Positions 1-64,000 of a stretch of 64,000 bases of DNA are shown piece after piece. Location: NCBI GenBank assembly GCA_944325635.1, contig CALVBD010000004.1, positions 62,001 through 126,000 on the forward strand, read 5' to 3'. The notes under the pieces were generated by a model. That model had not been told where the DNA came from. It saw only the letters and a program-made list of their open reading frames with translations, and ran no database searches. The DNA comes from Candidatus Gastranaerophilales bacterium. Lineage in GTDB: Bacteria; Cyanobacteriota; Vampirovibrionia; Gastranaerophilales; Gastranaerophilaceae. Numbering within the stretch: position 1 is the first letter of the stretch; every line of letters begins with the position of its first letter. The position numbers and the translations under genes were made by a program.

Positions 1-115
1 AAACTGATTGAGACGGATGGCGAAATTCTGTTTTTCAAGCTATGCGGAATCGCAGCAATGTGTGATGCGACGACTGTGCAATTGCGGGTCGCAGCCCGCA
101 ATGACGTGAGTAATT
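1..115. repeat. dispersed intergenic repeat, copy A (cut by window edge)
   Basis: Positions 7-55 match positions 52514-52562 at 46 of 49 bases by eye. The matching text includes ggatggcgaaat and caagctatgcggaatcgcag. Both copies are followed by a small inverted repeat and then 'atgacgt', although the inverted-repeat bases differ. It lies just upstream of an esterase gene and carries no convincing ORF. Confidence 0.75.
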
Positions 116-139
116 AAATCTAATTATATAGGAGGTAAT

Positions 140-1111
140 ATGAGTGAAGCATCTTCGAAATCACCGAATTTAGACAGAGTGTCAAAAGAGTTTATAAATA
201 ATTTAGAAGCCTCAGGCGGCAAACCTTTGTACGAAATGACCGTGGATGACGCAAGGCAATTTCTTGTTGATTTGCAGAGGAAAACCTATAAAGAAATTCC
301 TGCGGAAATCGCGGATATTGATATTTTTACTGAAGCTGCTGGAACTGTCAGCGTAAGGTTAGTCCGTCCGCATGATTCAAACGAAACTTTGCCCGTAATT
401 CTCTATCTTCATGGCGGCGGATGGATTTTGGGTGATAAAGAAACTCATGATATGCTTATAAGAAAGCTTGCCAATTGTACAAATTCGGTCGTTGTGTTTG
501 TGAATTATTCGCGTTCCCCTGAGGCTGTATACCCTATGGCATTAAATCAGGCTTACGGGGTTCTGGAATACTTATATAATAATCCTGAAGAATTTAACAT
601 TGACCCTGACAGAATCGTCATAGCAGGTGACAGCGCCGGCGGGAACCTTGCAACCTCTGTTGCGTTGAAGTCTTTACGTTCGGGCGGTCCCCGAATTCTT
701 TTTCAGGCGCTTTTGTATCCAGTAACAGATGCGAATATGGATAGTGATTCATATAAATTATTTAAAGATGGACCTTGGCTTACAAAAAAATCCATGGAAT
801 GGTTCTGGAATGCCTATTTGCCTGATAAAAGACTTAAAAATGACATATATGTATCACCGCTTCGAGTATGTATAGATGATCTTGCGGGAATGCCGTCAGC
901 TTTAATCATTACCGCGGAAAATGATGTTTTACGTGATGAGGGCGAAGCTTATGCTTCAAAACTTGATGAGGCAGGTGTAAAAACTTCCTGTATAAGAATA
1001 AATATGGCGCATCACGATTTTATGATGCTTAGTTCAATTCAATACAGTGCAGCTGCAAAATCTGCATTCTCGCTTTTGTGTTCTGTTTTGAGAAATAAAT
1101 TGCACGAGTAG
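140..1111 (+). CDS. alpha/beta hydrolase, HSL-type esterase/lipase
   Basis: A 323-residue predicted cytoplasmic carboxylesterase of the hormone-sensitive-lipase (acetyl-hydrolase) group. The oxyanion-hole motif HGGGW starts at residue 91 and the nucleophile elbow GDSAGG puts the serine at 165. A late Asp (near 260, in AENDVLRDEG) and His (near 292, in AHHDF) complete a plausible triad. There is no signal peptide. The ATG is preceded by a strong AGGAGG. It converges with the next gene, leaving only 3 bp between their ends. The substrate is unknown; short acyl esters are typical for the family. Confidence 0.9.
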   Translation: MSEASSKSPNLDRVSKEFINNLEASGGKPLYEMTVDDARQFLVDLQRKTYKEIPAEIADIDIFTEAAGTVSVRLVRPHDSNETLPVILYLHGGGWILGDKETHDMLIRKLANCTNSVVVFVNYSRSPEAVYPMALNQAYGVLEYLYNNPEEFNIDPDRIVIAGDSAGGNLATSVALKSLRSGGPRILFQALLYPVTDANMDSDSYKLFKDGPWLTKKSMEWFWNAYLPDKRLKNDIYVSPLRVCIDDLAGMPSALIITAENDVLRDEGEAYASKLDEAGVKTSCIRINMAHHDFMMLSSIQYSAAAKSAFSLLCSVLRNKLHE

Positions 1112-1114
1112 CAT

Positions 1115-1561
1115 TTAATTTGTCGGGACATATTGTGAAATAATTTCAGCGGCATCGGCGATAATTTGTTCGCAAGGACGGGAGGCGTAATATTCTTCTG
1201 TTCTGTCAGAAGGAACATAATTGTCGTCTGCCAGAGGTCCGAGAAGCTCACGGCAGATTATCGTGCCGTGTTTTTCTTTGAATAAGTTTGCAAGCTCCTG
1301 AATGTGTTTATAATGCTCTGTTTTAATTTCTTTATTGTTCGGTTCTGTATAACCGTATTTCAAGCCAGCTATCATAAACATAGCACTTACAGCTCCGCAG
1401 ACTTCTCTCATTCTGCCCATTCCGCCGCCAAAGGAGGATGATAGTTTCAGCGCAGTATTAAAATCAATTCCGAGTTCTTCTGCAAATGTACAAAAAACGG
1501 ATTGCGCGCAGTTGTAGCCTTCTTTAAAATATTTTCTTGCTTTTTCAGAATATTCGTTCAT
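1115..1561 (-). CDS. C_GCAxxG_C_C family protein
   Basis: A 148-residue protein of the C_GCAxxG_C_C (redox-active cysteine) family. Visible hallmarks are YNCAQSVF near residue 17, FGGGMGRMREVCGAVSAM around residues 44-61, and a late Cys in the RPCEQII segment. In this family the conserved cysteines are thought to bind a metal or cluster, and the biochemical role is not settled. The start codon has no Shine-Dalgarno sequence. Instead TATTAT ends exactly six bases before the ATG, with TTGAAA 17 bp further upstream, so the mRNA is probably leaderless. Confidence 0.8.
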   Translation of the reverse strand: MNEYSEKARKYFKEGYNCAQSVFCTFAEELGIDFNTALKLSSSFGGGMGRMREVCGAVSAMFMIAGLKYGYTEPNNKEIKTEHYKHIQELANLFKEKHGTIICRELLGPLADDNYVPSDRTEEYYASRPCEQIIADAAEIISQYVPTN

Positions 1562-1567
1562 AAATTC

Positions 1568-1596
1568 ATAATACTTTAGATAAAGTGCAATTTCAA
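1568..1596 (-). promoter_or_regulatory. leaderless promoter of the C_GCAxxG gene
   Basis: On the minus strand TTGAAA (1591-1596), a 17-bp spacer and TATTAT (1568-1573) are followed after exactly six bases by the ATG at 1561. Transcription would start at the A of the start codon. No ribosome binding site is present. Confidence 0.6.
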
Positions 1597-1636
1597 TAAA
1601 GGGAAAGGACGGGGAGAGGTTACTGTTAAATCATAA

Positions 1637-1770
1637 GGAACAGTTGTATTTATTTTCTCAACACGCTTCCGCCCTGCTCCCGCTATCGTTTCGAAAACAA
1701 ATACAACTGTTCCAAAAGTTAATACCTCCCTTGTAAGGGAGGTGGCGCGTAAGCGCCGGAGGGTTTTCAT
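1637..1770. repeat. repeat-rich intergenic element with nested hairpins
   Basis: An inverted repeat of 18 bases with one mismatch (1637-1654 against 1696-1713, core GGAACAGTTGTATTT) encloses about 40 bases. It is followed by the perfect palindromes cctcccttgtaagggagg (1725-1742) and ggcgcgtaagcgcc (1744-1757). The style is that of REP/MITE-like intergenic elements. A 75-codon minus-strand ORF across it looks spurious. The rest of the 1562-2078 gap holds the hairpin at 1892-1936 and the inverted-repeat arm at 2012. Confidence 0.6.
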
Positions 1771-1891
1771 GCGAGCGTGCGGCGTAGCTGCGATAGCGAG
1801 CACTAGAGGTTGAAGGCATTGCCTTCAACTATTTCCGTTTGATTTAGCGGCGCGCAGCGACGCTGTAATTTTTACGTGTTTTTCTTTTTCG

Positions 1892-1936
1892 GTTCACTTT
1901 TTCTTTTTTCCTCGTAATAAAAAAGAAAAAGTGAAC
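1892..1936. repeat. long A/T-rich perfect hairpin
   Basis: An 18-bp arm (gttcactttttctttttt) and its exact reverse complement are separated by nine bases. A similar hairpin of different sequence lies on the other side of the transporter gene (3450-3487). It may be a bidirectional terminator or part of a repeat element. Confidence 0.6.
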
Positions 1937-2011
1937 GTATCAGGATATTAAAACTAAAAAAATGTCGGTGCAGGGTTTGGGGCTGCACAAGCCCCATATA
2001 TATAAGGACTA

Positions 2012-2045
2012 GTGCCTTTTACGCACTAGCCTATTTCCTTTAAGG
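2012..2045 (+). repeat. inverted-repeat arm left of transporter gene
   Basis: The arm gtgccttttacgcactagcc...tttcctt recurs in inverted orientation at 3393-3427, immediately after the transporter stop codon. It recurs again in direct orientation, more diverged, at 3511-3540. Arms were matched by eye. Confidence 0.65.
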
Positions 2046-2066
2046 AAATTTTATTTTTGTTCATGA

Positions 2067-2078
2067 TACTATTTTTAT
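2067..2078 (+). promoter_or_regulatory. -10 element placed for leaderless start
   Basis: TACTAT with an upstream TG one base away (extended -10) ends six bases before the ATG at 2079. No Shine-Dalgarno sequence is present. Confidence 0.5.
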
Positions 2079-3395
2079 ATGGATATTATATTTAACCCTG
2101 TAGTTGTATCGGTAATTTTGTTATGCGTGCTTTGTGTATGCAGGATTAATGTTCTGCTTGCAATAATTATTTCAGCAATTGCGGCAGGGCTTATCGGCGG
2201 TTTGCCTATAGAAAAAGTTATGCAGACATTTATCTCAGGCATGGGGGATAATTCGGAAACCGCATTAAGCTACATACTTCTCGGAACCTTTGCCGCGGCA
2301 ATGACGCATACAGGATTGGCAACAATTCTTGCAAAAAAAATTTCAACAGTTATTAAGGATAAAAAGTTTTTACTTCTTGCAATTTTGACAGGGATTGCAA
2401 TTCTTTCACAGAACCTTATACCTGTTCATATTGCGTTTATTCCGATACTTATTCCGCCTTTGTTGCATGTTATGAATAAGCTGAAACTTGATAGACGCGC
2501 GGTTGCGTGTTCTCTTGCGTTCGGGTTAAAAGCTCCTTATATTGCAATACCTGCAGGGTTCGGTTTGATTTTCCAGGGTTTAATTGCGGAAAATATGACA
2601 GTCAACGGAATGACTGTTTTAAAAAATGATGTTTGGAAAGCCAACTGGATTTTAGGACTCGGTATGCTTGCGGGTCTTCTGGTTGCAATTCTTATTTCCT
2701 ATCGCAAACCTCGTGAATATAACGACATTAAGCCTGTTGAAAATGAACTTGAAAAAGAGGATGCTGAGGCTTTAAAATTAAATAAAAACCACTATATTAC
2801 GCTTATTGGCGCATTTGCAACATTAATCGTCCAGCTTTTGACAAAATCTCTGCCGCTTGGTGCACTTGTCGGGCTTGGAATTGTATTTGGCGGAGGTGCT
2901 GTAAGCCATAGGAAGATGGATAATCTTATAAATGAAGGTATAGGATTAATGGGGTATGTTGCTTTTGTAATGCTTGTTGCGGCAGGTTTTGCAATGGTTT
3001 TGAAGTCAACCGGCGGAATTGATACCCTTGTTCATGCAATTCTTCCTTTTATGCAAAACAGCAGACTGCTTGCAGTAAGCTTAATGCTTTTTATAGGATT
3101 ATTTATCACGATGGGAATAGGAACCTCTTTCGGAACAATTCCTATACTTGCGGTTTTGTTTATCCCTGTATGTGCACATTTAGGGCTTTCTGTACCTGCG
3201 AGCGTTGTAATATTATCTTCTGCAGCAGCATTAGGAGATGCGGGTTCTCCTGCATCTGATACAACCCTTGGCCCTACCGCAGGCTTAAACGCTGATGGTC
3301 AGCATAACCATATTAAAGATACCTGTATTCCTACCTTTTTACATTTTAATATTCCGCTCATAATCTTTGCAATACTTGCCGCGTATTTGTTCTAA
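2079..3395 (+). CDS. Na+/H+ antiporter-family / YuiF-like membrane transporter
   Basis: A 438-residue polytopic inner-membrane protein of the ion-transporter superfamily, with about ten or more hydrophobic segments across its length. The C-terminal motif LGDAGSPASDTTLGPTAG (near residues 387-404) is typical of proteins annotated as Na+/H+ antiporter family or YuiF-like amino-acid transporters. The actual substrate cannot be read from sequence. It is a single-gene unit. Its start follows TACTAT by six bases with no Shine-Dalgarno, so the transcript is probably leaderless. Related repeats lie directly on both sides of it. Confidence 0.8.
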   Translation: MDIIFNPVVVSVILLCVLCVCRINVLLAIIISAIAAGLIGGLPIEKVMQTFISGMGDNSETALSYILLGTFAAAMTHTGLATILAKKISTVIKDKKFLLLAILTGIAILSQNLIPVHIAFIPILIPPLLHVMNKLKLDRRAVACSLAFGLKAPYIAIPAGFGLIFQGLIAENMTVNGMTVLKNDVWKANWILGLGMLAGLLVAILISYRKPREYNDIKPVENELEKEDAEALKLNKNHYITLIGAFATLIVQLLTKSLPLGALVGLGIVFGGGAVSHRKMDNLINEGIGLMGYVAFVMLVAAGFAMVLKSTGGIDTLVHAILPFMQNSRLLAVSLMLFIGLFITMGIGTSFGTIPILAVLFIPVCAHLGLSVPASVVILSSAAALGDAGSPASDTTLGPTAGLNADGQHNHIKDTCIPTFLHFNIPLIIFAILAAYLF

Positions 3396-3427
3396 GGTAA
3401 GGGAATAGGCTTGTACGTAAAAGGCAC
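3393..3427 (-). repeat. inverted-repeat arm right of transporter gene
   Basis: It reads taagggaataggcttgtacg then taaaaggcac. This is the reverse complement of the left arm at 2012-2045 with a few mismatches. It overlaps the last bases of the transporter stop codon. Confidence 0.65.
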
Positions 3428-3449
3428 AAATTTATTTCTTTATATGTTC

Positions 3450-3487
3450 ATTTCTTTTCTTTTGCATCGCAACAAAAGAAAAGAAAT
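3450..3487. repeat. A/T-rich hairpin
   Basis: The arms atttcttttctttt and aaaagaaaagaaat are separated by ten bases (gcatcgcaac). It sits between the two right-hand repeat copies (3393 and 3511) and could end transcription from either side. Confidence 0.55.
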
Positions 3488-3510
3488 AGATTTAATAAGG
3501 AAATATGATA

Positions 3511-3540
3511 GCACCTTTTAAGTACTGGTCTGTTTCCTTA
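3511..3540 (+). repeat. third copy of the transporter-flanking repeat
   Basis: It reads gcaccttttaagtactggtc then tgtttcctta, in the same orientation as the copy at 2012-2045 but with several differences. It lies 15 bases from the stop codon of the next minus-strand gene. Confidence 0.55.
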
Positions 3541-3554
3541 ATTTCATGTAACTT

Positions 3555-3815
3555 TTATATAATTTCCAGATTTGCTGTTGTATATCCCGAGATTAAATTT
3601 TTTATCCCTTCTGTATGAACTTTACATTTTAGTTTTCCGTCGGGGTATTTGTTGTAATGCATAGCTGATGATACAAGGATTACCCTCGAGGCGTCAAAAA
3701 TATTCAAAGATGAAATATCCAGACCCATTTCCTTGCAGTCGGATTCTTCTATATATTTTTCGACACGTTGTAAAATTTCCGCTGAATTATTCTTATCAAA
3801 ACTTATGAATTTCAT
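3555..3815 (-). CDS. small STAS-like domain protein
   Basis: An 86-residue soluble protein starting MKFISFDKNN. The pattern GLDISSLNIFDASRVILVSSAMHY resembles the core of STAS/anti-sigma-antagonist domains (strand, 'D-S', helix), but the match is loose. I chose the internal ATG at 3815 because the longer reading from 3905 would run over the kdsD promoter. It is divergent from kdsD. Its function is unknown; a role in partner-switching regulation would be only a guess. Confidence 0.55.
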   Translation of the reverse strand: MKFISFDKNNSAEILQRVEKYIEESDCKEMGLDISSLNIFDASRVILVSSAMHYNKYPDGKLKCKVHTEGIKNLISGYTTANLEII

Positions 3816-3854
3816 AACTTTTCCGTCGGCGTAATGATAAGAAAATTTAACGTT

Positions 3855-3885
3855 TTGACTGCAATTCCTACTTTTGGTGTATAAT
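3855..3885 (+). promoter_or_regulatory. promoter of the kdsD operon
   Basis: TTGACT (3855-3860) and TATAAT (3880-3885) with a 19-bp spacer. They lie about 50 bp upstream of kdsD, which has its own GAGGTG ribosome binding site. Confidence 0.5.
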
Positions 3886-3935
3886 AATTTTGTGCGTCGC
3901 ATCAAATCGACAAAATAAGAATATGAGGTGGAAAT

Positions 3936-4907
3936 ATGATGACTGCAACTAGTATTAATGAGCTGGCAAAAGAAGTTTTTGATATTGAGGCAAAGTCAAT
4001 TCTCCGATTGAAAGATAATATCGGTGAAAATTTCGATAAAGCTATTGAAATTTTATACAATTGCAAAGGCCGCGTAATTGTGACCGGCATGGGAAAATCA
4101 GGGCTTATCGGTAAAAAAATTGCAGCAACTTTATCTTCAACAGGTACTCCTTCATATTTTCTCCATCCGGCTGAAAGCACTCACGGGGACAGCGGTATTA
4201 TTACAAAACAGGACGTAGTTATCGCAATTTCCAATAGCGGCGAAACTCAGGAATTATTAAATCTGTTGCCTATTATAAAAAGGTTCGGAGTCTTGATGAT
4301 AGGTATGACAGGTAAAATGGGATCAACTCTTGCGCAAGCTTCTGATGTTGTTCTGGATATTTCAGTTGAAAGAGAAGCATGTCCTTTGAATAAAGCCCCT
4401 ACCGCTTCCACTACAGCAACTCTTGCTATGGGCGACGCGTTGGCGGTTTGTCTGCTTGAAAAACGCGGATTTACGGAAGAAGATTTCCTTATTTTCCACC
4501 CGTCAGGCGCGCTCGGCAAAGGCTTCTTATATAAAGTTTCGGATTTGATGAAAACAGAAGATTTACCGGTTGCCTCAGAAAACGACAGCTTTAATAAAGT
4601 TGTTGAAATTATTACCGAACATAAACTCGGTATGGCAATGATTTTGAATTCAAAAGGAGAACTATCCGGCGTCCTCACAGACGGCGACATCAGAAGAACT
4701 CTTATGAAATACGGCAATACTTCAAATCTTATTATAAAAGATGTTATGACAGCGGAACCTAAACGGATTAACCCGACAGCATACGGCGCCAGCGCTCTTC
4801 ATCTTATGGAAAAATATTCCATCACAGCTCTTGCGGTAGTTGATGAAAACAACAAACCTGTCGGCGTAATCCACATCCATGATTTACTGAAAGCAGGTGT
4901 TGCATAA
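3936..4907 (+). CDS. kdsD: arabinose-5-phosphate isomerase KdsD
   Basis: A 323-residue cytoplasmic enzyme converting ribulose-5-phosphate to arabinose-5-phosphate, the first step toward Kdo for lipopolysaccharide. An N-terminal SIS domain carries TGMGKSGLIGKKIA, the HPAESTHGD segment and AISNSGET. Two CBS domains follow (about 205-320). The length is normal. It is first in a run with kdsC (one-base overlap), a queD-like gene and uppP. The ribosome binding site is GAGGTGG. The SIS-CBS-CBS order separates it from plain SIS isomerases. Confidence 0.93.
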   Translation: MMTATSINELAKEVFDIEAKSILRLKDNIGENFDKAIEILYNCKGRVIVTGMGKSGLIGKKIAATLSSTGTPSYFLHPAESTHGDSGIITKQDVVIAISNSGETQELLNLLPIIKRFGVLMIGMTGKMGSTLAQASDVVLDISVEREACPLNKAPTASTTATLAMGDALAVCLLEKRGFTEEDFLIFHPSGALGKGFLYKVSDLMKTEDLPVASENDSFNKVVEIITEHKLGMAMILNSKGELSGVLTDGDIRRTLMKYGNTSNLIIKDVMTAEPKRINPTAYGASALHLMEKYSITALAVVDENNKPVGVIHIHDLLKAGVA

Positions 4908-5377
4908 TGAGTATAAAATTAGCAGCTTTTGATGTGGATGGCGTTATGACTGACGGAAGTATTACCTACGACAGCAACGGGAATGAATTAAAAACATTTA
5001 ATGCCAAAGACGGGCACGGGCTTGCCGCTCTTCATAAAGAAGGAATAATAACTGCAATTATAACAGGAAGAACAAGCGAAGCCGTCACACGCCGCGCTAA
5101 AGATGTTCATATAACGGAAGTTTATCAGGGGGTGAAAGACAAAGCCGCAGTTCTCGATGAACTTTTACAAAAATATGAACTTACTCCCGCAGAAGCCGCC
5201 TATATGGGAGATGATATTCCTGATATCTGCGTGTTAGAAAAAGTAGAACTCGCCGGCTGCCCGAAAGACGCTGTTCAGGAAGTTAAAGATGTTGCAAATT
5301 TTGAATCAGAAAAAAACGGCGGCTGTGGCGCTGTCCGTGAATTCTGCGATTGTATTTTGAATTTAAACCGTAATTAA
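4907..5377 (+). CDS. kdsC: Kdo-8-phosphate phosphatase KdsC
   Basis: A 156-residue HAD-family phosphatase that removes phosphate from Kdo-8-P. The nucleophile motif FDVDGVMTDGS is near residue 8. The threonine motif is in ITGRTSEAV. GDDIPDICVLE near residue 103 is the acidic motif typical of cap-less KdsC (C0 subfamily). Its ATG overlaps the kdsD stop (TAATG), indicating coupled translation. Its presence beside kdsD supports an outer membrane with Kdo-containing glycolipid. Confidence 0.92.
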   Translation: MSIKLAAFDVDGVMTDGSITYDSNGNELKTFNAKDGHGLAALHKEGIITAIITGRTSEAVTRRAKDVHITEVYQGVKDKAAVLDELLQKYELTPAEAAYMGDDIPDICVLEKVELAGCPKDAVQEVKDVANFESEKNGGCGAVREFCDCILNLNRN

Positions 5378-5392
5378 GGAGAGATTTTAACT

Positions 5393-5755
5393 ATGTACGA
5401 AATAAAAACACAGGCATTTTTTTCAGCAGCACATCACCTGCTAAACTACGAGGGTGAATGCGAAAACCAGCACGGTCATAACTGGATGGTAGAAGCTTTT
5501 GTTAAAGGTGAAACCCTTGATAAAAGCAATATTCTAATTGATTATAAGGTTTTAAAGCGTGAATTGAATGCAGTTCTGGATTTGCTTGATCATAAAGATA
5601 TAAACGAACTTCCGGAATTCAAAGGCGAAAGCCCTTCAAGCGAAATGATTGCCGCATTTATTTATAACAAATTAAAAGAAAAAATTGTATTGCTCAGCAA
5701 GATTACTGTATGGGAAACCCAGACATCATGCTGCAGTTATTTTGAAGAGGACTAG
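5393..5755 (+). CDS. 6-pyruvoyl-tetrahydropterin synthase / QueD family
   Basis: A 120-residue protein of the PTPS/QueD family. The zinc histidines are in AAHHL and QHGHNW. The Cys just before HGH (GECENQ) fits the catalytic cysteine. DHKDIN and the late WETQTS segment are also typical. In most bacteria this protein makes 6-carboxy-tetrahydropterin for queuosine. No other que gene is in the window, so a different pterin role cannot be excluded. It lies 15 bp after kdsC with a GGAGAG ribosome binding site. Confidence 0.85.
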   Translation: MYEIKTQAFFSAAHHLLNYEGECENQHGHNWMVEAFVKGETLDKSNILIDYKVLKRELNAVLDLLDHKDINELPEFKGESPSSEMIAAFIYNKLKEKIVLLSKITVWETQTSCCSYFEED

Positions 5756-5779
5756 TAGATATAAAAGCGAGAAAATAAA

Positions 5780-6625
5780 ATGAATCTTATTCAAGCAATA
5801 TTAATGGGAATAGTACAGGGACTCAGTGAATTTCTACCGATATCAAGTTCCGCGCATCTGGTATTTACCTCAAATTTTTATAAAGTATTTTCAGGAATTC
5901 CGATACATGAACAATCAACACAGGAAATCTTTTTTGATATTATGGTTCATCTCGGAACCCTTGTTGCGGTCATGATTTTCTTTAGAAAAGATATTATAAA
6001 AATCTGCCGCGCGATGGTTCTGGCATGCCGTAATAAAAACTGGTCTGATAATGAGGCAAAACTCGGACTTTATATAATCTTAGGTACTTTTTTAACTGTG
6101 CTTGTGGCATTCCCTTTGCATGTTGTTGCGGAAAAACTTGTATTTTCACCAGCAATTGTAGGCGGTCTGCTTTTTATAACCGGGTTTGTGCTTCTCTATA
6201 GCGAATATATTTCAACCCATGTGGCTGCAAAAAAGAATTCCGTTGATTTAAAAACGTCAATACTTATTGGTTTAGCGCAGGGAATTGCGGCACTTCCTGG
6301 TTTCTCGCGTTCCGGCTGGACAATTGCAACCGGGCTTTTTGCAGGTCTTGATAGAACAACTGCCGCAAGATATTCTTTTCTTCTAAGTATTCCTATAATC
6401 ATTGGGTCTTCTATGGTTTACCCTTTTATAAAAATAGATTTGCATGAGGCTCTTACTTTCAATTGGAATGCAATACTCTGGGGCACAGTTGTTTCAGGCA
6501 TTGTCGGGTATCTGTGTATAAAATATTTTATGAAGTTTATATCTAAATTTTCACTTGCATTTTTCGGATATTACTGTATTTTAGCAGGGATTATGACTGC
6601 GGTATTTTTCTCAATATACAAATAA
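5780..6625 (+). CDS. uppP: undecaprenyl-diphosphatase UppP/BacA
   Basis: A 281-residue polytopic membrane enzyme recycling undecaprenyl diphosphate to the monophosphate carrier used in peptidoglycan and glycan synthesis. Both signature motifs are intact: GLSEFLPISSSAHL near residue 14 and LPGFSRSGWTIATG near residue 172. It is the last gene of the kdsD run. The 280-bp gap after it contains a TTCACTATTCAC-type simple repeat. Confidence 0.93.
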   Translation: MNLIQAILMGIVQGLSEFLPISSSAHLVFTSNFYKVFSGIPIHEQSTQEIFFDIMVHLGTLVAVMIFFRKDIIKICRAMVLACRNKNWSDNEAKLGLYIILGTFLTVLVAFPLHVVAEKLVFSPAIVGGLLFITGFVLLYSEYISTHVAAKKNSVDLKTSILIGLAQGIAALPGFSRSGWTIATGLFAGLDRTTAARYSFLLSIPIIIGSSMVYPFIKIDLHEALTFNWNAILWGTVVSGIVGYLCIKYFMKFISKFSLAFFGYYCILAGIMTAVFFSIYK

Positions 6626-6674
6626 TTGAACGGATGAATTGTTTTTAAAAGGTATTATAATTATTGTAGAACTA

Positions 6675-6704
6675 TTCACCACTCACTATTCTCTATTCAC
6701 TTTT
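6675..6704. repeat. short imperfect tandem repeat (attcac/actcact type)
   Basis: An imperfect array of attcac-like units. It closely resembles 52711-52740 and is preceded in both places by 'gaac', so it belongs to a dispersed intergenic family. No gene is visible in 6626-6906. Confidence 0.5.
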
Positions 6705-6906
6705 GCTGCTTAGTAAAACTTTCTCTTGTAATTCTATTTGTTTTTGGTAAAATTAAGCATGTCAATAATCTGCTTTTTAGAGTTTTCTTTTGGGATAATC
6801 TTTTAATTTACAGTTATGTAAAAAAATGTAAACTAAAAAATCCTAAGTGGCAAAAAAAAGTTTTGACAGGTCTTAAAATACCAGACTTATTGTGTGTGGA
6901 GAAAAA

Positions 6907-7944
6907 ATGATTTTACCGATTACAAATCGACATAGCAGCTTAAATTTTTCTGCGAACAATCACAAAGATGATCAGAGCGAGGAAAATAAGCTTCCTTATA
7001 CCCACGATACTGTCTTGAAAAATACCTTTTCAAACCGCATGCGTATTGGGGTTGATAAGCTTACAAATGCATTGACAGTTTATCCGGCAAAAGGTTTAAA
7101 CGGCAGCAAAAACGCTAATTTTTATGAATTTTTGACAATGGGCATGGTTCCGTATTTAGTAGGCAGCGCCATGCTGATTGCAGTGTTTAACTCAAATAAG
7201 ACATATTTACCTTTTGATAAGTCGCACGCAGCAAGTCTGGGCAGACGTCTCGGTCTCGGTGTCGTATTTTATGCACTGGCAAAGAGTGCTTCAAAACTTT
7301 TAGTTACACAGCCTGTAAAATGGCTTACCGGAGTGGATACAGATCAACCTTACGCAAAGGTACAGTATGAACTTCCGGAAAATATTAACGATACAGATAT
7401 CACAAGTATTGAATATCATAAAGTCCCTGAAAGTTGTGAATTTATTCGCTGGGATTTAATGTACGGTCCTGAAGATAATGCAAAAACACGCAATGAGCCT
7501 TATGATAAAATTGCGAAAAAACTTGGATTAGGCACAAATCTTAATGACTCTGATCAGGAAGCAAAACCTCGTATCAGAGAAATCGTTATTAAATCAGCAA
7601 CAGCAAAAAATATAGTATCCTATTTGTGGGCAGCAACCGCTGTCGGTATTGCAATTCAGGAATGCTGGGATAAGTTCTTCCAGGTCGGAACCTGGAAATT
7701 CTGGAATGGTAAACAGTTTGCAAAAACAGTTACAACTTTTGTAAAAACATTAGGTGAAAGTATAAAAGATTTTTATAAAGGCGGTAAAAACGGAATGAGC
7801 CGCTATGCAGGTAAAGCTTTGCTTGGAGCAGCCGTTCTCGGTACCGTGATGGGTGTGGCAAATACAATGACAAGTTCTCAAAAACCGTCAAAATTAGATT
7901 CGGCGGATATTATTGAAAAGTCAAGAAAGTATGTGGTGAACTAA
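6907..7944 (+). CDS. unknown membrane-associated protein, first gene of GH13 operon
   Basis: A 345-residue protein I do not recognise. The ATG at 6907 is chosen over an upstream GTG because GGAG lies five bases before it. Hydrophobic segments occur near residues 78-97, 110-125 and 237-255, with a small Gly/Ala-rich hydrophobic stretch near the C-terminus. The middle contains a block (PVKWLTGVDTDQPY ... FIRWDLMYG ... KKLGL) that recurs in the next gene. There is no signal peptide. It lies one base upstream of that gene. Confidence 0.8.
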   Translation: MILPITNRHSSLNFSANNHKDDQSEENKLPYTHDTVLKNTFSNRMRIGVDKLTNALTVYPAKGLNGSKNANFYEFLTMGMVPYLVGSAMLIAVFNSNKTYLPFDKSHAASLGRRLGLGVVFYALAKSASKLLVTQPVKWLTGVDTDQPYAKVQYELPENINDTDITSIEYHKVPESCEFIRWDLMYGPEDNAKTRNEPYDKIAKKLGLGTNLNDSDQEAKPRIREIVIKSATAKNIVSYLWAATAVGIAIQECWDKFFQVGTWKFWNGKQFAKTVTTFVKTLGESIKDFYKGGKNGMSRYAGKALLGAAVLGTVMGVANTMTSSQKPSKLDSADIIEKSRKYVVN

Positions 7945-7945
7945 T

Positions 7946-10543
7946 ATGGTAAACATGATTTCTTCCTACATACAAAATTATAATAACAAACCTCAACCTA
8001 AGCCAAAGACTCAAGATGTTGAAATTGTTAATGTTAAAAAAGCAAAACCTAATTTTGATATTAACAGAGAACTAGCAAACAGAACGTTTATAAAACCTCT
8101 TCCGGGGCAGGGGCATCTTGTAAAAAATAGAATAACAGATCTTCCGGCTGTCATTGTAAAAGATTTTGCATACGATTTAAAAGCTCTGAAGGACGGTTAC
8201 ACAGGGAAAGCAAATGACCACCAGCTCGGAAAATTAAATGATATGGGGCTTGCAGTAGGCGGGTTAAGTCTTGCAGGTTTCCTCGCAACAATTAAGCAGA
8301 CTCCGAAAACAAAAGCAATGGAATTTATCGGGCTTGCGTCATTCCTTGCCTCAATGAGCATCTGGCCGAAAGTAGCAATCCAGTGGCCGGCACAGTTAAT
8401 TCATGGCGTAAATATTTCCCAGCAGTATGAAGACAGTTTCGGCAGAAAGAAAAAATTCTATCTTGATCCGCAGTTTATTCCTTGGGATTTATATTCGGAT
8501 AAAGAAATTAATAAAATAGGCGACAGATTAGGCGTGCCACGTGATATGAACAATCGCCGTGACTTTATTCAGGATAAAATGAGAAAAATCGCTGTTCAGA
8601 ATAATACCCTCTGGATGTTGACCGCGGGTTTTGCTACACCTGTAATGAGTGCATTGATTTGTAGTTTATCTGAGCCGTATGTAAACAAATATCTGAATAA
8701 TATGCAGATGAAAAAAGCAGATAAGCTTTTAAATAATTTTGCTGAATCTACCGACGCAATGCGGTCAGATAAAATTCAAAAAAATATTGAAAGTTTTATT
8801 GAACTACATAAAGATCAGCCTTTGACTGATGATATGATAAAAACACTATCAAGAAATCTGACTGACGGCTTTGACGGACTTGCAACAGATGCTATGGAAG
8901 AAGATCTGAAAAAACTTTTGAGACCGGAAGGCGTTGAGAAATATACACTTTCATCAACTTCCGCCCAGGCAATGGCAGATAATGCCAAAAAGGCTTTAAA
9001 AGACAGTCCGCTGGATAAGGCTATAATTGATGCTGTTGTTCCGACTCCTGAACAGCTGACAAATTTGTTTGAAAGTGAAGCTTATGCCGGCAAAGATTTT
9101 ACTAAGCTTCAGGCTCAGGATCTTCTTGATGATATCAGCTTAATTGTCAGAAAGAATATTAGAGAATATAATGCAACAAATCCAGTATTTCCTGTAACCG
9201 ATGAAATTGAAAAACCTATTATTTTTGATAATCTCGTTAATGCAAAATTTAATGAAGCACCTATTTCAAAAGTACTAGTTTCCACACCTGCAGCAAAATT
9301 TGATCAGGAAGCTCAGCAGATTGTCAGAAGTGCAGCAAAGGTTATGACAGATTTAAAAGCAAAGACTGATGTCTTAGATAAATTTGCTTATATTAAATTT
9401 GCATCTGCTCCGGAAACCGGACTTGCTAATTATTGGAATGATGTAGCTGAAAGCTTGGTTAAAATATTCAAATTTACGCCGGAAGAGATAAAAAATACGC
9501 GTATGGACAGACAATTAATGACGACTCTTTTGCGTGAAAAAATGGAAAAAATAGCCTCTGACGGTGTTGAATATAATCGTGTAATGAAGGCTGTATGTGA
9601 AAAAATTAATACATTAAAAGATACCGTTAAAGCAGATACAATTCCTAATAATTATATAGAAGCTGTTGACAGTACCTATGATACTGCAGCTAATTCGTTA
9701 GAAAATCTTACACTCGAAAACGGTAAAAGGGTTAGCTTTGAACGTGTTGCACAGCATCTTACCGGACCAAAAACAATTAAAAATGGTGAAACTGTTCATT
9801 CTGCCGACCAATCGCTTAAACAACTCCAGAAAAGTTTTGTTGAAGAACGTTTCCTTGGTATCAAGAGTACATTTGAAGGTCTTTTGAATAGCATGAACTT
9901 CTACAGAAAAGTCGCAACAAATTCTATTGACACTTTGAAAGACAGACCTCGTGAAATAAAAGAAGAAGTAATAGAATTCTGTAAGCAATTAGCCATAGAC
10001 CGCCACATGGTTGACTTTGAAACCAAATTCTATATGCTCAGAAACCCTTATCCTAATATGGATGATTTGAGTGATGTAGAAATCAAAGACGGCAAAGTTA
10101 TTAACAAATACTTCGGTAAAAATGCCAATAACATGGGAAGTGTTGATATTCCGGGTGACTGGGATTTCTTCAAAACTGCTATGCAAACTTTGTATAAAGA
10201 GCATATGCATCCAGATACAGAAGCAGTCTTTAGAGATACCAATATAACAGGAGTCGGTGCATATAGAGATGCAGTATTTAAAGACATAGGTGATACAAAA
10301 TATTTTGCAAAATTACAGCACTTTGTAGAAAATAATAATTCAACCGCTACTTCTGCAAGAAAATTCCTTCTTCTCGGTATGTCTCCGGACGATTTGTTCT
10401 CAAAAATAGGTCTTAGAAAATATAATTCTCAAAAGTGGCTGAAAACGTTTGGCACAATCGGAGGCGTATTACTCGGCGTTACATTAATTGCACAATTTTT
10501 CTTCGGACGTATGAAACTTCCTGAAAACAGGCAAAAGGGTTAA
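7946..10543 (+). CDS. unknown large helical protein with terminal membrane segments
   Basis: An 865-residue protein of unknown function. The N-terminal part has hydrophobic stretches (about residues 105-140 and 226-245). It has the same ordered motifs as the preceding gene (LIHGVNISQQY, FIPWDLYS, DRLGV, then an N/W-containing hydrophobic helix), so the two share a domain. Residues ~250-820 are charged and predicted helical. A final hydrophobic segment (TIGGVLLGVTLIAQFFFG) lies near 840-858. It starts MVNMISSYIQ; a related MIS-Y-Q sequence occurs in the next gene. The gap to that gene is 3 bp. Confidence 0.8.
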   Translation: MVNMISSYIQNYNNKPQPKPKTQDVEIVNVKKAKPNFDINRELANRTFIKPLPGQGHLVKNRITDLPAVIVKDFAYDLKALKDGYTGKANDHQLGKLNDMGLAVGGLSLAGFLATIKQTPKTKAMEFIGLASFLASMSIWPKVAIQWPAQLIHGVNISQQYEDSFGRKKKFYLDPQFIPWDLYSDKEINKIGDRLGVPRDMNNRRDFIQDKMRKIAVQNNTLWMLTAGFATPVMSALICSLSEPYVNKYLNNMQMKKADKLLNNFAESTDAMRSDKIQKNIESFIELHKDQPLTDDMIKTLSRNLTDGFDGLATDAMEEDLKKLLRPEGVEKYTLSSTSAQAMADNAKKALKDSPLDKAIIDAVVPTPEQLTNLFESEAYAGKDFTKLQAQDLLDDISLIVRKNIREYNATNPVFPVTDEIEKPIIFDNLVNAKFNEAPISKVLVSTPAAKFDQEAQQIVRSAAKVMTDLKAKTDVLDKFAYIKFASAPETGLANYWNDVAESLVKIFKFTPEEIKNTRMDRQLMTTLLREKMEKIASDGVEYNRVMKAVCEKINTLKDTVKADTIPNNYIEAVDSTYDTAANSLENLTLENGKRVSFERVAQHLTGPKTIKNGETVHSADQSLKQLQKSFVEERFLGIKSTFEGLLNSMNFYRKVATNSIDTLKDRPREIKEEVIEFCKQLAIDRHMVDFETKFYMLRNPYPNMDDLSDVEIKDGKVINKYFGKNANNMGSVDIPGDWDFFKTAMQTLYKEHMHPDTEAVFRDTNITGVGAYRDAVFKDIGDTKYFAKLQHFVENNNSTATSARKFLLLGMSPDDLFSKIGLRKYNSQKWLKTFGTIGGVLLGVTLIAQFFFGRMKLPENRQKG

Positions 10544-10546
10544 AAT

Positions 10547-12292
10547 ATGATACAGACAACCAATTTGTTAACTCAACATATAAACAGACAGCAGACTGTT
10601 AGAAATCAAAATACACTGCCACCGGTTAATATTACCAATCCGGTTGCACCAGAACGCGGCGGTATGATTTCAACTTATCTGCAAAGTCTTGCTGCAATAA
10701 ATAAACCTGTTGTCACAAGACCTTCTGAAGTCCAACAGCCGGAAGCTCCGAAGAAAATAGTATACAGAAATAATCTTCGCAGTATGTTCAGGCATGAACA
10801 GGCTAATATTTTGGCTATAGTACCAAGAACTTTCAATGCTAAAGATACAAACGGAAACGGATATATAGACGGTAACGAAAAAGGCGGTACTTTTATTAAC
10901 GCGATTGAAAGACTTGATGAAGTAAAAGAAGACGGTTTTAATACCCTTCACCTGTTGCCTATAAGCACCCCTGGTAAGATTAAAGCTATGGGAACTGCAG
11001 GTTCTGTTTATTCCCCGAAAGATCTTATTGAAATAGATCCTAAGCTTTATGATCCGTCAGCACCGGGTACTGTAAAAGATCAGTTTAAAAAGTTTATAGA
11101 TGAATGTCATAAGCGTGGAATAAAGGTAATGATGGATTTACCTAGCTGTGCTTCTTATGAAATGTTCCTTGAACATCCTGAGTGGATGGCAATGGAAGCT
11201 GACGGACTTGCCAAAACTCCTCAGGGATGGAATGATATCAGAATGTTCCAGCCTTGGGAAGATGAAGGAAAGCGTACACTTAACCCAAAATTGCTGGAAC
11301 TCCATAAACAATTTATTGATTTTTGTATTGATTTAGGTGTTGATGGTATCAGAGCCGACGTTGCAAGAGCAAAACCGGTTGAATTCTGGGATATTTTAAT
11401 TCCGTATTCAAGAATGCGTGATCCGGAATTTGCTTGGCTTGCAGAGACTTATACTTATGAAGATGCTTCCCCTCAGGCAAATATGCCTTATGATAGACCA
11501 GAAGACTCTTTGCGTGCAGGGTTTGATGCGATTTACGGACAATATCACATTTTCCATGAATGGTCTAATGCTCAAACTCTTATGGATTATGTAAAAGAAC
11601 AGTTAGATATGTCTTACAGATTGGACAGAGGAAAATCTTTAATCGGTTCTTTTGCAACGCATGACGATATCTCTCCGATGTTCCATGGCGGTGCTGATTA
11701 TTGCAAAATGACACTGGGCATACAAGCAACTTTACCTATGTTAAATATGTACCAGGTTGATGGTTTCCAGACTGGAGATTATTACATGTATCCTTATGAG
11801 GATAAATATAATCCTGAAACACAGACCGATAACCATGAAATGACTGTTCACCGCGGCAAACTGGATATCTTCAATGCTTCTAGAAAACCGGGCGGTGATG
11901 ATGAATCTATCAGAACTTTCCTTCAGGATGCAAATCAATTAAGAAAGGATTACGCCGACATTGTAGGCCCTGAGGGTACTTTTATCGAACTTGAAAAAGA
12001 AGATGATAAAAATGATCAGATAATTGCATATGCAAGACATTATCACGGAAGAACTTTACTTGTTCTTGCAAATAAAAACGTTAACCGTGCTGTCGCCTGC
12101 AAAGTGAAAATCCCGACACTGAAAGCATCTCAAAAACTGGATAATCTGTTGCCTTCTTATGGTAAGGAAAGTATTTTCCAGGCTGTTGACGGTGAATTGA
12201 GAGTAGATCTCGGGCCGGCAAGGGTTCACGTATTTGAAATAGATACTCCTTATATAGAAAATTATACAAGAAACGTTTATAAGCAGCACTAA
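10547..12292 (+). CDS. GH13-family glycoside hydrolase (alpha-amylase superfamily), cytoplasmic
   Basis: A 581-residue protein with a (beta/alpha)8 GH13 domain from about residue 85. It has the calcium-site loop KDTNGNGYIDGNE (~99-111), nucleophile D271 in GIRAD, acid/base E300 in WLAET, and H372-D373 in ATHDD. The usual region I 'D..NH' is reduced to MDLPS. A C-terminal beta domain follows (~480-575). There is no signal peptide. The first ~75 residues are Pro/Gln-rich and include MISTYLQ, resembling the start of the upstream protein. It is third in an operon with 1- and 3-bp gaps. The substrate (glycogen or maltodextrin type) is unproven. Confidence 0.85.
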   Translation: MIQTTNLLTQHINRQQTVRNQNTLPPVNITNPVAPERGGMISTYLQSLAAINKPVVTRPSEVQQPEAPKKIVYRNNLRSMFRHEQANILAIVPRTFNAKDTNGNGYIDGNEKGGTFINAIERLDEVKEDGFNTLHLLPISTPGKIKAMGTAGSVYSPKDLIEIDPKLYDPSAPGTVKDQFKKFIDECHKRGIKVMMDLPSCASYEMFLEHPEWMAMEADGLAKTPQGWNDIRMFQPWEDEGKRTLNPKLLELHKQFIDFCIDLGVDGIRADVARAKPVEFWDILIPYSRMRDPEFAWLAETYTYEDASPQANMPYDRPEDSLRAGFDAIYGQYHIFHEWSNAQTLMDYVKEQLDMSYRLDRGKSLIGSFATHDDISPMFHGGADYCKMTLGIQATLPMLNMYQVDGFQTGDYYMYPYEDKYNPETQTDNHEMTVHRGKLDIFNASRKPGGDDESIRTFLQDANQLRKDYADIVGPEGTFIELEKEDDKNDQIIAYARHYHGRTLLVLANKNVNRAVACKVKIPTLKASQKLDNLLPSYGKESIFQAVDGELRVDLGPARVHVFEIDTPYIENYTRNVYKQH

Positions 12293-12316
12293 TTTGGCAA
12301 ACATTAAATAAACTAA

Positions 12317-12350
12317 GCAATACAGCCGTATCCGTCGGCTGTGTTGCTTT
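12317..12350 (+). terminator. terminator after GH13 operon
   Basis: GCAAtACAGCCG and CGGCTGTgTTGC form a strong stem around a six-base loop, followed by a short TTT. It separates the operon from the pilin-like gene. Confidence 0.6.
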
Positions 12351-12408
12351 GTGTACGGTTGAAATTTAACGAAAAATATGTTAGAATAATAAAAAAGGAG
12401 GATGAAGT

Positions 12409-13303
12409 ATGAAAAGCCTTGATATGATTGCGTTTGCGGGGGGGGGGGCAGTCTAAATCTAAGCAATATCCTGAAAATAGCCTTGAGTTGGCACCTGAGC
12501 AAGTAAACAAAAAGCACACGATAATTCACAAATCGTTTTTCATTGAGAATGCTTTTTCAAAAATAAATCACTTAAACGGTTTTACCTTAGCGGAAGTTTT
12601 AATTACTCTTGGGATAATTGGCGTTGTAGCAGCAATGACACTACCAGCATTGGTTCAAAAACAACAGGACAAAATCACTGTTACAAAACTAAAAAAGGCT
12701 TACAGTGTGATTAGTCAGGCCTACTTAATGGCAAGAAATGAAAACGGAGAAATAAATAACTGGGGATTTGCAGGAAATATTACAAATTCAGACAGAGACG
12801 AAAACGGGGTATTTGACTCTTCTGTTTATGATAATAGTGAGCTTTTTTGGTCAAAATTAATTCCGTATATGAAGGTTACTTCAACTTGTTATGACAGGGG
12901 AACTAACTGCAAAATACCAAGTCAGTATAACTTATCAGGCAGTATCAGATATAACAAAAATACCACAACTCAAATAAAACTGGCTGACGGTACGGTCTTT
13001 CTTGGTGGGTGGCTGGCTAATATTAACTGTACTCAGACGGTTTCATGCGGGGATTTTTCTGTTGATGTGAATGGCCCTGAGAATAAGCCTAATACTGTTG
13101 GGAAAGATGTTTTTTACTTCGCTATTTATCAAAATAAAATTGTTCCTTATGGTGGAAATACAGGTTCAGCTACATTCGATAAACGGTGTAAAAATGGCGG
13201 TGACGGTTATGGTTGTACAGCTTGGGTAATTTATAATGAAAATCTTGACTATCTAAAGTGTCCTGATCAGTTATCTTGGGATGGCAATACTAAATGTAAG
13301 TAA
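12409..13303 (+). CDS. type IV pilin-like protein, out of frame at an 11-G tract
   Basis: AGGAGG lies seven bases before the ATG at 12409. That frame reads MKSLDMIAFAGGGAV and stops at 12456, because the tract at 12438-12448 has 11 Gs. With 10 Gs the frame continues as ...FAGGGQSKSK into a long ORF ending at 13303. The main domain has the prepilin motif GFTLAEVLITLGIIG about 55 residues in, then a hydrophobic helix and a Cys-containing C-terminal domain. No good ribosome binding site exists downstream of the tract. It is paralogous to the decayed gene at 48370 (TVTKLKKAYSVISQAY; GYGCTAWVI). It is probably phase-variable; a sequencing error in the homopolymer is the alternative. Confidence 0.8.
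12438..12448 (+). repeat. poly-G tract (11 G) in pilin leader
   Basis: Eleven consecutive Gs begin inside codon 10 of the pilin-like gene. A homopolymer this long is rare in AT-rich DNA. The only other one in this window is at 63542-63552, in the same position of a second pilin gene. Confidence 0.95.
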
Positions 13304-13307
13304 ACCT

Positions 13308-13335
13308 AAAAAGACAGCTTTTAAGGCTGTCTTTT
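13308..13335 (+). terminator. terminator after poly-G pilin gene
   Basis: AAAGACAGC and GCTGTCTTT pair around a short loop and are followed by Ts. It lies directly after the pilin stop codon. Confidence 0.8.
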
Positions 13336-13378
13336 AATATCATTTATTTATACTATTAGCCTTTTTGAGATTTTAATG

Positions 13379-13390
13379 TATAATCTTATT
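13379..13390 (+). promoter_or_regulatory. -10 element placed for leaderless start
   Basis: A perfect TATAAT (13379-13384) lies six bases before the ATG at 13391. There is no Shine-Dalgarno sequence. Confidence 0.55.
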
Positions 13391-14305
13391 ATGAAAAAAT
13401 TTATCGTATCTTTAATTTTATGTACAGCTTTTTGTGTAAATTATAATGAACCGTCTTATGCCGGACCTATTGCAGATTTTAAACTGAGAATAGAAAATTC
13501 CCGTTCGGAAAAGCAGACAATTAAAGATATTGAGGCTCTTTTTGATTTACAGACTCAGTACACTAATAAGTATGATTTAAAGAAACTTGCAACGCTTTAT
13601 GCTGATAATTACGTAGATAATGACGGATATACAAAAAAAGTTTATTTTAAACTAATTCAGGATACCTGGGATACTTATCCAGACATAACTTATAAAACTG
13701 AAATTAAAGATATCAAAGTAAACGGTGATTACGCGGTTGTTCAAACTCATGAGACTGCCGTTGCAACCGATGATGAGGAGTCTGATGTTATTGCAGCAAA
13801 GGGTGAGTTATATTCTACTGCAACTTGTGTTTATTATTTAAAACGTTTGAATGAGAAATGGTTAATTTCAGCCGAACAGGTTGTGGAAGAACGTTCCACT
13901 CTAAAATACGGTGATGCAAGATTTGTAAAAATGGAACTTAATGCCCCTTCCCTTATTGGAGCAGGAGAGGAATATACTGCTGAATTAAAGGTAGATTTGC
14001 CTAAAGATCATATTGTAATTGCTTCAATTAATAAAGAACGCATTGTACAGCCTGTTAAAAAAGATACTGAAGTTTTTAAACGTCTGCCTGAAGAACAAAT
14101 TCTGGAAAGAGTATTCAATGCAAATACAGATAATATTAATGAGTATGCTGTAGCCTCAGTCGGGATTACGAGATCCGAAAAAGTTAACGATGATTTTGTA
14201 AAAGTATATATGAACGGACTCGCTTTTATTATAACAAGAGTAAATGTAGTTCCGAAAAATAATTTTGTTGAGATAGAGGAAGAAAATGTCGAAAAAGCTA
14301 AGTAA
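13391..14305 (+). CDS. exported protein with N-terminal NTF2/SnoaL-like domain
   Basis: A 304-residue protein with a signal peptide (MKKFIVSLILCTAFCVN...YAG, cleavage near residue 24). The region to about residue 155 has the look of an NTF2-like/SnoaL fold (IKDIEALFDLQTQYTNKYDLKKLATLYADNYV ... WLISAEQV). The C-terminal half is beta-rich and unrecognised. The start at 13391 is preferred over 13376 because the longer form overlaps the TATAAT and dilutes the signal peptide. It overlaps lspA by 20 bases and heads a run with lspA, a pseudouridine synthase and a LapA-like protein. Confidence 0.8.
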   Translation: MKKFIVSLILCTAFCVNYNEPSYAGPIADFKLRIENSRSEKQTIKDIEALFDLQTQYTNKYDLKKLATLYADNYVDNDGYTKKVYFKLIQDTWDTYPDITYKTEIKDIKVNGDYAVVQTHETAVATDDEESDVIAAKGELYSTATCVYYLKRLNEKWLISAEQVVEERSTLKYGDARFVKMELNAPSLIGAGEEYTAELKVDLPKDHIVIASINKERIVQPVKKDTEVFKRLPEEQILERVFNANTDNINEYAVASVGITRSEKVNDDFVKVYMNGLAFIITRVNVVPKNNFVEIEEENVEKAK

Positions 14306-14750
14306 AATAATTTATTTGATAGTATGCTTTGTCTTCTTTCTCTTTTCGGATTTATATCTTTCAGAACTTCTTGTTAAAAATATCTCGCGCGGATTTGCAT
14401 TTTCCAGTAATATAATTGCACTGACCTATGTCCGGAATACAGGTGCTGCGTTTAATATTTTGAATAATTCAAGAGAATTCTTGATAATTTTATCTGCTGC
14501 GGCGCTTGTCCTTATATTCGCTTATATAATCCGGCATGCAAAATCCATTTCAATGAAAGCAATATTCTTTACCTCGCTTCTTGCCGCAGGCATTGCGGGA
14601 AATTTGCATGAACGAATTGTATTCGGGTTTGTACGTGACTTTTTTGAATTAAAATTTGTAGACTTTCCTGTTTTTAATATTTCGGATATATTTATAAATA
14701 TCGGTGTTATTGCTTTAATTATTCTTATTCTGATAAGAAAAACGAAATAG
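14286..14750 (+). CDS. lspA: lipoprotein signal peptidase LspA, with atypical active-site residue
   Basis: A 154-residue polytopic membrane protein with four hydrophobic segments. The LspA motifs are VRNTGAAF (49-56), GIAGNLHER (102-110) and FNISDIFI (130-137). D134 matches the second catalytic aspartate. The first catalytic aspartate (GNxxDR) is replaced by Glu at 109. LspA is an aspartyl protease that removes signal peptides from lipoproteins, so the change is notable. It overlaps the upstream gene and ends one base before the next. Confidence 0.85.
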   Translation: MSKKLSKIIYLIVCFVFFLFSDLYLSELLVKNISRGFAFSSNIIALTYVRNTGAAFNILNNSREFLIILSAAALVLIFAYIIRHAKSISMKAIFFTSLLAAGIAGNLHERIVFGFVRDFFELKFVDFPVFNISDIFINIGVIALIILILIRKTK

Positions 14751-14751
14751 T

Positions 14752-15663
14752 ATGATTTTATTTGTTGACGAAAATGATGAATTACAGAGACTGGATAATT
14801 TTTTAAAAACTGTTCTGCCTGATTTTTCACGTTCTAAAATCCAGACATTTATAAAATCTGGGAATATTTTGATAAATGATGCTGTAAAAAAATCTTCATA
14901 CCTGTTAAAAGAGAATGATAAAATTACAATTGATCTTCCTCCTGAGCGGGAAATAAAGATACGTCCTCAAGATATTCCGCTTGATATAATTTATGAAGAT
15001 GAAAATATGCTTGTGGTGAATAAGCCTTCAGGAATGCTGACTCATCCGACAGTATTAGAGATGGAAAATACACTTGTAAACGCACTTTTATATAAATACG
15101 CGGAAAATTTATCAGATATAAACGGGGAATTCCGTCGCGGTATACTGCACAGACTTGATAGAAATACTTCGGGGCTTTTAATGGTTGCAAAAAATAACAA
15201 GGCTCACGAATTTCTTGCGGAACAGATTAAAAATCATACTGTTATGAAAAAGTACCGTGCGGTTTTGAAAGGTGATTACCCGAAAGACGAAGATATTATT
15301 AATTTTCCAATAGGCAGAAACCAAAATCAGCCTCATAAAATGATGGTCCGAGAGGATGGAAAAGAGAGTACTACTATTTTAAAAGTATTGAAACGTTATG
15401 GTGAAGCGACTTACGTTGAATTAACGCTTGTTACTGGAAGGACTCACCAGATACGCGTGCATACGGCTTATATGAAGCACCCTGTATATAATGATACACT
15501 CTATGGTGCAGGCAAGGGAAAAGTAACAACGCAAGAACAAGTTTTGCAGTCATACTATTTGAGGTTTACAAAACCGTTTTCTGATGAGATAATAGAATTG
15601 GAAATAGAACCTGACGAAAAAGTGGCAAAGGTTCTAAAATATTTTGAGGGCAGGCAAAAATGA
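14752..15663 (+). CDS. RluA/RluD-family 23S/tRNA pseudouridine synthase
   Basis: A 303-residue enzyme with an N-terminal S4 RNA-binding domain (about residues 10-65, LDNFLKTVLPDFSRSKIQTFIKSG). A PsuA catalytic domain follows. The signature HRLDRNTSGLLMVAKN contains the catalytic Asp near residue 136. GRTHQIRVH near residue 229 is also typical. RluD-like enzymes modify 23S rRNA, but the exact target cannot be assigned. It is packed between lspA (1-bp gap) and the LapA-like gene (ATGA overlap), an arrangement also common next to lspA in Firmicutes. Confidence 0.9.
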   Translation: MILFVDENDELQRLDNFLKTVLPDFSRSKIQTFIKSGNILINDAVKKSSYLLKENDKITIDLPPEREIKIRPQDIPLDIIYEDENMLVVNKPSGMLTHPTVLEMENTLVNALLYKYAENLSDINGEFRRGILHRLDRNTSGLLMVAKNNKAHEFLAEQIKNHTVMKKYRAVLKGDYPKDEDIINFPIGRNQNQPHKMMVREDGKESTTILKVLKRYGEATYVELTLVTGRTHQIRVHTAYMKHPVYNDTLYGAGKGKVTTQEQVLQSYYLRFTKPFSDEIIELEIEPDEKVAKVLKYFEGRQK

Positions 15664-16034
15664 GAAAATTAATGCAAATAATGGCGTATCTTGCGATACT
15701 TGGTGTGATGTTTATTGTGATCTTAAATGCAAGAGAGTCTCTTACCATACAAGTTTGGGGACCAAGATATGATGTGGCTGCACAAATGACTTATCATATG
15801 ACTAAAACTTTAAATGTGGCATTTTATACTATTTGTATATTAATTGCTGGATTATTTGCTGGTGTTGCCCTGACGCTTCCTTTCTACTTCGCGGAACTTG
15901 ATAAAATTGCGGCATATAAAAGAGAACTTGAACGCCGTGACGTAAAATCAGACACAAGTACTTCAAAGGTAAGAGTTCTGGAAGCAAAGGTTCAAGTTTT
16001 AGAAAAAGCATTAAGAGACGCTTTAGGAAGATAA
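15660..16034 (+). CDS. LapA-like (DUF1049) small membrane protein
   Basis: A 124-residue protein with two transmembrane segments (about 5-23 and 52-78) and a C-terminal coiled coil (VRVLEAKVQVLEKALRDAL). This is the layout of LapA-domain/DUF1049 proteins. It overlaps the pseudouridine synthase stop (ATGA) and ends at a strong terminator. Its function in this organism is unknown. Confidence 0.7.
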   Translation: MRKLMQIMAYLAILGVMFIVILNARESLTIQVWGPRYDVAAQMTYHMTKTLNVAFYTICILIAGLFAGVALTLPFYFAELDKIAAYKRELERRDVKSDTSTSKVRVLEAKVQVLEKALRDALGR

Positions 16035-16036
16035 AA

Positions 16037-16066
16037 AGACCGGAATATTTAAATTCCGGTCTTTTA
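16037..16066. terminator. bidirectional terminator
   Basis: AAAGACCGGAAT and ATTCCGGTCTTT form a perfect stem with A and T runs on each side. It can end both the lspA operon and the minus-strand YtxH gene that converges here. Confidence 0.9.
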
Positions 16067-16083
16067 TTACTGATTAAATGATT

Positions 16084-16356
16084 TTATTCAGCGGCTTTGG
16101 CTTCTTTTTGTTGATTAATCACATTTTGTAATTTTTCTTTTAATTCGTCGCCTTTTTTCTGCATTTCAGACACAACATCATCCGCCTTTGACTGGATTTC
16201 TTTCACAGTTTCGTTTGCGCGATTTGTTAAGTCTTTAGTTGTATCAGCAATTAAAGCTCTTGTTTCTTCGCCTGATTTTGGTGCAAGCAATATCCCTGCA
16301 ATAGCGCCGATTGCGCCGCCTACTAAAAAGCCTGCTAAAAATTTAGTTCCTGACAT
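16084..16356 (-). CDS. YtxH-domain protein
   Basis: A 90-residue protein with an N-terminal Gly-rich membrane segment (FLAGFLVGGAIGAIAGILLAP), the KSGEETR motif and a long charged helix. This is typical of YtxH/DUF883-like envelope or stress proteins. AGGAGA lies before the ATG. It resembles the protein at 16803-17114, with a DUF948-like gene between them. Confidence 0.8.
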   Translation of the reverse strand: MSGTKFLAGFLVGGAIGAIAGILLAPKSGEETRALIADTTKDLTNRANETVKEIQSKADDVVSEMQKKGDELKEKLQNVINQQKEAKAAE

Positions 16357-16421
16357 ATTATCTCCTTTTCTTTCGTTTTTATTCTTACAACAGTAAAGGT
16401 AATTTTCATTACCCGAAACTG

Positions 16422-16784
16422 CTATTTTTTAGTAAATAATTTGTATACAGTTGCAAAACCTTTAATCAAACCACCGATAATAGATTCCGAGACTACCTTT
16501 GTTTTCCCGAATACTTTTTCTACAGCGTTTTTAAAACTGTCTACACCCTGATCGGTATTTTTCACAATAGCATTGATGGAATGCAGTGTGTCATTCAGTT
16601 CTTTAATAGTAGGTTTCAGTTCTGTATTCAACAGTAATGCTGTTTCATTAACGTTTTTTGATAATTTTGATAAATCGTAAAGCAGTTTAACCAGAAATCC
16701 GCCGACAATGATTATGACAATGCCACTTGCCCAGGCGAGAAAGGTTAAACCTTCATTTAATGCGATTTGAGAAGTCAGATCCAT
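16422..16784 (-). CDS. DUF948-like membrane protein
   Basis: A 120-residue protein. An N-terminal transmembrane segment (FLAWASGIVIIIVGGFLVKLLYDL, ~14-38) is followed by an amphipathic helix with LSKNVNETALLLNTELKPTI, resembling DUF948 proteins that often accompany YtxH genes. The ribosome binding site is AGAGGAA. The function is unknown. Confidence 0.7.
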   Translation of the reverse strand: MDLTSQIALNEGLTFLAWASGIVIIIVGGFLVKLLYDLSKLSKNVNETALLLNTELKPTIKELNDTLHSINAIVKNTDQGVDSFKNAVEKVFGKTKVVSESIIGGLIKGFATVYKLFTKK

Positions 16785-16802
16785 AGTAATTTCCTCTTAT
16801 TA

Positions 16803-17114
16803 TTAGTATTCAAAGCTGTCATCAGATGTTTCAAGCTCTTTTGCTTTCTGCATTTTTTTAGATTTTACCATGTTGCTAAACTTTCTCAATTGCCTTTCAA
16901 GCTTATATTTCATCAAATCTATATTTTCAAGTGCCTGTTTTTTTGCTTTTTTAATTTCTGGTGAATGCTTTTCGTATAATTCGCAAGCTGCTTCTTTAAT
17001 TTCTTTTCTTGATTCTTCACCTGATTTCGGAGCATAAAGAACACCTGCTACAATACCGCCTATAACACCTGCGATAAGCCCCATTCCAAAAGCAAATGAT
17101 TTATTTTTACCCAT
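16803..17114 (-). CDS. YtxH-domain protein, second copy
   Basis: A 103-residue paralogue of the 16084-16356 protein. It has a Gly-rich membrane segment (GMGLIAGVIGGIVAGVLYAP), KSGEESRKEIKEAA and a charged helical tail. AGAGG precedes the ATG. It is probably cotranscribed with the DUF948-like and first YtxH genes. Confidence 0.8.
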   Translation of the reverse strand: MGKNKSFAFGMGLIAGVIGGIVAGVLYAPKSGEESRKEIKEAACELYEKHSPEIKKAKKQALENIDLMKYKLERQLRKFSNMVKSKKMQKAKELETSDDSFEY

Positions 17115-17178
17115 ATGTAACCTCTTCTTTCATTTTGTGAGTTTTATTATATCATATTTTTGAAAAATTACAAGTAAA

Positions 17179-17538
17179 TTAGGCTGAAATGCTGTCCCAG
17201 TAGTCTTTTGCAAAGACTATATATTTAACAGCCGGAGAAATCTTTTTAAATCTTTTTTCTATTAATAAAAGAATTACGTATACCAGCAAAGTTTTTATAA
17301 TCCTATTTACAAACTCCTGTCTTTTGCATTTGATAAAGTTTATAGCAGCTTCAACACAGGATTTTGCACAGGATACGCAGTCTTTTATGCTAAAAATACA
17401 CTGTTCTATTTGCGGATGGCATTCCTTAACCCGTTCATTAAGTCTGCACACATATTTATCCGCCCTTACTATAGCGGATATAATGTGAAATACTATTATA
17501 AGCTCAGCGATGAAGATTATTGCGATAAATAAATACAT
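17179..17538 (-). CDS. unknown membrane protein with heptad-spaced cysteines
   Basis: A 119-residue protein with an N-terminal transmembrane segment (YLFIAIIFIAELIIVFHIISAIV) and a second near residues 84-92 (LLVYVILLL). Between them lies CHPQIEQ-CIFSIKD-CVSCAKS-C, with cysteines at exact seven-residue steps. I recognise no family. No clear ribosome binding site precedes the ATG, although a TATAAT lies about 20 bases upstream. It is the first gene of the YtxH/DUF948 run. Confidence 0.65.
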   Translation of the reverse strand: MYLFIAIIFIAELIIVFHIISAIVRADKYVCRLNERVKECHPQIEQCIFSIKDCVSCAKSCVEAAINFIKCKRQEFVNRIIKTLLVYVILLLIEKRFKKISPAVKYIVFAKDYWDSISA

Positions 17539-17623
17539 TTTAATTTTTACACTTTTGTATTATATTTGGAGTATAAATTAATCGGGAGAGAATTGGAATA
17601 CGCCCAAAGGACTATTTATAAAA

Positions 17624-18958
17624 ATGAAATCGTTGAAATTTTATTTATCATTAATACTGGCAAGGGCTGCTTATACAGGAATTAAGCTTTTTTCTCAGTC
17701 CTCCGGGACTTCATTTGCTGGAAAAATGGTTTTGAAGTTTTATCCGCAGTTTTTAAAAGATTGTCCGGATTATATAAAAAAGGATATTGTAACAGTTACG
17801 GGAACTAACGGGAAAACTACAACCTCAGGGCTTATTTCGCATATTATAGAAACTGATGCATACAGTGTTATACATAACCTTAAAGGTGCAAATATGCTGA
17901 CAGGTGTAGCAAATGTTTTTGCACTAAAGCTTCATCCCTTTGCACGTTATGATTTTGCTGTTATTGAATCAGATGAAGCATACTTACAAAAGCTTTATGA
18001 TTACATAAACGCTGATTATCTTGTAGTTACAAATCTTTTCCGTGATCAATTGGACAGATACGGTGAACTTGCCACCACTGCAGGCTTTATAACAAACGCT
18101 ATTGATAAAAATTCAAATCTTAAGTTGATTTTAAATGCGGATGATCCGCTTGTATCAACATTTGATAAAAACGGCAATGCAGTGTATTACGGTTTTGAAA
18201 ATGTAGAATATGATTGTAATTATCAGCATGACTCAAAGGCTCCGTCGGAAGTTTTTAATTGCAAGTGCGGTGCACCTTTGCGTTATGAAAAACGCTTTTT
18301 TGCGCAACAGGGTCACTATTTCTGCAGAAAATGCGGCTATAAAAGGCATGTCTGTGATTATGCAGCTGATGTAAAAGTTTATAGCGATTTTTCCGAACTA
18401 AAGGTTACTCATGGTGAGGAAAAATATGCGTTTAAGGTCTATTTGTCAGGTCTTTACAATGCATATAACGCACTTGCTGCAATTTCATTCGCTCTTGAAG
18501 CCGGATTTTCGCCGGTAACTATTCAGGATGCTCTGAATACCTATAAATCTATTTTTGGGAGAACCGAAATCCGTGATATAAAAGGCCATAAGGCTTTAAT
18601 TCAACTAATAAAAAATCCTACAGGTGCAAGTGAAGTTTTGAAAACTGTCGATTTAAATTCAAATATCGTAATTGCTATAAATGACAATTATGCGGACGGA
18701 AGGGATATTTCGTGGCTGTGGGATAGCGATTTTGAACAGCTGGCGGGAGCACAAAAACTTGTGATTACTTCGGGTACAAGAGCAAATGATATGGCAACAA
18801 GGCTCAAATATGCCGGTATTCCTCAATCACAAATTATTGTAGAACCGTCCATAAAAAGGGCAATTACAATAGCAGCTGCTTCTCATGATACGGATGAAGC
18901 AATTACTATACTGCCTTCATATACGGCGCTTTTAAAGATTGCAAAGATGAAATTTTAG
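17624..18958 (+). CDS. murT: MurT-like lipid II isoglutaminyl synthase subunit
   Basis: A 444-residue Mur-ligase relative. The ATP loop TVTGTNGKTTT is near residue 57. The middle domain contains a four-cysteine zinc ribbon (CKCG ... CRKCG, ~207-237), the insert typical of MurT, and a DUF1727-like C-terminus follows. In Staphylococcus and Streptococcus MurT works with the amidotransferase GatD to amidate D-Glu of lipid II. No gatD is adjacent here: the next gene is pdxJ. The weak ribosome binding site (AAAGGA) is 12 bases before the ATG. Confidence 0.85.
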   Translation: MKSLKFYLSLILARAAYTGIKLFSQSSGTSFAGKMVLKFYPQFLKDCPDYIKKDIVTVTGTNGKTTTSGLISHIIETDAYSVIHNLKGANMLTGVANVFALKLHPFARYDFAVIESDEAYLQKLYDYINADYLVVTNLFRDQLDRYGELATTAGFITNAIDKNSNLKLILNADDPLVSTFDKNGNAVYYGFENVEYDCNYQHDSKAPSEVFNCKCGAPLRYEKRFFAQQGHYFCRKCGYKRHVCDYAADVKVYSDFSELKVTHGEEKYAFKVYLSGLYNAYNALAAISFALEAGFSPVTIQDALNTYKSIFGRTEIRDIKGHKALIQLIKNPTGASEVLKTVDLNSNIVIAINDNYADGRDISWLWDSDFEQLAGAQKLVITSGTRANDMATRLKYAGIPQSQIIVEPSIKRAITIAAASHDTDEAITILPSYTALLKIAKMKF

Positions 18959-18974
18959 AAAAGAGGTAGATAAA

Positions 18975-19685
18975 ATGTTATTAGGTGTAAATATAGATCA
19001 TGTGGCAACTTTACGTAATGCAAGAGGCGGTTTTGAACCTGATCCTATTAAAGCGGCTGATGTTTGTGAACAAAACGGCGCAACTTCAATTACTACGCAT
19101 CTTAGAGAGGATAGACGCCATATTAAGGATGAAGATGTCTATACCCTTATTAAAACACTGAAAACAAAATTAAATCTTGAAATGGCAATGGCTGATGATA
19201 TTCAGCGGATTGCACTGGAGATAAAACCTCATTCCATCTGTCTTGTACCAGAAAAAAGACAGGAAATTACAACGGAAGGCGGTCTTGATGTAGCTGGTCA
19301 ATTAGAGAAAGTGACGCAGTTTATAAAACCGCTGCTTGATGCCGGTATTGTTGTGAGTTTATTTATAGACCCTGAAGCCACACAGGTAGAAGCTTCTGCC
19401 AAAACAGGCGCTCAGTTTATTGAAATGCATACAGGCTCGTATTCTGAAGCTTTTGGAACTGATAAGGAAGAAGAAGAGTTTCGCAAGCTCAAAAATGCTG
19501 CTGCACTTGCTCAAAAGTTAGGCTTGAAAGTTAATGCCGGACACGGTTTAAATTATGAAAATGTACACAGAATGCACGAAATTGAAGGCCTGTATGAATT
19601 AAATATCGGACACAGTATTATTTCTCGTGCGGTATTTTATGGGCTTCCTGAAGCTGTGCGTAAAATGGCGGACTTAATAAAATAG
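18975..19685 (+). CDS. pdxJ: pyridoxine 5'-phosphate synthase PdxJ
   Basis: A 236-residue TIM-barrel enzyme joining 3-amino-1-hydroxyacetone phosphate with deoxyxylulose phosphate to form pyridoxine 5'-phosphate. The family start MLLGVNIDHVATLRNARGG is intact, with THLREDRRHI, CLVPEKRQE and VNAGHGLNYENV. The length is normal. It lies 16 bp after murT with an AGAGG ribosome binding site. Confidence 0.95.
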   Translation: MLLGVNIDHVATLRNARGGFEPDPIKAADVCEQNGATSITTHLREDRRHIKDEDVYTLIKTLKTKLNLEMAMADDIQRIALEIKPHSICLVPEKRQEITTEGGLDVAGQLEKVTQFIKPLLDAGIVVSLFIDPEATQVEASAKTGAQFIEMHTGSYSEAFGTDKEEEEFRKLKNAAALAQKLGLKVNAGHGLNYENVHRMHEIEGLYELNIGHSIISRAVFYGLPEAVRKMADLIK

Positions 19686-19694
19686 GATAAAATT

Positions 19695-20009
19695 ATGAAA
19701 TCTCAAAAAGAAATTGTTGAAGAAATGCAGGCTGTTGTTGAACAAATGCGTTTGGATGATATTGAAGACAATCCGGACATTGTCGATGAATACTTTGAAT
19801 GTGATTGCTGCGGGCAAAATAAATGTCTTGCCGGATCTATTGAATATGATGGCTATAGGCTCTGTAATGACTGTGTTTTGTTAGCTGAGACAGGTTTTGC
19901 TTTAAATAAGTTTGACAATATTCAAAATCTGATTGATGCTATGGAAGATAAGCGTTTAGAGGGGCTTTGTGATTTTATTAAAGAAGAAGAAAAAAGAAAA
20001 AATAACTAA
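19695..20009 (+). CDS. small zinc-ribbon protein of unknown function
   Basis: A 104-residue acidic protein with a CDCCGQNKC ... LCNDCV pattern (residues ~34-57) suggesting a four-cysteine metal site. Helices lie on both sides. It lies nine bases after pdxJ and is probably cotranscribed. I recognise no family. Confidence 0.7.
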   Translation: MKSQKEIVEEMQAVVEQMRLDDIEDNPDIVDEYFECDCCGQNKCLAGSIEYDGYRLCNDCVLLAETGFALNKFDNIQNLIDAMEDKRLEGLCDFIKEEEKRKNN

Positions 20010-20131
20010 TTAACTAATTCTAAAGTATTAATTTTTCTTTACATATAGTTATAAAGAATTAGATATCGGGAATAAGTATTAATAAATAGATATAACAAAG
20101 AGATTCATAGATAAAAGAAAGGTATTTGATT

Positions 20132-20854
20132 ATGACAAAAAGATTCGGATTTACTTTGGCAGAAGATGCTACGCACGTAGATATGTCTAAAGGTTCTCGC
20201 AAGAGTGCATTTACTTTGGCGGAAGTTCTGATTACTCTGGGTATCATCGGCGTTGTAGCTGCAATGACAATGCCTACATTGATGAACTCAACAAACGGTG
20301 CACAGTACAAAACAGCTTATAAAAAAGCTTTATCTGTATTGTCTCAGGCTGTAGTTTTGAACGTTGCTCTTGATGACTATGACTTGTCTCAAACAACTTC
20401 TACTACAACTAATGATAACGCTTCTTTGTACAACCTTTTCAACAACCGTATGAACGTTGTTAAAACTGAAGGTAATGCTTATACTGCAAGCAACGGTTCA
20501 AGCAAAGCTAAATTCGGTGACACTAACAACTATACATTGTACTTCAATGATGGTATTACATTCACATTCCCTAAAAATGCTTCTCAATGTACTGAAGGTA
20601 ACGCAACTACAACAGCTGCAGCCAACGGTACAGATACTGCTCCGGGTTATTGCTACGGTGTAATTGATGTTAACGGTGAAAAGAACCCTAACAAAGTTGT
20701 TAACTGCGACGGCGTAACTGATCCGTTCAAAGGCCCTACTACAGGCGATTGTGAAGTTACAAACCCTACAGATATCTACCCTGTAATTATGTATGACCAA
20801 ACAGTTCTTCCTGCTACTGTTGCCGGTGAAGCTGTTCTTTACGGCGGTAAGTAA
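20132..20854 (+). CDS. type IV pilin-like protein with doubled FTLAE motif
   Basis: A 240-residue secreted or pilus protein. The N-terminus reads MTKRFGFTLAE, then DATHVDMSKGSRKSA, then FTLAEVLITLGIIGVVAAM. The prepilin-peptidase recognition core therefore appears twice, exactly 60 bases apart. Only the second copy is followed by a hydrophobic helix, so cleavage there is expected. The C-terminal domain is Asn/Thr-rich with paired cysteines and ends VAGEAVLYGGK. The ATG at 20132 has only AAAGG upstream. Codons are clean, as in a highly expressed gene. Confidence 0.88.
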   Translation: MTKRFGFTLAEDATHVDMSKGSRKSAFTLAEVLITLGIIGVVAAMTMPTLMNSTNGAQYKTAYKKALSVLSQAVVLNVALDDYDLSQTTSTTTNDNASLYNLFNNRMNVVKTEGNAYTASNGSSKAKFGDTNNYTLYFNDGITFTFPKNASQCTEGNATTTAAANGTDTAPGYCYGVIDVNGEKNPNKVVNCDGVTDPFKGPTTGDCEVTNPTDIYPVIMYDQTVLPATVAGEAVLYGGK

Positions 20855-20929
20855 GATAAATTTAAAGCCGAGTTACTCGGCTAGCAACCCGAAATTTTAT
20901 TATCAACATACAGTTGACACTAGTATCTT

Positions 20930-20957
20930 GGACGGAAATATTTTTTCCGTCCTTTTT
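20930..20957 (+). terminator. terminator between pilin and rex
   Basis: GGACGGAA and TTCCGTCC form a perfect 8-bp stem followed by TTTTT. It lies a few bases before the rex -10 element, so the rex promoter overlaps it. Confidence 0.85.
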
Positions 20958-20961
20958 ATTG

Positions 20962-20973
20962 TATAATCTGTTT
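20962..20973 (+). promoter_or_regulatory. -10 element placed for leaderless rex
   Basis: A perfect TATAAT (20962-20967) is followed by six bases and the ATG at 20974. No Shine-Dalgarno sequence is present. Confidence 0.6.
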
Positions 20974-21588
20974 ATGGATAAAAAAATTTCTGATAAGGTT
21001 ATTAATAGGTTAACACTATATCATTGCATACTGGATGATTATATTAGTAGTGATATTGAATTTATTTCCAGTAAGCAGATAGCTACGCTTCTAAAGATTG
21101 ATGATTCTCAGGTGCGAAAAGATATTAACCTGCTTAATAATTCAGGCAAATGCAGGGTGGGATATATTGTCAAGGAATTAAAAAAGTCAATTGAAGCGAC
21201 TCTCGGGTTTTCAAAAACTAAAAATGCGTTTATAATAGGTGCCGGTAATCTCGGTATGGCGCTTGCTAAATATGATAACTTTACAAATTACGGATTGAAT
21301 ATTGTTGCCTTGTTTGATAACGATAAAAAGAAAATCGGTTCTACCATAAACCATAAAGTCGTACTTGATATAAATAAGTTACCGAACTTGTCAAAAAAAT
21401 CAAATATTGATATTGCAATTTTAACTGTTCCGAAAATGTATGCTCAGACTACTGCGGATTTTCTTGTTAAGGCGAATATAAAGCATATCTGGAATTTTAC
21501 GCCTGCAGTTTTAGCTGTTCCAAATGATGTTCAGGTGTGGAACGAAAATCTTATGGGTAATTTTTTACAATTTTCATATAATATTTAA
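20974..21588 (+). CDS. rex: redox-sensing transcriptional repressor Rex
   Basis: A 204-residue NADH/NAD+-responsive repressor. The N-terminal winged helix has the Rex pattern ISSKQIATLLKIDDSQVRKDINLL. The Rossmann domain has IIGAGNLGMALAKY near residue 88. The C-terminus NFTPAVLAVPNDVQVWNENLMGNF is diagnostic. The start at 20974 is chosen because a longer reading would include the terminator and promoter. Rex usually controls fermentative and respiratory genes. No clear Rex operator was found in the window. Confidence 0.92.
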   Translation: MDKKISDKVINRLTLYHCILDDYISSDIEFISSKQIATLLKIDDSQVRKDINLLNNSGKCRVGYIVKELKKSIEATLGFSKTKNAFIIGAGNLGMALAKYDNFTNYGLNIVALFDNDKKKIGSTINHKVVLDINKLPNLSKKSNIDIAILTVPKMYAQTTADFLVKANIKHIWNFTPAVLAVPNDVQVWNENLMGNFLQFSYNI

Positions 21589-21651
21589 ATATAAACCTGG
21601 TAAATTCACTTACATTGCAGAGAGCGTGATAAGTAAAACTAAATTATATAT

Positions 21652-22416
21652 TTAAACTTTAGCAAGCTGGTTAATATTATATAGGTGTCTGAGACCTTCA
21701 AGGGTCAATGTCGGGTTTATGAAGTCAAAAGGCCGTTTCATATATTGGGAAATGTAGGCTGAATATCCTCCAGTGGCTACTATGACGGCTTTTTCTCCGA
21801 GTTCATGTTCACATTGTTCAATCAAACCGTCAATCATACAGGCGCATCCTCGGATTACTCCTGAGAGAATAGCGTCAACAGTATTGTTTCCGATTGCGGA
21901 GGGAGAACTCGCAGCATCTATACGAGGAAGTTTTGATGTAAATTTGTTTAATGTTTTTAATTGTAAGTTTATCCCCGGTGCGATTACTCCGCCTATAAAA
22001 TCGCCGTTTCCATCCACAATATCAAATGTTGTTGCGGTTCCGAAATCTATTACTATTACCGGATGCTTGTATAAAATATAAGCACCTGCAGCATTCGCAA
22101 TTCTGTCTGCCCCTACTTCATCAAGGTTTGGCATTTTAATTTTTACGCCGGTATTGATTTTTGCAGACAAAAACAAAGGTTCTACCTTAAATACATTTTT
22201 TACGGCTGATTTAAATTTATTATTTAATTCTTCTACTACAGATGAAATAATGCAGCCGTCGATTTTGAATTGAGCAAACAACGATTTTAACAGGACTTCA
22301 TATTCTTCAAGCGACAAATCTTTGTCTGAAGCAAGTCTGAATTCTTCAACAAGTGCACTTTCATCAAAAAGTCCGAGAGTTATATTTGTATTTCCTATAT
22401 CGGCTGTTAAAAGCAT
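21652..22416 (-). CDS. coaX: type III pantothenate kinase CoaX
   Basis: A 254-residue ASKHA-fold kinase starting coenzyme A synthesis. It has the phosphate motif DIGNTNITLGLF at the N-terminus, ADRIANAAGAY near residue 103, VIDFGTATTFDIV near residue 122 and GGVIAPGI near residue 137. The ribosome binding site AAAGGA is buried in the 3' arm of a perfect hairpin whose T run abuts the ATG. Confidence 0.93.
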   Translation of the reverse strand: MLLTADIGNTNITLGLFDESALVEEFRLASDKDLSLEEYEVLLKSLFAQFKIDGCIISSVVEELNNKFKSAVKNVFKVEPLFLSAKINTGVKIKMPNLDEVGADRIANAAGAYILYKHPVIVIDFGTATTFDIVDGNGDFIGGVIAPGINLQLKTLNKFTSKLPRIDAASSPSAIGNNTVDAILSGVIRGCACMIDGLIEQCEHELGEKAVIVATGGYSAYISQYMKRPFDFINPTLTLEGLRHLYNINQLAKV

Positions 22417-22450
22417 AAAAAATAGTCCTTTACTGTTTCAAGGACTATTT
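22417..22450 (-). terminator. terminator/attenuator hairpin overlapping the coaX start
   Basis: On the minus strand AAATAGTCCTT, a nine-base loop and AAGGACTATTT form a perfect 11-bp stem with a T run that reaches the coaX ATG. The stem contains the coaX ribosome binding site. It may end the upstream small gene, attenuate coaX, or both. Confidence 0.7.
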
Positions 22451-22516
22451 TATACCAAAAATTTTTTTTTGCAAAACCAGAATTATACAGTTTGCATAAG
22501 GTTATTGCTCAAGGTC

Positions 22517-22723
22517 TTAAATATTAGCAGCCCCGTAGCCCTGTGATCCGTCATAAGCTTGAACGGAAGTTCCCTGAGAACGCATTAATGTAAATAAGCC
22601 CTCGCCGGATTTTAATCTGCTGTAAAATGCATTAAATCCGTCTGCAAATTGTAATTTTTGTTTTTTCTGATCTATATCTTCTGTTCTTCTGGAACCGATT
22701 GCATGTACGCTTAAGTCACCCAT
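22517..22723 (-). CDS. small unknown protein (68 aa)
   Basis: A short soluble protein beginning MGDLSVHAIGSRRTEDI, with no hydrophobic segment and a Gly/Ser-rich tail (GSQGYGAANI). A strong AAGGAG lies seven to eight bases before the ATG, which supports expression. I recognise no family. It ends 66 bases before the hairpin at the coaX start. Confidence 0.65.
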   Translation of the reverse strand: MGDLSVHAIGSRRTEDIDQKKQKLQFADGFNAFYSRLKSGEGLFTLMRSQGTSVQAYDGSQGYGAANI

Positions 22724-22899
22724 TTTAGTGCTCCTTTTTATTCAATTTTTCATACTTCATATCTCATGTATATATATAAAGTATTTGATTTCCATAAAAG
22801 TGCGTGATTTTGCGAAAGTTGTTACATAACTTTACATAATGGGTGGAAATTATTATTTTAACAGCAAAATATGGTGTTGCGTTTTGCCCCCCCTGTAGA

Positions 22900-23778
22900 T
22901 TATTTTAAAAGTCTTTTTTCTAAATCTATTGCTGTTCTCGTTTTTGCAAGCCCTGCCTGTGAACTTTCTTTTAATGTTGGAGACATAAGCTTCCCGGTTT
23001 GTTCAAGTGCATCAATTACTTCATCCGGCGGTATCTTGGAAGTTATGCCGGAAAGCGCAAGCTCGCTTGCCGTAACTGCGTGAATTGCAAGAAACGGATT
23101 TCTTTTTACGCATGGTACTTCTACCAAACCACAGACAGGGTCACAGGTTAACCCAAGCAAGTTTTTTATAGCAAGCGCCATTGCGTTAAGAATTTCATCA
23201 ATTGTTCCGCCCCTCATTTGAGTAAGGGCTGCAGCACTCATTGCTGAAGCCACACCGCATTCGGCCTGACATCCAGCAACCGCACCGGCAAGTGCAACTT
23301 TATTGGATACAATTCTTCCGACTTCTCCTGCTGTTATGAGCGCGTTAATTAGAGCTTCTTCATCAAGGTTTAACTCGTCACTTACGCCGATAATAACTGC
23401 TGGAACTATTCCGCAAGAGCCAGCAGTCGGGCAGGCAACAATTTTACCCATACGAATGTTTTCTTCTGATGTGGCAAGTGCGTAAGTTGTAATCCTTTCA
23501 AATGTTTTGCCAAGAAGAGAACGTTCATTTTTATATCTCTCAATTAATTTCGAACAATCATTCCCGCACAGGCCGCTCATTGACATTTCATTGCTGTTAA
23601 GTCCGTTTTGTATGGCTTCCTTCATTGCCGTCAAATTTTTTTTGACAATATTTCTAAAATCTTCAATTGTCATGTCATTTTGATCTGCTTCACGTTCCTG
23701 AGCAGCTTGCCATATTGTTTTACCTGTCCTTGTACAGCAGGATGATAGTTCTGCAAATGTGTTTATTAATTTTTCCAT
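22900..23778 (-). CDS. sdaAA: L-serine dehydratase, alpha chain
   Basis: A 292-residue iron-sulfur subunit of the two-chain enzyme deaminating serine to pyruvate and ammonia. Hallmarks are CPTAGSCGIVPA near residue 135, GCQAECGVASAMSAAA near residue 171, and the cluster region CDPVCGLVEVPC near residue 214. It follows the beta-chain gene with a one-base gap. A run of seven Cs on the plus strand (22887-22893) lies just after its stop codon. Confidence 0.95.
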   Translation of the reverse strand: MEKLINTFAELSSCCTRTGKTIWQAAQEREADQNDMTIEDFRNIVKKNLTAMKEAIQNGLNSNEMSMSGLCGNDCSKLIERYKNERSLLGKTFERITTYALATSEENIRMGKIVACPTAGSCGIVPAVIIGVSDELNLDEEALINALITAGEVGRIVSNKVALAGAVAGCQAECGVASAMSAAALTQMRGGTIDEILNAMALAIKNLLGLTCDPVCGLVEVPCVKRNPFLAIHAVTASELALSGITSKIPPDEVIDALEQTGKLMSPTLKESSQAGLAKTRTAIDLEKRLLK

Positions 23779-23779
23779 T

Positions 23780-24439
23780 TTAACTTTCCAATTTCTTTAT
23801 ATATCTAATCATATAAACATCTTCAATTAGCCCGAGAAAATCAATAACTTTTTTATCAATGTCTCCGTCAAGGCATACGCACATAGAGGCATCCTCTCCT
23901 TTTGCGTATCTGTCGCAGTGGAGTGATGCAATATTTACGTGTATTGAATTCGTCACCCTTGATATCATATTCGGTACATCTTTATATACAAGAAGAAGTG
24001 TGTTGTATTTTCCTGTACATTTAACCGTGAAATCATTAATTTTTCGGATAACAACTTCTCCGGCACCGATTGAATCTCCTGAAATTTTCATAGAATGTTT
24101 GCCCTCAATGATAAAATCAACAGCATTCGGGTGTCGGTTAAAATCTTCCAGATATTCAAATTCATATTCAAACTGTTTTGAAATATCAAGATTAAATATA
24201 TCTTTAATTCTTGTATCATCCACAGAAAGCCCGAGAAGTCCAGCCAGTACTCCTTTATCAGTGCCATGTCCTTTTCCTGTCAAGGCATATGAGTTGTATA
24301 ATTTAAATGTGACTTTAGAAGGTTTTTCATTATAAATGTTTCTGGCCAAAAGTCCCAATCTTACGGCGCCGGCCGTATGGGAACTTGATGGTCCTACCAT
24401 TACAGGTGAAATTATATCCAAAAGCGATGATTGTTTCAT
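23780..24439 (-). CDS. sdaAB: L-serine dehydratase, beta chain
   Basis: A 219-residue subunit. The N-terminal domain has the conserved DIISPVMVGPSSSHTAGAVRLG and GKGHGTDKGVLAGLLG. A C-terminal ACT domain (~145-215, LLLVYKDVPNMISRVTNSI) is likely regulatory. It precedes the alpha chain in the same operon, as in Clostridia and Bacillus. The ribosome binding site is AAAGGG. Confidence 0.95.
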   Translation of the reverse strand: MKQSSLLDIISPVMVGPSSSHTAGAVRLGLLARNIYNEKPSKVTFKLYNSYALTGKGHGTDKGVLAGLLGLSVDDTRIKDIFNLDISKQFEYEFEYLEDFNRHPNAVDFIIEGKHSMKISGDSIGAGEVVIRKINDFTVKCTGKYNTLLLVYKDVPNMISRVTNSIHVNIASLHCDRYAKGEDASMCVCLDGDIDKKVIDFLGLIEDVYMIRYIKKLES

Positions 24440-24614
24440 TATTTAACCCTTTAAACTGACTGCCTGAATATTATAGCATAATGTAACAAGCCGTTAAAAT
24501 ATGTAAAATTTTTATAAAGAAAAGGCAATATTTTCAAAATTTGTGGTTTTATATATATACGAAGTCGTAGTTTATTATTTTGATTAGGTAGTGTTAAATT
24601 TAAAAGGAGAATAA

Positions 24615-24758
24615 ATGTTTAGTCCTGAATTTATGAAATTTTTGATAAATTACCAGAAGTCAGAATTTACCCCGGAAGAACCGAAAAAAGAAATCCCTTT
24701 TAAAGACCGTCGCGGCGGGCGTAGGCTTGCAGAAATTCTTTTGACCGTTAATAAGTAA
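24615..24758 (+). CDS. small unknown protein (47 aa)
   Basis: A short ORF starting MFSPEFMKFLINYQKSEF and ending LAEILLTVNK, with a basic stretch KDRRGGRR before the end. AAGGAGA lies five bases upstream of the ATG, which is the main support. It is soluble, and I recognise no family. Confidence 0.5.
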   Translation: MFSPEFMKFLINYQKSEFTPEEPKKEIPFKDRRGGRRLAEILLTVNK

Positions 24759-25302
24759 TAAATATAAGCTATTTAACTTATTAATAATATAAGAATGTAT
24801 TCAACGAACAGGCTGCTTAAAAACGCTTCACCCGGTGTAGTGGCAGTAAGAAAATATTTAAAGTGTCTTTACATCAATCTTTCCAAAGTATAAAAGGCGA
24901 CTGGTCGCTACTCGCTCGCGAGAAACGCCACCGCACACATCAACAACGCAAACTCAACGTTTCCGTTGTTTGCAGCTCGACTCTCGCTATCGCTCGTGGC
25001 TCTGCTCGCTCGTAAAAAAAAGCCCCCTTGCGGAGGCTTTTGGAACAAACTTTTGATTCATTCCTCAAATAGTGTGAAGTGTAGTGTGTGTGCTTAAATC
25101 TCGTTTTTGATTCCTCAATTTAAGCTTTCCTCGTGTTACATATATATAAAAAATTTTTTATATATAAAATTGCTATATTTTTTCTATTAATAATATGTTT
25201 CTTTACAAAACTTTATAAAGAAACATGTATATTTTGTTGAAGAAACGGGTATAATATTATTATAAAGGTAAAAAGAGAGTGTCAGTTTATTAAAGGAGAT
25301 AT
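24759..25302. other. structured intergenic region, possible ncRNA on the minus strand
   Basis: A 544-bp gap without a convincing ORF. On the minus strand a stem (25092-25099 with 25118-25125) precedes a strong intrinsic terminator (25018-25041) whose T8 run reads on the minus strand. The motif TTGAGGAAT followed closely by ATCAAAA occurs twice (near 25050-25070 and 25105-25120). The left part (24890-25015) is unusually GC-rich with repeated 'cgctcg'. It matches no RNA family I can name. Confidence 0.4.
25018..25041 (-). terminator. intrinsic terminator, minus-strand polarity
   Basis: AAAAGCCTCCGCAAGGGGGC on the minus strand forms a GC-rich hairpin followed by eight Ts (25014-25021). On the plus strand the trailing T run is only four. 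Confidence 0.7.
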
Positions 25303-26094
25303 ATGAAAGTACTAATTTCAAATGATGACGGAATTGCTGCAAACGGTATTCGTGTGCTTACAAAATCATTGGCAGAAGATCATGAGGTTTATGTTGTTGC
25401 GCCGGACAGGGAACGCAGTGCCGCAGGGCATTCGTTGACGCTGCATACGCCGCTCCGGGTTGAGGAATTGGAGACAATTACAGGAGCAAAAAGAACATGG
25501 GTTACAACAGGAACTCCGGGGGATTGCGTTAAAATTGCTATTAATGCAATTTTGGCACCTGAAGAAATGCCTGATATCGTGATTTCAGGTATTAACCACG
25601 GGCCTAATTTAGGGTCAGATATCCTGTATTCAGGAACAGTAAGCTGTGCTATGGAAGGTGCTATGATGGGAATTCCAAGTATTGCGGTTTCGCTTGCCAG
25701 CATGCAGGCTGATTATGACGATTTCCTTTATACAGGAAAATTTGTAAATTCTTTGCTGAAAAAATTGAACGGATTCCCATTCCCGCCAAAATCAATTTTG
25801 AACGTAAATGTACCGGCGCTGGAAGCGGAAGACATCGGCGGAGTTGCGATTACAGAACTCGGAAGCAGGATGTTTACAAATACTTATGAAAAAAGAGTTG
25901 ATCCGCGCGGCAAGGTTTATTACTGGATGGCCGGCGAACTTACCAATGAACCGAACGATGCTAATACTGATATTGCAGCGGTTCAGAATAACAAAATATC
26001 AATAACACCTGTTACGTATGAAATGACAAAAGAGGATTACATCACAAATCTTGATAATCTTCTTTGTAAAGATAATTCCTGTAACTGGTTTTAA
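25303..26094 (+). CDS. surE: 5'/3'-nucleotidase SurE
   Basis: A 263-residue metal-dependent nucleoside monophosphate phosphatase. The N-terminal ISNDDGIAANGI holds the metal-binding Asp pair. APDRERSAAGHSLTL, VTTGTPGDCVKIAI, and VISGINHGPNLGSDILYSGTV are all intact. AAAGGAGA precedes the ATG, and a strong terminator follows. It is a single-gene unit. Confidence 0.95.
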   Translation: MKVLISNDDGIAANGIRVLTKSLAEDHEVYVVAPDRERSAAGHSLTLHTPLRVEELETITGAKRTWVTTGTPGDCVKIAINAILAPEEMPDIVISGINHGPNLGSDILYSGTVSCAMEGAMMGIPSIAVSLASMQADYDDFLYTGKFVNSLLKKLNGFPFPPKSILNVNVPALEAEDIGGVAITELGSRMFTNTYEKRVDPRGKVYYWMAGELTNEPNDANTDIAAVQNNKISITPVTYEMTKEDYITNLDNLLCKDNSCNWF

Positions 26095-26113
26095 ATCTTG
26101 ATTTCTTGAATGC

Positions 26114-26144
26114 ATCCCTGTTTTTTACAAAACAGGGATTTTTT
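26114..26144 (+). terminator. terminator after surE
   Basis: ATCCCTGTTTT and AAAACAGGGAT form a perfect stem around a four-base loop, followed by six Ts. Confidence 0.9.
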
Positions 26145-26202
26145 AGGCAAAAATTTTTCCTAATTTGTTTTATAAATAATATAATTCAGAAAGGGGAAAA
26201 AT

Positions 26203-27279
26203 ATGTCATTAAAAGTTGACAAATTTGTGTATGGCAGCCGAAAAGCCTTAAATAAAATCTCGGAAAATGTGGATGGCGGCAGTGTTGTGTCGCGGGAACT
26301 TCAAATGGTGCCGAAGTATCTTGAATGTGCAAAGTTATTCGGAAAAGAAGGGTATAGATTTAATGATGCAGAGGTAAAAGAATTAACTTCCGCTTTTGCA
26401 AAGTATGAGACAAAGCTTTCTGTGACAGATGTATTAAAAGAATTATTAACAATAGGAAGCGAAGGAAATGTAAAAACTCTTAGTATAGATGAGATAAAAG
26501 CATTTTTAAAAGCTACAAGCGGTATGAAAAATGAGGAGCAGAAGAATGTTTTGAATTTCTTAAAAGTATCAAGACAGGATACTCCGGTTAAATTGACTCA
26601 TGCGCAGCTTGAGGCTGAATATCCATATGAACAGTTTAAGGCCGACAGAATTGCGTTAGATAAGCAATATGGGATTTCAACTGCACATTATACAGATGAA
26701 TATTTTAGAAAATTTTATTCAGGGTATCTAAATAATGAATTCAGAATAAGAACCAATCCATACTATGCAGCCCAATTAAAGTCTAAAGAATTTGTATTTT
26801 CAGATCATTTGTTAAGAAATGATTCAAAGTTGATAAAAGCTGTATCAGAAGTAACAGATTCCAAATCGTTATATGAAGTATTAAAAATAGCTGGTGCTGG
26901 TGATAATGCAATCGCAGCATCAAAAGATCTGGTCAGTTTGTATAAAATGAGCAACGAAAATAAAAATTTAATAAAGGATCTGGCAACGATGTTTTATCCA
27001 TCAGAGGTTAAACATATCAGAGAAGCAGTGGAAGCTGAAGTTGAAATGAAAGCTAAGCATGCTGTTATAAAGCGTTATAGCCGTCCTGAAGAGGAAAGCA
27101 AATCTTCTCTGCGCACAACAAGATCTAAAATTCTTTCTTTATTACAGATGAGCGATGATGTAAGATTATTGCCAATCCGTACAGCCAGAAACGAAGACAT
27201 ATATCCAAGTAAGGAGTATGGTAGCGTTCGCGGACGCCGAATTGCCGGCGGAAACTACGAACACGGCAAAAAGAAATAA
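26203..27279 (+). CDS. unknown soluble protein (358 aa)
   Basis: A mostly helical, charged protein without a signal peptide or membrane segment. The N-terminus is MSLKVDKFVYGSRKALNKIS. Residues 60-120 have EF-hand-like spacing (FNDAEVKEL, LSIDEIKAFL) but no complete calcium loop. The C-terminal ~60 residues are Arg/Ser/Gly-rich (RGRRIAGGNYEHGKKK). AAAGGGG precedes the ATG. I recognise no family. It is followed after 78 bases by tRNA-Leu. Confidence 0.75.
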   Translation: MSLKVDKFVYGSRKALNKISENVDGGSVVSRELQMVPKYLECAKLFGKEGYRFNDAEVKELTSAFAKYETKLSVTDVLKELLTIGSEGNVKTLSIDEIKAFLKATSGMKNEEQKNVLNFLKVSRQDTPVKLTHAQLEAEYPYEQFKADRIALDKQYGISTAHYTDEYFRKFYSGYLNNEFRIRTNPYYAAQLKSKEFVFSDHLLRNDSKLIKAVSEVTDSKSLYEVLKIAGAGDNAIAASKDLVSLYKMSNENKNLIKDLATMFYPSEVKHIREAVEAEVEMKAKHAVIKRYSRPEEESKSSLRTTRSKILSLLQMSDDVRLLPIRTARNEDIYPSKEYGSVRGRRIAGGNYEHGKKK

Positions 27280-27357
27280 AAAATCTTGATTTACAAAAAT
27301 TTTCATGCTAGATTTATTTTGTTGGCTTCTAAAGGAGGCTGGCATGAAAAATACCAA

Positions 27358-27438
27358 GTCGTAGTGGCGGAATGGTATACGCGCACGTTTGAGGGGCGTG
27401 TGGAGAGATCCGTGCGGGTTCAAGTCCCGCCTACGACA
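27358..27438 (+). tRNA. tRNA-Leu (anticodon GAG)
   Basis: The acceptor arms GTCGTAG (27358-27364) and CTACGAC (27431-27437) pair, with discriminator A at 27438. The D arm is GCGGAATGGTATACGC. The anticodon stem CACGT/GCGTG encloses loop TT-GAG-GG with the anticodon at 27391-27393. A short class-II variable arm GGA-GAGA-TCC is present. The T arm is GCGGG TTCAAGT CCCGC. The CCA end is not encoded. A terminator follows at once. Confidence 0.92.
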
Positions 27439-27440
27439 AT

Positions 27441-27474
27441 TAAAAAGAGGATAACATTTGTTATCCTCTTTTTA
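27441..27474 (+). terminator. terminator after tRNA-Leu
   Basis: TAAAAAGAGGATAAC and GTTATCCTCTTTTTA form a perfect 15-bp stem. Confidence 0.92.
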
Positions 27475-27614
27475 ATATGTTCAAATGGTGATGGCTTTAA
27501 TTCGCTTAACGCGGGTTCAGCGCAAGCCGAGCAGAGGGCGAAGCCTTTTTGCTTACGGTATATGCCGTTTAAAGCAAAAAGCGTAGTCCCGTTTAATGCG
27601 AGGCGCAGCAAGAC

Positions 27615-27630
27615 AGTCCCGCCTACGACA
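27615..27630 (+). repeat. duplicate of the tRNA-Leu 3' end
   Basis: agtcccgcctacgaca repeats exactly the last 16 bases of tRNA-Leu (27423-27438), 192 bp downstream. It is also followed by a terminator (27639-27664). Between the copies lie the first terminator and about 140 bp without a convincing gene. It could be an attachment-site scar or a partial tRNA duplication. Confidence 0.8.
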
Positions 27631-27638
27631 TTTTTTTT

Positions 27639-27664
27639 AAAAGACCTTTTTAAAGGTCTTTTTT
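27639..27664 (+). terminator. terminator after the tRNA 3'-end duplicate
   Basis: AAAAGACCTTT and AAAGGTCTTTT form a perfect stem with a T run. Confidence 0.85.
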
Positions 27665-27738
27665 ATTGCTATTATTGAAGTTTAAAAGTTTAAGCAATCT
27701 CTAATTCTTTCATACAACAGCATAAAAAAAACTACTAA

Positions 27739-28908
27739 TTAAAGTAAACCCTCCATCATCTCATTCAGAGCTAACTTTGCAGCTCGAATAGGAGTTGCCA
27801 AAGATGTGCCGACAATATTACCAAATGATTTCCCAGGGAAAAGAGTTTTCGTTATAGGGATATCAGTACCATGCAACCCCGTAATATTAATTCCTTCTTC
27901 TGTCATTTTTATAGGAAATTCATAATTTTCATAATGCTGAGTGAACAAACTGTTTCTAGAACTTGAATTGCAATGCACTTTACGTATAGAATTTAGTCCA
28001 CCGACCCCCTCAAGGCCAGTAGACAATAAATATATATTTATACTACAATTACCGTTATTCCCTGCACCTATAAGAAATCTTGCTTTATTGGCTATTTCCC
28101 TAAATAACTTATTTGTTTGATCTAAATTGTCAATCGATTTTATATTATTTTCTAATTTATTCTGAATTTCTTTTCCTTTTCCCTTGAACGGTATATTTGA
28201 AGTACAAGATTGTCCAAAAGAAGCGGAAATGCAACTTGTATCTTTATCAATGGATTCATATAGTTTTCTAAAAAATTCTTTATCAACAATATCAGGTTCG
28301 TCCTTAAATAAAACAGTTTTATATTTTGCAAAAGGGTTGTATCGCCTTGCGAATATATTTATCAAATCTGTATGAGTAATATCAATATTGCTAAATTCAT
28401 TTTGAATCTGTAAAGAGATGACATCTTTTTTTAGGTCAGTTAAAATTACTGTTCTGGGTTTAACTACTGCGTTTTTTACAAATACACCATTTTCATCAAG
28501 TATTCGTAGTTTTTGCAAACCGTTCTTTGTTCTACCCTCATCAAGCAAATGATACCCTTTATAATCTTTAGGATTTATCCAAAATGCATGTTTATATGTA
28601 TCTTCCAATGTCGTTGATTTTAATCTTTTTAAGTCTTCCGGTAGTATTTTGGAGTTTGAAAGAACTTTTTTAGAACGAATGATGTATTCATCTTTTATTG
28701 CAATTTTATTCATTGTTCTTGCCATATTCATTTCAACTGATGAAAAGCGGGGCAAATCAAAACTTTTACCAGTCTGAGAATAAATAACAGATGGATTTAC
28801 CCCATGAATTTTTTGAGGTTTTGTTTGCAAAATAGAAGTTTTTCCGCAGGCATTTACCCAGGCAGAAGTTTTTTGAGCCAAATTTAAACTAAGTTTTTCT
28901 AGCACCAT
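27739..28908 (-). CDS. divergent subtilisin-like (S8) serine protease domain protein
   Basis: A 389-residue protein. The order of motifs fits a subtilase: VILTD with D158, DITHTDLI with H179, CISASFGQ (like 'INMSLG'), GAGNNG (281-286) with the oxyanion Asn, and GTSLATP (367-373) with S369. The usual DTG and HGT contexts are altered. There is no signal peptide, and ~150 residues precede the catalytic region. It appears to be intracellular, with the substrate unknown. The start has no clear ribosome binding site. It could be an inactive relative, but all triad residues have candidates. Confidence 0.65.
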   Translation of the reverse strand: MVLEKLSLNLAQKTSAWVNACGKTSILQTKPQKIHGVNPSVIYSQTGKSFDLPRFSSVEMNMARTMNKIAIKDEYIIRSKKVLSNSKILPEDLKRLKSTTLEDTYKHAFWINPKDYKGYHLLDEGRTKNGLQKLRILDENGVFVKNAVVKPRTVILTDLKKDVISLQIQNEFSNIDITHTDLINIFARRYNPFAKYKTVLFKDEPDIVDKEFFRKLYESIDKDTSCISASFGQSCTSNIPFKGKGKEIQNKLENNIKSIDNLDQTNKLFREIANKARFLIGAGNNGNCSINIYLLSTGLEGVGGLNSIRKVHCNSSSRNSLFTQHYENYEFPIKMTEEGINITGLHGTDIPITKTLFPGKSFGNIVGTSLATPIRAAKLALNEMMEGLL

Positions 28909-29141
28909 GATAAATAAATCTATATATACCTAACCTATATTTATATAAAGTATTTTTCTCTATACAAATTGCCTGATTTTTAATATTGAGAGCTTTACGA
29001 CACCATTAAATATAAAGTTGCTTTAATTACAAACTGAATTATGCCATGTTATTTGGGGATAAAAAGTATTTTAGAGTTGCAAAGAAGGCTTTAGCAGTTA
29101 TTATGTTATTATAATTAAAAGGTTTATAAGGAGTTTATGAA

Positions 29142-29492
29142 ATGCGTGTAACGTCAATATCGAATCAAAATTTTAACGGTCATTTTTTACAAACTAATGC
29201 GTTGAAAGCTTTAAGAGCAACTTTGAGTGCTGGTGATAATACGGTTTTGGATAAACAATTTAAGCTTATGGAAAAGGTTAAAGACGGTAGAGTCTTTGGC
29301 TATGAAACTTTTCCTAAAAATGAAGATGGAAATTCTTCAAGAATTTATGAATTGGTAAAATTTCATGGGAAAGAGTATAAATTAACAAAATTCAGTGCTC
29401 CTAAAAAGGATTATCATTTTCTTTTTAATTCCCTTCATAATGAATATAAATATAATCTTTTGACAGGCATAAATTTGAATGTCAACGGGTAA
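29142..29492 (+). CDS. small unknown protein (116 aa)
   Basis: A basic soluble protein starting MRVTSISNQNFNGHFLQ and otherwise unrecognised. AAGGAG lies eight bases before the chosen ATG. An earlier ATG four bases upstream runs into a stop after four codons. It converges with the MlaA-hydrolase gene, with 2 bp between stops. The N-terminal NFNG-type sequence may be a lineage motif, from memory only. Confidence 0.65.
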   Translation: MRVTSISNQNFNGHFLQTNALKALRATLSAGDNTVLDKQFKLMEKVKDGRVFGYETFPKNEDGNSSRIYELVKFHGKEYKLTKFSAPKKDYHFLFNSLHNEYKYNLLTGINLNVNG

Positions 29493-29494
29493 AC

Positions 29495-31624
29495 CTATTC
29501 TTTTGCTGCAACCTGCGGTTTTTGAATGTCTTTTTTGAGTTCGGTTAAGAATTCATCTCTGTAAAGAAATCCTAAATGCGCTCCATGGTCAAATAATACA
29601 AGCTTGTCTTTTGAGATTTGTTTCAGATCTTTTAATTGTTTGTGGTTTACAAGATAGTCATCAAGGGTATGATAAATTTTATAGTTATCACTGTTTTTCA
29701 GGTAATCGGCAATGGAATAGAGGCTTGTTACAAAGTCTAAATCTTCAATATTTGCATACATATCATTAAGCAGGTATTTTTTTGCGTAATCCTCGTATGT
29801 GATATTATTAAGAGTGTCATAAATTGCTGTTTTTTTAGTTTTTGATGCGTTTTCTATTGTGAATACAACGTCTGAAAGCTTCTGGTGCATTATAAATCCG
29901 GTTATGAGTTTTCCTTCATCTTCTGAGAATGGCATTGTGCCGATATCTTCTTCAGAAAAATCTTTTGCCTGCGTTATTTGAAGAATTTTTGCGGCAGTTA
30001 CTGCTGTCCGTTCTTTTAAATTTTCAGGATTTTTATTCCATTCTGCGGTATTTTTATCAATTTGTTTCATTGCGTACATCAGTTCAACCGGCGGGTTTAC
30101 AGAGATGTATTTTGTAATCCCGAGCGTCGGATTTTTGTATTCTTTATCAGCCAGAAACAGTGTCGCAATTGCTCCGAATGAAGTCCCAATTACAGTTTTT
30201 TCGGGGAATTCACAATCATATTTGTCCTGTAATTTTGTGATAATTTTTCCGGTGACTGTTTTCAGATAATCGGTGTCATTAGAGGGGATTCCCGGTCTAT
30301 AGCCGTCCGGCATGCTTTTTACAAATTCCCACTGAAAATTGCTGCCCTGAATTACAACTGAATACCCTTCGTCGTAGAAAAGTTTTGCAAGTACGACAGA
30401 GTGGTGTGACGAGACCCCTTCTCCGATTGATGGATAAATTATTGCAAGCGGAGAATTTTTCTCTTTTTGAAGTATGAATTTAAATTTGTAATCGTCGCGC
30501 TCAGGATGAATATTCACAGAAGATGTTTTAATTTTTTTACAGAAACATCTGTTCCAGACTGATAATTCGTTCCAGATAGAATCGTTTATTTCAGGTAAAT
30601 CAAAAAGTACGGTTCTCATAGAATCAACAACAGGACATTGCGGTTTGTAATCAAAAAGAATTTTATCCGCAAGAAGTTTTGAATTCTTGTTATTGTAAGT
30701 TTTCAGAATAATATCATCAATTTCCTCGCCTGCCTGTGCGATTTCGCTGATACTGAGTTCTTCCTGAATTGATTTTTCTTTTCCGTTATTTTTAATGATT
30801 AATTCAGCGTCAGCGAGTTCAATTTCATCAAGTACAAGTTCATCTTCTTCCTTGTCAAGAATTTTTCCTGTTGCCTCTAAAACGTCTTTTCTGTCGAGAT
30901 TTTCGCACTGGATATAGTTCTGTATGCCATATAGTTTTCGTGCGATATCATATGGGTCTGCGTAGTTTGATTCCACCATTTTAAAAAGCGGCTGCATATA
31001 TGAGGTTTTATTGACAAGAAGGCCTGCTTTCACTGCAGCAAGAACAGGGGTTGCAATATAAGAAGATGGGTTTAATGCAGTATCAAGCCCGCGTCCTATA
31101 AGTCCCCGCGGTGTTGTTCCGGTTAAAACTGGTACAACTACATACGGACCTGATTTAATTTTGCATTTTGCTAATGCCTGATCCATATTTTCATCGGCTG
31201 CCGGAATTTTAAAAAGGCTTGTCGCCGGATCGTAAAGTCCGCCGAGACCTATGGTTGTGTTTGCAAGAAATCGTAAAGTTTCCGTGCCCGAGGCTTTAAA
31301 GTCTCTTTGAATTAGTGTACTCATTAATCTTATCGGGTATTCAATGTTTTTTGTTGCTGATTTAATCCTGTCCATCCCGTATTGAGGCATTATTGATGCC
31401 CAGAGAATGTGTACGGGGCGAATTGCATATTTGTTTAATTTCTGATTAAATGAGAACATTTTCCGATTAAAACCTTCAAATTTATCTGGTCCGAGATATT
31501 CAAGTGCAAAATCCGGATATTTTGAAGTTTGCAGAGTTATGTTTTCTTCCGCAAAAGAAATTTCCCCGAACAGTAAGCAGCCCAAAATCGTAAAGATTAT
31601 AGCTGATTTTGTATTAATAAGCAT
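29495..31624 (-). CDS. MlaA-like lipoprotein domain fused to alpha/beta hydrolase
   Basis: A 709-residue exported protein. A hydrophobic N-terminal signal (MLINTKSAIIFTILGCLLFG) is followed by an MlaA/VacJ domain (about 40-245) with KFEGFNRKMFSFNQKLNKY...RPV and NTTIGLGGLYDPAT. An acidic linker precedes a C-terminal alpha/beta hydrolase. Its nucleophile elbow GTSFGA puts Ser near 482, and a late FDHGAHLGF has the likely catalytic His near 680. MlaA normally removes mislocalised phospholipids from the outer leaflet, so a fused lipase/acyl hydrolase is striking. The start at 31624 is chosen for the signal peptide, although AGGGG is very close to the ATG. Confidence 0.82.
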   Translation of the reverse strand: MLINTKSAIIFTILGCLLFGEISFAEENITLQTSKYPDFALEYLGPDKFEGFNRKMFSFNQKLNKYAIRPVHILWASIMPQYGMDRIKSATKNIEYPIRLMSTLIQRDFKASGTETLRFLANTTIGLGGLYDPATSLFKIPAADENMDQALAKCKIKSGPYVVVPVLTGTTPRGLIGRGLDTALNPSSYIATPVLAAVKAGLLVNKTSYMQPLFKMVESNYADPYDIARKLYGIQNYIQCENLDRKDVLEATGKILDKEEDELVLDEIELADAELIIKNNGKEKSIQEELSISEIAQAGEEIDDIILKTYNNKNSKLLADKILFDYKPQCPVVDSMRTVLFDLPEINDSIWNELSVWNRCFCKKIKTSSVNIHPERDDYKFKFILQKEKNSPLAIIYPSIGEGVSSHHSVVLAKLFYDEGYSVVIQGSNFQWEFVKSMPDGYRPGIPSNDTDYLKTVTGKIITKLQDKYDCEFPEKTVIGTSFGAIATLFLADKEYKNPTLGITKYISVNPPVELMYAMKQIDKNTAEWNKNPENLKERTAVTAAKILQITQAKDFSEEDIGTMPFSEDEGKLITGFIMHQKLSDVVFTIENASKTKKTAIYDTLNNITYEDYAKKYLLNDMYANIEDLDFVTSLYSIADYLKNSDNYKIYHTLDDYLVNHKQLKDLKQISKDKLVLFDHGAHLGFLYRDEFLTELKKDIQKPQVAAKE

Positions 31625-31724
31625 TTCCCCTAACCTTCTGTAATGAGTATTAACGCTATACATTCTATTTTTGTAGAATGTAAATTTCATTACTCTATAA
31701 GGTATTGCGGGGAACTATGTAAAA

Positions 31725-32168
31725 TTATCTTCCGATTTCAACGGCTTTCAGAGCCATAGATTTTGTAATACTTACGAGCGCAAGGTTTGCTTCATAGGCT
31801 CTTTGCGCAAGTATAGCGTCAGCCATTTCAACCATCGGGTTTACGTTAGAGGCTCTGATGTAGCCGTTTTCATCAGCATCCGGGTGTCCGGGTTTGTAAA
31901 TTTTTTCCCCTAAAGTCGGATCTTCGACACAACCGTTAAAAACAACGCCGCCTTGAAGGAACGGTAAAGTGCCGACTCCGAAAACATCTTCTTTCATTTC
32001 GTTCATTAAACCGTGGAACGAGATATCTTCTGTAGCATTCAAAACAGGAATACGTCTTACATAATTCGGCGTATCGACGTTTGCAATGTTTTTTGAGTGG
32101 ACGTCAAGCCTTAACCCGTGGGTTCTGAGGGCTCTGCCGCCTATGTTCATTGATTCTAGTATACCCAT
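31725..32168 (-). CDS. flgC: flagellar basal-body rod protein FlgC
   Basis: A 147-residue proximal rod protein. The N-terminus GRALRTHGLRLDVHSKNIANVDTPNYVRR is the conserved FlgB/FlgC helix. The C-terminus GYIRASNVNPMVEMADAILAQRAYEANLALV is the typical FlgC end. It is the last of four flagellar genes. The usual next gene, fliE, is not present in the window. Confidence 0.93.
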   Translation of the reverse strand: MGILESMNIGGRALRTHGLRLDVHSKNIANVDTPNYVRRIPVLNATEDISFHGLMNEMKEDVFGVGTLPFLQGGVVFNGCVEDPTLGEKIYKPGHPDADENGYIRASNVNPMVEMADAILAQRAYEANLALVSITKSMALKAVEIGR

Positions 32169-32191
32169 AATTATTGCTCCTGTTAATTTAC

Positions 32192-32539
32192 CTATTTACC
32201 TACATTTATTACGGTTTTCATTTCCGTAATTATATTGGACATTCTTCTTGTTGCCATCGTGTATAAAAGGGCGTTCTTTTGAAGTTCCATTAATTCTTTG
32301 TCCGGACGTATTTCTTCTCCGTAGCGTTTGGAAATTATCGCGGAAGGTCCTAGTCTTTGTGATAATTTTGTTTCAAGCGGACTGTCCATTGAGCCGAGAT
32401 ATTCCTGAAAATCTATATCGCGTCTAACGTATCCCGGTGTATCCATGTTCGCAAGGTTAGAACCCAGAGCGACCTGTCTCTGGGAGATTAAATCCATCAT
32501 TAATTCAACTTTTCCGACACCTGACGATGGTGAAAACAT
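32192..32539 (-). CDS. flgB: flagellar basal-body rod protein FlgB
   Basis: A 115-residue proximal rod protein, near the short end for the family. It has ISQRQVALGSNLANMDTPGYVRRDIDFQEYL near the N-terminus and a helical C-terminus ending ITEMKTVINVGK. It lies 23 bp upstream of flgC. Confidence 0.93.
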   Translation of the reverse strand: MFSPSSGVGKVELMMDLISQRQVALGSNLANMDTPGYVRRDIDFQEYLGSMDSPLETKLSQRLGPSAIISKRYGEEIRPDKELMELQKNALLYTMATRRMSNIITEMKTVINVGK

Positions 32540-32558
32540 TTTTTATTTCCTTTCGTTA

Positions 32559-33272
32559 TTATTCTCTGATGTTGATTGCTTTGTTGTACATATCATCTAC
32601 AACTTTCATCATTCTTGTGCTGGCAAGCATTGAGGCATTAAGTCTCAGCATATCGCTTACCGCATCATATATGTTGATGTTGGAATTTTCAAGATTATTC
32701 TGAGCAAAGCATTCGTGGTCTTTTACCAGCATTGCTTCTCCTGATTCTTCAGTCGGGCGCATTTTGTTCATATCACCCTGTTCAAGCCCTTCCGGATTTG
32801 CAAATCTTACCAGAGGAATTGTTCCGATTTTTTTACCGTCGCCCTGACCTTTGTCATAGGTTATGACATCGCCGTTAGGTTTTATTTCAAACTTATAGCA
32901 ATCGGATGGTATTTGGATACCGTTTCCGACAATCCAGTCATCGCTGGTCATAAGATATCCGTCTTTTCCTTGTTTAAAAGCTCCGTCACGTGTGTATGCA
33001 ACTTCTCCGTGCGGGGAGAATACAGGAATAAAACCTGAACCGACAACAGCTACATCATAAGGGTTGCTTGTTATTTGAACTGAACCTTGTTTGTAATCGG
33101 TTCTGATTGCGCCTGTCAGATATCCGTCCTCCTGCAGCATTTGTTCAAACCTTACGGCCTTATAGCCTCTGGTGTTGTAGTTTGCAAGAGCATTTGCAAC
33201 GTAACCCAGTTTTTCCCACTGGTTTGTTACGTTATTGGTGCTTTTTCTGATAATTCCCTGTAAGTTGTTCAT
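32559..33272 (-). CDS. flagellar basal-body rod protein, FlgG-like
   Basis: A 237-residue rod/hook-family protein. The middle reads GSVQITSNPYDVAVVGSGFIPV...GEVAYTRDGAFKQGKDGYLMTSDD, the core of FlgF/FlgG proteins. The C-terminal helix NSNINIYDAVSDMLRLNASMLASTRMMKV has the FlgG character. The length is shorter than typical FlgG (~260). The ribosome binding site is AAAGGAA. Confidence 0.85.
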   Translation of the reverse strand: MNNLQGIIRKSTNNVTNQWEKLGYVANALANYNTRGYKAVRFEQMLQEDGYLTGAIRTDYKQGSVQITSNPYDVAVVGSGFIPVFSPHGEVAYTRDGAFKQGKDGYLMTSDDWIVGNGIQIPSDCYKFEIKPNGDVITYDKGQGDGKKIGTIPLVRFANPEGLEQGDMNKMRPTEESGEAMLVKDHECFAQNNLENSNINIYDAVSDMLRLNASMLASTRMMKVVDDMYNKAINIRE

Positions 33273-33288
33273 ATTTTCATTCCTTTAA

Positions 33289-33987
33289 TTATGAGGCTGA
33301 GCCGAGTTGGTTGATGACTTTTTGCAGGTTCTGGTTCTGTATCATAAATACCTGTCTGTTTGCTTCAAAATTTCTTATAACCGGCATCATTGCAATAAAT
33401 TCATTTTGAAGCGACACATTTGAATATTCGTTATAGCCTTGTTTTACTTTCGGTTCCATAACAACAAGACCGTTGGCATCAACAACTCCGATTGTTGCGA
33501 CGGCTTCAAGTTTTCTCGTTTTATCGTTGTAAACACTCAATAAGCCCGAATCATCAATTTTGATTTTCTTTAAATCGTCCGGTATGAGATGAAGTTGAAT
33601 AGGAACACCGGCGTTTGAAAGAACCTGATGGTCTTCAAGTGTCAGGAGATTTCCGTCTTTATCAAGTTTAAATCTGCCGTCACGGGTTAATTTTACTCCT
33701 TCTGCGCTTCGTGTCTGAAAGTATCCTTTTGTAGCAATAGCCAAATCCAATGGATTATCAGACATAGCTATACGTCCGATTTTGTCATCTGTACTTTGGG
33801 AAAGACCGTTTACGCCAAGAAATTCAGTAAATGATGAAACGACCGGTTCGCGTCTTTGGTAACCGATTTTATCAAATCCGTTAACGTTTTCATTGGACAT
33901 TGCCATAAGTTCGCTTTGAACCTGCATGGCTCTTATTGACGTTTTGATACCTGATTCAAGGTATGAAACTCTGCCGTTAATTATCAT
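33289..33987 (-). CDS. flagellar basal-body rod protein, FlgF/FlgG family
   Basis: A 232-residue rod-family protein and first gene of the flagellar run. It has NENVNGFDKIGYQRREPVVSSF near the N-terminus, NPLDLAIATKGYFQ and KLTRDGRFKLDKDGNLLT in the middle, and the helix NEFIAMMPVIRNFEANRQVFMIQNQNLQKV at the end. Whether it is FlgF or a second FlgG cannot be decided. It is divergent from dnaA across 173 bp. Confidence 0.85.
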   Translation of the reverse strand: MIINGRVSYLESGIKTSIRAMQVQSELMAMSNENVNGFDKIGYQRREPVVSSFTEFLGVNGLSQSTDDKIGRIAMSDNPLDLAIATKGYFQTRSAEGVKLTRDGRFKLDKDGNLLTLEDHQVLSNAGVPIQLHLIPDDLKKIKIDDSGLLSVYNDKTRKLEAVATIGVVDANGLVVMEPKVKQGYNEYSNVSLQNEFIAMMPVIRNFEANRQVFMIQNQNLQKVINQLGSAS

Positions 33988-34148
33988 TTTACTACCTCTA
34001 TTTAACCTTATTCATATAATATAGACGTATTTATTATCATGATGGCGTAATTTTTTTTATATAAATCGTCCGTTTATATGAGTTTGTTATAGTCATAATG
34101 ATTTTTTTTTCATTGTCAACAAAATAACGTATAAATGTATTTTTATAG

Positions 34149-34160
34149 TAAAATAGTTGT
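34149..34160 (+). promoter_or_regulatory. -10 element placed for leaderless dnaA
   Basis: TAAAAT (34149-34154) is followed by six bases and the ATG at 34161. There is no Shine-Dalgarno sequence. No DnaA box (TTATNCACA) was seen in the 173-bp gap. Confidence 0.5.
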
Positions 34161-35576
34161 ATGGATATTTTGGAAGCAAAAAAAATCTGGAGCGAGGTTA
34201 AAGCCGAATTAAGAAAGACAATTCCTGATCACGCTTTTTATAACTGGATTGATACAATGGAAGCTGCAGGATGTGAGCATAACACTTTTTCGCTCATAAC
34301 CGTACATGCGCTTGCTGTCCAGATTGTCAGACAGACTTATTTTTCACAGATTAATGAAGCTTTTAAAAAAATTCTTGGTAAAGAAGTAGACTTTACAATT
34401 ACATACGATGATGAACTTGCGCAAAAATACGAACATGAAAAAAGAAAAGAACGCAATCGAGAAAATAAAAGACCACGTTCTATAATTCAGGAAGAGACTC
34501 CTGAAAGCAAAGCAATGGAAAATCTTGCCCAGATGCAGTCTTTTGCTAATCTGAATTTAAAGTTTAAGTTTGAGAATTTTGTAGTCGGAGAAAATAGCCG
34601 TTTTGCCCATGCACTTGCGTATTCTGTTGCACAAAATCCAGCAAAAAAATATAATCCGCTCTTTATCTACGGCGGTTCGGGTTTAGGCAAAACTCATCTT
34701 ATGCAGGCTATCGGGCATTATATTATTTTTAATAAACCTAATTTGAAAGTCCGCTATGTAAAAACTGAAGAATATGTGACGGATTTTATTAATTCTATTA
34801 ACCCTATGCAAAAATCAAAAGGGAAAAAATCTCCAGATGCTGAATTCCGTGATAAGTACAGAAATATTGATGTGCTTTTGATGGATGATATTCAGTTCTT
34901 GGAATCAAAAACACAGACAATGAATGCAGTTTTTCACACATTTGATGATTTACTGAACAGAAATAAACAAATTGTAATTACATCTGACAGATTACCAAAA
35001 GATATTCCGACTCTGCCTGACAGATTGCGCACACGATTTGAAATGGGAATTGTAACAGATATAACTCCGCCGGATTTTGAAACAAGAGTTGCGATTTTGC
35101 AAAATCTTGGAAATCAAATTTCTTTGAACGCTGATTTTTCTGTGTATGAATATATTGCAAATAATTTTGTAAATAATGTTAGAGAACTTGAAGGTGCATT
35201 TAATAAAGTAACGGCTTACGCATCAATTGAGCAGACGGATGTTACGTTGGAATTTGCAAAAAAAGTTTTGAATTGTGAGAGCATGAAAAAAGAAATTTCT
35301 CTTGATGAAATTGCAAAAAAAACTGCCGATTTTTATGGCGTTTCTGTTGGAGATTTTTTGAGTTCGGCAAGGAGCCAAAAGATTTCTGCCGCAAGACATG
35401 TGGCGGTTTATTTGTCGAGAGAAATTACTGAAAAAAGTTTTGAAAGTATTGCCGAATTTTTTCATAAAAAACATACAACAATGTTATATTCTTATGAAAA
35501 AATTCGCGACGATTTGAAAGTAAATAAAGAACTCGAAAAATCTGTCTCGGAAATCAAAAATTCTCTAAAGAGGTAA
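34161..35576 (+). CDS. dnaA: chromosomal replication initiator DnaA
   Basis: A 471-residue protein with all four domains. An N-terminal helical domain and a charged linker precede the AAA+ domain with Walker A GGSGLGKTHLMQAIGHY (~172) and Walker B LLMDDIQFL. The C-terminal DNA-binding domain has ISAARHVAVYLSREITEKSFESIAEFFHKKHTTMLYS. The length is normal. It is followed after six bases by ruvA, not dnaN, so this is not a classical dnaA-dnaN origin locus. Confidence 0.96.
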   Translation: MDILEAKKIWSEVKAELRKTIPDHAFYNWIDTMEAAGCEHNTFSLITVHALAVQIVRQTYFSQINEAFKKILGKEVDFTITYDDELAQKYEHEKRKERNRENKRPRSIIQEETPESKAMENLAQMQSFANLNLKFKFENFVVGENSRFAHALAYSVAQNPAKKYNPLFIYGGSGLGKTHLMQAIGHYIIFNKPNLKVRYVKTEEYVTDFINSINPMQKSKGKKSPDAEFRDKYRNIDVLLMDDIQFLESKTQTMNAVFHTFDDLLNRNKQIVITSDRLPKDIPTLPDRLRTRFEMGIVTDITPPDFETRVAILQNLGNQISLNADFSVYEYIANNFVNNVRELEGAFNKVTAYASIEQTDVTLEFAKKVLNCESMKKEISLDEIAKKTADFYGVSVGDFLSSARSQKISAARHVAVYLSREITEKSFESIAEFFHKKHTTMLYSYEKIRDDLKVNKELEKSVSEIKNSLKR

Positions 35577-35582
35577 TAAAAA

Positions 35583-36200
35583 ATGTATGATTATATAAAA
35601 GGAATTCTTGCCGGAAAAAATAACTCTTCAAAAGGTACTTATGCTACCGTCGAAACTGGCGGTATCGGTTATCTTCTGGAGATTACGACAAGAGATTTTT
35701 CTTCGTTAAATAATATAGAAAATGAAGTAAAATTTTATACTGTTTTATTGCACAGAGAAGATAAAATGAGTTTGTGCGGATTTTTGCATAAAGAAGAACG
35801 GGATATTTTTAACATTTTAACATCAGTTTCGGGAGTCGGAAGCAAGATGGCGCTCACTTTAATTGATGAATTTCAATCGTCAGAACTTATCGGTTTTGTT
35901 ATTCAGGGCGATTATAAAGAACTGACGAGAGCAAAAGGTGTAGGACCGAAATTAGCACAAAAAATTATTCTTGAATTAAAAGATAAATTGATGAATTTTA
36001 AACAAAATGAACCGATTGAAATTAAAACTTCAACTCATCAAAATTCTCAAGCAGTTGACGATGCACAAACCGTACTTTTATCTCTCGGATATGAACGAAA
36101 TGAAATAAAATCTGCAATGTCAAAAGCCGCTGCTGTCCTGAAAAATGACGCATCCGCCGAAGAAATTTTGAAAGAAACATTGAAAATTTTATCAATATAA
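35583..36200 (+). CDS. ruvA: Holliday junction helicase subunit RuvA
   Basis: A 205-residue tetrameric DNA-binding subunit of RuvAB. It has an N-terminal OB fold (IKGILAGK...YATVETGGIGYLLEI), tandem helix-hairpin-helix motifs (LTSVSGVGSKMALTLI and LTRAKGVGPKLAQKIILELKDKL), and a C-terminal RuvB-binding domain (AQTVLLSLGYERNEIKSAM). It is cotranscribed with dnaA. No ruvB is in the window. Confidence 0.96.
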   Translation: MYDYIKGILAGKNNSSKGTYATVETGGIGYLLEITTRDFSSLNNIENEVKFYTVLLHREDKMSLCGFLHKEERDIFNILTSVSGVGSKMALTLIDEFQSSELIGFVIQGDYKELTRAKGVGPKLAQKIILELKDKLMNFKQNEPIEIKTSTHQNSQAVDDAQTVLLSLGYERNEIKSAMSKAAAVLKNDASAEEILKETLKILSI

Positions 36201-36209
36201 TTTATAATA

Positions 36210-36285
36210 TTTTTTGATAAAAATTTTTTGAAATTTTCATGGAAATTTTTTGAAAATTTGAATAAAAATTTTTAAGAAAAAACAT
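36210..36285. repeat. A/T-rich near-tandem repeat
   Basis: Three imperfect units of about 22 bp, each built on aaaattttttgaaa, lie between ruvA and the next gene. The stretch is strongly bent-DNA-like (A and T tracts in phase). Confidence 0.5.
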
Positions 36286-36353
36286 ATATTTGGTGGATGT
36301 TGAGAAAAAAATATTCGTATATATTTTTTCTATACAAATCAAGGAGGATTTTT

Positions 36354-36899
36354 ATGAAAAAGGATTTTGAACAATTAATTAGCAGCTACAGCGGCGGAGA
36401 CTTAGATTTGTCAGGCTGCACAATGAAAAAATTGGAATTAGATCATGTAGAAGGCAACTTGAACATTTCAAAATGTACAATTGATAAATTATCAATTGGC
36501 TGGGTAAGCGGTACTTTAAATATGTCAGGTGCTGACATTAAAAACATTGAAAGACCTATTGATGCTCAGAGCGTTGATATGTCCGGTGCAAAAATTAAAA
36601 AATTACCTGCACATGTTTGGACTGAAAGCTTAAATATGGAAAAAAGCAATGTTCTTCTTAAATCAAATTCTGATATTAAAACAAGCTATCTTAATATTAG
36701 AAGCTCAAAAATTGATCAATTACCAAAAGATTTGAGAGTTTCAAAATTAGTTGTAGATTCAAAAACAGCAAAAAGTTTGCCGTTGACATCTTTGAGACAG
36801 TGCGAATCTATTCAAATTGACGGCGTAACTTATTCGGAACAACGTTCAAGTGATTACAATTTTGTAAGCTCTGAATCAGAATGCATGTGCGCTGTATAG
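36354..36899 (+). CDS. leucine-rich/beta-solenoid-like repeat protein
   Basis: A 181-residue soluble protein of ~20-residue repeats with the pattern LDLSGCTMKKLELDHVEGN, LNISKCTIDKLSIGWVSGT, LNMSGADIKNI, VDMSGAKIKKLP. This resembles LRR or beta-solenoid folds. It has no signal peptide and ends with a Cys-containing tail (ESECMCAV). A strong AAGGAGG precedes the ATG at 36354, so the longer upstream reading is rejected. The function is unknown. Confidence 0.75.
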   Translation: MKKDFEQLISSYSGGDLDLSGCTMKKLELDHVEGNLNISKCTIDKLSIGWVSGTLNMSGADIKNIERPIDAQSVDMSGAKIKKLPAHVWTESLNMEKSNVLLKSNSDIKTSYLNIRSSKIDQLPKDLRVSKLVVDSKTAKSLPLTSLRQCESIQIDGVTYSEQRSSDYNFVSSESECMCAV

Positions 36900-36922
36900 A
36901 GAATATTTTTAAATTAAACAAT

Positions 36923-36954
36923 AAAAAAGCCCTTAATTTTTAAGGGCTTTTTTA
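36923..36954. terminator. bidirectional terminator
   Basis: AAAAAAGCCCTTAA and TTAAGGGCTTTTTT form a perfect stem. It ends the repeat-protein gene and could also serve the converging prepilin peptidase gene. Confidence 0.9.
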
Positions 36955-37003
36955 TTGCACAATTATCTGCCTGACACTCTCCGATGATTGAATTTTGATA
37001 TAT

Positions 37004-37990
37004 TTAAATCAGTAATACCAGAATACCGGCAAGAGCCATCGCAGGACCAAATGGCAGATAGGTCAGGGTATCCGGATTTTTAAGTCCGCGTATTATCTGT
37101 ACGCAAGCCCAGATGCCGAGTACAAGCATTATTAAAATTGATGTAAATAAAACATAATCGTTATTAAAGAAAGGTTGTTTCTGTAAGAAGAAATATCCAA
37201 TCGCGTATGCGAAGAATAGAACAAGTGGAATGAGTATATTCCAATCTTTTCTTACGATAAGTTTTTTCAAGAAAAGCGGAAGTGTGAATATTAGCTGGAT
37301 AATTACGCTCAAAACAAGAATAATAAGAACGTTTTTCCATCCGAACACTGCACCTAATCCAGCGGCAATAAAAGAATCACCTTCTCCGAATGCTCTGGAG
37401 CCCGCAAGCAGATAACCAATTCTTGCTGCTATTTCCATTATTACAAATCCTGCAATAACGCCTGCAACCGAAATCGTAAGCGGATTATTCAGAACCCATT
37501 CCGTAGAAATGTGAAAAGTAGTTGAAGATGTATTCACATTTACAATTTGCATTGCCATAAGATATATCGCATACACAAGCCCTGTTCCAATAAGAATATA
37601 TGTATGCCCGTCAAAAACTACGCGTTCTTTTATATCCGTCACGGAAATTACAATCAGTAAACTCGCGATTATAAATCCGAAAAGTGTTTCAAATGAAATT
37701 CCGTATTTTAAGAATACAAGAACAAATATTATGCCAGTTACAAATTCTACAATCGGATATTGAATACTGATTTTTTCTTTGCAGAAATAACATTTTCCTC
37801 GAAGAAGAATGTATGAAAGTATCGGGATATTGTGCCACCATTTTAATCTGTTGCCGCATTTGGGGCATTTGGAAGGAGGCATAACAATTGATTCTCCGCT
37901 GAATGCTCTCAGGATAACTACATTTAAAAAACTGCCTATAACTGTTCCGATACAGAAGATAAACAGAAGTAAAATTATAAGAAATAACAT
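37004..37990 (-). CDS. prepilin peptidase (A24 family, PilD/GspO)
   Basis: A 328-residue polytopic membrane aspartyl protease that cleaves and N-methylates prepilins. The N-terminal domain has GSFLNVVILR and two CxxC pairs (CPKCG, CYFCK, ~40-75). The catalytic aspartates are in SVTDIKERVVFD (~142) and GEGDSFIAA (~203). GAGGG before the ATG at 37990 fixes the start. It lies 25 bp after the sigma-factor gene. It is the obvious processing enzyme for the four pilin-like loci in this window. Confidence 0.93.
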   Translation of the reverse strand: MLFLIILLLFIFCIGTVIGSFLNVVILRAFSGESIVMPPSKCPKCGNRLKWWHNIPILSYILLRGKCYFCKEKISIQYPIVEFVTGIIFVLVFLKYGISFETLFGFIIASLLIVISVTDIKERVVFDGHTYILIGTGLVYAIYLMAMQIVNVNTSSTTFHISTEWVLNNPLTISVAGVIAGFVIMEIAARIGYLLAGSRAFGEGDSFIAAGLGAVFGWKNVLIILVLSVIIQLIFTLPLFLKKLIVRKDWNILIPLVLFFAYAIGYFFLQKQPFFNNDYVLFTSILIMLVLGIWACVQIIRGLKNPDTLTYLPFGPAMALAGILVLLI

Positions 37991-38015
37991 AATGTCCCTC
38001 AATTCTTATTATAAA

Positions 38016-38792
38016 TTATTCGTGGTGTTTTATCAGTTCGTACATTTTGTTTAACGCTTTTTTTAATCTTCTGGAAACCTGCATTTGAGACATATTCATA
38101 ATCTCTGATATTTCACGCTGATTTAAATCTTTATAGAAACTCAATTCAATAACTTCTTTTAATTCAGGCGGAAGTTTTTCGATTGTTTCCGCGAGCATAA
38201 TTTTATTTTCATAGGAATTTTGAAATTCCTGATAGTCCTCAGATGGTATTTTATCCAAAAGAGATGATTCTTCATTGTCCGATATGATTGACTGGTCGAG
38301 TGATAGTGTATTTCTGCAGGAATCTATTGTACAGACTTCTATAATTTTTTCTAAGGGTACATTCAAAAACTCTGCGATCTGTTCATTGGAAGGTTCTAAA
38401 TATCCCGACTCTGCAAGTTTCTTTTTAGCTGTATTTATTTTTAAAAGTAATTCCTGAACTTCCCTTGGGGTTTTTATCAGAGAGGCTTTATCTCTGAGGT
38501 AGTGTCTTATTTCACCTTTAATAAAATACAAAGCATAGGTCGTGAATTTTGTGTTCATATCGGGTTTATAAAATTCAATAGCTTTGATAAGCCCTAGTGC
38601 TCCTACCTGAATTAAGTCCTCAGGAGAAATTCCTGATTGCATCGCAATAGAAATGGCAATACTTTTTACAAGTTCCATTGTGTTTTCAACTATGCTTATA
38701 TGAAGCATTCTCTTTTTTTTAGCATCGGTGCAGTTTTTAAATTGCACAAGTAATTCTTCAAGAGACTCTGTTGTATTAGATTTGTTTTTCAA
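38016..38792 (-). CDS. alternative sigma-70 factor (SigF/SigB-like)
   Basis: A 258-residue group-3 sigma factor. Region 2 is SGISPEDLIQVGALGLIKAIEFY and KFTTYALYFIKGEIRHYLRDK. Region 3 is TPREVQELLLKINTAK. Region 4 contains the helix-turn-helix DLNQREISEIMNMSQMQVSRRLKKAL. The start codon appears to be TTG, with GGAGA seven bases before it. It sits directly upstream of the prepilin peptidase gene on the same strand. Cyanobacterial SigF controls pilus genes, so a similar role is possible but not shown. Confidence 0.9.
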   Translation of the reverse strand: MKNKSNTTESLEELLVQFKNCTDAKKKRMLHISIVENTMELVKSIAISIAMQSGISPEDLIQVGALGLIKAIEFYKPDMNTKFTTYALYFIKGEIRHYLRDKASLIKTPREVQELLLKINTAKKKLAESGYLEPSNEQIAEFLNVPLEKIIEVCTIDSCRNTLSLDQSIISDNEESSLLDKIPSEDYQEFQNSYENKIMLAETIEKLPPELKEVIELSFYKDLNQREISEIMNMSQMQVSRRLKKALNKMYELIKHHE

Positions 38793-38932
38793 GAAACTAT
38801 CTCCAATTCTACAGGTATTATAACATGATTTTTTCGTATGTAAAAATATTTAAATATAATTAATATAAGTTTCTCATGATTTAATTTTATGTTATAGTTT
38901 AAAAATAGTATTGAGATATTTTGGAGTATATT

Positions 38933-39214
38933 ATGATTACAATAAAAGATGTTGAACACGTAGCAAAACTGGCTCGTTTGGAATTGACGGAAGAGGAAAA
39001 AGAACTGTACACAAAACAATTAGGCGATGTTTTGAAATATGTTGATCAAATGAACGAGGTTGATACATCAAACGTTAAACCTATGTGTCAAGTCATAGAT
39101 TTCGTAAACGTAATGCGTGATGACAAAGTCGTTTACGAACAGACAAAAGAGGAACTGATGGCGAATGCGCCGGAAGAAGAAAACGGTTTCTTCAAGGTTC
39201 CGAAAATTAACTAA
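38933..39214 (+). CDS. gatC: Asp-tRNA(Asn)/Glu-tRNA(Gln) amidotransferase subunit C
   Basis: A 93-residue subunit with the standard pattern DVEHVAKLARLELTEEEKELYTKQLGDVLKYVDQMNEVDTSNVKPM. It stabilises GatAB, which amidates misacylated tRNAs. gatA and gatB are not in the window. GGAG lies seven bases before the ATG at 38933. It is followed by a clear terminator. Confidence 0.95.
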   Translation: MITIKDVEHVAKLARLELTEEEKELYTKQLGDVLKYVDQMNEVDTSNVKPMCQVIDFVNVMRDDKVVYEQTKEELMANAPEEENGFFKVPKIN

Positions 39215-39220
39215 AAACTT

Positions 39221-39252
39221 TTACTCCCGCTAAAATCGGCGGGAGTTATTCA
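39221..39252 (+). terminator. terminator after gatC
   Basis: ACTCCCGC and GCGGGAGT pair around an eight-base loop, followed by a short T-rich tail. Confidence 0.75.
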
Positions 39253-39256
39253 TTAA

Positions 39257-40891
<1,635 letters not shown>

Positions 40892-41022
40892 ATAAATTTT
40901 TTATTAAATTTCCACGGCTGCTTTTGATTTTTCAAGGCAGCTGTTTTATAAGTTTTTTATTGACTACGCAGTTTTTTCGTTGTATCTTTATAAGGCAGAG
41001 AGTTTATTTGGGGAATTTTTCT

Positions 41023-42408
41023 ATGGAAGAAAATAATAATTTGAAAAGATTTACAACAGCACAATTTTTGAATTTTTGCCTCGGGTTTTTTGGTTTGCAA
41101 TTTGCGTGGCAGATGAGAATTATTCTCTCAGGTCCTGTTACAGAAGGTCTTGGTGCATCACCTTTTATATACGGCCTTATCTGGCTTGCAGGTCCTTTTA
41201 CCGGAATGGTAGTGCAACCGCTTGTCGGGGCTTTGAGTGATAAAACAATTTCTCCGTTTGGGAGACGTCGGCCTTATCTTTTGGGTGGTGCCCTATTGGC
41301 TGCCATTGCCTTATGGATATTCCCGAATTCCGATGGCGTTGCAACTTGGCTGCATAATTTGACGGGAATTAATTTACCTGCATGTGCTGCTCTTTTAATT
41401 GCGGCAGCTATGATTTGGATTATTGATGCATGTGTTAATATTGCGCAAGGTCCTTATAGAGCTTTAATTCCAGATGTTGTTCCTCCGGAACAGCATTCTC
41501 TTGCTAATTCTTATATTAGTCTTGCAATAGGTTTAGGGTCTGTTGTGGCTGCAGGAACTGCACCATTTTTGAAATGGGCGTTTAATTATCAGATGTCAAT
41601 TCCCGCTCAATTTATTATGGCTGCTCTTGCGTTTACTCTCGGTATGATATGGACTTGTATAACCATTAAAGAACAGCAAACTAAAAAAGAGATTATCAAA
41701 GATGTTGCTGTTGCGGAAATTAAAGAAGATACATTCTTGGATTCCTTGAAGAATTTCTTTGCATTGTCACCGGAAGTCTCGAAAATTTGTACAATGCAAT
41801 TTTTTACCTGGATAGGTACAATGTGTATGATGATATTTTTTACACAATATTCTGTTCATACGGTGTTTCAGGTTCCGGATTTAAGCTCTGTTACGGAAGA
41901 AATTACCGAACAGTATTTGAATGCTACTCTCTTTGGCACGAATTTTTCATCTATTTGTTTTGCGATATTTAATCTGGTTTGTTTTCTTGTAGCAATTCCA
42001 ATTGGCGTTTTGTCTGCAAAATATGGAAATAAAAAAGTTCATATTATTTCTTTGACAACAATGATTTTAGCCTATCTCGGGATGGCTTTTTCCTATAATC
42101 CGAAAGTGGTTGCCGTATTAATGGGTGTTGCAGGAATTGGTTGGGCGAGTATTTGTGCACTTCCGTTTGCTATGCTTTCTCAATATATTAAAAAGGGAAC
42201 TGAAGGATCTGTAATGGGTATTTTTAATATATTTATTGCTGGTCCGCAGGTCTTTGTTTGTACATTGGTTGCCTGGTTTATTTCTAAGTGTATAATTAAA
42301 TTAGATAACAATTTGGTTAATTATCATTGGGAATATGCATTTGTTATAGGCGCAATTTGTCTTGCTATTGCCGCATTTATAACAGCTGCTGTTAAGGAAA
42401 AGGAATAG
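41023..42408 (+). CDS. MFS / GPH-type (SLC45-like) sugar transporter
   Basis: A 461-residue protein with about twelve transmembrane segments. The N-terminal half, FGLQFAWQMRIILSGPVTEGLG...GPFTGMVVQPLVGALSDKT...GRRRPYLLGGALLA, matches the SLC45/GPH-like group (sucrose and related sugars). The substrate is not determinable. GGGGAA precedes the ATG at 41023. It ends three bases before the radical SAM gene, so the two are cotranscribed. Confidence 0.85.
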   Translation: MEENNNLKRFTTAQFLNFCLGFFGLQFAWQMRIILSGPVTEGLGASPFIYGLIWLAGPFTGMVVQPLVGALSDKTISPFGRRRPYLLGGALLAAIALWIFPNSDGVATWLHNLTGINLPACAALLIAAAMIWIIDACVNIAQGPYRALIPDVVPPEQHSLANSYISLAIGLGSVVAAGTAPFLKWAFNYQMSIPAQFIMAALAFTLGMIWTCITIKEQQTKKEIIKDVAVAEIKEDTFLDSLKNFFALSPEVSKICTMQFFTWIGTMCMMIFFTQYSVHTVFQVPDLSSVTEEITEQYLNATLFGTNFSSICFAIFNLVCFLVAIPIGVLSAKYGNKKVHIISLTTMILAYLGMAFSYNPKVVAVLMGVAGIGWASICALPFAMLSQYIKKGTEGSVMGIFNIFIAGPQVFVCTLVAWFISKCIIKLDNNLVNYHWEYAFVIGAICLAIAAFITAAVKEKE

Positions 42409-42411
42409 AAA

Positions 42412-43821
42412 TTGGTGGAAGCTAAGAAAAAGAAGAAAATACTTTTAATTTACCCTCCTTCTCCGGTTTTGAACAGAGAGGACAGATGCCAGCAGCCAAC
42501 AAAGGAGCTTCTGGTAATTCCGCCATTGCCGCCGACTGATTTGATGTATCTAGCAGCAGTTGCAGAAAATGCAGGGCTTGAGGCTAAAATTGCAGATTAT
42601 AGCCAGGACGGAAATTTTGAAGAGGATCTTAAAAATTTTAAGCCTGATTTTTTGCTTATAAATGTAGCAACTCCGACTTTTAGAAGCGATTTATCAGCAT
42701 TAACCGTTGCAAAGGAAATTTGTCCTGATGTTATTACAATTGCAAAAGGTGCGGCATTTTTGAATGTAGCGCTGGATGTTATGTATTTTCAAAAAGACTT
42801 GGATTTAATTATTTACGGTGAAGCTGAAGAAACTTTGCGCGAAATTTTGAAAGGCAGACGTTATAAATATATTAAAGGGCTTTATTATCGGGAAGATTTG
42901 CGTGCAAAATTTACCGGACCACGTCCGTTTATTGAAGATTTGGATAAACTACCGTTTCCTGCACGACATCTTGTAGATAATGATATTTACAGACGTCCGG
43001 ATAATAATGAAGTGCAGGCTGTTATTAAAGTTTCTAGAGGGTGTCCGTATCATTGTTTTTTCTGTCTTGCGACTCCTGTTTCCGGTGCCAAAGTAAGGAA
43101 ACGTTCACCAGAAAATATTGTTGCTGAGATTAGAGAATGCGTTGAAAAATACGGCATAACAAATTTTCTTTTCTGGTCTGATATTTTTAATATTGATAAA
43201 GACTGGGTGATGGAGTTGTGTGATAAGATTATAGAGAGTGAGCTTGATATTACATGGTCTGCAAACACTCGAGCTGATACTGCTGATGAAGAAATGGCAT
43301 ATAAAATGTATGATGCAGGCTGCAGGCTTGTAAGTATCGGCGTTGAGAGCGGTTCTCAGGAAATGCTTGATAAAATAGGGAAACGTATTACTCTTGATGA
43401 CGTTCGTTTGACTGTAAAGATATTCAAAAGAGCAGGGATAAGAATTTATAATTATTTTGTAATAGGGCTTCCTTGGGAAGATGAGGATACGGTTGAGGAT
43501 ACCATAGAATTTGCAATAGAACTGGACAGCGATTTTATAAGTTTTTATACTGCTACCCCTTTGCCAGGAACGAAATTTTATGATTATGCAAAGGAACACA
43601 ATTTGATGGATTCAAACACATCATTTAAAAGTGCATATTTCTATCCTTCTGTAAATACTCATCATTTGACAAAAGACAGAGTATTCCAGCTTCACAAGCA
43701 GGCAATAAAACGTTTTTATTTACGACCTGAATATATATTCAAAATGCTCTGTCGAATCAGAACTTTTACGGAATTCAAAAATTATTTTAAAGCAGGACTC
43801 AATGTATTGCTTAGACATTAA
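42412..43821 (+). CDS. B12-binding radical SAM protein
   Basis: A 469-residue class-B radical SAM enzyme. The N-terminal cobalamin-binding-like domain starts ILLIYPPSPVLNRED and includes PPLPPTDLMYLAAVAENAG. The radical SAM core has SRGCPYHCFFC (cluster C-x3-C-x2-C near residues 208-215) and ESGSQEMLDKIGKRIT. The start codon is TTG at 42412 or GTG at 42415, since no ATG fits. Relatives act in methylation or lipid and cofactor chemistry. The substrate is unknown; the coupled transporter is the only clue. Confidence 0.87.
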   Translation: MVEAKKKKKILLIYPPSPVLNREDRCQQPTKELLVIPPLPPTDLMYLAAVAENAGLEAKIADYSQDGNFEEDLKNFKPDFLLINVATPTFRSDLSALTVAKEICPDVITIAKGAAFLNVALDVMYFQKDLDLIIYGEAEETLREILKGRRYKYIKGLYYREDLRAKFTGPRPFIEDLDKLPFPARHLVDNDIYRRPDNNEVQAVIKVSRGCPYHCFFCLATPVSGAKVRKRSPENIVAEIRECVEKYGITNFLFWSDIFNIDKDWVMELCDKIIESELDITWSANTRADTADEEMAYKMYDAGCRLVSIGVESGSQEMLDKIGKRITLDDVRLTVKIFKRAGIRIYNYFVIGLPWEDEDTVEDTIEFAIELDSDFISFYTATPLPGTKFYDYAKEHNLMDSNTSFKSAYFYPSVNTHHLTKDRVFQLHKQAIKRFYLRPEYIFKMLCRIRTFTEFKNYFKAGLNVLLRH

Positions 43822-43832
43822 TAATTATAAAA

Positions 43833-43866
43833 ACGGAGTTCTTGGTAAAGGACTCCGCGTTTTTTG
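43833..43866. terminator. terminator after the radical SAM gene
   Basis: CGGAGT and ACTCCG pair around a partly paired loop, followed by a run of Ts. It lies between convergent genes. Confidence 0.75.
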
Positions 43867-43887
43867 CTATTCTTAATTTTTTATTGA

Positions 43888-44568
43888 TTATACGTGTAGG
43901 ATAAATCCGCCTTTTTCTGCGTTTTCAAGTTTTTCACCTTCAATTTTTGCACGCAGATTTTTTATGTATTTATAAACATAGTCTCTAGGCAGATCTAAAA
44001 GATTTGCCAGATCTTTTGCATATACAACCTGATTTTTGTTTTTTGCAAAATGGTCAAAGACTTTTTGTTCTCTGTCAGTAAGAGCTTTTTTGAATACTAT
44101 TCTTACTTCATCTCTTAGAGTATCCGCACTTGTTTCTGCTTTTTCTATTTTTGTTTTTACTGATTTAACAGCAGTTTTAGTTGTTTTTCTTGTAACTTTT
44201 TTCTCTACTTTTACTTTTGCTGATGTTTTTGTTGTTTTTTCTGAAGTTTTATGTTCTATTGACGGTTTAACCGGTTCAACATCTGTGTCAATTTTAATTT
44301 TTGCAATAGAGAAAGGTGAAGGTGCGATTTCCTGTTCTCTTTCGTAAGCTCTTTGAGCAATAGTACTAATTCTTTCCCCTTTTGGTTGCATCCAGGTTTC
44401 TTCCGAAGACATTACCGGTTTCCCCTGTAAAACAATATCAATTAAATCATTAGTCGGCTTAGCTTCTTCAATTTTTTTTCCCAACCTTGCAGCAAATTCT
44501 TCCAGTGTAATTTTTTCTAATGAGCTTCTCCATTGCTTAATCTCTTCTTTGCTCAAGTATTCAGACAT
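43888..44568 (-). CDS. winged-helix-like protein with Lys/Thr-rich linker
   Basis: A 226-residue soluble protein. A helical N-terminal part (SKEEIKQWRSSLEKITLEEFAARLGKKI) leads to a long Lys/Thr/Ser-rich linker (~105-148, repeated TTKT/KTK). A C-terminal domain (~158-225), LTDREQKVFDHFAKNKNQVVYAKDLANLLDLPRDYVYKYIKNLRAKI, looks like a winged helix of the response-regulator or LuxR type. It probably binds DNA. AGGAGA precedes the ATG. The target is unknown. Confidence 0.7.
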   Translation of the reverse strand: MSEYLSKEEIKQWRSSLEKITLEEFAARLGKKIEEAKPTNDLIDIVLQGKPVMSSEETWMQPKGERISTIAQRAYEREQEIAPSPFSIAKIKIDTDVEPVKPSIEHKTSEKTTKTSAKVKVEKKVTRKTTKTAVKSVKTKIEKAETSADTLRDEVRIVFKKALTDREQKVFDHFAKNKNQVVYAKDLANLLDLPRDYVYKYIKNLRAKIEGEKLENAEKGGFILHV

Positions 44569-44708
44569 TAATAAATCTCCTTAAACTCTGTGTCTTAACC
44601 TTCAATACCTTTAATTTAGCACAAACCATGCCGAAAAAATCAAAATGTTTCATAAAGTAAATTTTTGTTTTTTATTGTAACAAACCCTTGAAAATGCCGA
44701 TTTCAGGT

Positions 44709-45377
44709 TTATGCAAGAATACCGGAATCCAATAATTTCTGTACTTCATCGTTCATAATTTTATGTATGTCCTGAATTGATTTTGTTCCGTCTATACTTA
44801 TAAAATTGTAAATATCTTTCATTTTGTTATACTGTTCGAGGCATTTGTTTTGGTAGATTTCAAAACTTTTGTAAAAATCTGTCGAAAAACCCACATCTCT
44901 GCCGCTTTCATAAAAATCTAACCCTGTTGTTCCGATAATACGTTTCAAAAGGACATCCACCGGCATATCAAGATAAAAGACTAAATCCGGTTCAGGTGCG
45001 TATTCGTATAAATTTTTAACCCATTCTATATTCTGGCCTCTGACAACATCGCGGGCAAGCGCAGTGTAAAAATATCTATCCAGAAGCACTATAAACCCTG
45101 ATTTCAATGCCGGTATAATCTGGTTTTCCAGACGGTCTGCAAAGTCTGCCGCATACAATAAACTGTATGTTGTTGCGTTTAAAAGGTTGCGGTCCTTTGC
45201 GTCGTCGATTACGTTTGCGATAAGACGCGAGGTTTTCCATTCAGATACCATAACCCCGTAGGATTTATCCTGAATAGATTTTTTCAAAAGTTCAAGCTGG
45301 GTGGATTTGCCGGAACCGTCTGTTCCTTCGATTACTATTAAAAGTCCTTCGTATCCGTTTTTTGTTTTATGTTCCAT
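44709..45377 (-). CDS. thymidylate kinase-like protein, copy 2
   Basis: A 222-residue P-loop kinase of the dTMP-kinase family. Walker A is EGTDGSGKSTQ near residue 17, and the DRY motif is LLDRYFYTALARDV near residue 111. It is adjacent to and similar in layout to the next gene (P-loop, DRY, PDLVFYLD versus PDLAIYFD). The start lies two bases after the upstream copy's stop. Which of the two is the essential Tmk is unclear. Confidence 0.8.
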   Translation of the reverse strand: MEHKTKNGYEGLLIVIEGTDGSGKSTQLELLKKSIQDKSYGVMVSEWKTSRLIANVIDDAKDRNLLNATTYSLLYAADFADRLENQIIPALKSGFIVLLDRYFYTALARDVVRGQNIEWVKNLYEYAPEPDLVFYLDMPVDVLLKRIIGTTGLDFYESGRDVGFSTDFYKSFEIYQNKCLEQYNKMKDIYNFISIDGTKSIQDIHKIMNDEVQKLLDSGILA

Positions 45378-45379
45378 TC

Positions 45380-46078
45380 CTACACCTCAATCCCTTTTTC
45401 CCGAAGAACTTCTCTCAAGAGTTCTCTTATTTTAACTTGTTTAGAATGAATAGAATCATTCGCATCAAGTTTAATCAATCCGAATTCATCGACCATTTTG
45501 TTGTATTCATTTATAACACGACCCTGGAAAATCATATAGCTTTCATAAGGGTCACTGCTTAGTTTTAAGTCCATACCTGCTTCGTAGAATTTCGGGGTTC
45601 TGTTGAAGCAAATTCTTTCTAATGAGGTTTTCGGGTCAATATCAAAATAGATTGCAAGATCAGGTTTGTAGGCAAAATCATAAACTTTTCTGACCCACTG
45701 AGCATCAACGCCCCTTGCAACATCTCTTGCAAAAGCCGTATAAGCGTATCTATCCGCAAGCACAATAAAACCTGCTTTTAGTGCCGGCGCGATAACCTGT
45801 TTCGCGCGGTCGGCAAAATCTACTGCGTGAAGAAGCGAGAAAGTTCTTGGCGAGAGCATATTTTTCTTTTTGGCAAGTTTAGTTGTTTGGCTGATGAGTT
45901 CGGAGGAATTCCATTCCGTAAAAATGACGTCCTGTCCCGTTGCTTTCAGCCAGTCACGTAAAAGTGCAAGCTGGGTGGATTTTCCGGATCCGTCTATACC
46001 TTCCACACAAACTAATGTCCCTTTTAAATTATGCTTTTCCGTAAGTCTGCCCAATTTTTTCTCCTTAGTGTTCTTCAA
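45380..46078 (-). CDS. thymidylate kinase-like protein, copy 1
   Basis: A 232-residue P-loop kinase. Walker A is VEGIDGSGKSTQLALL near residue 24. LADRYAYTAFARDVARG and PDLAIYFDIDPKTSLERI follow. It overlaps the preceding HD-protein gene by 14 bases and is followed at once by a paralogue, so the pair probably arose by tandem duplication and then diverged. dTMP kinase is the family function, but altered specificity in one copy is likely. Confidence 0.8.
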   Translation of the reverse strand: MKNTKEKKLGRLTEKHNLKGTLVCVEGIDGSGKSTQLALLRDWLKATGQDVIFTEWNSSELISQTTKLAKKKNMLSPRTFSLLHAVDFADRAKQVIAPALKAGFIVLADRYAYTAFARDVARGVDAQWVRKVYDFAYKPDLAIYFDIDPKTSLERICFNRTPKFYEAGMDLKLSSDPYESYMIFQGRVINEYNKMVDEFGLIKLDANDSIHSKQVKIRELLREVLREKGIEV

Positions 46079-46907
46079 GCATTGCTACGTTTATTTTACC
46101 GAATTTTGCAGAAAGATTATCTATCAGGTGAATGAAATACAATTCCGGTTCCAAATCTTTCTGGTCTAAATCAATAATCGCGCCCCAGTCGCTTCTGCCA
46201 TGGTGTGCGGCAATCATTTTTGCGATTTCTTTAAATCCTTCCGTCATGCAGATTGAAAATCCGTACTGAGAATGCGAAATCCATTCTTTGCGGAAGTTTT
46301 CATCATAATCTATTATACCTGATTCCAAATCAATTGTGTATTCAAAAATTTTCCCGATATCATGGAGTATGCATGCTGCAAGAATATTGTCACGGTTGAA
46401 TTTATACTCGGATAAATCCATATTCATCTCTGCGTATTTAAGGCATTCAAGCGTATGCACCATCAGTCCGCCCACATAATTGTGGTGCATTACTTTTGCT
46501 GCCGGCATAATTTTAATTTTATCTTTATGCTCAATAAAGAACATTGTCAAAAATGACTTTAATTTTTCATCCTTTATTTTGTCAAAATAGGAAGTTAGTT
46601 CCGCATAAACCTTTTCTCTTTCCTGTTCAGTCAAGCCTGTTTTTGCTTCTTTTATAAGTTCAACGGCAGAGACAAGGCAGTTGTTGAATTTTTCGTTAAA
46701 AGAGGCGGACACAAGTCTTAATAAGTTTCCTGTTCTGAAAACTTTGCTGTCAATCCTGTTAAGCGTTTCTTCCCAGAGAATACAGTTTAAAATTGAGTCA
46801 TCTTCAGTATTTTTGAGTTGAAGCTTCCCCATTTTTGTTCCTGCTTTTGTATCGCCTATTGAAAATACTACTACTTCGTATATTGATTCTGTATCAAAAT
46901 TTGACAT
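46065..46907 (-). CDS. YhaM-like OB/HD-domain 3'-5' exoribonuclease
   Basis: A 280-residue protein. An N-terminal OB-like domain (~5-90, KMGKLQLKNTEDDSILNCILWEE) is followed by an HD domain with HTLECLKYA, CILHDIGKI, AHHGR and HLIDNLSAKF. YhaM-family enzymes degrade RNA or DNA from the 3' end. The protein is a little shorter than Bacillus YhaM (~314). It lies three bases after ilvC, so it is in the same operon. AGGAAT precedes the ATG. Confidence 0.85.
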   Translation of the reverse strand: MSNFDTESIYEVVVFSIGDTKAGTKMGKLQLKNTEDDSILNCILWEETLNRIDSKVFRTGNLLRLVSASFNEKFNNCLVSAVELIKEAKTGLTEQEREKVYAELTSYFDKIKDEKLKSFLTMFFIEHKDKIKIMPAAKVMHHNYVGGLMVHTLECLKYAEMNMDLSEYKFNRDNILAACILHDIGKIFEYTIDLESGIIDYDENFRKEWISHSQYGFSICMTEGFKEIAKMIAAHHGRSDWGAIIDLDQKDLEPELYFIHLIDNLSAKFGKINVAMLEEH

Positions 46908-46910
46908 TTA

Positions 46911-47975
<1,065 letters not shown>

Positions 47976-48015
47976 TTAACACAAAGAAGAAAAAGTAACA
48001 AATTCGAAGGGATAA

Positions 48016-48237
48016 TTATTTTGTATAAGGCTTTGTTCTTACATATTTTAATTCGTAACCCAGAATTTCTCCGATAAGTTTTGCTTCCTCAAACTTTAGT
48101 GTTCCTCTTAGAAGTTTTTGAGAAATGTTGGATTGAGAGTAAAATTTACCTGTTTTTTCGGTCATGTCTTTTGCAAGCTGTGTTATAGAAACATCATTTT
48201 CTGCAAGAATTGTTTTTATGTCTGTTCTGATACTCAT
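48016..48237 (-). CDS. small helix-turn-helix protein
   Basis: A 73-residue protein with a probable Xre/Cro-like helix-turn-helix (VSITQLAKDMTEKTGKFYSQSNISQKLLRG, ~16-45). The C-terminus is IGEILGYELKYVRTKPYTK. The ribosome binding site is weak. It is a single gene, convergent with nothing. Targets are unknown. Confidence 0.65.
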   Translation of the reverse strand: MSIRTDIKTILAENDVSITQLAKDMTEKTGKFYSQSNISQKLLRGTLKFEEAKLIGEILGYELKYVRTKPYTK

Positions 48238-48369
48238 TTATTTTTCTCTTTATAAACATATTGACATGTTTTTAGCTGAATAGTAAAATTCATGACTATA
48301 TAGGAATAAATATTGCTTTATAATTATAAAAATTTTAATATTTTTTAATACAGAAAGGAATAAAAAGAT

Positions 48370-49061
48370 ATGAAAATACGGGGCTTTACTTTGGCAGAAG
48401 TGCTGATAACACTTGGAATTATTGGAATAGTTGCGGCAATGATATTGCCCGCCATTGTGCAGGATTATCGGGAACGGGAAACTGTTACAAGGGTGAAAAA
48501 ATTCTATAGTGTATTTTCGCAAGCTTATACGCTTGCCATTCTTGAACATGGCACCATTGATACCTGGGGGCTGACGGATTCATCTCAAACACAGGACGAT
48601 GAAGGTAATAAGATACATTCTGAGGAATCAGTTGAAAATTACGATAAGTTTTTTCAAATAATTAAACCATATCTGAAAAGTATAGAATATAAGAAAATTA
48701 ACGGTAATGTTAATGAAAAACAAGAGGATATGTGTTAGCGGACGGAAATTCTATAATTGCAATGTGGCTGAAACCGTCCGGATGTGTTGATGAGAATTCT
48801 TATTGCGGGGATTTCTATCTGTTAACTGATAATAAATATTATGCAGACAAAAGCAGATGAGAAAAACTTACATTTGCCTTTGTTATACGTAAACATAGAA
48901 TAGATCCTGTGGGAACCGATAATAATACTTTTAAAAGTAACTGTTTAAATGGAGAGAACTATACAAGATGTACAGGCTGGGTAATTGCCAATGATAATAT
49001 GGATTACCTGCACTGTGATGATTTGGATTACAATACCAAGACAAAATGCAGTAAAAAATAA
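48370..49061 (+). pseudogene. type IV pilin-like gene broken by a frameshift and a TGA
   Basis: The intact start reads MKIRGFTLAEVLITLGIIGIVAAM, with a pilin helix and a domain like that of the 12409 gene (ETVTRVKKFYSVFSQAY). The frame stops at TAG 48736-48738. A one-base shift there opens LADGNSIIAMWLKPSGC, matching LADGTVFLGGWL in the 12409 gene. An in-frame TGA (48858-48860) interrupts it again. After that, FAFVIRKHRIDPVG ... RCTGWVIANDNMDYLHC continues to TAA at 49061, again matching the 12409 gene. Two lesions make decay likely. Confidence 0.85.
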
Positions 49062-49162
49062 CTTGTTTAAATTTTGTTACAATCGACTTAAAGTCTTAAA
49101 GTTTTTCTTTGGTTTTACCGATACAAAATATGTAATCAGTGAAAACAAGGAGATTTTTATAA

Positions 49163-49318
49163 ATGCTTAAAAAGATTGTATCACCTTCGTGTAATGTATG
49201 CGACAGTGTGGAATTTATATTAAGAGGAGCGAGAAAACGCCGTAATATGGCGATAACTTCCGCAAAAAGCATTAATGCTGATGCAGGTATTAAAACAGGA
49301 CTTGCGGCTGTTAAGTAA
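49163..49318 (+). CDS. small unknown basic protein (51 aa)
   Basis: A short ORF starting MLKKIVSPSCNVCDSVEF and ending AGIKTGLAAVK, with a CNVC pair and a basic RGARKRR stretch. AAGGAG lies ten bases before the ATG, and a clear terminator follows. Both support a real transcript. I recognise no family. Confidence 0.55.
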   Translation: MLKKIVSPSCNVCDSVEFILRGARKRRNMAITSAKSINADAGIKTGLAAVK

Positions 49319-49360
49319 GTGGGCGCGCAAGCATTTTTAAGATAAGAGAGCTTTATATTA

Positions 49361-49395
49361 AAAGACCGGATTTTATTTAAAAACCGGTCTTTTTT
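49361..49395 (+). terminator. terminator after the 51-aa ORF
   Basis: AAAGACCGG and CCGGTCTTT pair around a 14-base loop, followed by Ts. Confidence 0.85.
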
Positions 49396-49467
49396 AATGT
49401 TCTTGCACACCGGATATTGGTTTGGTATAATTTATTATATTAACATGAAGATTCGTTTAGGGTGAAA

Positions 49468-51027
49468 ATGAGAGATAAAGTAGCTGTTATAATTGGGGCA
49501 GGGCCGGCTGGGCTCAGTGCGGCATACAATTTGCTAAAAAATACTGAAGATATAAAACCAATTATACTGGAAGAACTTGACTGCGTCGGCGGAATTTCCA
49601 GAACGGTTCACCATAACGGCAACGGGATAGATTTAGGCGGGCACAGATTATTCTCCAAAAATCAAGAGATACTGGATTTCTGGGAAGAAATTCTCCCGCT
49701 TCAGGGAAAACCGCCGATTGATGACAAAATCCTTCACCGTGAAATAACTCTTTCACCGACAGGTCCCGACCCTGATGAAACCGACAGGGTTATGCTCAAA
49801 CGCAGAAGAGTTTCAAGAATTTTTTATTTAAGAAAATTTTTTGATTACCCGGTGAGCCTTAAAGCCTCGACAATACTCAATATGGGGCTTGGCAGAACCT
49901 TCAACGCCGGTATGAGTTATCTGAAATCCTGTGTGCATAAGGTTCCTGAAAAGACGCTTGAAGATTTTATGATTAACCGTTTCGGCAAAGTGCTTTATAA
50001 AATGTTCTTTGAAAAATACACCCAAAAAGTCTGGGGGCTTCATCCGTCTGAAATTTCCAAAGAGTGGGGCGAACAGCGAATTAAGGGCCTTTCGCTATCA
50101 AAGGCTGTTTTAAATGCAATCCTGTCGCCTTTAAAATTAATCTCAAATAAAGAAAAGGAAACATCTTTAATTGAAGAGTTTTATTACCCGAAATATGGCT
50201 GCGGTCAGGTTTGGGAGTTTATGGCGAATGAAATTGTCAAAATGGGCGGCGAAATTCATTTTAATACCAAAGTGACGGATTTTGAAACTGACGGCAATAA
50301 GATAATAGCCGTTAATGCGATTCGGAACGACGGTCGTTCCGAGAAATTCCGCGGGAATTTCTTTATATCCTCAATGCCTGTAAAAGATTTGGTGGAAGGG
50401 CTTGGCGCCCGGGTACCTGAAAAGGTTGCGGCTGTGGCTAAAGATTTGCCGTACAGGGATTATATTCTCGCCGGATTTTACTGTAATAAAATTAACCTTA
50501 AAAATAACACCAAAATCCCAACTATTAATAATATTTGTCCTGACTGCTGGATTTATATTCAGGAAGATGATATCACAGCAGGCCGCCTGCAGATTATGAA
50601 CAACTGGTCGCCGTATCTGGTGAAGGATTTCAGGGACAAAGTGTTTATAAGCCTTGAATACTTCTGTAATGAAGGGGATGAGCTGTGGAATAAATCCGAA
50701 CAAGAAATGATTGATTTCGGGCTTTCAGAGCTTCAAAAACTCAATATAGTGAACCCCGAAGATGTTATTGACACAGTGAGAGTAAAAGTTAAAAAGGCGT
50801 ATCCTGCCTATTTCGGCACCTACAAGGATTTTGATATAGTAAAACAATATCTGAACAGTATTGAAAATCTATATTGCATAGGTCGCAACGGTCAGCATAA
50901 ATATAACAATATGGATCATTCTATGCTTAGCGGAATTGAGGCTGTTAATGTTATAAAAGGCGGACTTTCGAAGGATATATTATGGAAAGTCAATACGGAA
51001 AAGGAATACCATGAAGTCAAAAAATAA
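49468..51027 (+). CDS. FAD-dependent oxidoreductase (UDP-galactopyranose mutase/amine-oxidase type)
   Basis: A 519-residue flavoprotein. It has the N-terminal dinucleotide motif VAVIIGAGPAGLSAAYNLL and the following EELDCVGGISRTV...GIDLGGHRLFS. The C-terminal FAD segment is LYCIGRNGQHKYNNMDHSMLSGIEAVN. Relatives include UDP-galactopyranose mutase-like and desaturase-like enzymes often found among envelope glycan genes. It overlaps the next, glycosyltransferase-like gene by 17 bases. AGGG precedes the ATG at 49468. The exact reaction is not assigned. Confidence 0.8.
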   Translation: MRDKVAVIIGAGPAGLSAAYNLLKNTEDIKPIILEELDCVGGISRTVHHNGNGIDLGGHRLFSKNQEILDFWEEILPLQGKPPIDDKILHREITLSPTGPDPDETDRVMLKRRRVSRIFYLRKFFDYPVSLKASTILNMGLGRTFNAGMSYLKSCVHKVPEKTLEDFMINRFGKVLYKMFFEKYTQKVWGLHPSEISKEWGEQRIKGLSLSKAVLNAILSPLKLISNKEKETSLIEEFYYPKYGCGQVWEFMANEIVKMGGEIHFNTKVTDFETDGNKIIAVNAIRNDGRSEKFRGNFFISSMPVKDLVEGLGARVPEKVAAVAKDLPYRDYILAGFYCNKINLKNNTKIPTINNICPDCWIYIQEDDITAGRLQIMNNWSPYLVKDFRDKVFISLEYFCNEGDELWNKSEQEMIDFGLSELQKLNIVNPEDVIDTVRVKVKKAYPAYFGTYKDFDIVKQYLNSIENLYCIGRNGQHKYNNMDHSMLSGIEAVNVIKGGLSKDILWKVNTEKEYHEVKK

Positions 51028-52438
51028 TAATGTATGGTTTTGGTTTGTAATTTCTATTTATACCGTAATCACAATTTTGCGGCTTATTAATCACCAGCCA
51101 TGGTTTGATGAGGCTCATGCATACAGTATTGCTCAAGAGATGAATTTGCTGGAAATTATCCAACTTATGTCGCTTGAAGGTCACACTTTCCTCTGGTATC
51201 TTTTGTTGATGCCGTTTGCAAAACTCAATCTGTGGTATCCGTGGCCGATGTTTATTATGAACTACATTTTTGCCTGGACGGCGGTTGTGATTTTGTGGAG
51301 AAAGGCTCCTTTCAGTAATATTACTAAAACTCTCGTAACATTTTCCTTTCCGTTTTTCGCGTGCCTGCCTATTCTTGCGAGATGTTATGCAATCGGTGTA
51401 ATGTTTCTGTTTTTACTTCAGGCAATGTTCAAGGATAAATTGAAACATCCTCTTGTTTATTCAACTCTGATTATTTTATGCGCAAACACAAGCGTAATGG
51501 CGATTTTGGGTGCGGCTGCATACGGGTTTATATTTTTATATGACTTGATTAAATCAGGCTTAAAGTCTGAAACGTCAAAGAAAGATTTTATTCTGAGTTC
51601 TGTAATTATGGCGTTTGGCGCTGTATTAATTTTTTGGCAACTCGGGTCAACGTCAAAACTTTTGACAGGAGAAGCCGGCACCTTTATAAGCAAATTCCTC
51701 GGATTTCTCTTTGGTGAATCAATTGTAATGAACTGGTTTGCCTTAGCCGCTTTTATCGGCGGAATAGGTGCAATCGGAATTTGTCTTGCTGCTGCAAGAA
51801 ATCTAAAAGGACTTTTTTATTATATCTTTACGATAGGCGGATTATTAACTGTATTTTTCACAATGTATGCAGGCTGGCCGCATCATTTCATTTTTTTATA
51901 CATATATGCACTTCTTTCGGCGTGGTTCCTCACAAAAGCAGGAAAGACGTTCCTCATTGCGGATATTGCGGTTGCGATTATGTTTGCGAGCCTGATATTT
52001 AACGATAAATCAGCAGACGTTATTTATTTTGGCTCACAATCTATACAAATCGTAAACAGTATTCTAAAAGATGAAAAACTGAAAAATGCAAGGTTTATTG
52101 TATACGAGGCACCATCAAAATCAATGCTGCCGCTTTTCAAGGCTCACAATATTGAGGTTTGGGACTACTGTACCGGGGAACCTGCTAATTCAAGTATTGT
52201 AATGAATTTATCAACCCCTTTATGTACAATGAAAAGCAAAATTTATCTGACCCATTACGTTGAAAAGGTCCTCTCAAAAGATAAGGATAACTATTCTTTT
52301 GTCGGTATTAAAGATGATAATACTTACGATCCTGTATTTATGGTTCGTCAGGGGAATGTAAGAATTATATATGAATTCTACAGGGGCTTTAAAAACAGCG
52401 GATATCTTTTGTATAAGACTACAAGGGTGGAAAATTAA
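51011..52438 (+). CDS. GT39/PMT-like polytopic glycosyltransferase
   Basis: A 475-residue membrane protein with about ten transmembrane segments. The N-terminal loop NHQPWFDEAHAYSIAQEMNLLEIIQ carries the Asp-Glu pair typical of GT-C enzymes (GT39/ArnT-like). A C-terminal extramembrane domain of ~120 residues follows. It probably moves a sugar from a polyprenyl-phosphate donor. It is coupled to the upstream flavoprotein gene by overlap. Confidence 0.75.
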   Translation: MKSKNNNVWFWFVISIYTVITILRLINHQPWFDEAHAYSIAQEMNLLEIIQLMSLEGHTFLWYLLLMPFAKLNLWYPWPMFIMNYIFAWTAVVILWRKAPFSNITKTLVTFSFPFFACLPILARCYAIGVMFLFLLQAMFKDKLKHPLVYSTLIILCANTSVMAILGAAAYGFIFLYDLIKSGLKSETSKKDFILSSVIMAFGAVLIFWQLGSTSKLLTGEAGTFISKFLGFLFGESIVMNWFALAAFIGGIGAIGICLAAARNLKGLFYYIFTIGGLLTVFFTMYAGWPHHFIFLYIYALLSAWFLTKAGKTFLIADIAVAIMFASLIFNDKSADVIYFGSQSIQIVNSILKDEKLKNARFIVYEAPSKSMLPLFKAHNIEVWDYCTGEPANSSIVMNLSTPLCTMKSKIYLTHYVEKVLSKDKDNYSFVGIKDDNTYDPVFMVRQGNVRIIYEFYRGFKNSGYLLYKTTRVEN

Positions 52439-52482
52439 CGTCCAAAAAGCAAAGCTGCAGACTGTATTTTGTTCAAAGAAGA

Positions 52483-52807
52483 AAAACGTCATTCCGGAAG
52501 CTTAGAAAAACACATTGAGCCGGATGGCGAAATCTTGTTTTTCAAGCTATGCGGAATCGCAGTACAACAAAGTCTAACGATTATGCGATCCGGGGTCGGA
52601 GTCCGGGATGACGTTAAACATTTATTACCATATAACTTTACGGCAGTGCGATTGCTGGAAAGGTCGATTGAGCATACCTGCCCAACTAAGTTACTAATTT
52701 TTGTTGAACCATTCACTACTCACTATTCACTATTCACTTAATAAAGGCTGGATTGCTTCGCTACCGCTCGCAATGACTCCGTAGTAAAACGTCATTCCGG
52801 AAGCTTA
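52483..52807. repeat. intergenic repeat element bounded by 22-bp direct repeats
   Basis: The 22 bases beginning aaaacgtcattccggaagct occur at 52483-52504 and 52786-52807. The second copy includes the stop codon of the adjacent dehydrogenase. Between them lie the 49-bp segment shared with the window start (52514-52562), a gatccggggtcggagtccgg dyad, the attcac-type array (52711-52740) and a gattgcttcgctaccgctcg segment. No real ORF is visible in this 366-bp gap. Confidence 0.7.
52711..52740. repeat. short imperfect tandem repeat (attcac/actcact type)
   Basis: An imperfect array of attcac-like units closely resembling 6675-6704, and like it preceded by 'gaac'. Confidence 0.6.
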
Positions 52808-53845
52808 TTTCATCCACGGTTTAACTAAGAATTTAATTGCTTTGCCGTCAATATGCTGCTGCATTGCCCATTCAATTTTATCAAGCCCGATTGTGTCTGT
52901 GATAAGTTTTTCAACTTCAACATCCCCCGATGCAATATAATCCAGAGCCATTCTGAAATATTTAGGAGTATGGTGGAATACGCTCATAAGTCTTATATCG
53001 CCGTAGTGCATTTTTGTTGTGTCAAAAGTTACGGTAGAACCGGATTTACAGCCGCCAAAGAAATGAACGGTTCCGCCCGGACGTACAAATGTGAAAATTC
53101 TCTCCCAGATTTCAGGGAGTCCGACGCATTCTATCGCGACATCCAGCCCTTTCCCTTCTTCCGAAAAATCTCTGAATATTTTTTCAGGGTTAGGATATTT
53201 GACCAAATCAACTATTTCGTCAGCGTGAGCAAATTCTTCTGCCATTTTTAATTTCAGAGGATTTCTGCCAGCAACAATAACCCGTGCGCCTTTCAGTTTT
53301 GCAAGTCTTGCAAACATTAATCCTATCGGGCCTATGCCGATAATCCCGACGCTCTGCCCTTCTTTTATTCCAGTTCTTTCGACTCCGTGGACGACATTTG
53401 CGAGAGGCTCACAAAATGCTGCTTTATCAAAACTCAATTTATCCGGCAGAATTAACATATTTTTTTCGACAATTCTCGCCGGAACTGTTATGTATTCCGC
53501 ATAAGCACCGTTTAATAAATCAAGGTTTTCGCAAAGGTTATATTCTTCATGTCTGCAATAGAAGCATTTACCGCAAGGTGCTGAATTTGCCGCAACCACA
53601 CGGTCGCCGGCTTTGACATTTTCAACGCCTTCTCCAACTCTATCTACAATCCCGGCAAATTCATGCCCGAAACCTGACGGGATATTCTTTATCAATACAG
53701 GATGCCCGCGGCGGAAAGTTTTCACGTCAGTTCCGCATGTGAGGGCGGACATTACTTTAACAACGACTTCCCCTTTTTGAGGCGGTTTTACCATTACGTT
53801 TTCAAGTCTGATATTCTGCGGTCCGTAATATTGAATTGCTCTCAT
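52805..53845 (-). CDS. zinc-dependent medium-chain alcohol/sorbitol dehydrogenase
   Basis: A 346-residue medium-chain dehydrogenase. The catalytic-zinc region is TCGTDVKTF...GFGHEFAG. The structural-zinc cysteines are in CGKCFYCRHEEYNLC (~93-107). The Rossmann motif is VGIIGIGPIGLMFARLAK near residue 166. Relatives include threonine, sorbitol and L-idonate dehydrogenases. AAAAGGTAG precedes the ATG. It lies ten bases after a second dehydrogenase gene. Confidence 0.88.
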   Translation of the reverse strand: MRAIQYYGPQNIRLENVMVKPPQKGEVVVKVMSALTCGTDVKTFRRGHPVLIKNIPSGFGHEFAGIVDRVGEGVENVKAGDRVVAANSAPCGKCFYCRHEEYNLCENLDLLNGAYAEYITVPARIVEKNMLILPDKLSFDKAAFCEPLANVVHGVERTGIKEGQSVGIIGIGPIGLMFARLAKLKGARVIVAGRNPLKLKMAEEFAHADEIVDLVKYPNPEKIFRDFSEEGKGLDVAIECVGLPEIWERIFTFVRPGGTVHFFGGCKSGSTVTFDTTKMHYGDIRLMSVFHHTPKYFRMALDYIASGDVEVEKLITDTIGLDKIEWAMQQHIDGKAIKFLVKPWMK

Positions 53846-53855
53846 TTTCTACCTT

Positions 53856-54836
53856 TTATCCGATTTTTATATAAGCTTTCATAATTCTGTTATTAATTGT
53901 ATCATCAAAAGCTTTTTGTATATCATTCAGGCTGTAAACCGTCGACATATTCTTAACAATTACCTTGCCGTCGCGAAGAAGTTCAAGCGAATCCTTTAAA
54001 TCCGCAGGCGATGGCGAATAGCTTCCGAGAACCGTGAGTTCTCTATAATAAATTTCATTATTGCCGTAGCCTGTATTTTTAGGCGTGCTTGAAAATACAA
54101 GAATTGTTCCGCCGCTTCTGATATTTTTCAGGGCAACATCAATCGCTTTATCTGCCCCCGAAGTCATAAATACAGCATCAAAATCTTCGTTATCCGCAAG
54201 TTCACGAGAATCAAAGGCATTAATCCCGAGGTTATTCAAAAAATTAATTCTTTCAGGCAAAAGGTCGCATCCTGTAACCTCCATTCCGAAAGCTTTTAAC
54301 GCCTGAGACATAAGAATTCCGATTGACCCTAAACCAACTACAAGGACTTTTGAATCTTTCATAAGGTTTGCGCGTTTAACGGCTCTAACACAGCAGCCGA
54401 GAGGTTCATAAAATGAAGCTTCAATTTCCGTGAGATTTGACGGAATAAGATGTGCGACATTTTGCAAATGTTCTTCCGAAAGATAAACATATTCGCTAAA
54501 TCCGCCCGGTTTTATATTTGTGCTTTTAAAATGTTTGCACATTGAAACATTTCCGTGTTTGCAGTAATTACAGGTTCCGCACGGGATATGGTGAGACGTA
54601 ACTATTTTATCGCCTTCTTTAAAAGATGTTTCGGAATTAATCTCAATTATCTGAGCAACGATTTCGTGACCGAGAACGGTTCCGTTGCCGCTCAAGTGTT
54701 CTCTGAATTTGACAATATCAGAGCCGCAGAGTCCGCTTCCGAGAACTTTTACAATTGCTCCCTCACGCCCTGCAAGCGTCAAGCGTTCAGTATCTTTCAC
54801 AACGATTTTGTCATTTTCAATAACTGCTATTTTCAT
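53856..54836 (-). CDS. zinc-dependent medium-chain alcohol/sorbitol dehydrogenase, second gene
   Basis: A 326-residue paralogue of the neighbouring dehydrogenase. It has GLCGSDIVKFREH...LGHEIVAQI, structural-zinc cysteines CGTCNYCKHGNVSMC, and the Rossmann motif VLVVGLGSIGILMSQALK. The ATG at 54836 has AGAGGT upstream. The two together could oxidise and reduce successive hydroxyls of a sugar or polyol, but that is inference from pairing. Confidence 0.88.
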   Translation of the reverse strand: MKIAVIENDKIVVKDTERLTLAGREGAIVKVLGSGLCGSDIVKFREHLSGNGTVLGHEIVAQIIEINSETSFKEGDKIVTSHHIPCGTCNYCKHGNVSMCKHFKSTNIKPGGFSEYVYLSEEHLQNVAHLIPSNLTEIEASFYEPLGCCVRAVKRANLMKDSKVLVVGLGSIGILMSQALKAFGMEVTGCDLLPERINFLNNLGINAFDSRELADNEDFDAVFMTSGADKAIDVALKNIRSGGTILVFSSTPKNTGYGNNEIYYRELTVLGSYSPSPADLKDSLELLRDGKVIVKNMSTVYSLNDIQKAFDDTINNRIMKAYIKIG

Positions 54837-54945
54837 ATTTCGACCTCTTGTCATCCTGCGCCGTAGTTTCACGCCGGCTTTCAGGATTGGCTTTTGCGTC
54901 CGTTAACACAAAATTTTCTCGGACATATAAATTTTAACATAAACC

Positions 54946-54974
54946 TTGCGAACGCGCAAAAAAAATATTATAAT
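54946..54974 (+). promoter_or_regulatory. leaderless promoter of the GNAT gene
   Basis: TTGCGA (54946-54951), a 17-bp spacer and TATAAT (54969-54974) are followed after exactly six bases by the ATG at 54981. No Shine-Dalgarno sequence is present. Confidence 0.65.
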
Positions 54975-54980
54975 AATAGT

Positions 54981-55967
54981 ATGACGCGCATCAGAAGATT
55001 AAGTTGTCTGGATATTCCAAAAATCCGTAAAATGATTGAATATCTTGACAACAACGAGTATGACAAATTCACGGGAGATTTACGCAACGAGGCATTTACA
55101 ATGCTTCATACTATGCTGCCGTTAAAATATAAATTTCTGCCTGAATCCTATGTCCTCTGTGATGATAAAGAAATTCTCGGACTTATTACCGTAGTGCCGA
55201 CAATGGGCAATCCTTATAAGATTAATATTTCGCGTTTGATATTCGGCAATAATTACTATGAGGCAGGGCAGCAGCTTGTTGAATTTGTGATAGCAAGATA
55301 TGGAGCACGAGGAGCAGTGTCTTTTTGCGTAATGGTTGACGAATCGCACGAAGAACTCTTACAACTCTTTTCTCAAGGGTGCGGTTTCCGGCACTGTGCA
55401 AGCGAAAGCCTATGGAAAATAGAAAATTTCCAATCCGGAGATATCCATCCCGCGAATTTCCGTCCCTGCCAGAATTCAGACGCAAAACAGGTCAGCCGGC
55501 TTTTTAACGGGGAATTAAACAGTCTTTTCAGACCATCTCTGGAACGGGATAAAAATGAATATAAGACGCCGTTTTTTGAAGGTTTTACAAACTTTTATAA
55601 AAACCGTTATGTATTGGAAGAGCCGCAGAAGAAGCGGATTATTGCATATTTATCAATTACGACTAACGATAATTTGAATTTTATAATTGATATTTCTGCA
55701 AATGATGGCTACAATCTTTCGTATGATGAAATCTTATGTTTTGCACTGAGAGAAATCTCTGCGCGGAAATCGTCGTTTTATGCATTTGTGAAACAGAAAA
55801 AGTATACAAAAACATCTGACGCATTTGAAGAATACTTAAAGAACCGCGGGTTTAATTGTATTCAGACTCAGCACGTACTGATAAAAGATTTTTATAAACC
55901 CGTAAAACAGACAGAAAACGCGCTGCAGGTATTTTTATTTGGCGAAAACAGAGTTTCTGCGAATTGA
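54981..55967 (+). CDS. GNAT-like N-acetyltransferase protein
   Basis: A 328-residue protein. The first ~150 residues look like a GNAT domain (IRRLSCLDIPKIRKMIEYLD ... LGLITVVPT ... AGQQLVEFVIARYGARGAVSF). A second, weaker repeat (FRPCQNSDAKQVSRLFNGEL ... IAYLSITTN) suggests tandem GNAT halves. The catalytic residue and acceptor are unknown. The start codon is chosen by the promoter position. Confidence 0.65.
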   Translation: MTRIRRLSCLDIPKIRKMIEYLDNNEYDKFTGDLRNEAFTMLHTMLPLKYKFLPESYVLCDDKEILGLITVVPTMGNPYKINISRLIFGNNYYEAGQQLVEFVIARYGARGAVSFCVMVDESHEELLQLFSQGCGFRHCASESLWKIENFQSGDIHPANFRPCQNSDAKQVSRLFNGELNSLFRPSLERDKNEYKTPFFEGFTNFYKNRYVLEEPQKKRIIAYLSITTNDNLNFIIDISANDGYNLSYDEILCFALREISARKSSFYAFVKQKKYTKTSDAFEEYLKNRGFNCIQTQHVLIKDFYKPVKQTENALQVFLFGENRVSAN

Positions 55968-56023
55968 TTGTAACGAAATGTAAAACAAATTTAAAAAAGC
56001 CTGAAACCTGGCTATAATGCCTC

Positions 56024-56045
56024 ATAGGATAGGATAGGATAGGAT
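56024..56045 (+). repeat. pentanucleotide repeat (AGGAT, four full units) after a -10 element
   Basis: Four perfect AGGAT units (56026-56045) preceded by 'at' begin six to eight bases downstream of TATAAT (56013-56018). This puts them at the 5' end of the likely transcript of the 56123 gene. Confidence 0.8.
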
Positions 56046-56122
56046 GGGGTGAGTGCATAGCAATCTTTATTTCTGAAAAAACTTTATCAATATATAGTTA
56101 AAGTTAAGGAAAGGAGATTTGG

Positions 56123-56482
56123 ATGACAATTACTGTAGGGGCTATTTACACCGCTTTCCCGGGTTTTAAACCCGAAGATATGATTAAGCTGTGTGACGGA
56201 AATAAGGAATTAAATGGTAGAACCGTTGTCCCTCTTGCGAATATTGCTGCATTTGGAAATAAAGAATTATCCATATTTGCAGCTAAATTGGAGGGTAAAA
56301 ATTATACGAATTTACTTGCAAAGAATGAGCGGGCTCAGGTTAATGAGGCGGCTGGGGTTCAGGATGCAGAAATGTCCTCTAAAAATCAGCAAGAGCATAG
56401 TCATGGGCAAGTGATTACAATGGACACTAGCGTTTTTGATGTCGCTATGGACAATAAGAAAAAAGGACAAACGCTGGCATAA
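56123..56482 (+). CDS. unknown small protein (119 aa)
   Basis: A soluble protein with an N-terminal MTITVGAIYTAFPGFKPEDMIKLCDGNKELNGRTVVPLANI and a polar tail (SSKNQQEHSHGQ). AAGGAGA precedes the ATG. I recognise no family. A terminator follows immediately, and the upstream leader carries a pentanucleotide repeat. Confidence 0.7.
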   Translation: MTITVGAIYTAFPGFKPEDMIKLCDGNKELNGRTVVPLANIAAFGNKELSIFAAKLEGKNYTNLLAKNERAQVNEAAGVQDAEMSSKNQQEHSHGQVITMDTSVFDVAMDNKKKGQTLA

Positions 56483-56486
56483 ATTG

Positions 56487-56524
56487 AAAAAGCCTCTCTC
56501 TTATTACAAGAGAGAGGCTTTTCT
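56487..56524. terminator. bidirectional terminator before rpmA
   Basis: AAAAAGCCTCTCTCT and AGAGAGAGGCTTTT form a long perfect stem. It serves the 119-aa gene and the converging rpmA. Confidence 0.92.
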
Positions 56525-56541
56525 TAACTTTTCAGGAAAAT

Positions 56542-56796
56542 TTACACCGCGTAAACGCTTACCTGTTTTCTGTCGCGTCTGTGTGATTCAAACTGAACTT
56601 TACCGTCTATGAGAGCGAATAAAGTGTCATCAGAACCGATACCGACGTTGTTGCCAGGGTGAACTTTAGTTCCGCGCTGACGAACTAAGATATTGCCGGC
56701 TTTAACGATTTCGCCGCCGAATTTCTTAACGCCTAAACGCTTCGCTTCGGAGTCACGACCGTTACGGGTGGATCCCATACCTTTCTTATGTGCCAT
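56542..56796 (-). CDS. rpmA: ribosomal protein bL27
   Basis: An 84-residue large-subunit protein near the peptidyl-transferase centre. It starts [22 protein letters not shown], with [28 protein letters not shown] following. AAGGAG precedes the ATG at 56796. There is no Firmicute-type cleavable N-terminal extension, and no prp gene lies between it and rplU. Confidence 0.96.
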
Positions 56797-56906
56797 TGTT
56801 TTATCTCCTTGTACTACGTACGTAGACATAGCTTACGTTTTATGTAATTTCGCCTACATACAATTTTTGTAACTTATCTCGATATTTTTCATATCGGCTT
56901 TATTTG

Positions 56907-56972
56907 ACTGTTGCACTCGGGTAATTTTGTAAAAATACTTATATTTTTGTAAAATTTATCCCTCGCAACAGT
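56907..56972 (-). other. long hairpin between rplU and rpmA
   Basis: ACTGTTGC...GGG and CCC...GCAACAGT form the outer stem of a 66-base structure. Near-complementary A/T-rich arms lie inside it, around CTTA. It could act in mRNA processing, partial termination or balancing of the two ribosomal proteins. Confidence 0.5.
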
Positions 56973-56986
56973 TTTTGTGTTGAAGC

Positions 56987-57343
56987 TTACGCTTCAGCGT
57001 TTTCTGCAGTTTCAGCGGCTTTTTTCTGAGCAGATGTTCTAATTTTGTTAATCATTACTCTTGTAAAGCCTTGTCTGTGACCTTGTTTTTTTCTGTAACC
57101 TTTTTTAGGTCTCTGTTTGAAAACGATAATTTTCTTTGCTTTGTCGTGAGCCAAAACAGTACCTTCAGCAGAAGCGCCTTCAACATAAGGCTGTCCTACT
57201 TTAGATTTTTTACCGTTTACAATCATAACGATTTTGTCGAAAACGATTTTGCTGTCTTTTTCGGCATCTAGTAATTCAACGTCGATATAACGACCTTCTT
57301 CAACGGGGTATTGTTTACCGCCTGTTTCAACAATTGCGTACAT
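56987..57343 (-). CDS. rplU: ribosomal protein bL21
   Basis: A 118-residue large-subunit protein. It starts [25 protein letters not shown]. The basic [21 protein letters not shown] region is typical of bL21, and an Ala-rich tail follows. AAAGGAA precedes the ATG. A consensus promoter and a ~105-base leader lie upstream. Confidence 0.96.
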
Positions 57344-57455
57344 TATTTTTTCCTTTCAATTGTGGGTCTCGTAGCGGCTGCGCGGTCGGGAGGCTTATTT
57401 CCTTAGCGGCGCCACCGGCTTTATAAACGATTTACCCATAGTAATACGTACAAAT

Positions 57456-57484
57456 ATTATCTTTTGCTAAAGCCTGAATGTCAA
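57456..57484 (-). promoter_or_regulatory. rplU promoter
   Basis: On the minus strand TTGACA (57479-57484), a 17-bp spacer and GATAAT (57456-57461). The leader of about 105 bases contains GC-rich pairable segments (TGGGT near its start, ACCCA near its end) and may be an autoregulatory ribosomal-protein leader. Confidence 0.7.
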
Positions 57485-57531
57485 GTAGTATTAATATTTA
57501 TTAACTTTTTACTCATCAAAATTTTTTGAAG

Positions 57532-57543
57532 TATGATTATTAT
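57532..57543 (+). promoter_or_regulatory. -10 element placed for leaderless murF
   Basis: TATGAT (57532-57537) is followed by six bases and the ATG at 57544. No Shine-Dalgarno sequence is present. A second ATG follows immediately at 57547. Confidence 0.5.
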
Positions 57544-58881
57544 ATGATGTTTAAATTGGACGAGATTTTAAAGGCTACGGGTGCCGAATTAATAAAAAAT
57601 AATTGTGAAAGTGATGATTTTGCGCTGTCCACTGATACAAGAACCATAAAAGAGGGGGAACTTTATCTTCCTTTAAAAGGTGCAAGTTTTGACGGGGAAA
57701 AGTTCCTTCAAAATGCTATAGATGCAGGAGCCGCCGGATGTTTTGTGACAAAAGATGAGTACCCTGATAATGCAAAAATTGTCTTGAAAGTGAAAGCTAC
57801 ACTGGAAGCGTATTTAAAACTTGCAAATTTTTATAAAAATAAGATTAACCCTAAAGTGGTTGCTATTACGGGAAGTTCAGGCAAAACCACAACAAAAGAA
57901 ATCGTTGCCTCTGTATTGGGCGAAAAATTTAAAGTCCATAAAACTTTTTCAAACCACAATAACGAAATTGGTTTCTGCCAGACAGTTCTTTCAATGCCTG
58001 AAGATTGCGAGGTTTTGATTATTGAAATGGGAATGCGCGGATTCGGCGAAATTGAACTTTTATCAAAATATGCCGAGCCGGATTTTGCAATTATTACAAA
58101 CGCAGGTTCTGCCCACATTGGACGCCTCGGAAGCCTTGATAATATTGCAAAAGCTAAATGCGAAATAGTTAAATATTTGAAAGAAAACGGAACTTTCATC
58201 GCGCAGAATAACGAAAGGATTAAAAAGTTCGCAGATTTCAAAGGTGAAAAGATTTATTATTCACTGGCAGATGTTGAAGTTTTGGAAAGACGCCCTTCTT
58301 ATTCAAAATTCATTTATAAAGAAAGAGAATATGAACTTAATGTAGAAGGGGATTACAATATAGAAAATTCCCTGTCTGCAATTAATCTCGGGATTAAATT
58401 GAATATGTCTTATGATGAGATAAGACTAGGGCTTGCGGCTTATAAACCTATTGAAAAGCGCTGGGAAATTGAAGAGGTAAACGGTTATAAAATCATAAAC
58501 GACAGCTACAACGCAAATCCTGATTCAATGAAGGCGGCTGTCTCGACATTTGTGAAACTTTACGAAAATCCTGTAGTAGTTCTAGGCGATATGGGGGAAC
58601 TCGGTGATATGGAAGAAGAACTCCATAGAGAGGTCGGAAAATATTTAGCAGAGGTTTCTCCGAAAGGTGTCAAATATCTCACGGTCGGGCACCTTGCTGC
58701 AAAAATCGGCGAAGAACTTTCCGCAAAAGATTATTATGTAAAGAATTTTGAAAATAACATAGAAGTTTCCGATTTTATACTTGCGAATATAAATGCAGGG
58801 AATACAATATTCTTAAAGGCTTCAAGAAGTATGAAGTTTGAAGAGATTATCGGACATATTAAGGGAGAAGTGAAAGTATGA
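57544..58881 (+). CDS. murF: UDP-MurNAc-tripeptide:D-Ala-D-Ala ligase MurF
   Basis: A 445-residue cytoplasmic Mur ligase adding D-Ala-D-Ala to the peptidoglycan precursor. The N-terminal part is ALSTDTRTIKEGELYLPLKGASFDG. The ATP loop is AITGSSGKTTTKEIV near residue 110. INDSYNANPDSMKAA near residue 320 is diagnostic for MurF. It is first of murF-mraY-murD-ftsW-murG and overlaps mraY by four bases. Confidence 0.95.
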   Translation: MMFKLDEILKATGAELIKNNCESDDFALSTDTRTIKEGELYLPLKGASFDGEKFLQNAIDAGAAGCFVTKDEYPDNAKIVLKVKATLEAYLKLANFYKNKINPKVVAITGSSGKTTTKEIVASVLGEKFKVHKTFSNHNNEIGFCQTVLSMPEDCEVLIIEMGMRGFGEIELLSKYAEPDFAIITNAGSAHIGRLGSLDNIAKAKCEIVKYLKENGTFIAQNNERIKKFADFKGEKIYYSLADVEVLERRPSYSKFIYKEREYELNVEGDYNIENSLSAINLGIKLNMSYDEIRLGLAAYKPIEKRWEIEEVNGYKIINDSYNANPDSMKAAVSTFVKLYENPVVVLGDMGELGDMEEELHREVGKYLAEVSPKGVKYLTVGHLAAKIGEELSAKDYYVKNFENNIEVSDFILANINAGNTIFLKASRSMKFEEIIGHIKGEVKV

Positions 58882-59858
58882 TAATGTTAGCGGTAGCATT
58901 TTTGCTGTCAATGATTTTATGTTTGTTATTCGGTGTTCCTTATATAGATTTTTTGAAGAAAAAAATGATAGGGCAGTATGTTAAAGACTGTGCTCCGGAA
59001 GCTCACGCAAAAAAACAGGGAACACCTACAACCGGCGGTGTTTTTATTATTTTAGCAATTATAATTTCGTCAATTGTTACACTTCTTCTTGCTCAGCGTT
59101 TTACTGCCGAGGCAATTATTGTTCTGATAACTCTTGTGTTTTATACATTTGCAGGTTTTCAGGATGATTATCTTAAAATAAAAGGAAAGGCAAACGACGG
59201 GCTTTCGGCAAGAGGAAAATTGCTCCGCCAGATTGCAATTGCGCTTCTGCCTACTATATATGTTATGATGACGTATTCTCACGGAACATCTGTTTCAGTT
59301 CTTTCTTATGATTTTAATTTAAAATGGTTTTATCCTGTGTTTGCTGTTTTTGTAATTACAGGTGCGTCAAATGCTTATAATTTAACCGACGGACTGGACG
59401 GGCTTGCGGCGTCTACCGGCATGTTTCCGTTTGCGGCAATTTCATTAATCGCGCTTTTCAGCGGGCATCCGGAAGTCGCAATTATATCTGCAACAGTTGC
59501 AGGGGCTCTGTTTGGGTTTCTTAAATACAATAAGCCCAAGGCTCAGGTCTTTATGGGAGATACTGGTTCTCTTGCTATCGGCGGATTGTTGGGAACTTTA
59601 GCAGTTGTAAGTAAGTTTGAATTTCTCCTGATTTTCCTTGGCGGTCTTTTTGTAATGGAAACGCTCTCTGTTATTATTCAGGTTATAAGCTTTAAAACAA
59701 CAGGGAAAAGAGTTTTTAAGATGTCTCCTATCCACCATCATTTTGAACTTTGCGGATGGTGTGAGAAAAAAATCGTAGTTGTTTTTGCAATTGTTTCGGC
59801 GCTGTTGTCGGCTTTTGCTTTAACATTATTCTATCTAACGGCAAGAGGTGTATTGTAG
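58878..59858 (+). CDS. mraY: phospho-MurNAc-pentapeptide translocase MraY
   Basis: A 326-residue polytopic enzyme forming lipid I. It has KKQGTPTTGGVFI near residue 38, the aspartate pair in GFQDDYLKI, NAYNLTDGLDGLAAS near residue 165, VFMGDTGSLAIGG near residue 223, and MSPIHHHFELCGW near residue 288. All catalytic residues are present. It overlaps murF (ATGA-type). Confidence 0.96.
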   Translation: MIMLAVAFLLSMILCLLFGVPYIDFLKKKMIGQYVKDCAPEAHAKKQGTPTTGGVFIILAIIISSIVTLLLAQRFTAEAIIVLITLVFYTFAGFQDDYLKIKGKANDGLSARGKLLRQIAIALLPTIYVMMTYSHGTSVSVLSYDFNLKWFYPVFAVFVITGASNAYNLTDGLDGLAASTGMFPFAAISLIALFSGHPEVAIISATVAGALFGFLKYNKPKAQVFMGDTGSLAIGGLLGTLAVVSKFEFLLIFLGGLFVMETLSVIIQVISFKTTGKRVFKMSPIHHHFELCGWCEKKIVVVFAIVSALLSAFALTLFYLTARGVL

Positions 59859-59859
59859 T

Positions 59860-61215
59860 ATGTTGACAAATTGGTTTGACAGAAAGGTTTTAGTATTAGG
59901 TTTTTCAAAAAGCGGGATTTCCGCTGCAAAATATCTTAACCGCCACGGTGCTGATGTTTTTATAACTGAATTCAGAGAAGAAAAACCAGAGGATAAAGAG
60001 AAAAAAGAAGAATTAATTTCTCTCGGAATAAAAACAGAATTCGGCGGACACAGTGATGAATTTATAAAAGATGCCTATATTGCGGTCACTAGCCCCGGAA
60101 TACCTCCGCACAGTGACATTATGAAACGGCTTGCGGATGAAAAAATTAAAGTTATATCGGAAATTGAACTTGCAGCGTCTCAGACAGGCAAACCTTTTAT
60201 TGCGATTACCGGTACCAACGGAAAAACCACAACAACTGCATTGACTGCGCATATTTTGAACAGCGAATACAAAGCTGAACCGTGCGGAAATTACGGAAAA
60301 CCACCGTGCGACTTAATCGACGACACATCAATTGATTACTTTGTCTGTGAATGCAGTTCTTTTCAATTAGAATATTCTCACTCTTTCCAGCCGCAGATTT
60401 CTGTCTGGACAAACTTTACGCCTGATCATATTGATTGGCACGGGGGACTGGAAAACTATTTCAATGCAAAGGCTAAAATTTTTAAAAGCCCGCAGGCTCC
60501 GGCGTTTTCAGTTCTTAATGCAAAAGATTCAAAGCTTCTTGAATTTTCAAAAGAGGCGGCAGGAGAAGTTTTCCTGTTTGGAGATGAAATCGGCGATAAT
60601 TGCTGTTATGTAAAAAATGAAGCAATCTATTTTAAGCGCAGAGGAAAAGAAGAACATATTATTGATTTAAAAGATACTCCGCTTATTGGTGAGCACAATT
60701 ATCAAAATGTTGAATGTTCAGTTATTTGCGCAAAACTTGAAGGAATTTCAAATGAACATATAAAAGAAGCCATAATGTCATTTAAGGTTCCTGAGCACAG
60801 ATTGGAATTTGTTGCAGAAAAAGACGGCATAACTTATTACAACGATTCAAAAGCCACTAATCCGGAGGCATCGCTTGTTGCAATCAATTCATTTAATAAT
60901 GAAAATGTATGTTTAATCGCCGGCGGACGCGATAAAAATACTGATTTAAAAGAATTTTGTGATGCAGTTAATAAACATATTCAAACAGTTGTTCTGATAG
61001 GAGAAGCATCAGAACGTTTTGAAGAAAATCTGAAAAATAACGGATTTAATAATATAATTAGAGAAGATACAATTCAGGAAGCAATAGATAAATCTATATC
61101 ATTGCACCCTGATGTGGTTTTGTTATCGCCGGCATGTGCAAGTTTTGATATGTTTAGCGGTTACGAAGAAAGAGGAAGGGTGTTTAAGGAATATGTCCTA
61201 TCAAAGCTTGGATGA
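59860..61215 (+). CDS. murD: UDP-MurNAc-L-Ala:D-Glu ligase MurD
   Basis: A 451-residue Mur ligase. VLVLGFSKSGISAAKYL lies at the N-terminus. The ATP loop is IAITGTNGKTTTTAL near residue 118. YYNDSKATNPEASLVAI and CLIAGGRDKNTDL lie in the C-terminal half. It starts one base after mraY and overlaps ftsW by 23 bases. Confidence 0.95.
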   Translation: MLTNWFDRKVLVLGFSKSGISAAKYLNRHGADVFITEFREEKPEDKEKKEELISLGIKTEFGGHSDEFIKDAYIAVTSPGIPPHSDIMKRLADEKIKVISEIELAASQTGKPFIAITGTNGKTTTTALTAHILNSEYKAEPCGNYGKPPCDLIDDTSIDYFVCECSSFQLEYSHSFQPQISVWTNFTPDHIDWHGGLENYFNAKAKIFKSPQAPAFSVLNAKDSKLLEFSKEAAGEVFLFGDEIGDNCCYVKNEAIYFKRRGKEEHIIDLKDTPLIGEHNYQNVECSVICAKLEGISNEHIKEAIMSFKVPEHRLEFVAEKDGITYYNDSKATNPEASLVAINSFNNENVCLIAGGRDKNTDLKEFCDAVNKHIQTVVLIGEASERFEENLKNNGFNNIIREDTIQEAIDKSISLHPDVVLLSPACASFDMFSGYEERGRVFKEYVLSKLG

Positions 61216-62374
61216 TAATAATAATTCATATCAGCATAAGCAGCCAATCCAGAGTATAATTATATCTGCTCCGGATAAAACTCTTTTAATTACGGTGGCT
61301 TTTCTCGTAATAATAGGGTTTATGGCGATATTCTCTGCATCTGCTCCAAAATGTATTGATGAAGGTGGTAATCCTGCCCAATTTTTAATAAAGCAAATTA
61401 TCTGTTTTGTTGTAGGGTTTATCGGATTAAAATTTTTTACGAACTACGATTATAAAAAACTCGCTGACTGGAACCTTATTTTTGCAGTCACAATAATTGT
61501 TCTTCTTTTGTTGGTTGATTTTACGCCGCTTGGTGTAACCGTTAACGGTGCAAAACGTTGGATAAATATTTTAGGTTTTCAATTGCAGCCGTCAGAGTTT
61601 GCTAAACCTGCTGTGGTTCTGCTTCTTGCGTCAGTATTTAGAAACGATGCAAATCTTTTTGATCAGCAAAAATGGGTTACTGCATTTATTCCTATTCTTA
61701 TTATGCTAGGGTTTATTTTTGTTCAGCCTAATTTGAGTATGGTAATATTGCTGCTTTCGACATCTGTTGTATTGTTTCTGGCAGCAGGCGGCTCTTTAAA
61801 ATTATTTTTCAGTTGTTTATTTGCGATGATTACAACAGTAATTATCGCTGCAACAACAATTATTAAACCATACCAGATGCAGCGTATAAGAACCTGGAAA
61901 CATCCTGAATTGGATCCTCAGGGTGCAGGGTATAATATTATACAATCTTTAATTGCGTTTGCCTCAGGTGGTTTTACCGGTGTAGGATACGGTGGGTCTA
62001 TTCAGAAACTTTCTTATTTGCCGGAATGTCATACGGACTTTATTTTTGCAATTATAGCGGAAGAATTGGGATGGGTAGGTTCGGTTTTGATTATAGGCTT
62101 ATTCTGGACATTGATTCATAGAGGCTTTTTAATTGCTGCAAGATGCCCTGATATGTTCGGTAAATTGCTCGCGGTAGGAATAACTTTTTCAATAGGTTTT
62201 CAGGCCTTTTTGAACATCAGTGTAGCAAGTTCTTTCTTTCCTACAACAGGTGTTCCGCTTCCGTTTATCAGTTACGGCGGTTCATCTTTGATTGTTTCTT
62301 TATGTATGGTTGGTATTTTATTAAACATTTCTAAAAAGAGAATAAAAAAAATAAGGAATATTGAAAATGTCTGA
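61193..62374 (+). CDS. ftsW: peptidoglycan glycosyltransferase FtsW (SEDS family)
   Basis: A 393-residue polytopic division protein. It has VNGAKRWINILGFQLQPSEFAKPAVV near residue 120, GAGYNIIQSLIAFASGGFTGVGYG near residue 240, DFIFAIIAEELGW and PTTGVPLPFISYGGSSL, all SEDS signatures. AAGGA precedes the ATG at 61193. Its position between murD and murG favours FtsW over RodA. Confidence 0.94.
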   Translation: MSYQSLDDNNNSYQHKQPIQSIIISAPDKTLLITVAFLVIIGFMAIFSASAPKCIDEGGNPAQFLIKQIICFVVGFIGLKFFTNYDYKKLADWNLIFAVTIIVLLLLVDFTPLGVTVNGAKRWINILGFQLQPSEFAKPAVVLLLASVFRNDANLFDQQKWVTAFIPILIMLGFIFVQPNLSMVILLLSTSVVLFLAAGGSLKLFFSCLFAMITTVIIAATTIIKPYQMQRIRTWKHPELDPQGAGYNIIQSLIAFASGGFTGVGYGGSIQKLSYLPECHTDFIFAIIAEELGWVGSVLIIGLFWTLIHRGFLIAARCPDMFGKLLAVGITFSIGFQAFLNISVASSFFPTTGVPLPFISYGGSSLIVSLCMVGILLNISKKRIKKIRNIENV

Positions 62375-63476
62375 TAAAACATATTTTATAACAGGTGGTG
62401 GTACAGGCGGTCATATATATCCTGCAGTGGCGGTTGCGGATGCTCTTGCCGATGAGTGTAATACAGTTTATTATGTCGGTAATCCTGATAATTTGGAATT
62501 TGATATTATTCAACAGAAAAATTATGCATTTTTGCCGGTGAATATTCACGGAATGCCCCGTAAGATGGGCTTACCTCTTATTGAATGGTGTTTTCAGCTT
62601 GCGGCCGCTGTGCTTAAGTCATTGTATTATTTGAATAAATATAAACCAGATGCGGTATTTGGCACGGGAGGATATGTTTCTGCGCCAATTTTAATTGCAT
62701 GTATAATTAAAAAGATTCCTTATATGATGCATGATTGTGATGCACAGCCGGGGCTTGTTACAAGGAAACTTGCTCCTTATGCAAGTGCCGTATCCCTAGC
62801 TTTTGAATGTGCTAAAAATTTTATTGATAACAAAAATTGTTTTGTGAACGGAAATCCTATAAGAACTAAATTCAAGGCATTATTAAAATCAGACGCAAGA
62901 AAGGCAATGGGATTTGTAAATAGTAAGATTACTGTATGTATAATGGGCGGTTCTCAGGGCGCTCGAACTATCAATGATGCGGCTGTTGAGATATTAAAAA
63001 CGCTTACGGATAAGTATGATGTTCAGGTAATATTTCAGACAGGTAAAAAGAATTTTGAGCGTGTTGTTGAGCAATTGCTAAAAATTTATCCTGAATATGA
63101 ATCTGATAAAAACTTGATAGTCAAACCATATTTTGATGATATGGTGACAGTGTTGAAAGCTGCCGATATAGCTGTATCCCGTGCAGGCTCATTAAGTTTG
63201 TCAGAGATTGAGGCGAGCGGAATTGCGTCGATTTTAATTCCATACCCGCATGCGGCTGCTGATCATCAGCGAAAAAATGCAAAGTATATGGTTGAGCAAG
63301 GTGCTGCGTTATATTTGGAAGATCATGATGTTACTGAAAAAACTCTGTTGGAAAATCTTACTCTTTTGATTACAAATAGAGAAAAACTTGCTAAATTACA
63401 AGGGGCGGCAATGAAACTTGCGAAATACGACGGCGTTGAAAAAATCGTATCCCAGTTGAAAGAAATTGCAAAATAG
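62367..63476 (+). CDS. murG: lipid II-forming GlcNAc transferase MurG
   Basis: A 369-residue membrane-associated GT28 enzyme. It has YFITGGGTGGHIYPAVAVADAL at the N-terminus, GTGGYVSAPILIA near residue 95, CIMGGSQGARTINDA near residue 192, and SRAGSLSLSEIEASGIASILIPYPHAAADHQ near residue 273. The first eight bases overlap ftsW. A TATAAT-containing promoter for the next pilin lies at its stop. Confidence 0.96.
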   Translation: MSDKTYFITGGGTGGHIYPAVAVADALADECNTVYYVGNPDNLEFDIIQQKNYAFLPVNIHGMPRKMGLPLIEWCFQLAAAVLKSLYYLNKYKPDAVFGTGGYVSAPILIACIIKKIPYMMHDCDAQPGLVTRKLAPYASAVSLAFECAKNFIDNKNCFVNGNPIRTKFKALLKSDARKAMGFVNSKITVCIMGGSQGARTINDAAVEILKTLTDKYDVQVIFQTGKKNFERVVEQLLKIYPEYESDKNLIVKPYFDDMVTVLKAADIAVSRAGSLSLSEIEASGIASILIPYPHAAADHQRKNAKYMVEQGAALYLEDHDVTEKTLLENLTLLITNREKLAKLQGAAMKLAKYDGVEKIVSQLKEIAK

Positions 63477-63512
63477 GTTATAATAATAAAAGGAAAAGTT
63501 TTGGAGGGGTTT

Positions 63513-64000
63513 ATGGAAACTATTGATATGACTGGATTTGCGGGGGGGGGGGCAATCTCCTGAAAGCCAAAGAGAAGGATTTATAAACTTAGTTAAGAAA
63601 TTATGTGCGGCAGGTTATATTAAAAGGATACGGAAACAAGTTTCGCAAAATCTCTTAGTTAAAGTATGCACAATTAATGTTTCCAATACCACGTCAAAAA
63701 GAATTGCATTCACCCTTGCAGAGGTACTTATTACTTTAAGCATTATCGGAATTATTGCTGCAATGACGCTGCCTGCTCTCATTGGCAAGTATAAGGAAAA
63801 AGTTCTGGTCACAGCGGCTAAAAAAGGTTATTCTACAATAACCAATGCAATAAATAAGTGGAATGCTGAGAATGATATTGTTGGGGAATATTTGACATTT
63901 TTTTCTGCTTATAATTCAGATGAGGAACGTTTAAAAGCATTATCAAAACAACTTAATATTGTAAAATTTTGTCCTGAAAATGATGTGGAACCTTGCGGCG
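63513..64000 (+). CDS. type IV pilin-like protein, out of frame at an 11-G tract (partial)
   Basis: TGGAGGGG lies a few bases before the ATG at 63513. That frame reads METIDMTGFAGGGAIS and stops at TGA 63561-63563, because the tract at 63542-63552 has 11 Gs. With ten Gs the frame reads ...FAGGGQSPESQ and stays open to the window end through RIAFTLAEVLITLSIIGIIAAM. The pilin helix and the start of a globular domain follow. The leader before the FTLAE motif would be about 65 residues, unusually long. It is probably the same phase-variable design as the gene at 12409. Confidence 0.8.
63542..63552 (+). repeat. poly-G tract (11 G) in second pilin leader
   Basis: Eleven Gs begin inside codon 10, exactly as in the 12409 gene. 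The flanks are also alike (gatatga..g..tttgc before; ca.tct after). Confidence 0.95.

What the first reader, a model, noticed from the sequence alone, without database searches (positions are those of the whole stretch)
63513..64000. Second pilin gene with the same leader and the same 11-G tract
51 kb away an independent pilin-like gene has the same leader plan: M-x3-D-M-x2-F-A-G-G-G-Q-S, about 30 of 34 bases identical around the tract, and 11 Gs at codon 10. Again one G too many separates a good start codon from an open pilin frame. Two loci with the same design argue against chance and suggest a family of contingency pilins sharing a poly-G leader cassette.
Basis: partly seen in the sequence, partly recalled or inferred. 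Interest (0 to 1): 0.92.

Follow-up and report, generated by a model that had tools for sequence, protein, structure and literature searches.

The report
Poly-G frame gates on gut pilins
An uncultured gut bacterium carries about forty hair-protein (pilin) genes, each behind a short start segment with a run of about 11 Gs that leaves the gene one letter out of frame, so it looks like a large set of normally-off surface proteins that each cell can switch on by gaining or losing a G.

Summary
The genome (Gastranaerophilales relatives) holds 56 runs of 8 or more Gs; 40 belong to type IV pilin genes. In 36 a good start codon runs into the tract and the pilin frame is open but out of step: one G too many in 28, two in 6, in frame in 2. 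The plan is confined to one family (about 140 of 361 sampled genomes match); each genome has its own leader sequence, shared by unrelated pilins. In the window's genus the +1 offset holds at tract lengths 10-13, because length co-varies with leader and downstream frame (permutation P<5e-5). Pilins out of frame in both of two compared genomes are under purifying selection (dN/dS 0.06-0.25), so these are not pseudogenes. A second architecture puts the G-tract mini-ORF before a terminator-like hairpin and a pilin with its own start. Best reading: default-off, one-slip-from-on phase switches, as shown for Bifidobacterium breve (fusion type) and Streptococcus gallolyticus (attenuator type) pili. 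Switching itself is inferred; programmed frameshifting is not excluded. New variant of a known kind: scale, a shared per-genome cassette, a conserved off-by-one setting, and both architectures in one lineage.

The parts
63456..63484 (+). Promoter-like TTGAAA-17-TATAAT in the 3' end of murG
   Evidence: sequence; TATAAT at -34 from ATG
63503..63510 (+). Shine-Dalgarno-like TGGAGGGG
   Evidence: sequence, approximate limits
63513..63541 (+). Leader METIDMTGF(A), 29 nt from ATG to the tract
63542..63552 (+). Poly-G tract, 11 Gs; 10 (or 13) would put ATG in the pilin frame
63561..63563 (+). TGA that ends the ATG frame 8 nt after the tract
63553..64000 (+). Pilin frame, open from the tract to beyond the window (294 aa in all); FTLAE motif at 63709
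12359..12387 (+). Promoter-like TTGAAA-17-TAGAAT of the first copy
   Evidence: sequence
12409..12437 (+). Leader MKSLDMIAF(A) of the first copy
12438..12448 (+). Poly-G tract, 11 Gs, first copy
12454..12456 (+). TAA that ends the ATG frame 5 nt after the tract
12449..13303 (+). Pilin frame of the first copy (284 aa after the tract), FTLAE motif at 12581
37004..38002 (-). Prepilin peptidase (Peptidase_A24 match at 37280-37672), the only one found in the genome
   Evidence: G000:C4:99280-99672 converted to window coordinates; ORF

Best explanation
The tract is a frame gate in the leader of a type IV pilin. A ribosome starts at the SD-ATG, reads about 10 codons into the G run and, at the sequenced length, meets a stop 4-12 nt after it, so no pilin is made (off). 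Loss or gain of one G by slippage during replication joins the ATG to the open pilin frame (on). Each pilin has its own promoter and gate, so a population would carry many on/off combinations of about 40 pilins, mostly off. A second form puts the same G-tract mini-ORF before a terminator-like hairpin and a pilin with its own start; there the gate would decide whether a ribosome reads into the hairpin and lets transcription continue. Shown: anatomy, spread, frame statistics, purifying selection, the hairpins. Inferred: slippage in living cells, the effect on pilin production, antitermination.
For: Own genome: 36 clean cases, 28 with offset +1, 6 with +2, 2 in frame. 160 fused genes from 28 genomes: 106/35/19, so in-frame is 12%, not a third. 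In the window's genus offset +1 occurs at n=10, 11, 12 and 13; permuting lengths within genomes never reaches the observed count in 20,000 trials (73 of 98 against a mean of 51.7; G005+G007+G008 29 of 40 against 16.1). A stop within 12 nt in the current frame in 93 of 125 collapsed cases against 56 in the third frame. In the own genome 25 of the 36 pilins have at most 17 codons between tract and motif, mostly with no start codon. dN/dS 0.06-0.25, e.g. 0.07 for L098 against G006 L371, both out of frame. Copies alike after the tract differ by one G (L128 G11, L151 G12; L117 G11, L154 G10). Non-pilin tract genes of the same genome are in frame in 3 of 6, pilins in 2 of 36 (P=0.015). The same layout is proven to switch pili in B. 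breve (PMC9187656), and a leader-length attenuator switches Pil1 in S. gallolyticus (PMC3894217).
Against: No reads or strain series were available, so tract variation within a population was not seen; lengths are MAG consensus values, and the B. breve paper found an annotated G11 to be mostly G12. Two close ortholog pairs (98% pilin identity) both keep 11 Gs. mutS1 is present, so slippage may be slower than in classical phase-variable genomes. A pure switch does not by itself explain why +1 is preferred over the equally silent +2.
Confidence: 0.65

Rival explanations
1. Programmed recoding: the +1 setting is the working state, and RNA polymerase (or the ribosome) slips on the G run at a fixed low rate, so every pilin is made at a throttled level from each gene.
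For: Offset +1 is kept across tract lengths in the window's genus; the stop after the tract is kept in the current frame; the G run is predicted to pair with a CU-rich segment just downstream (CU motif in 78 of 201 loci against 6.5 expected; MFE -11.3 against -7.4).
Against: G047 and G360 are mainly set to the opposite offset (G130 and G184 mixed); 19 of 160 are plainly in frame; a ribosomal slip would need only 7 Gs, not pure runs of 10-13; no general excess of a downstream hairpin; in G009 most copies are not joined to a pilin.
Confidence: 0.2
2. The leader is mainly an RNA or leader-peptide regulator (attenuator); the tract matters through RNA pairing or ribosome pausing, and tract length is secondary.
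For: 27 loci with a standalone mini-ORF, in nearly all followed by a terminator-like hairpin, and a pilin with its own SD-ATG; SD pairing probability 0.44 against 0.29; covarying short hairpins right after the tract in G010 (CTGAC-TGA-GTCAG, CAAC-TGA-GTTG, CTGCC-TGA-GGCAG).
Against: All 36 own-genome copies analysed are open from tract to pilin and cannot make it without a frame change; no Rfam family reaches its gathering score in 8 loci.
Confidence: 0.1
3. Decaying pseudogenes, or a sequencing/assembly error of one G.
For: Most copies are out of frame; MAG assemblies; some contigs end just after the tract.
Against: dN/dS 0.06-0.25; open frames through 9-52 codons in 36 of 36 copies; many independent assemblies; the offset sign differs between genera; the offset is kept at four lengths.
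Confidence: 0.04

Closest known systems
Bifidobacterium breve UCC2003 sortase-dependent pilus G-tract switch (bbr_0113, bbr_1889; PMC9187656)
   Same: Short upstream ORF with SD, G10-G12 tract early in the pilin gene, annotated length out of frame, second ORF without its own start; gut commensal; in-frame variants make pili.
   Different: Two loci and LPXTG sortase pilins there; here about 40 type IV pilin genes per genome, with a genome-specific leader shared by diverged pilins. Replication slippage was shown there, not here.
Streptococcus gallolyticus Pil1/Pil3 attenuation-like phase variation (PMC3894217)
   Same: Repeat-bearing leader ORF ending before a terminator hairpin; a frame change extends the leader into or past the hairpin upstream of a pilin gene.
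   Different: GCAGA repeats and one leader per pilus operon there; here a poly-G mini-ORF repeated 17 times in one genome (G009), in a lineage that also uses the fused form.
Poly-G/poly-C contingency loci of Campylobacter and Neisseria (general knowledge; PhasomeIt PMC6321876)
   Same: Pure G runs of 9-12 near the 5' end of surface-protein genes.
   Different: Those repertoires are mixed on/off over unrelated genes; here one pilin family, nearly all off and one step from on, with mutS1 present.

Membership tests
Simple-sequence (poly-G) phase-variable locus | Pure homopolymer far longer than chance near the 5' end of the coding region | tested here: met
Simple-sequence (poly-G) phase-variable locus | Tract length decides whether the start codon is in frame with the functional ORF | tested here: met
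Simple-sequence (poly-G) phase-variable locus | Downstream ORF intact and under purifying selection | tested here: met
Simple-sequence (poly-G) phase-variable locus | Length differs between close relatives or copies | tested here: inconclusive
   near-identical copies differ by one G, but two close ortholog pairs share n=11
Simple-sequence (poly-G) phase-variable locus | Mixed lengths within one population with an expression change | not testable with these tools
   no reads or cultures
Type IV pilin / pseudopilin | Prepilin motif (G/A)|FTLAE with hydrophobic helix | tested here: met
   PF07963 over cut-off; 85 over cut-off in the genome
Type IV pilin / pseudopilin | Prepilin peptidase in the genome | tested here: met
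   PF01478
Type IV pilin / pseudopilin | Assembly into a filament | not testable with these tools
   -
Programmed frameshift gene | One direction of shift conserved among relatives | tested here: not met
   +1 in the window's genus, mostly the other offset in G047 and G360
Programmed frameshift gene | Conserved stimulatory structure | tested here: inconclusive
   no general hairpin excess; predicted G-tract:CU pairing enriched
Pil1-like attenuator (second architecture only) | Leader stop before the terminator; a one-unit frame change reads into or past it | tested here: met
   by sequence in most of 27 loci, mainly one G009 family; antitermination untested

The most novel reading that the evidence does not exclude
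The constant off-by-one setting is the working state: dozens of pilins are made by a fixed rate of transcriptional (or ribosomal) slippage at a conserved poly-G leader, a genome-wide recoding throttle for one protein family, with the same cassette re-used as an attenuator.
Probability: 0.2. Interest if true: 0.85.

Novelty: new variant of a known kind. Interest (0 to 1): 0.64.

Why it matters
If right, a widespread lineage of non-photosynthetic gut relatives of cyanobacteria holds one of the larger pilin switching repertoires described, built from one reusable cassette and set by default to off. It offers a natural multi-copy experiment for two open questions: how G-tract lengths are kept one slip from on, and whether a commensal uses phase variation to show one or a few pilins at a time. 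It also puts two proven pilus-switching layouts, fusion and attenuation, side by side in one lineage. The held library gave no paper describing it (subscription journals and preprints are mostly absent there).

Tried and rejected
Universal +1 rule: rejected, G047 and G360 carry mainly the other offset. Tract-length equilibrium as the cause of the offset: rejected for the window's genus by permutation; untestable for the named MAG set, where configurations are uniform. General downstream hairpin: not supported (P=0.06). Known RNA family: only chance-level matches below gathering. Loss of mismatch repair as cause: mutS1 is present in 358 of 367 genomes. A start in the pilin frame inside the leader: none with a Shine-Dalgarno in the typical short-leader copies. 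Spread beyond the family: at most a few matches per genome in other families of the class, bar one genome (G442) with 38 matches against 18 in the reversed control, not followed up. No structure prediction was run; the pilin motif is clear from sequence.

Full report
WHAT IS THERE. At 63513 a start codon with a strong Shine-Dalgarno opens a leader METIDMTGFAGGG; the G run 63542-63552 has 11 bases; the frame then stops at 63561. The pilin frame is open from the tract to FTLAEVLITLSIIG at 63709 and on past the window end, 294 aa in all. The 12.4 kb gene is built alike. The two mature pilins share 40% identity over 166 residues, yet 30 of 34 bases around the tract agree.

GENOME. The window is G000:C4:62001-126000 of a 2.0 Mb, 13-contig genome. 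It has 56 runs of 8 or more Gs. Forty are tied to pilin genes: 36 with a clean SD-start in fused form, three with an atypical start (L068, L089, L112), and one (L077) with a separate pilin start. Of the 36, 28 have one G too many, six have two too many and two are in frame. PF07963 gives 96 matches, 85 over its cut-off. In the 30 of these examined, the pilins without a tract mostly have ordinary short in-frame leaders such as M-R-K-G|FTLAE, so tract leaders are an added module. One leader has a broken tract, GGGGTGGGGGG, still 11 nt and still +1. -10-like TATAAT boxes sit some 20-55 nt before most of the ATGs, so the genes look like separate units.

RELATIVES. The exact leader is found in MAGs named Candidatus Gastranaerophilales, Melainabacteria and Scatousia. 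A general pattern (GGAG, 14-44 nt, G10) matches 143 of 383 genomes in the order, nearly all in one family, and is almost absent from other families of the class. Each genome has its own leader consensus, e.g. ATGAAYAAATCATTAAACCGCCAC in G130, ATGAAAGATATTTGTTGGAATTTC in G360, ATGCAAAAAGTAGATATAGATAGAATTTC in G009. Related mature pilins carry different leaders in different genomes, while unrelated pilins share a leader inside one genome. Leader and pilin therefore evolve apart, by recombination or concerted change.

FRAME. Over 160 fused genes in 28 genomes the offsets are +1 106, +2 35, in frame 19. In the window's genus +1 is kept at lengths 10, 11, 12 and 13, because length goes with leader length and downstream frame; shuffling lengths within genomes never reached the observed count in 20,000 trials. 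G047 and G360 have mainly one G too few (n=10, on at 11), while G130 and G184 are mixed. The named MAGs CALVAS, CALVAX, CATLFB and CASGAK have mostly n=12, on at 11. So the resting state is usually silent and one step from on. A stop within 12 nt in the current frame is found in 93 of 125 collapsed cases, against 56 of 125 in the third frame. Related copies make all these P values optimistic.

ARE THE GENES ALIVE? Yes: dN/dS 0.06-0.25 in pairs, most of them out of frame on both sides, and the stretch between tract and motif is open in 36 of 36 own copies. Non-pilin tract genes of the same genome are in frame in 3 of 6, so the off bias belongs to the pilins.

SECOND ARCHITECTURE. In G009 (17 loci), G005 (6), G007 (3) and L077 the G-tract mini-ORF stands alone: MQKxxIDRISGGGATD-stop in G009, then in nearly all a terminator-like hairpin (GCCGTG-CACGGT, or AGTCAGCCA-TGGCTGATT followed by TTTT), then a pilin with its own SD-ATG about 140-170 nt downstream. 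The current frame usually ends before the hairpin. In most loci a one-G change makes a frame that reaches to, into or past it; L331 and L380 are already in such a frame. This is the layout of the S. gallolyticus Pil1 switch (PMC3894217). Within G009 the copies are one family, so they count as few independent cases; that the hairpin terminates, and that translation prevents it, are inferred.

RNA. A CU-rich motif follows the tract in 78 of 201 loci (6.5 expected), and tract plus 40 nt folds better than tract plus pilin body (-11.3 against -7.4 kcal/mol). I take this as masking of the G run, which can pair with the anti-Shine-Dalgarno of 16S rRNA, but that is inference. In G010 short stems directly after the tract vary in sequence yet stay paired. 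There is no general hairpin excess, and nothing in Rfam reaches gathering score.

MECHANISM. Favoured: replication slippage, default off, one slip from on, as proven for B. breve pili with the same layout (PMC9187656). Programmed slippage remains possible because +1 is held so tightly in one genus. Against it stand the opposite setting in other genera, the in-frame minority, and tracts longer than a ribosomal slip needs.

LIMITS. Tract lengths are MAG consensus values; no population data; contigs of G010 often end just after the tract. Start codons were chosen by rule (SD score), and a few may be wrong. The named MAG set was fetched with a pattern that demands the leader and at least 9 Gs, and the other sets with patterns that demand 9-10 Gs or more; only the own-genome set is unbiased down to 8 Gs.

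Noticed in passing
G000:C1:29972 and 30948 (L064): Two tandem paralogues with G11 and G10 runs in the same late position of a long ORF (ALIGAGAYGIFLAQFVK...IH-GGG); one in frame, one +1.
   Followed up: partly
G000:C5:55723 (L096), C1:145679 (L067), C1:691937 (L079), C1:99926 (L065, 17 Gs): Poly-G runs in genes that are not pilins: glycosyltransferase-like proteins (judged by eye, not searched) and a long repetitive adhesin-like ORF; half of the six non-pilin genes examined are in frame.
   Followed up: partly
L306 (G047) and L300 (G020): Pilin leaders with poly-C runs (11 and 10 Cs) read as proline, in frame; the switch base may be swapped.
   Followed up: no
L109 (own genome) and L368 (G006): A tract pilin of two species identical over 170 nt upstream bar one base beside the tract, and over the first 150 nt of the mature part, suggesting recent transfer.
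   Followed up: partly
L077 (own genome) and L277 (G156, another genus): Leader and tract look identical across genera (ATGAAAAGCTCAATTATAGCTTCAAAACTCAGAC-G11-CTTCACTAG).
   Followed up: no
L090 and L116, between tract and pilin motif: A GC-rich repeat (GGGGCCCGCCCCGCAGATGGCGGGAACGGGGCCGGAGTAACG...) sits inside the prepilin leader, kept in frame; possibly a small inserted element.
   Followed up: no
G128 loci L252, L253, L257: A FTLAEGGRRPLLN segment with a second prepilin-like motif before the real one.
   Followed up: no
L120, L140, L150, L154 (CAOJDT = G010): Contigs end about 20-60 nt after the tract, as expected when many near-identical leaders break an assembly.
   Followed up: no
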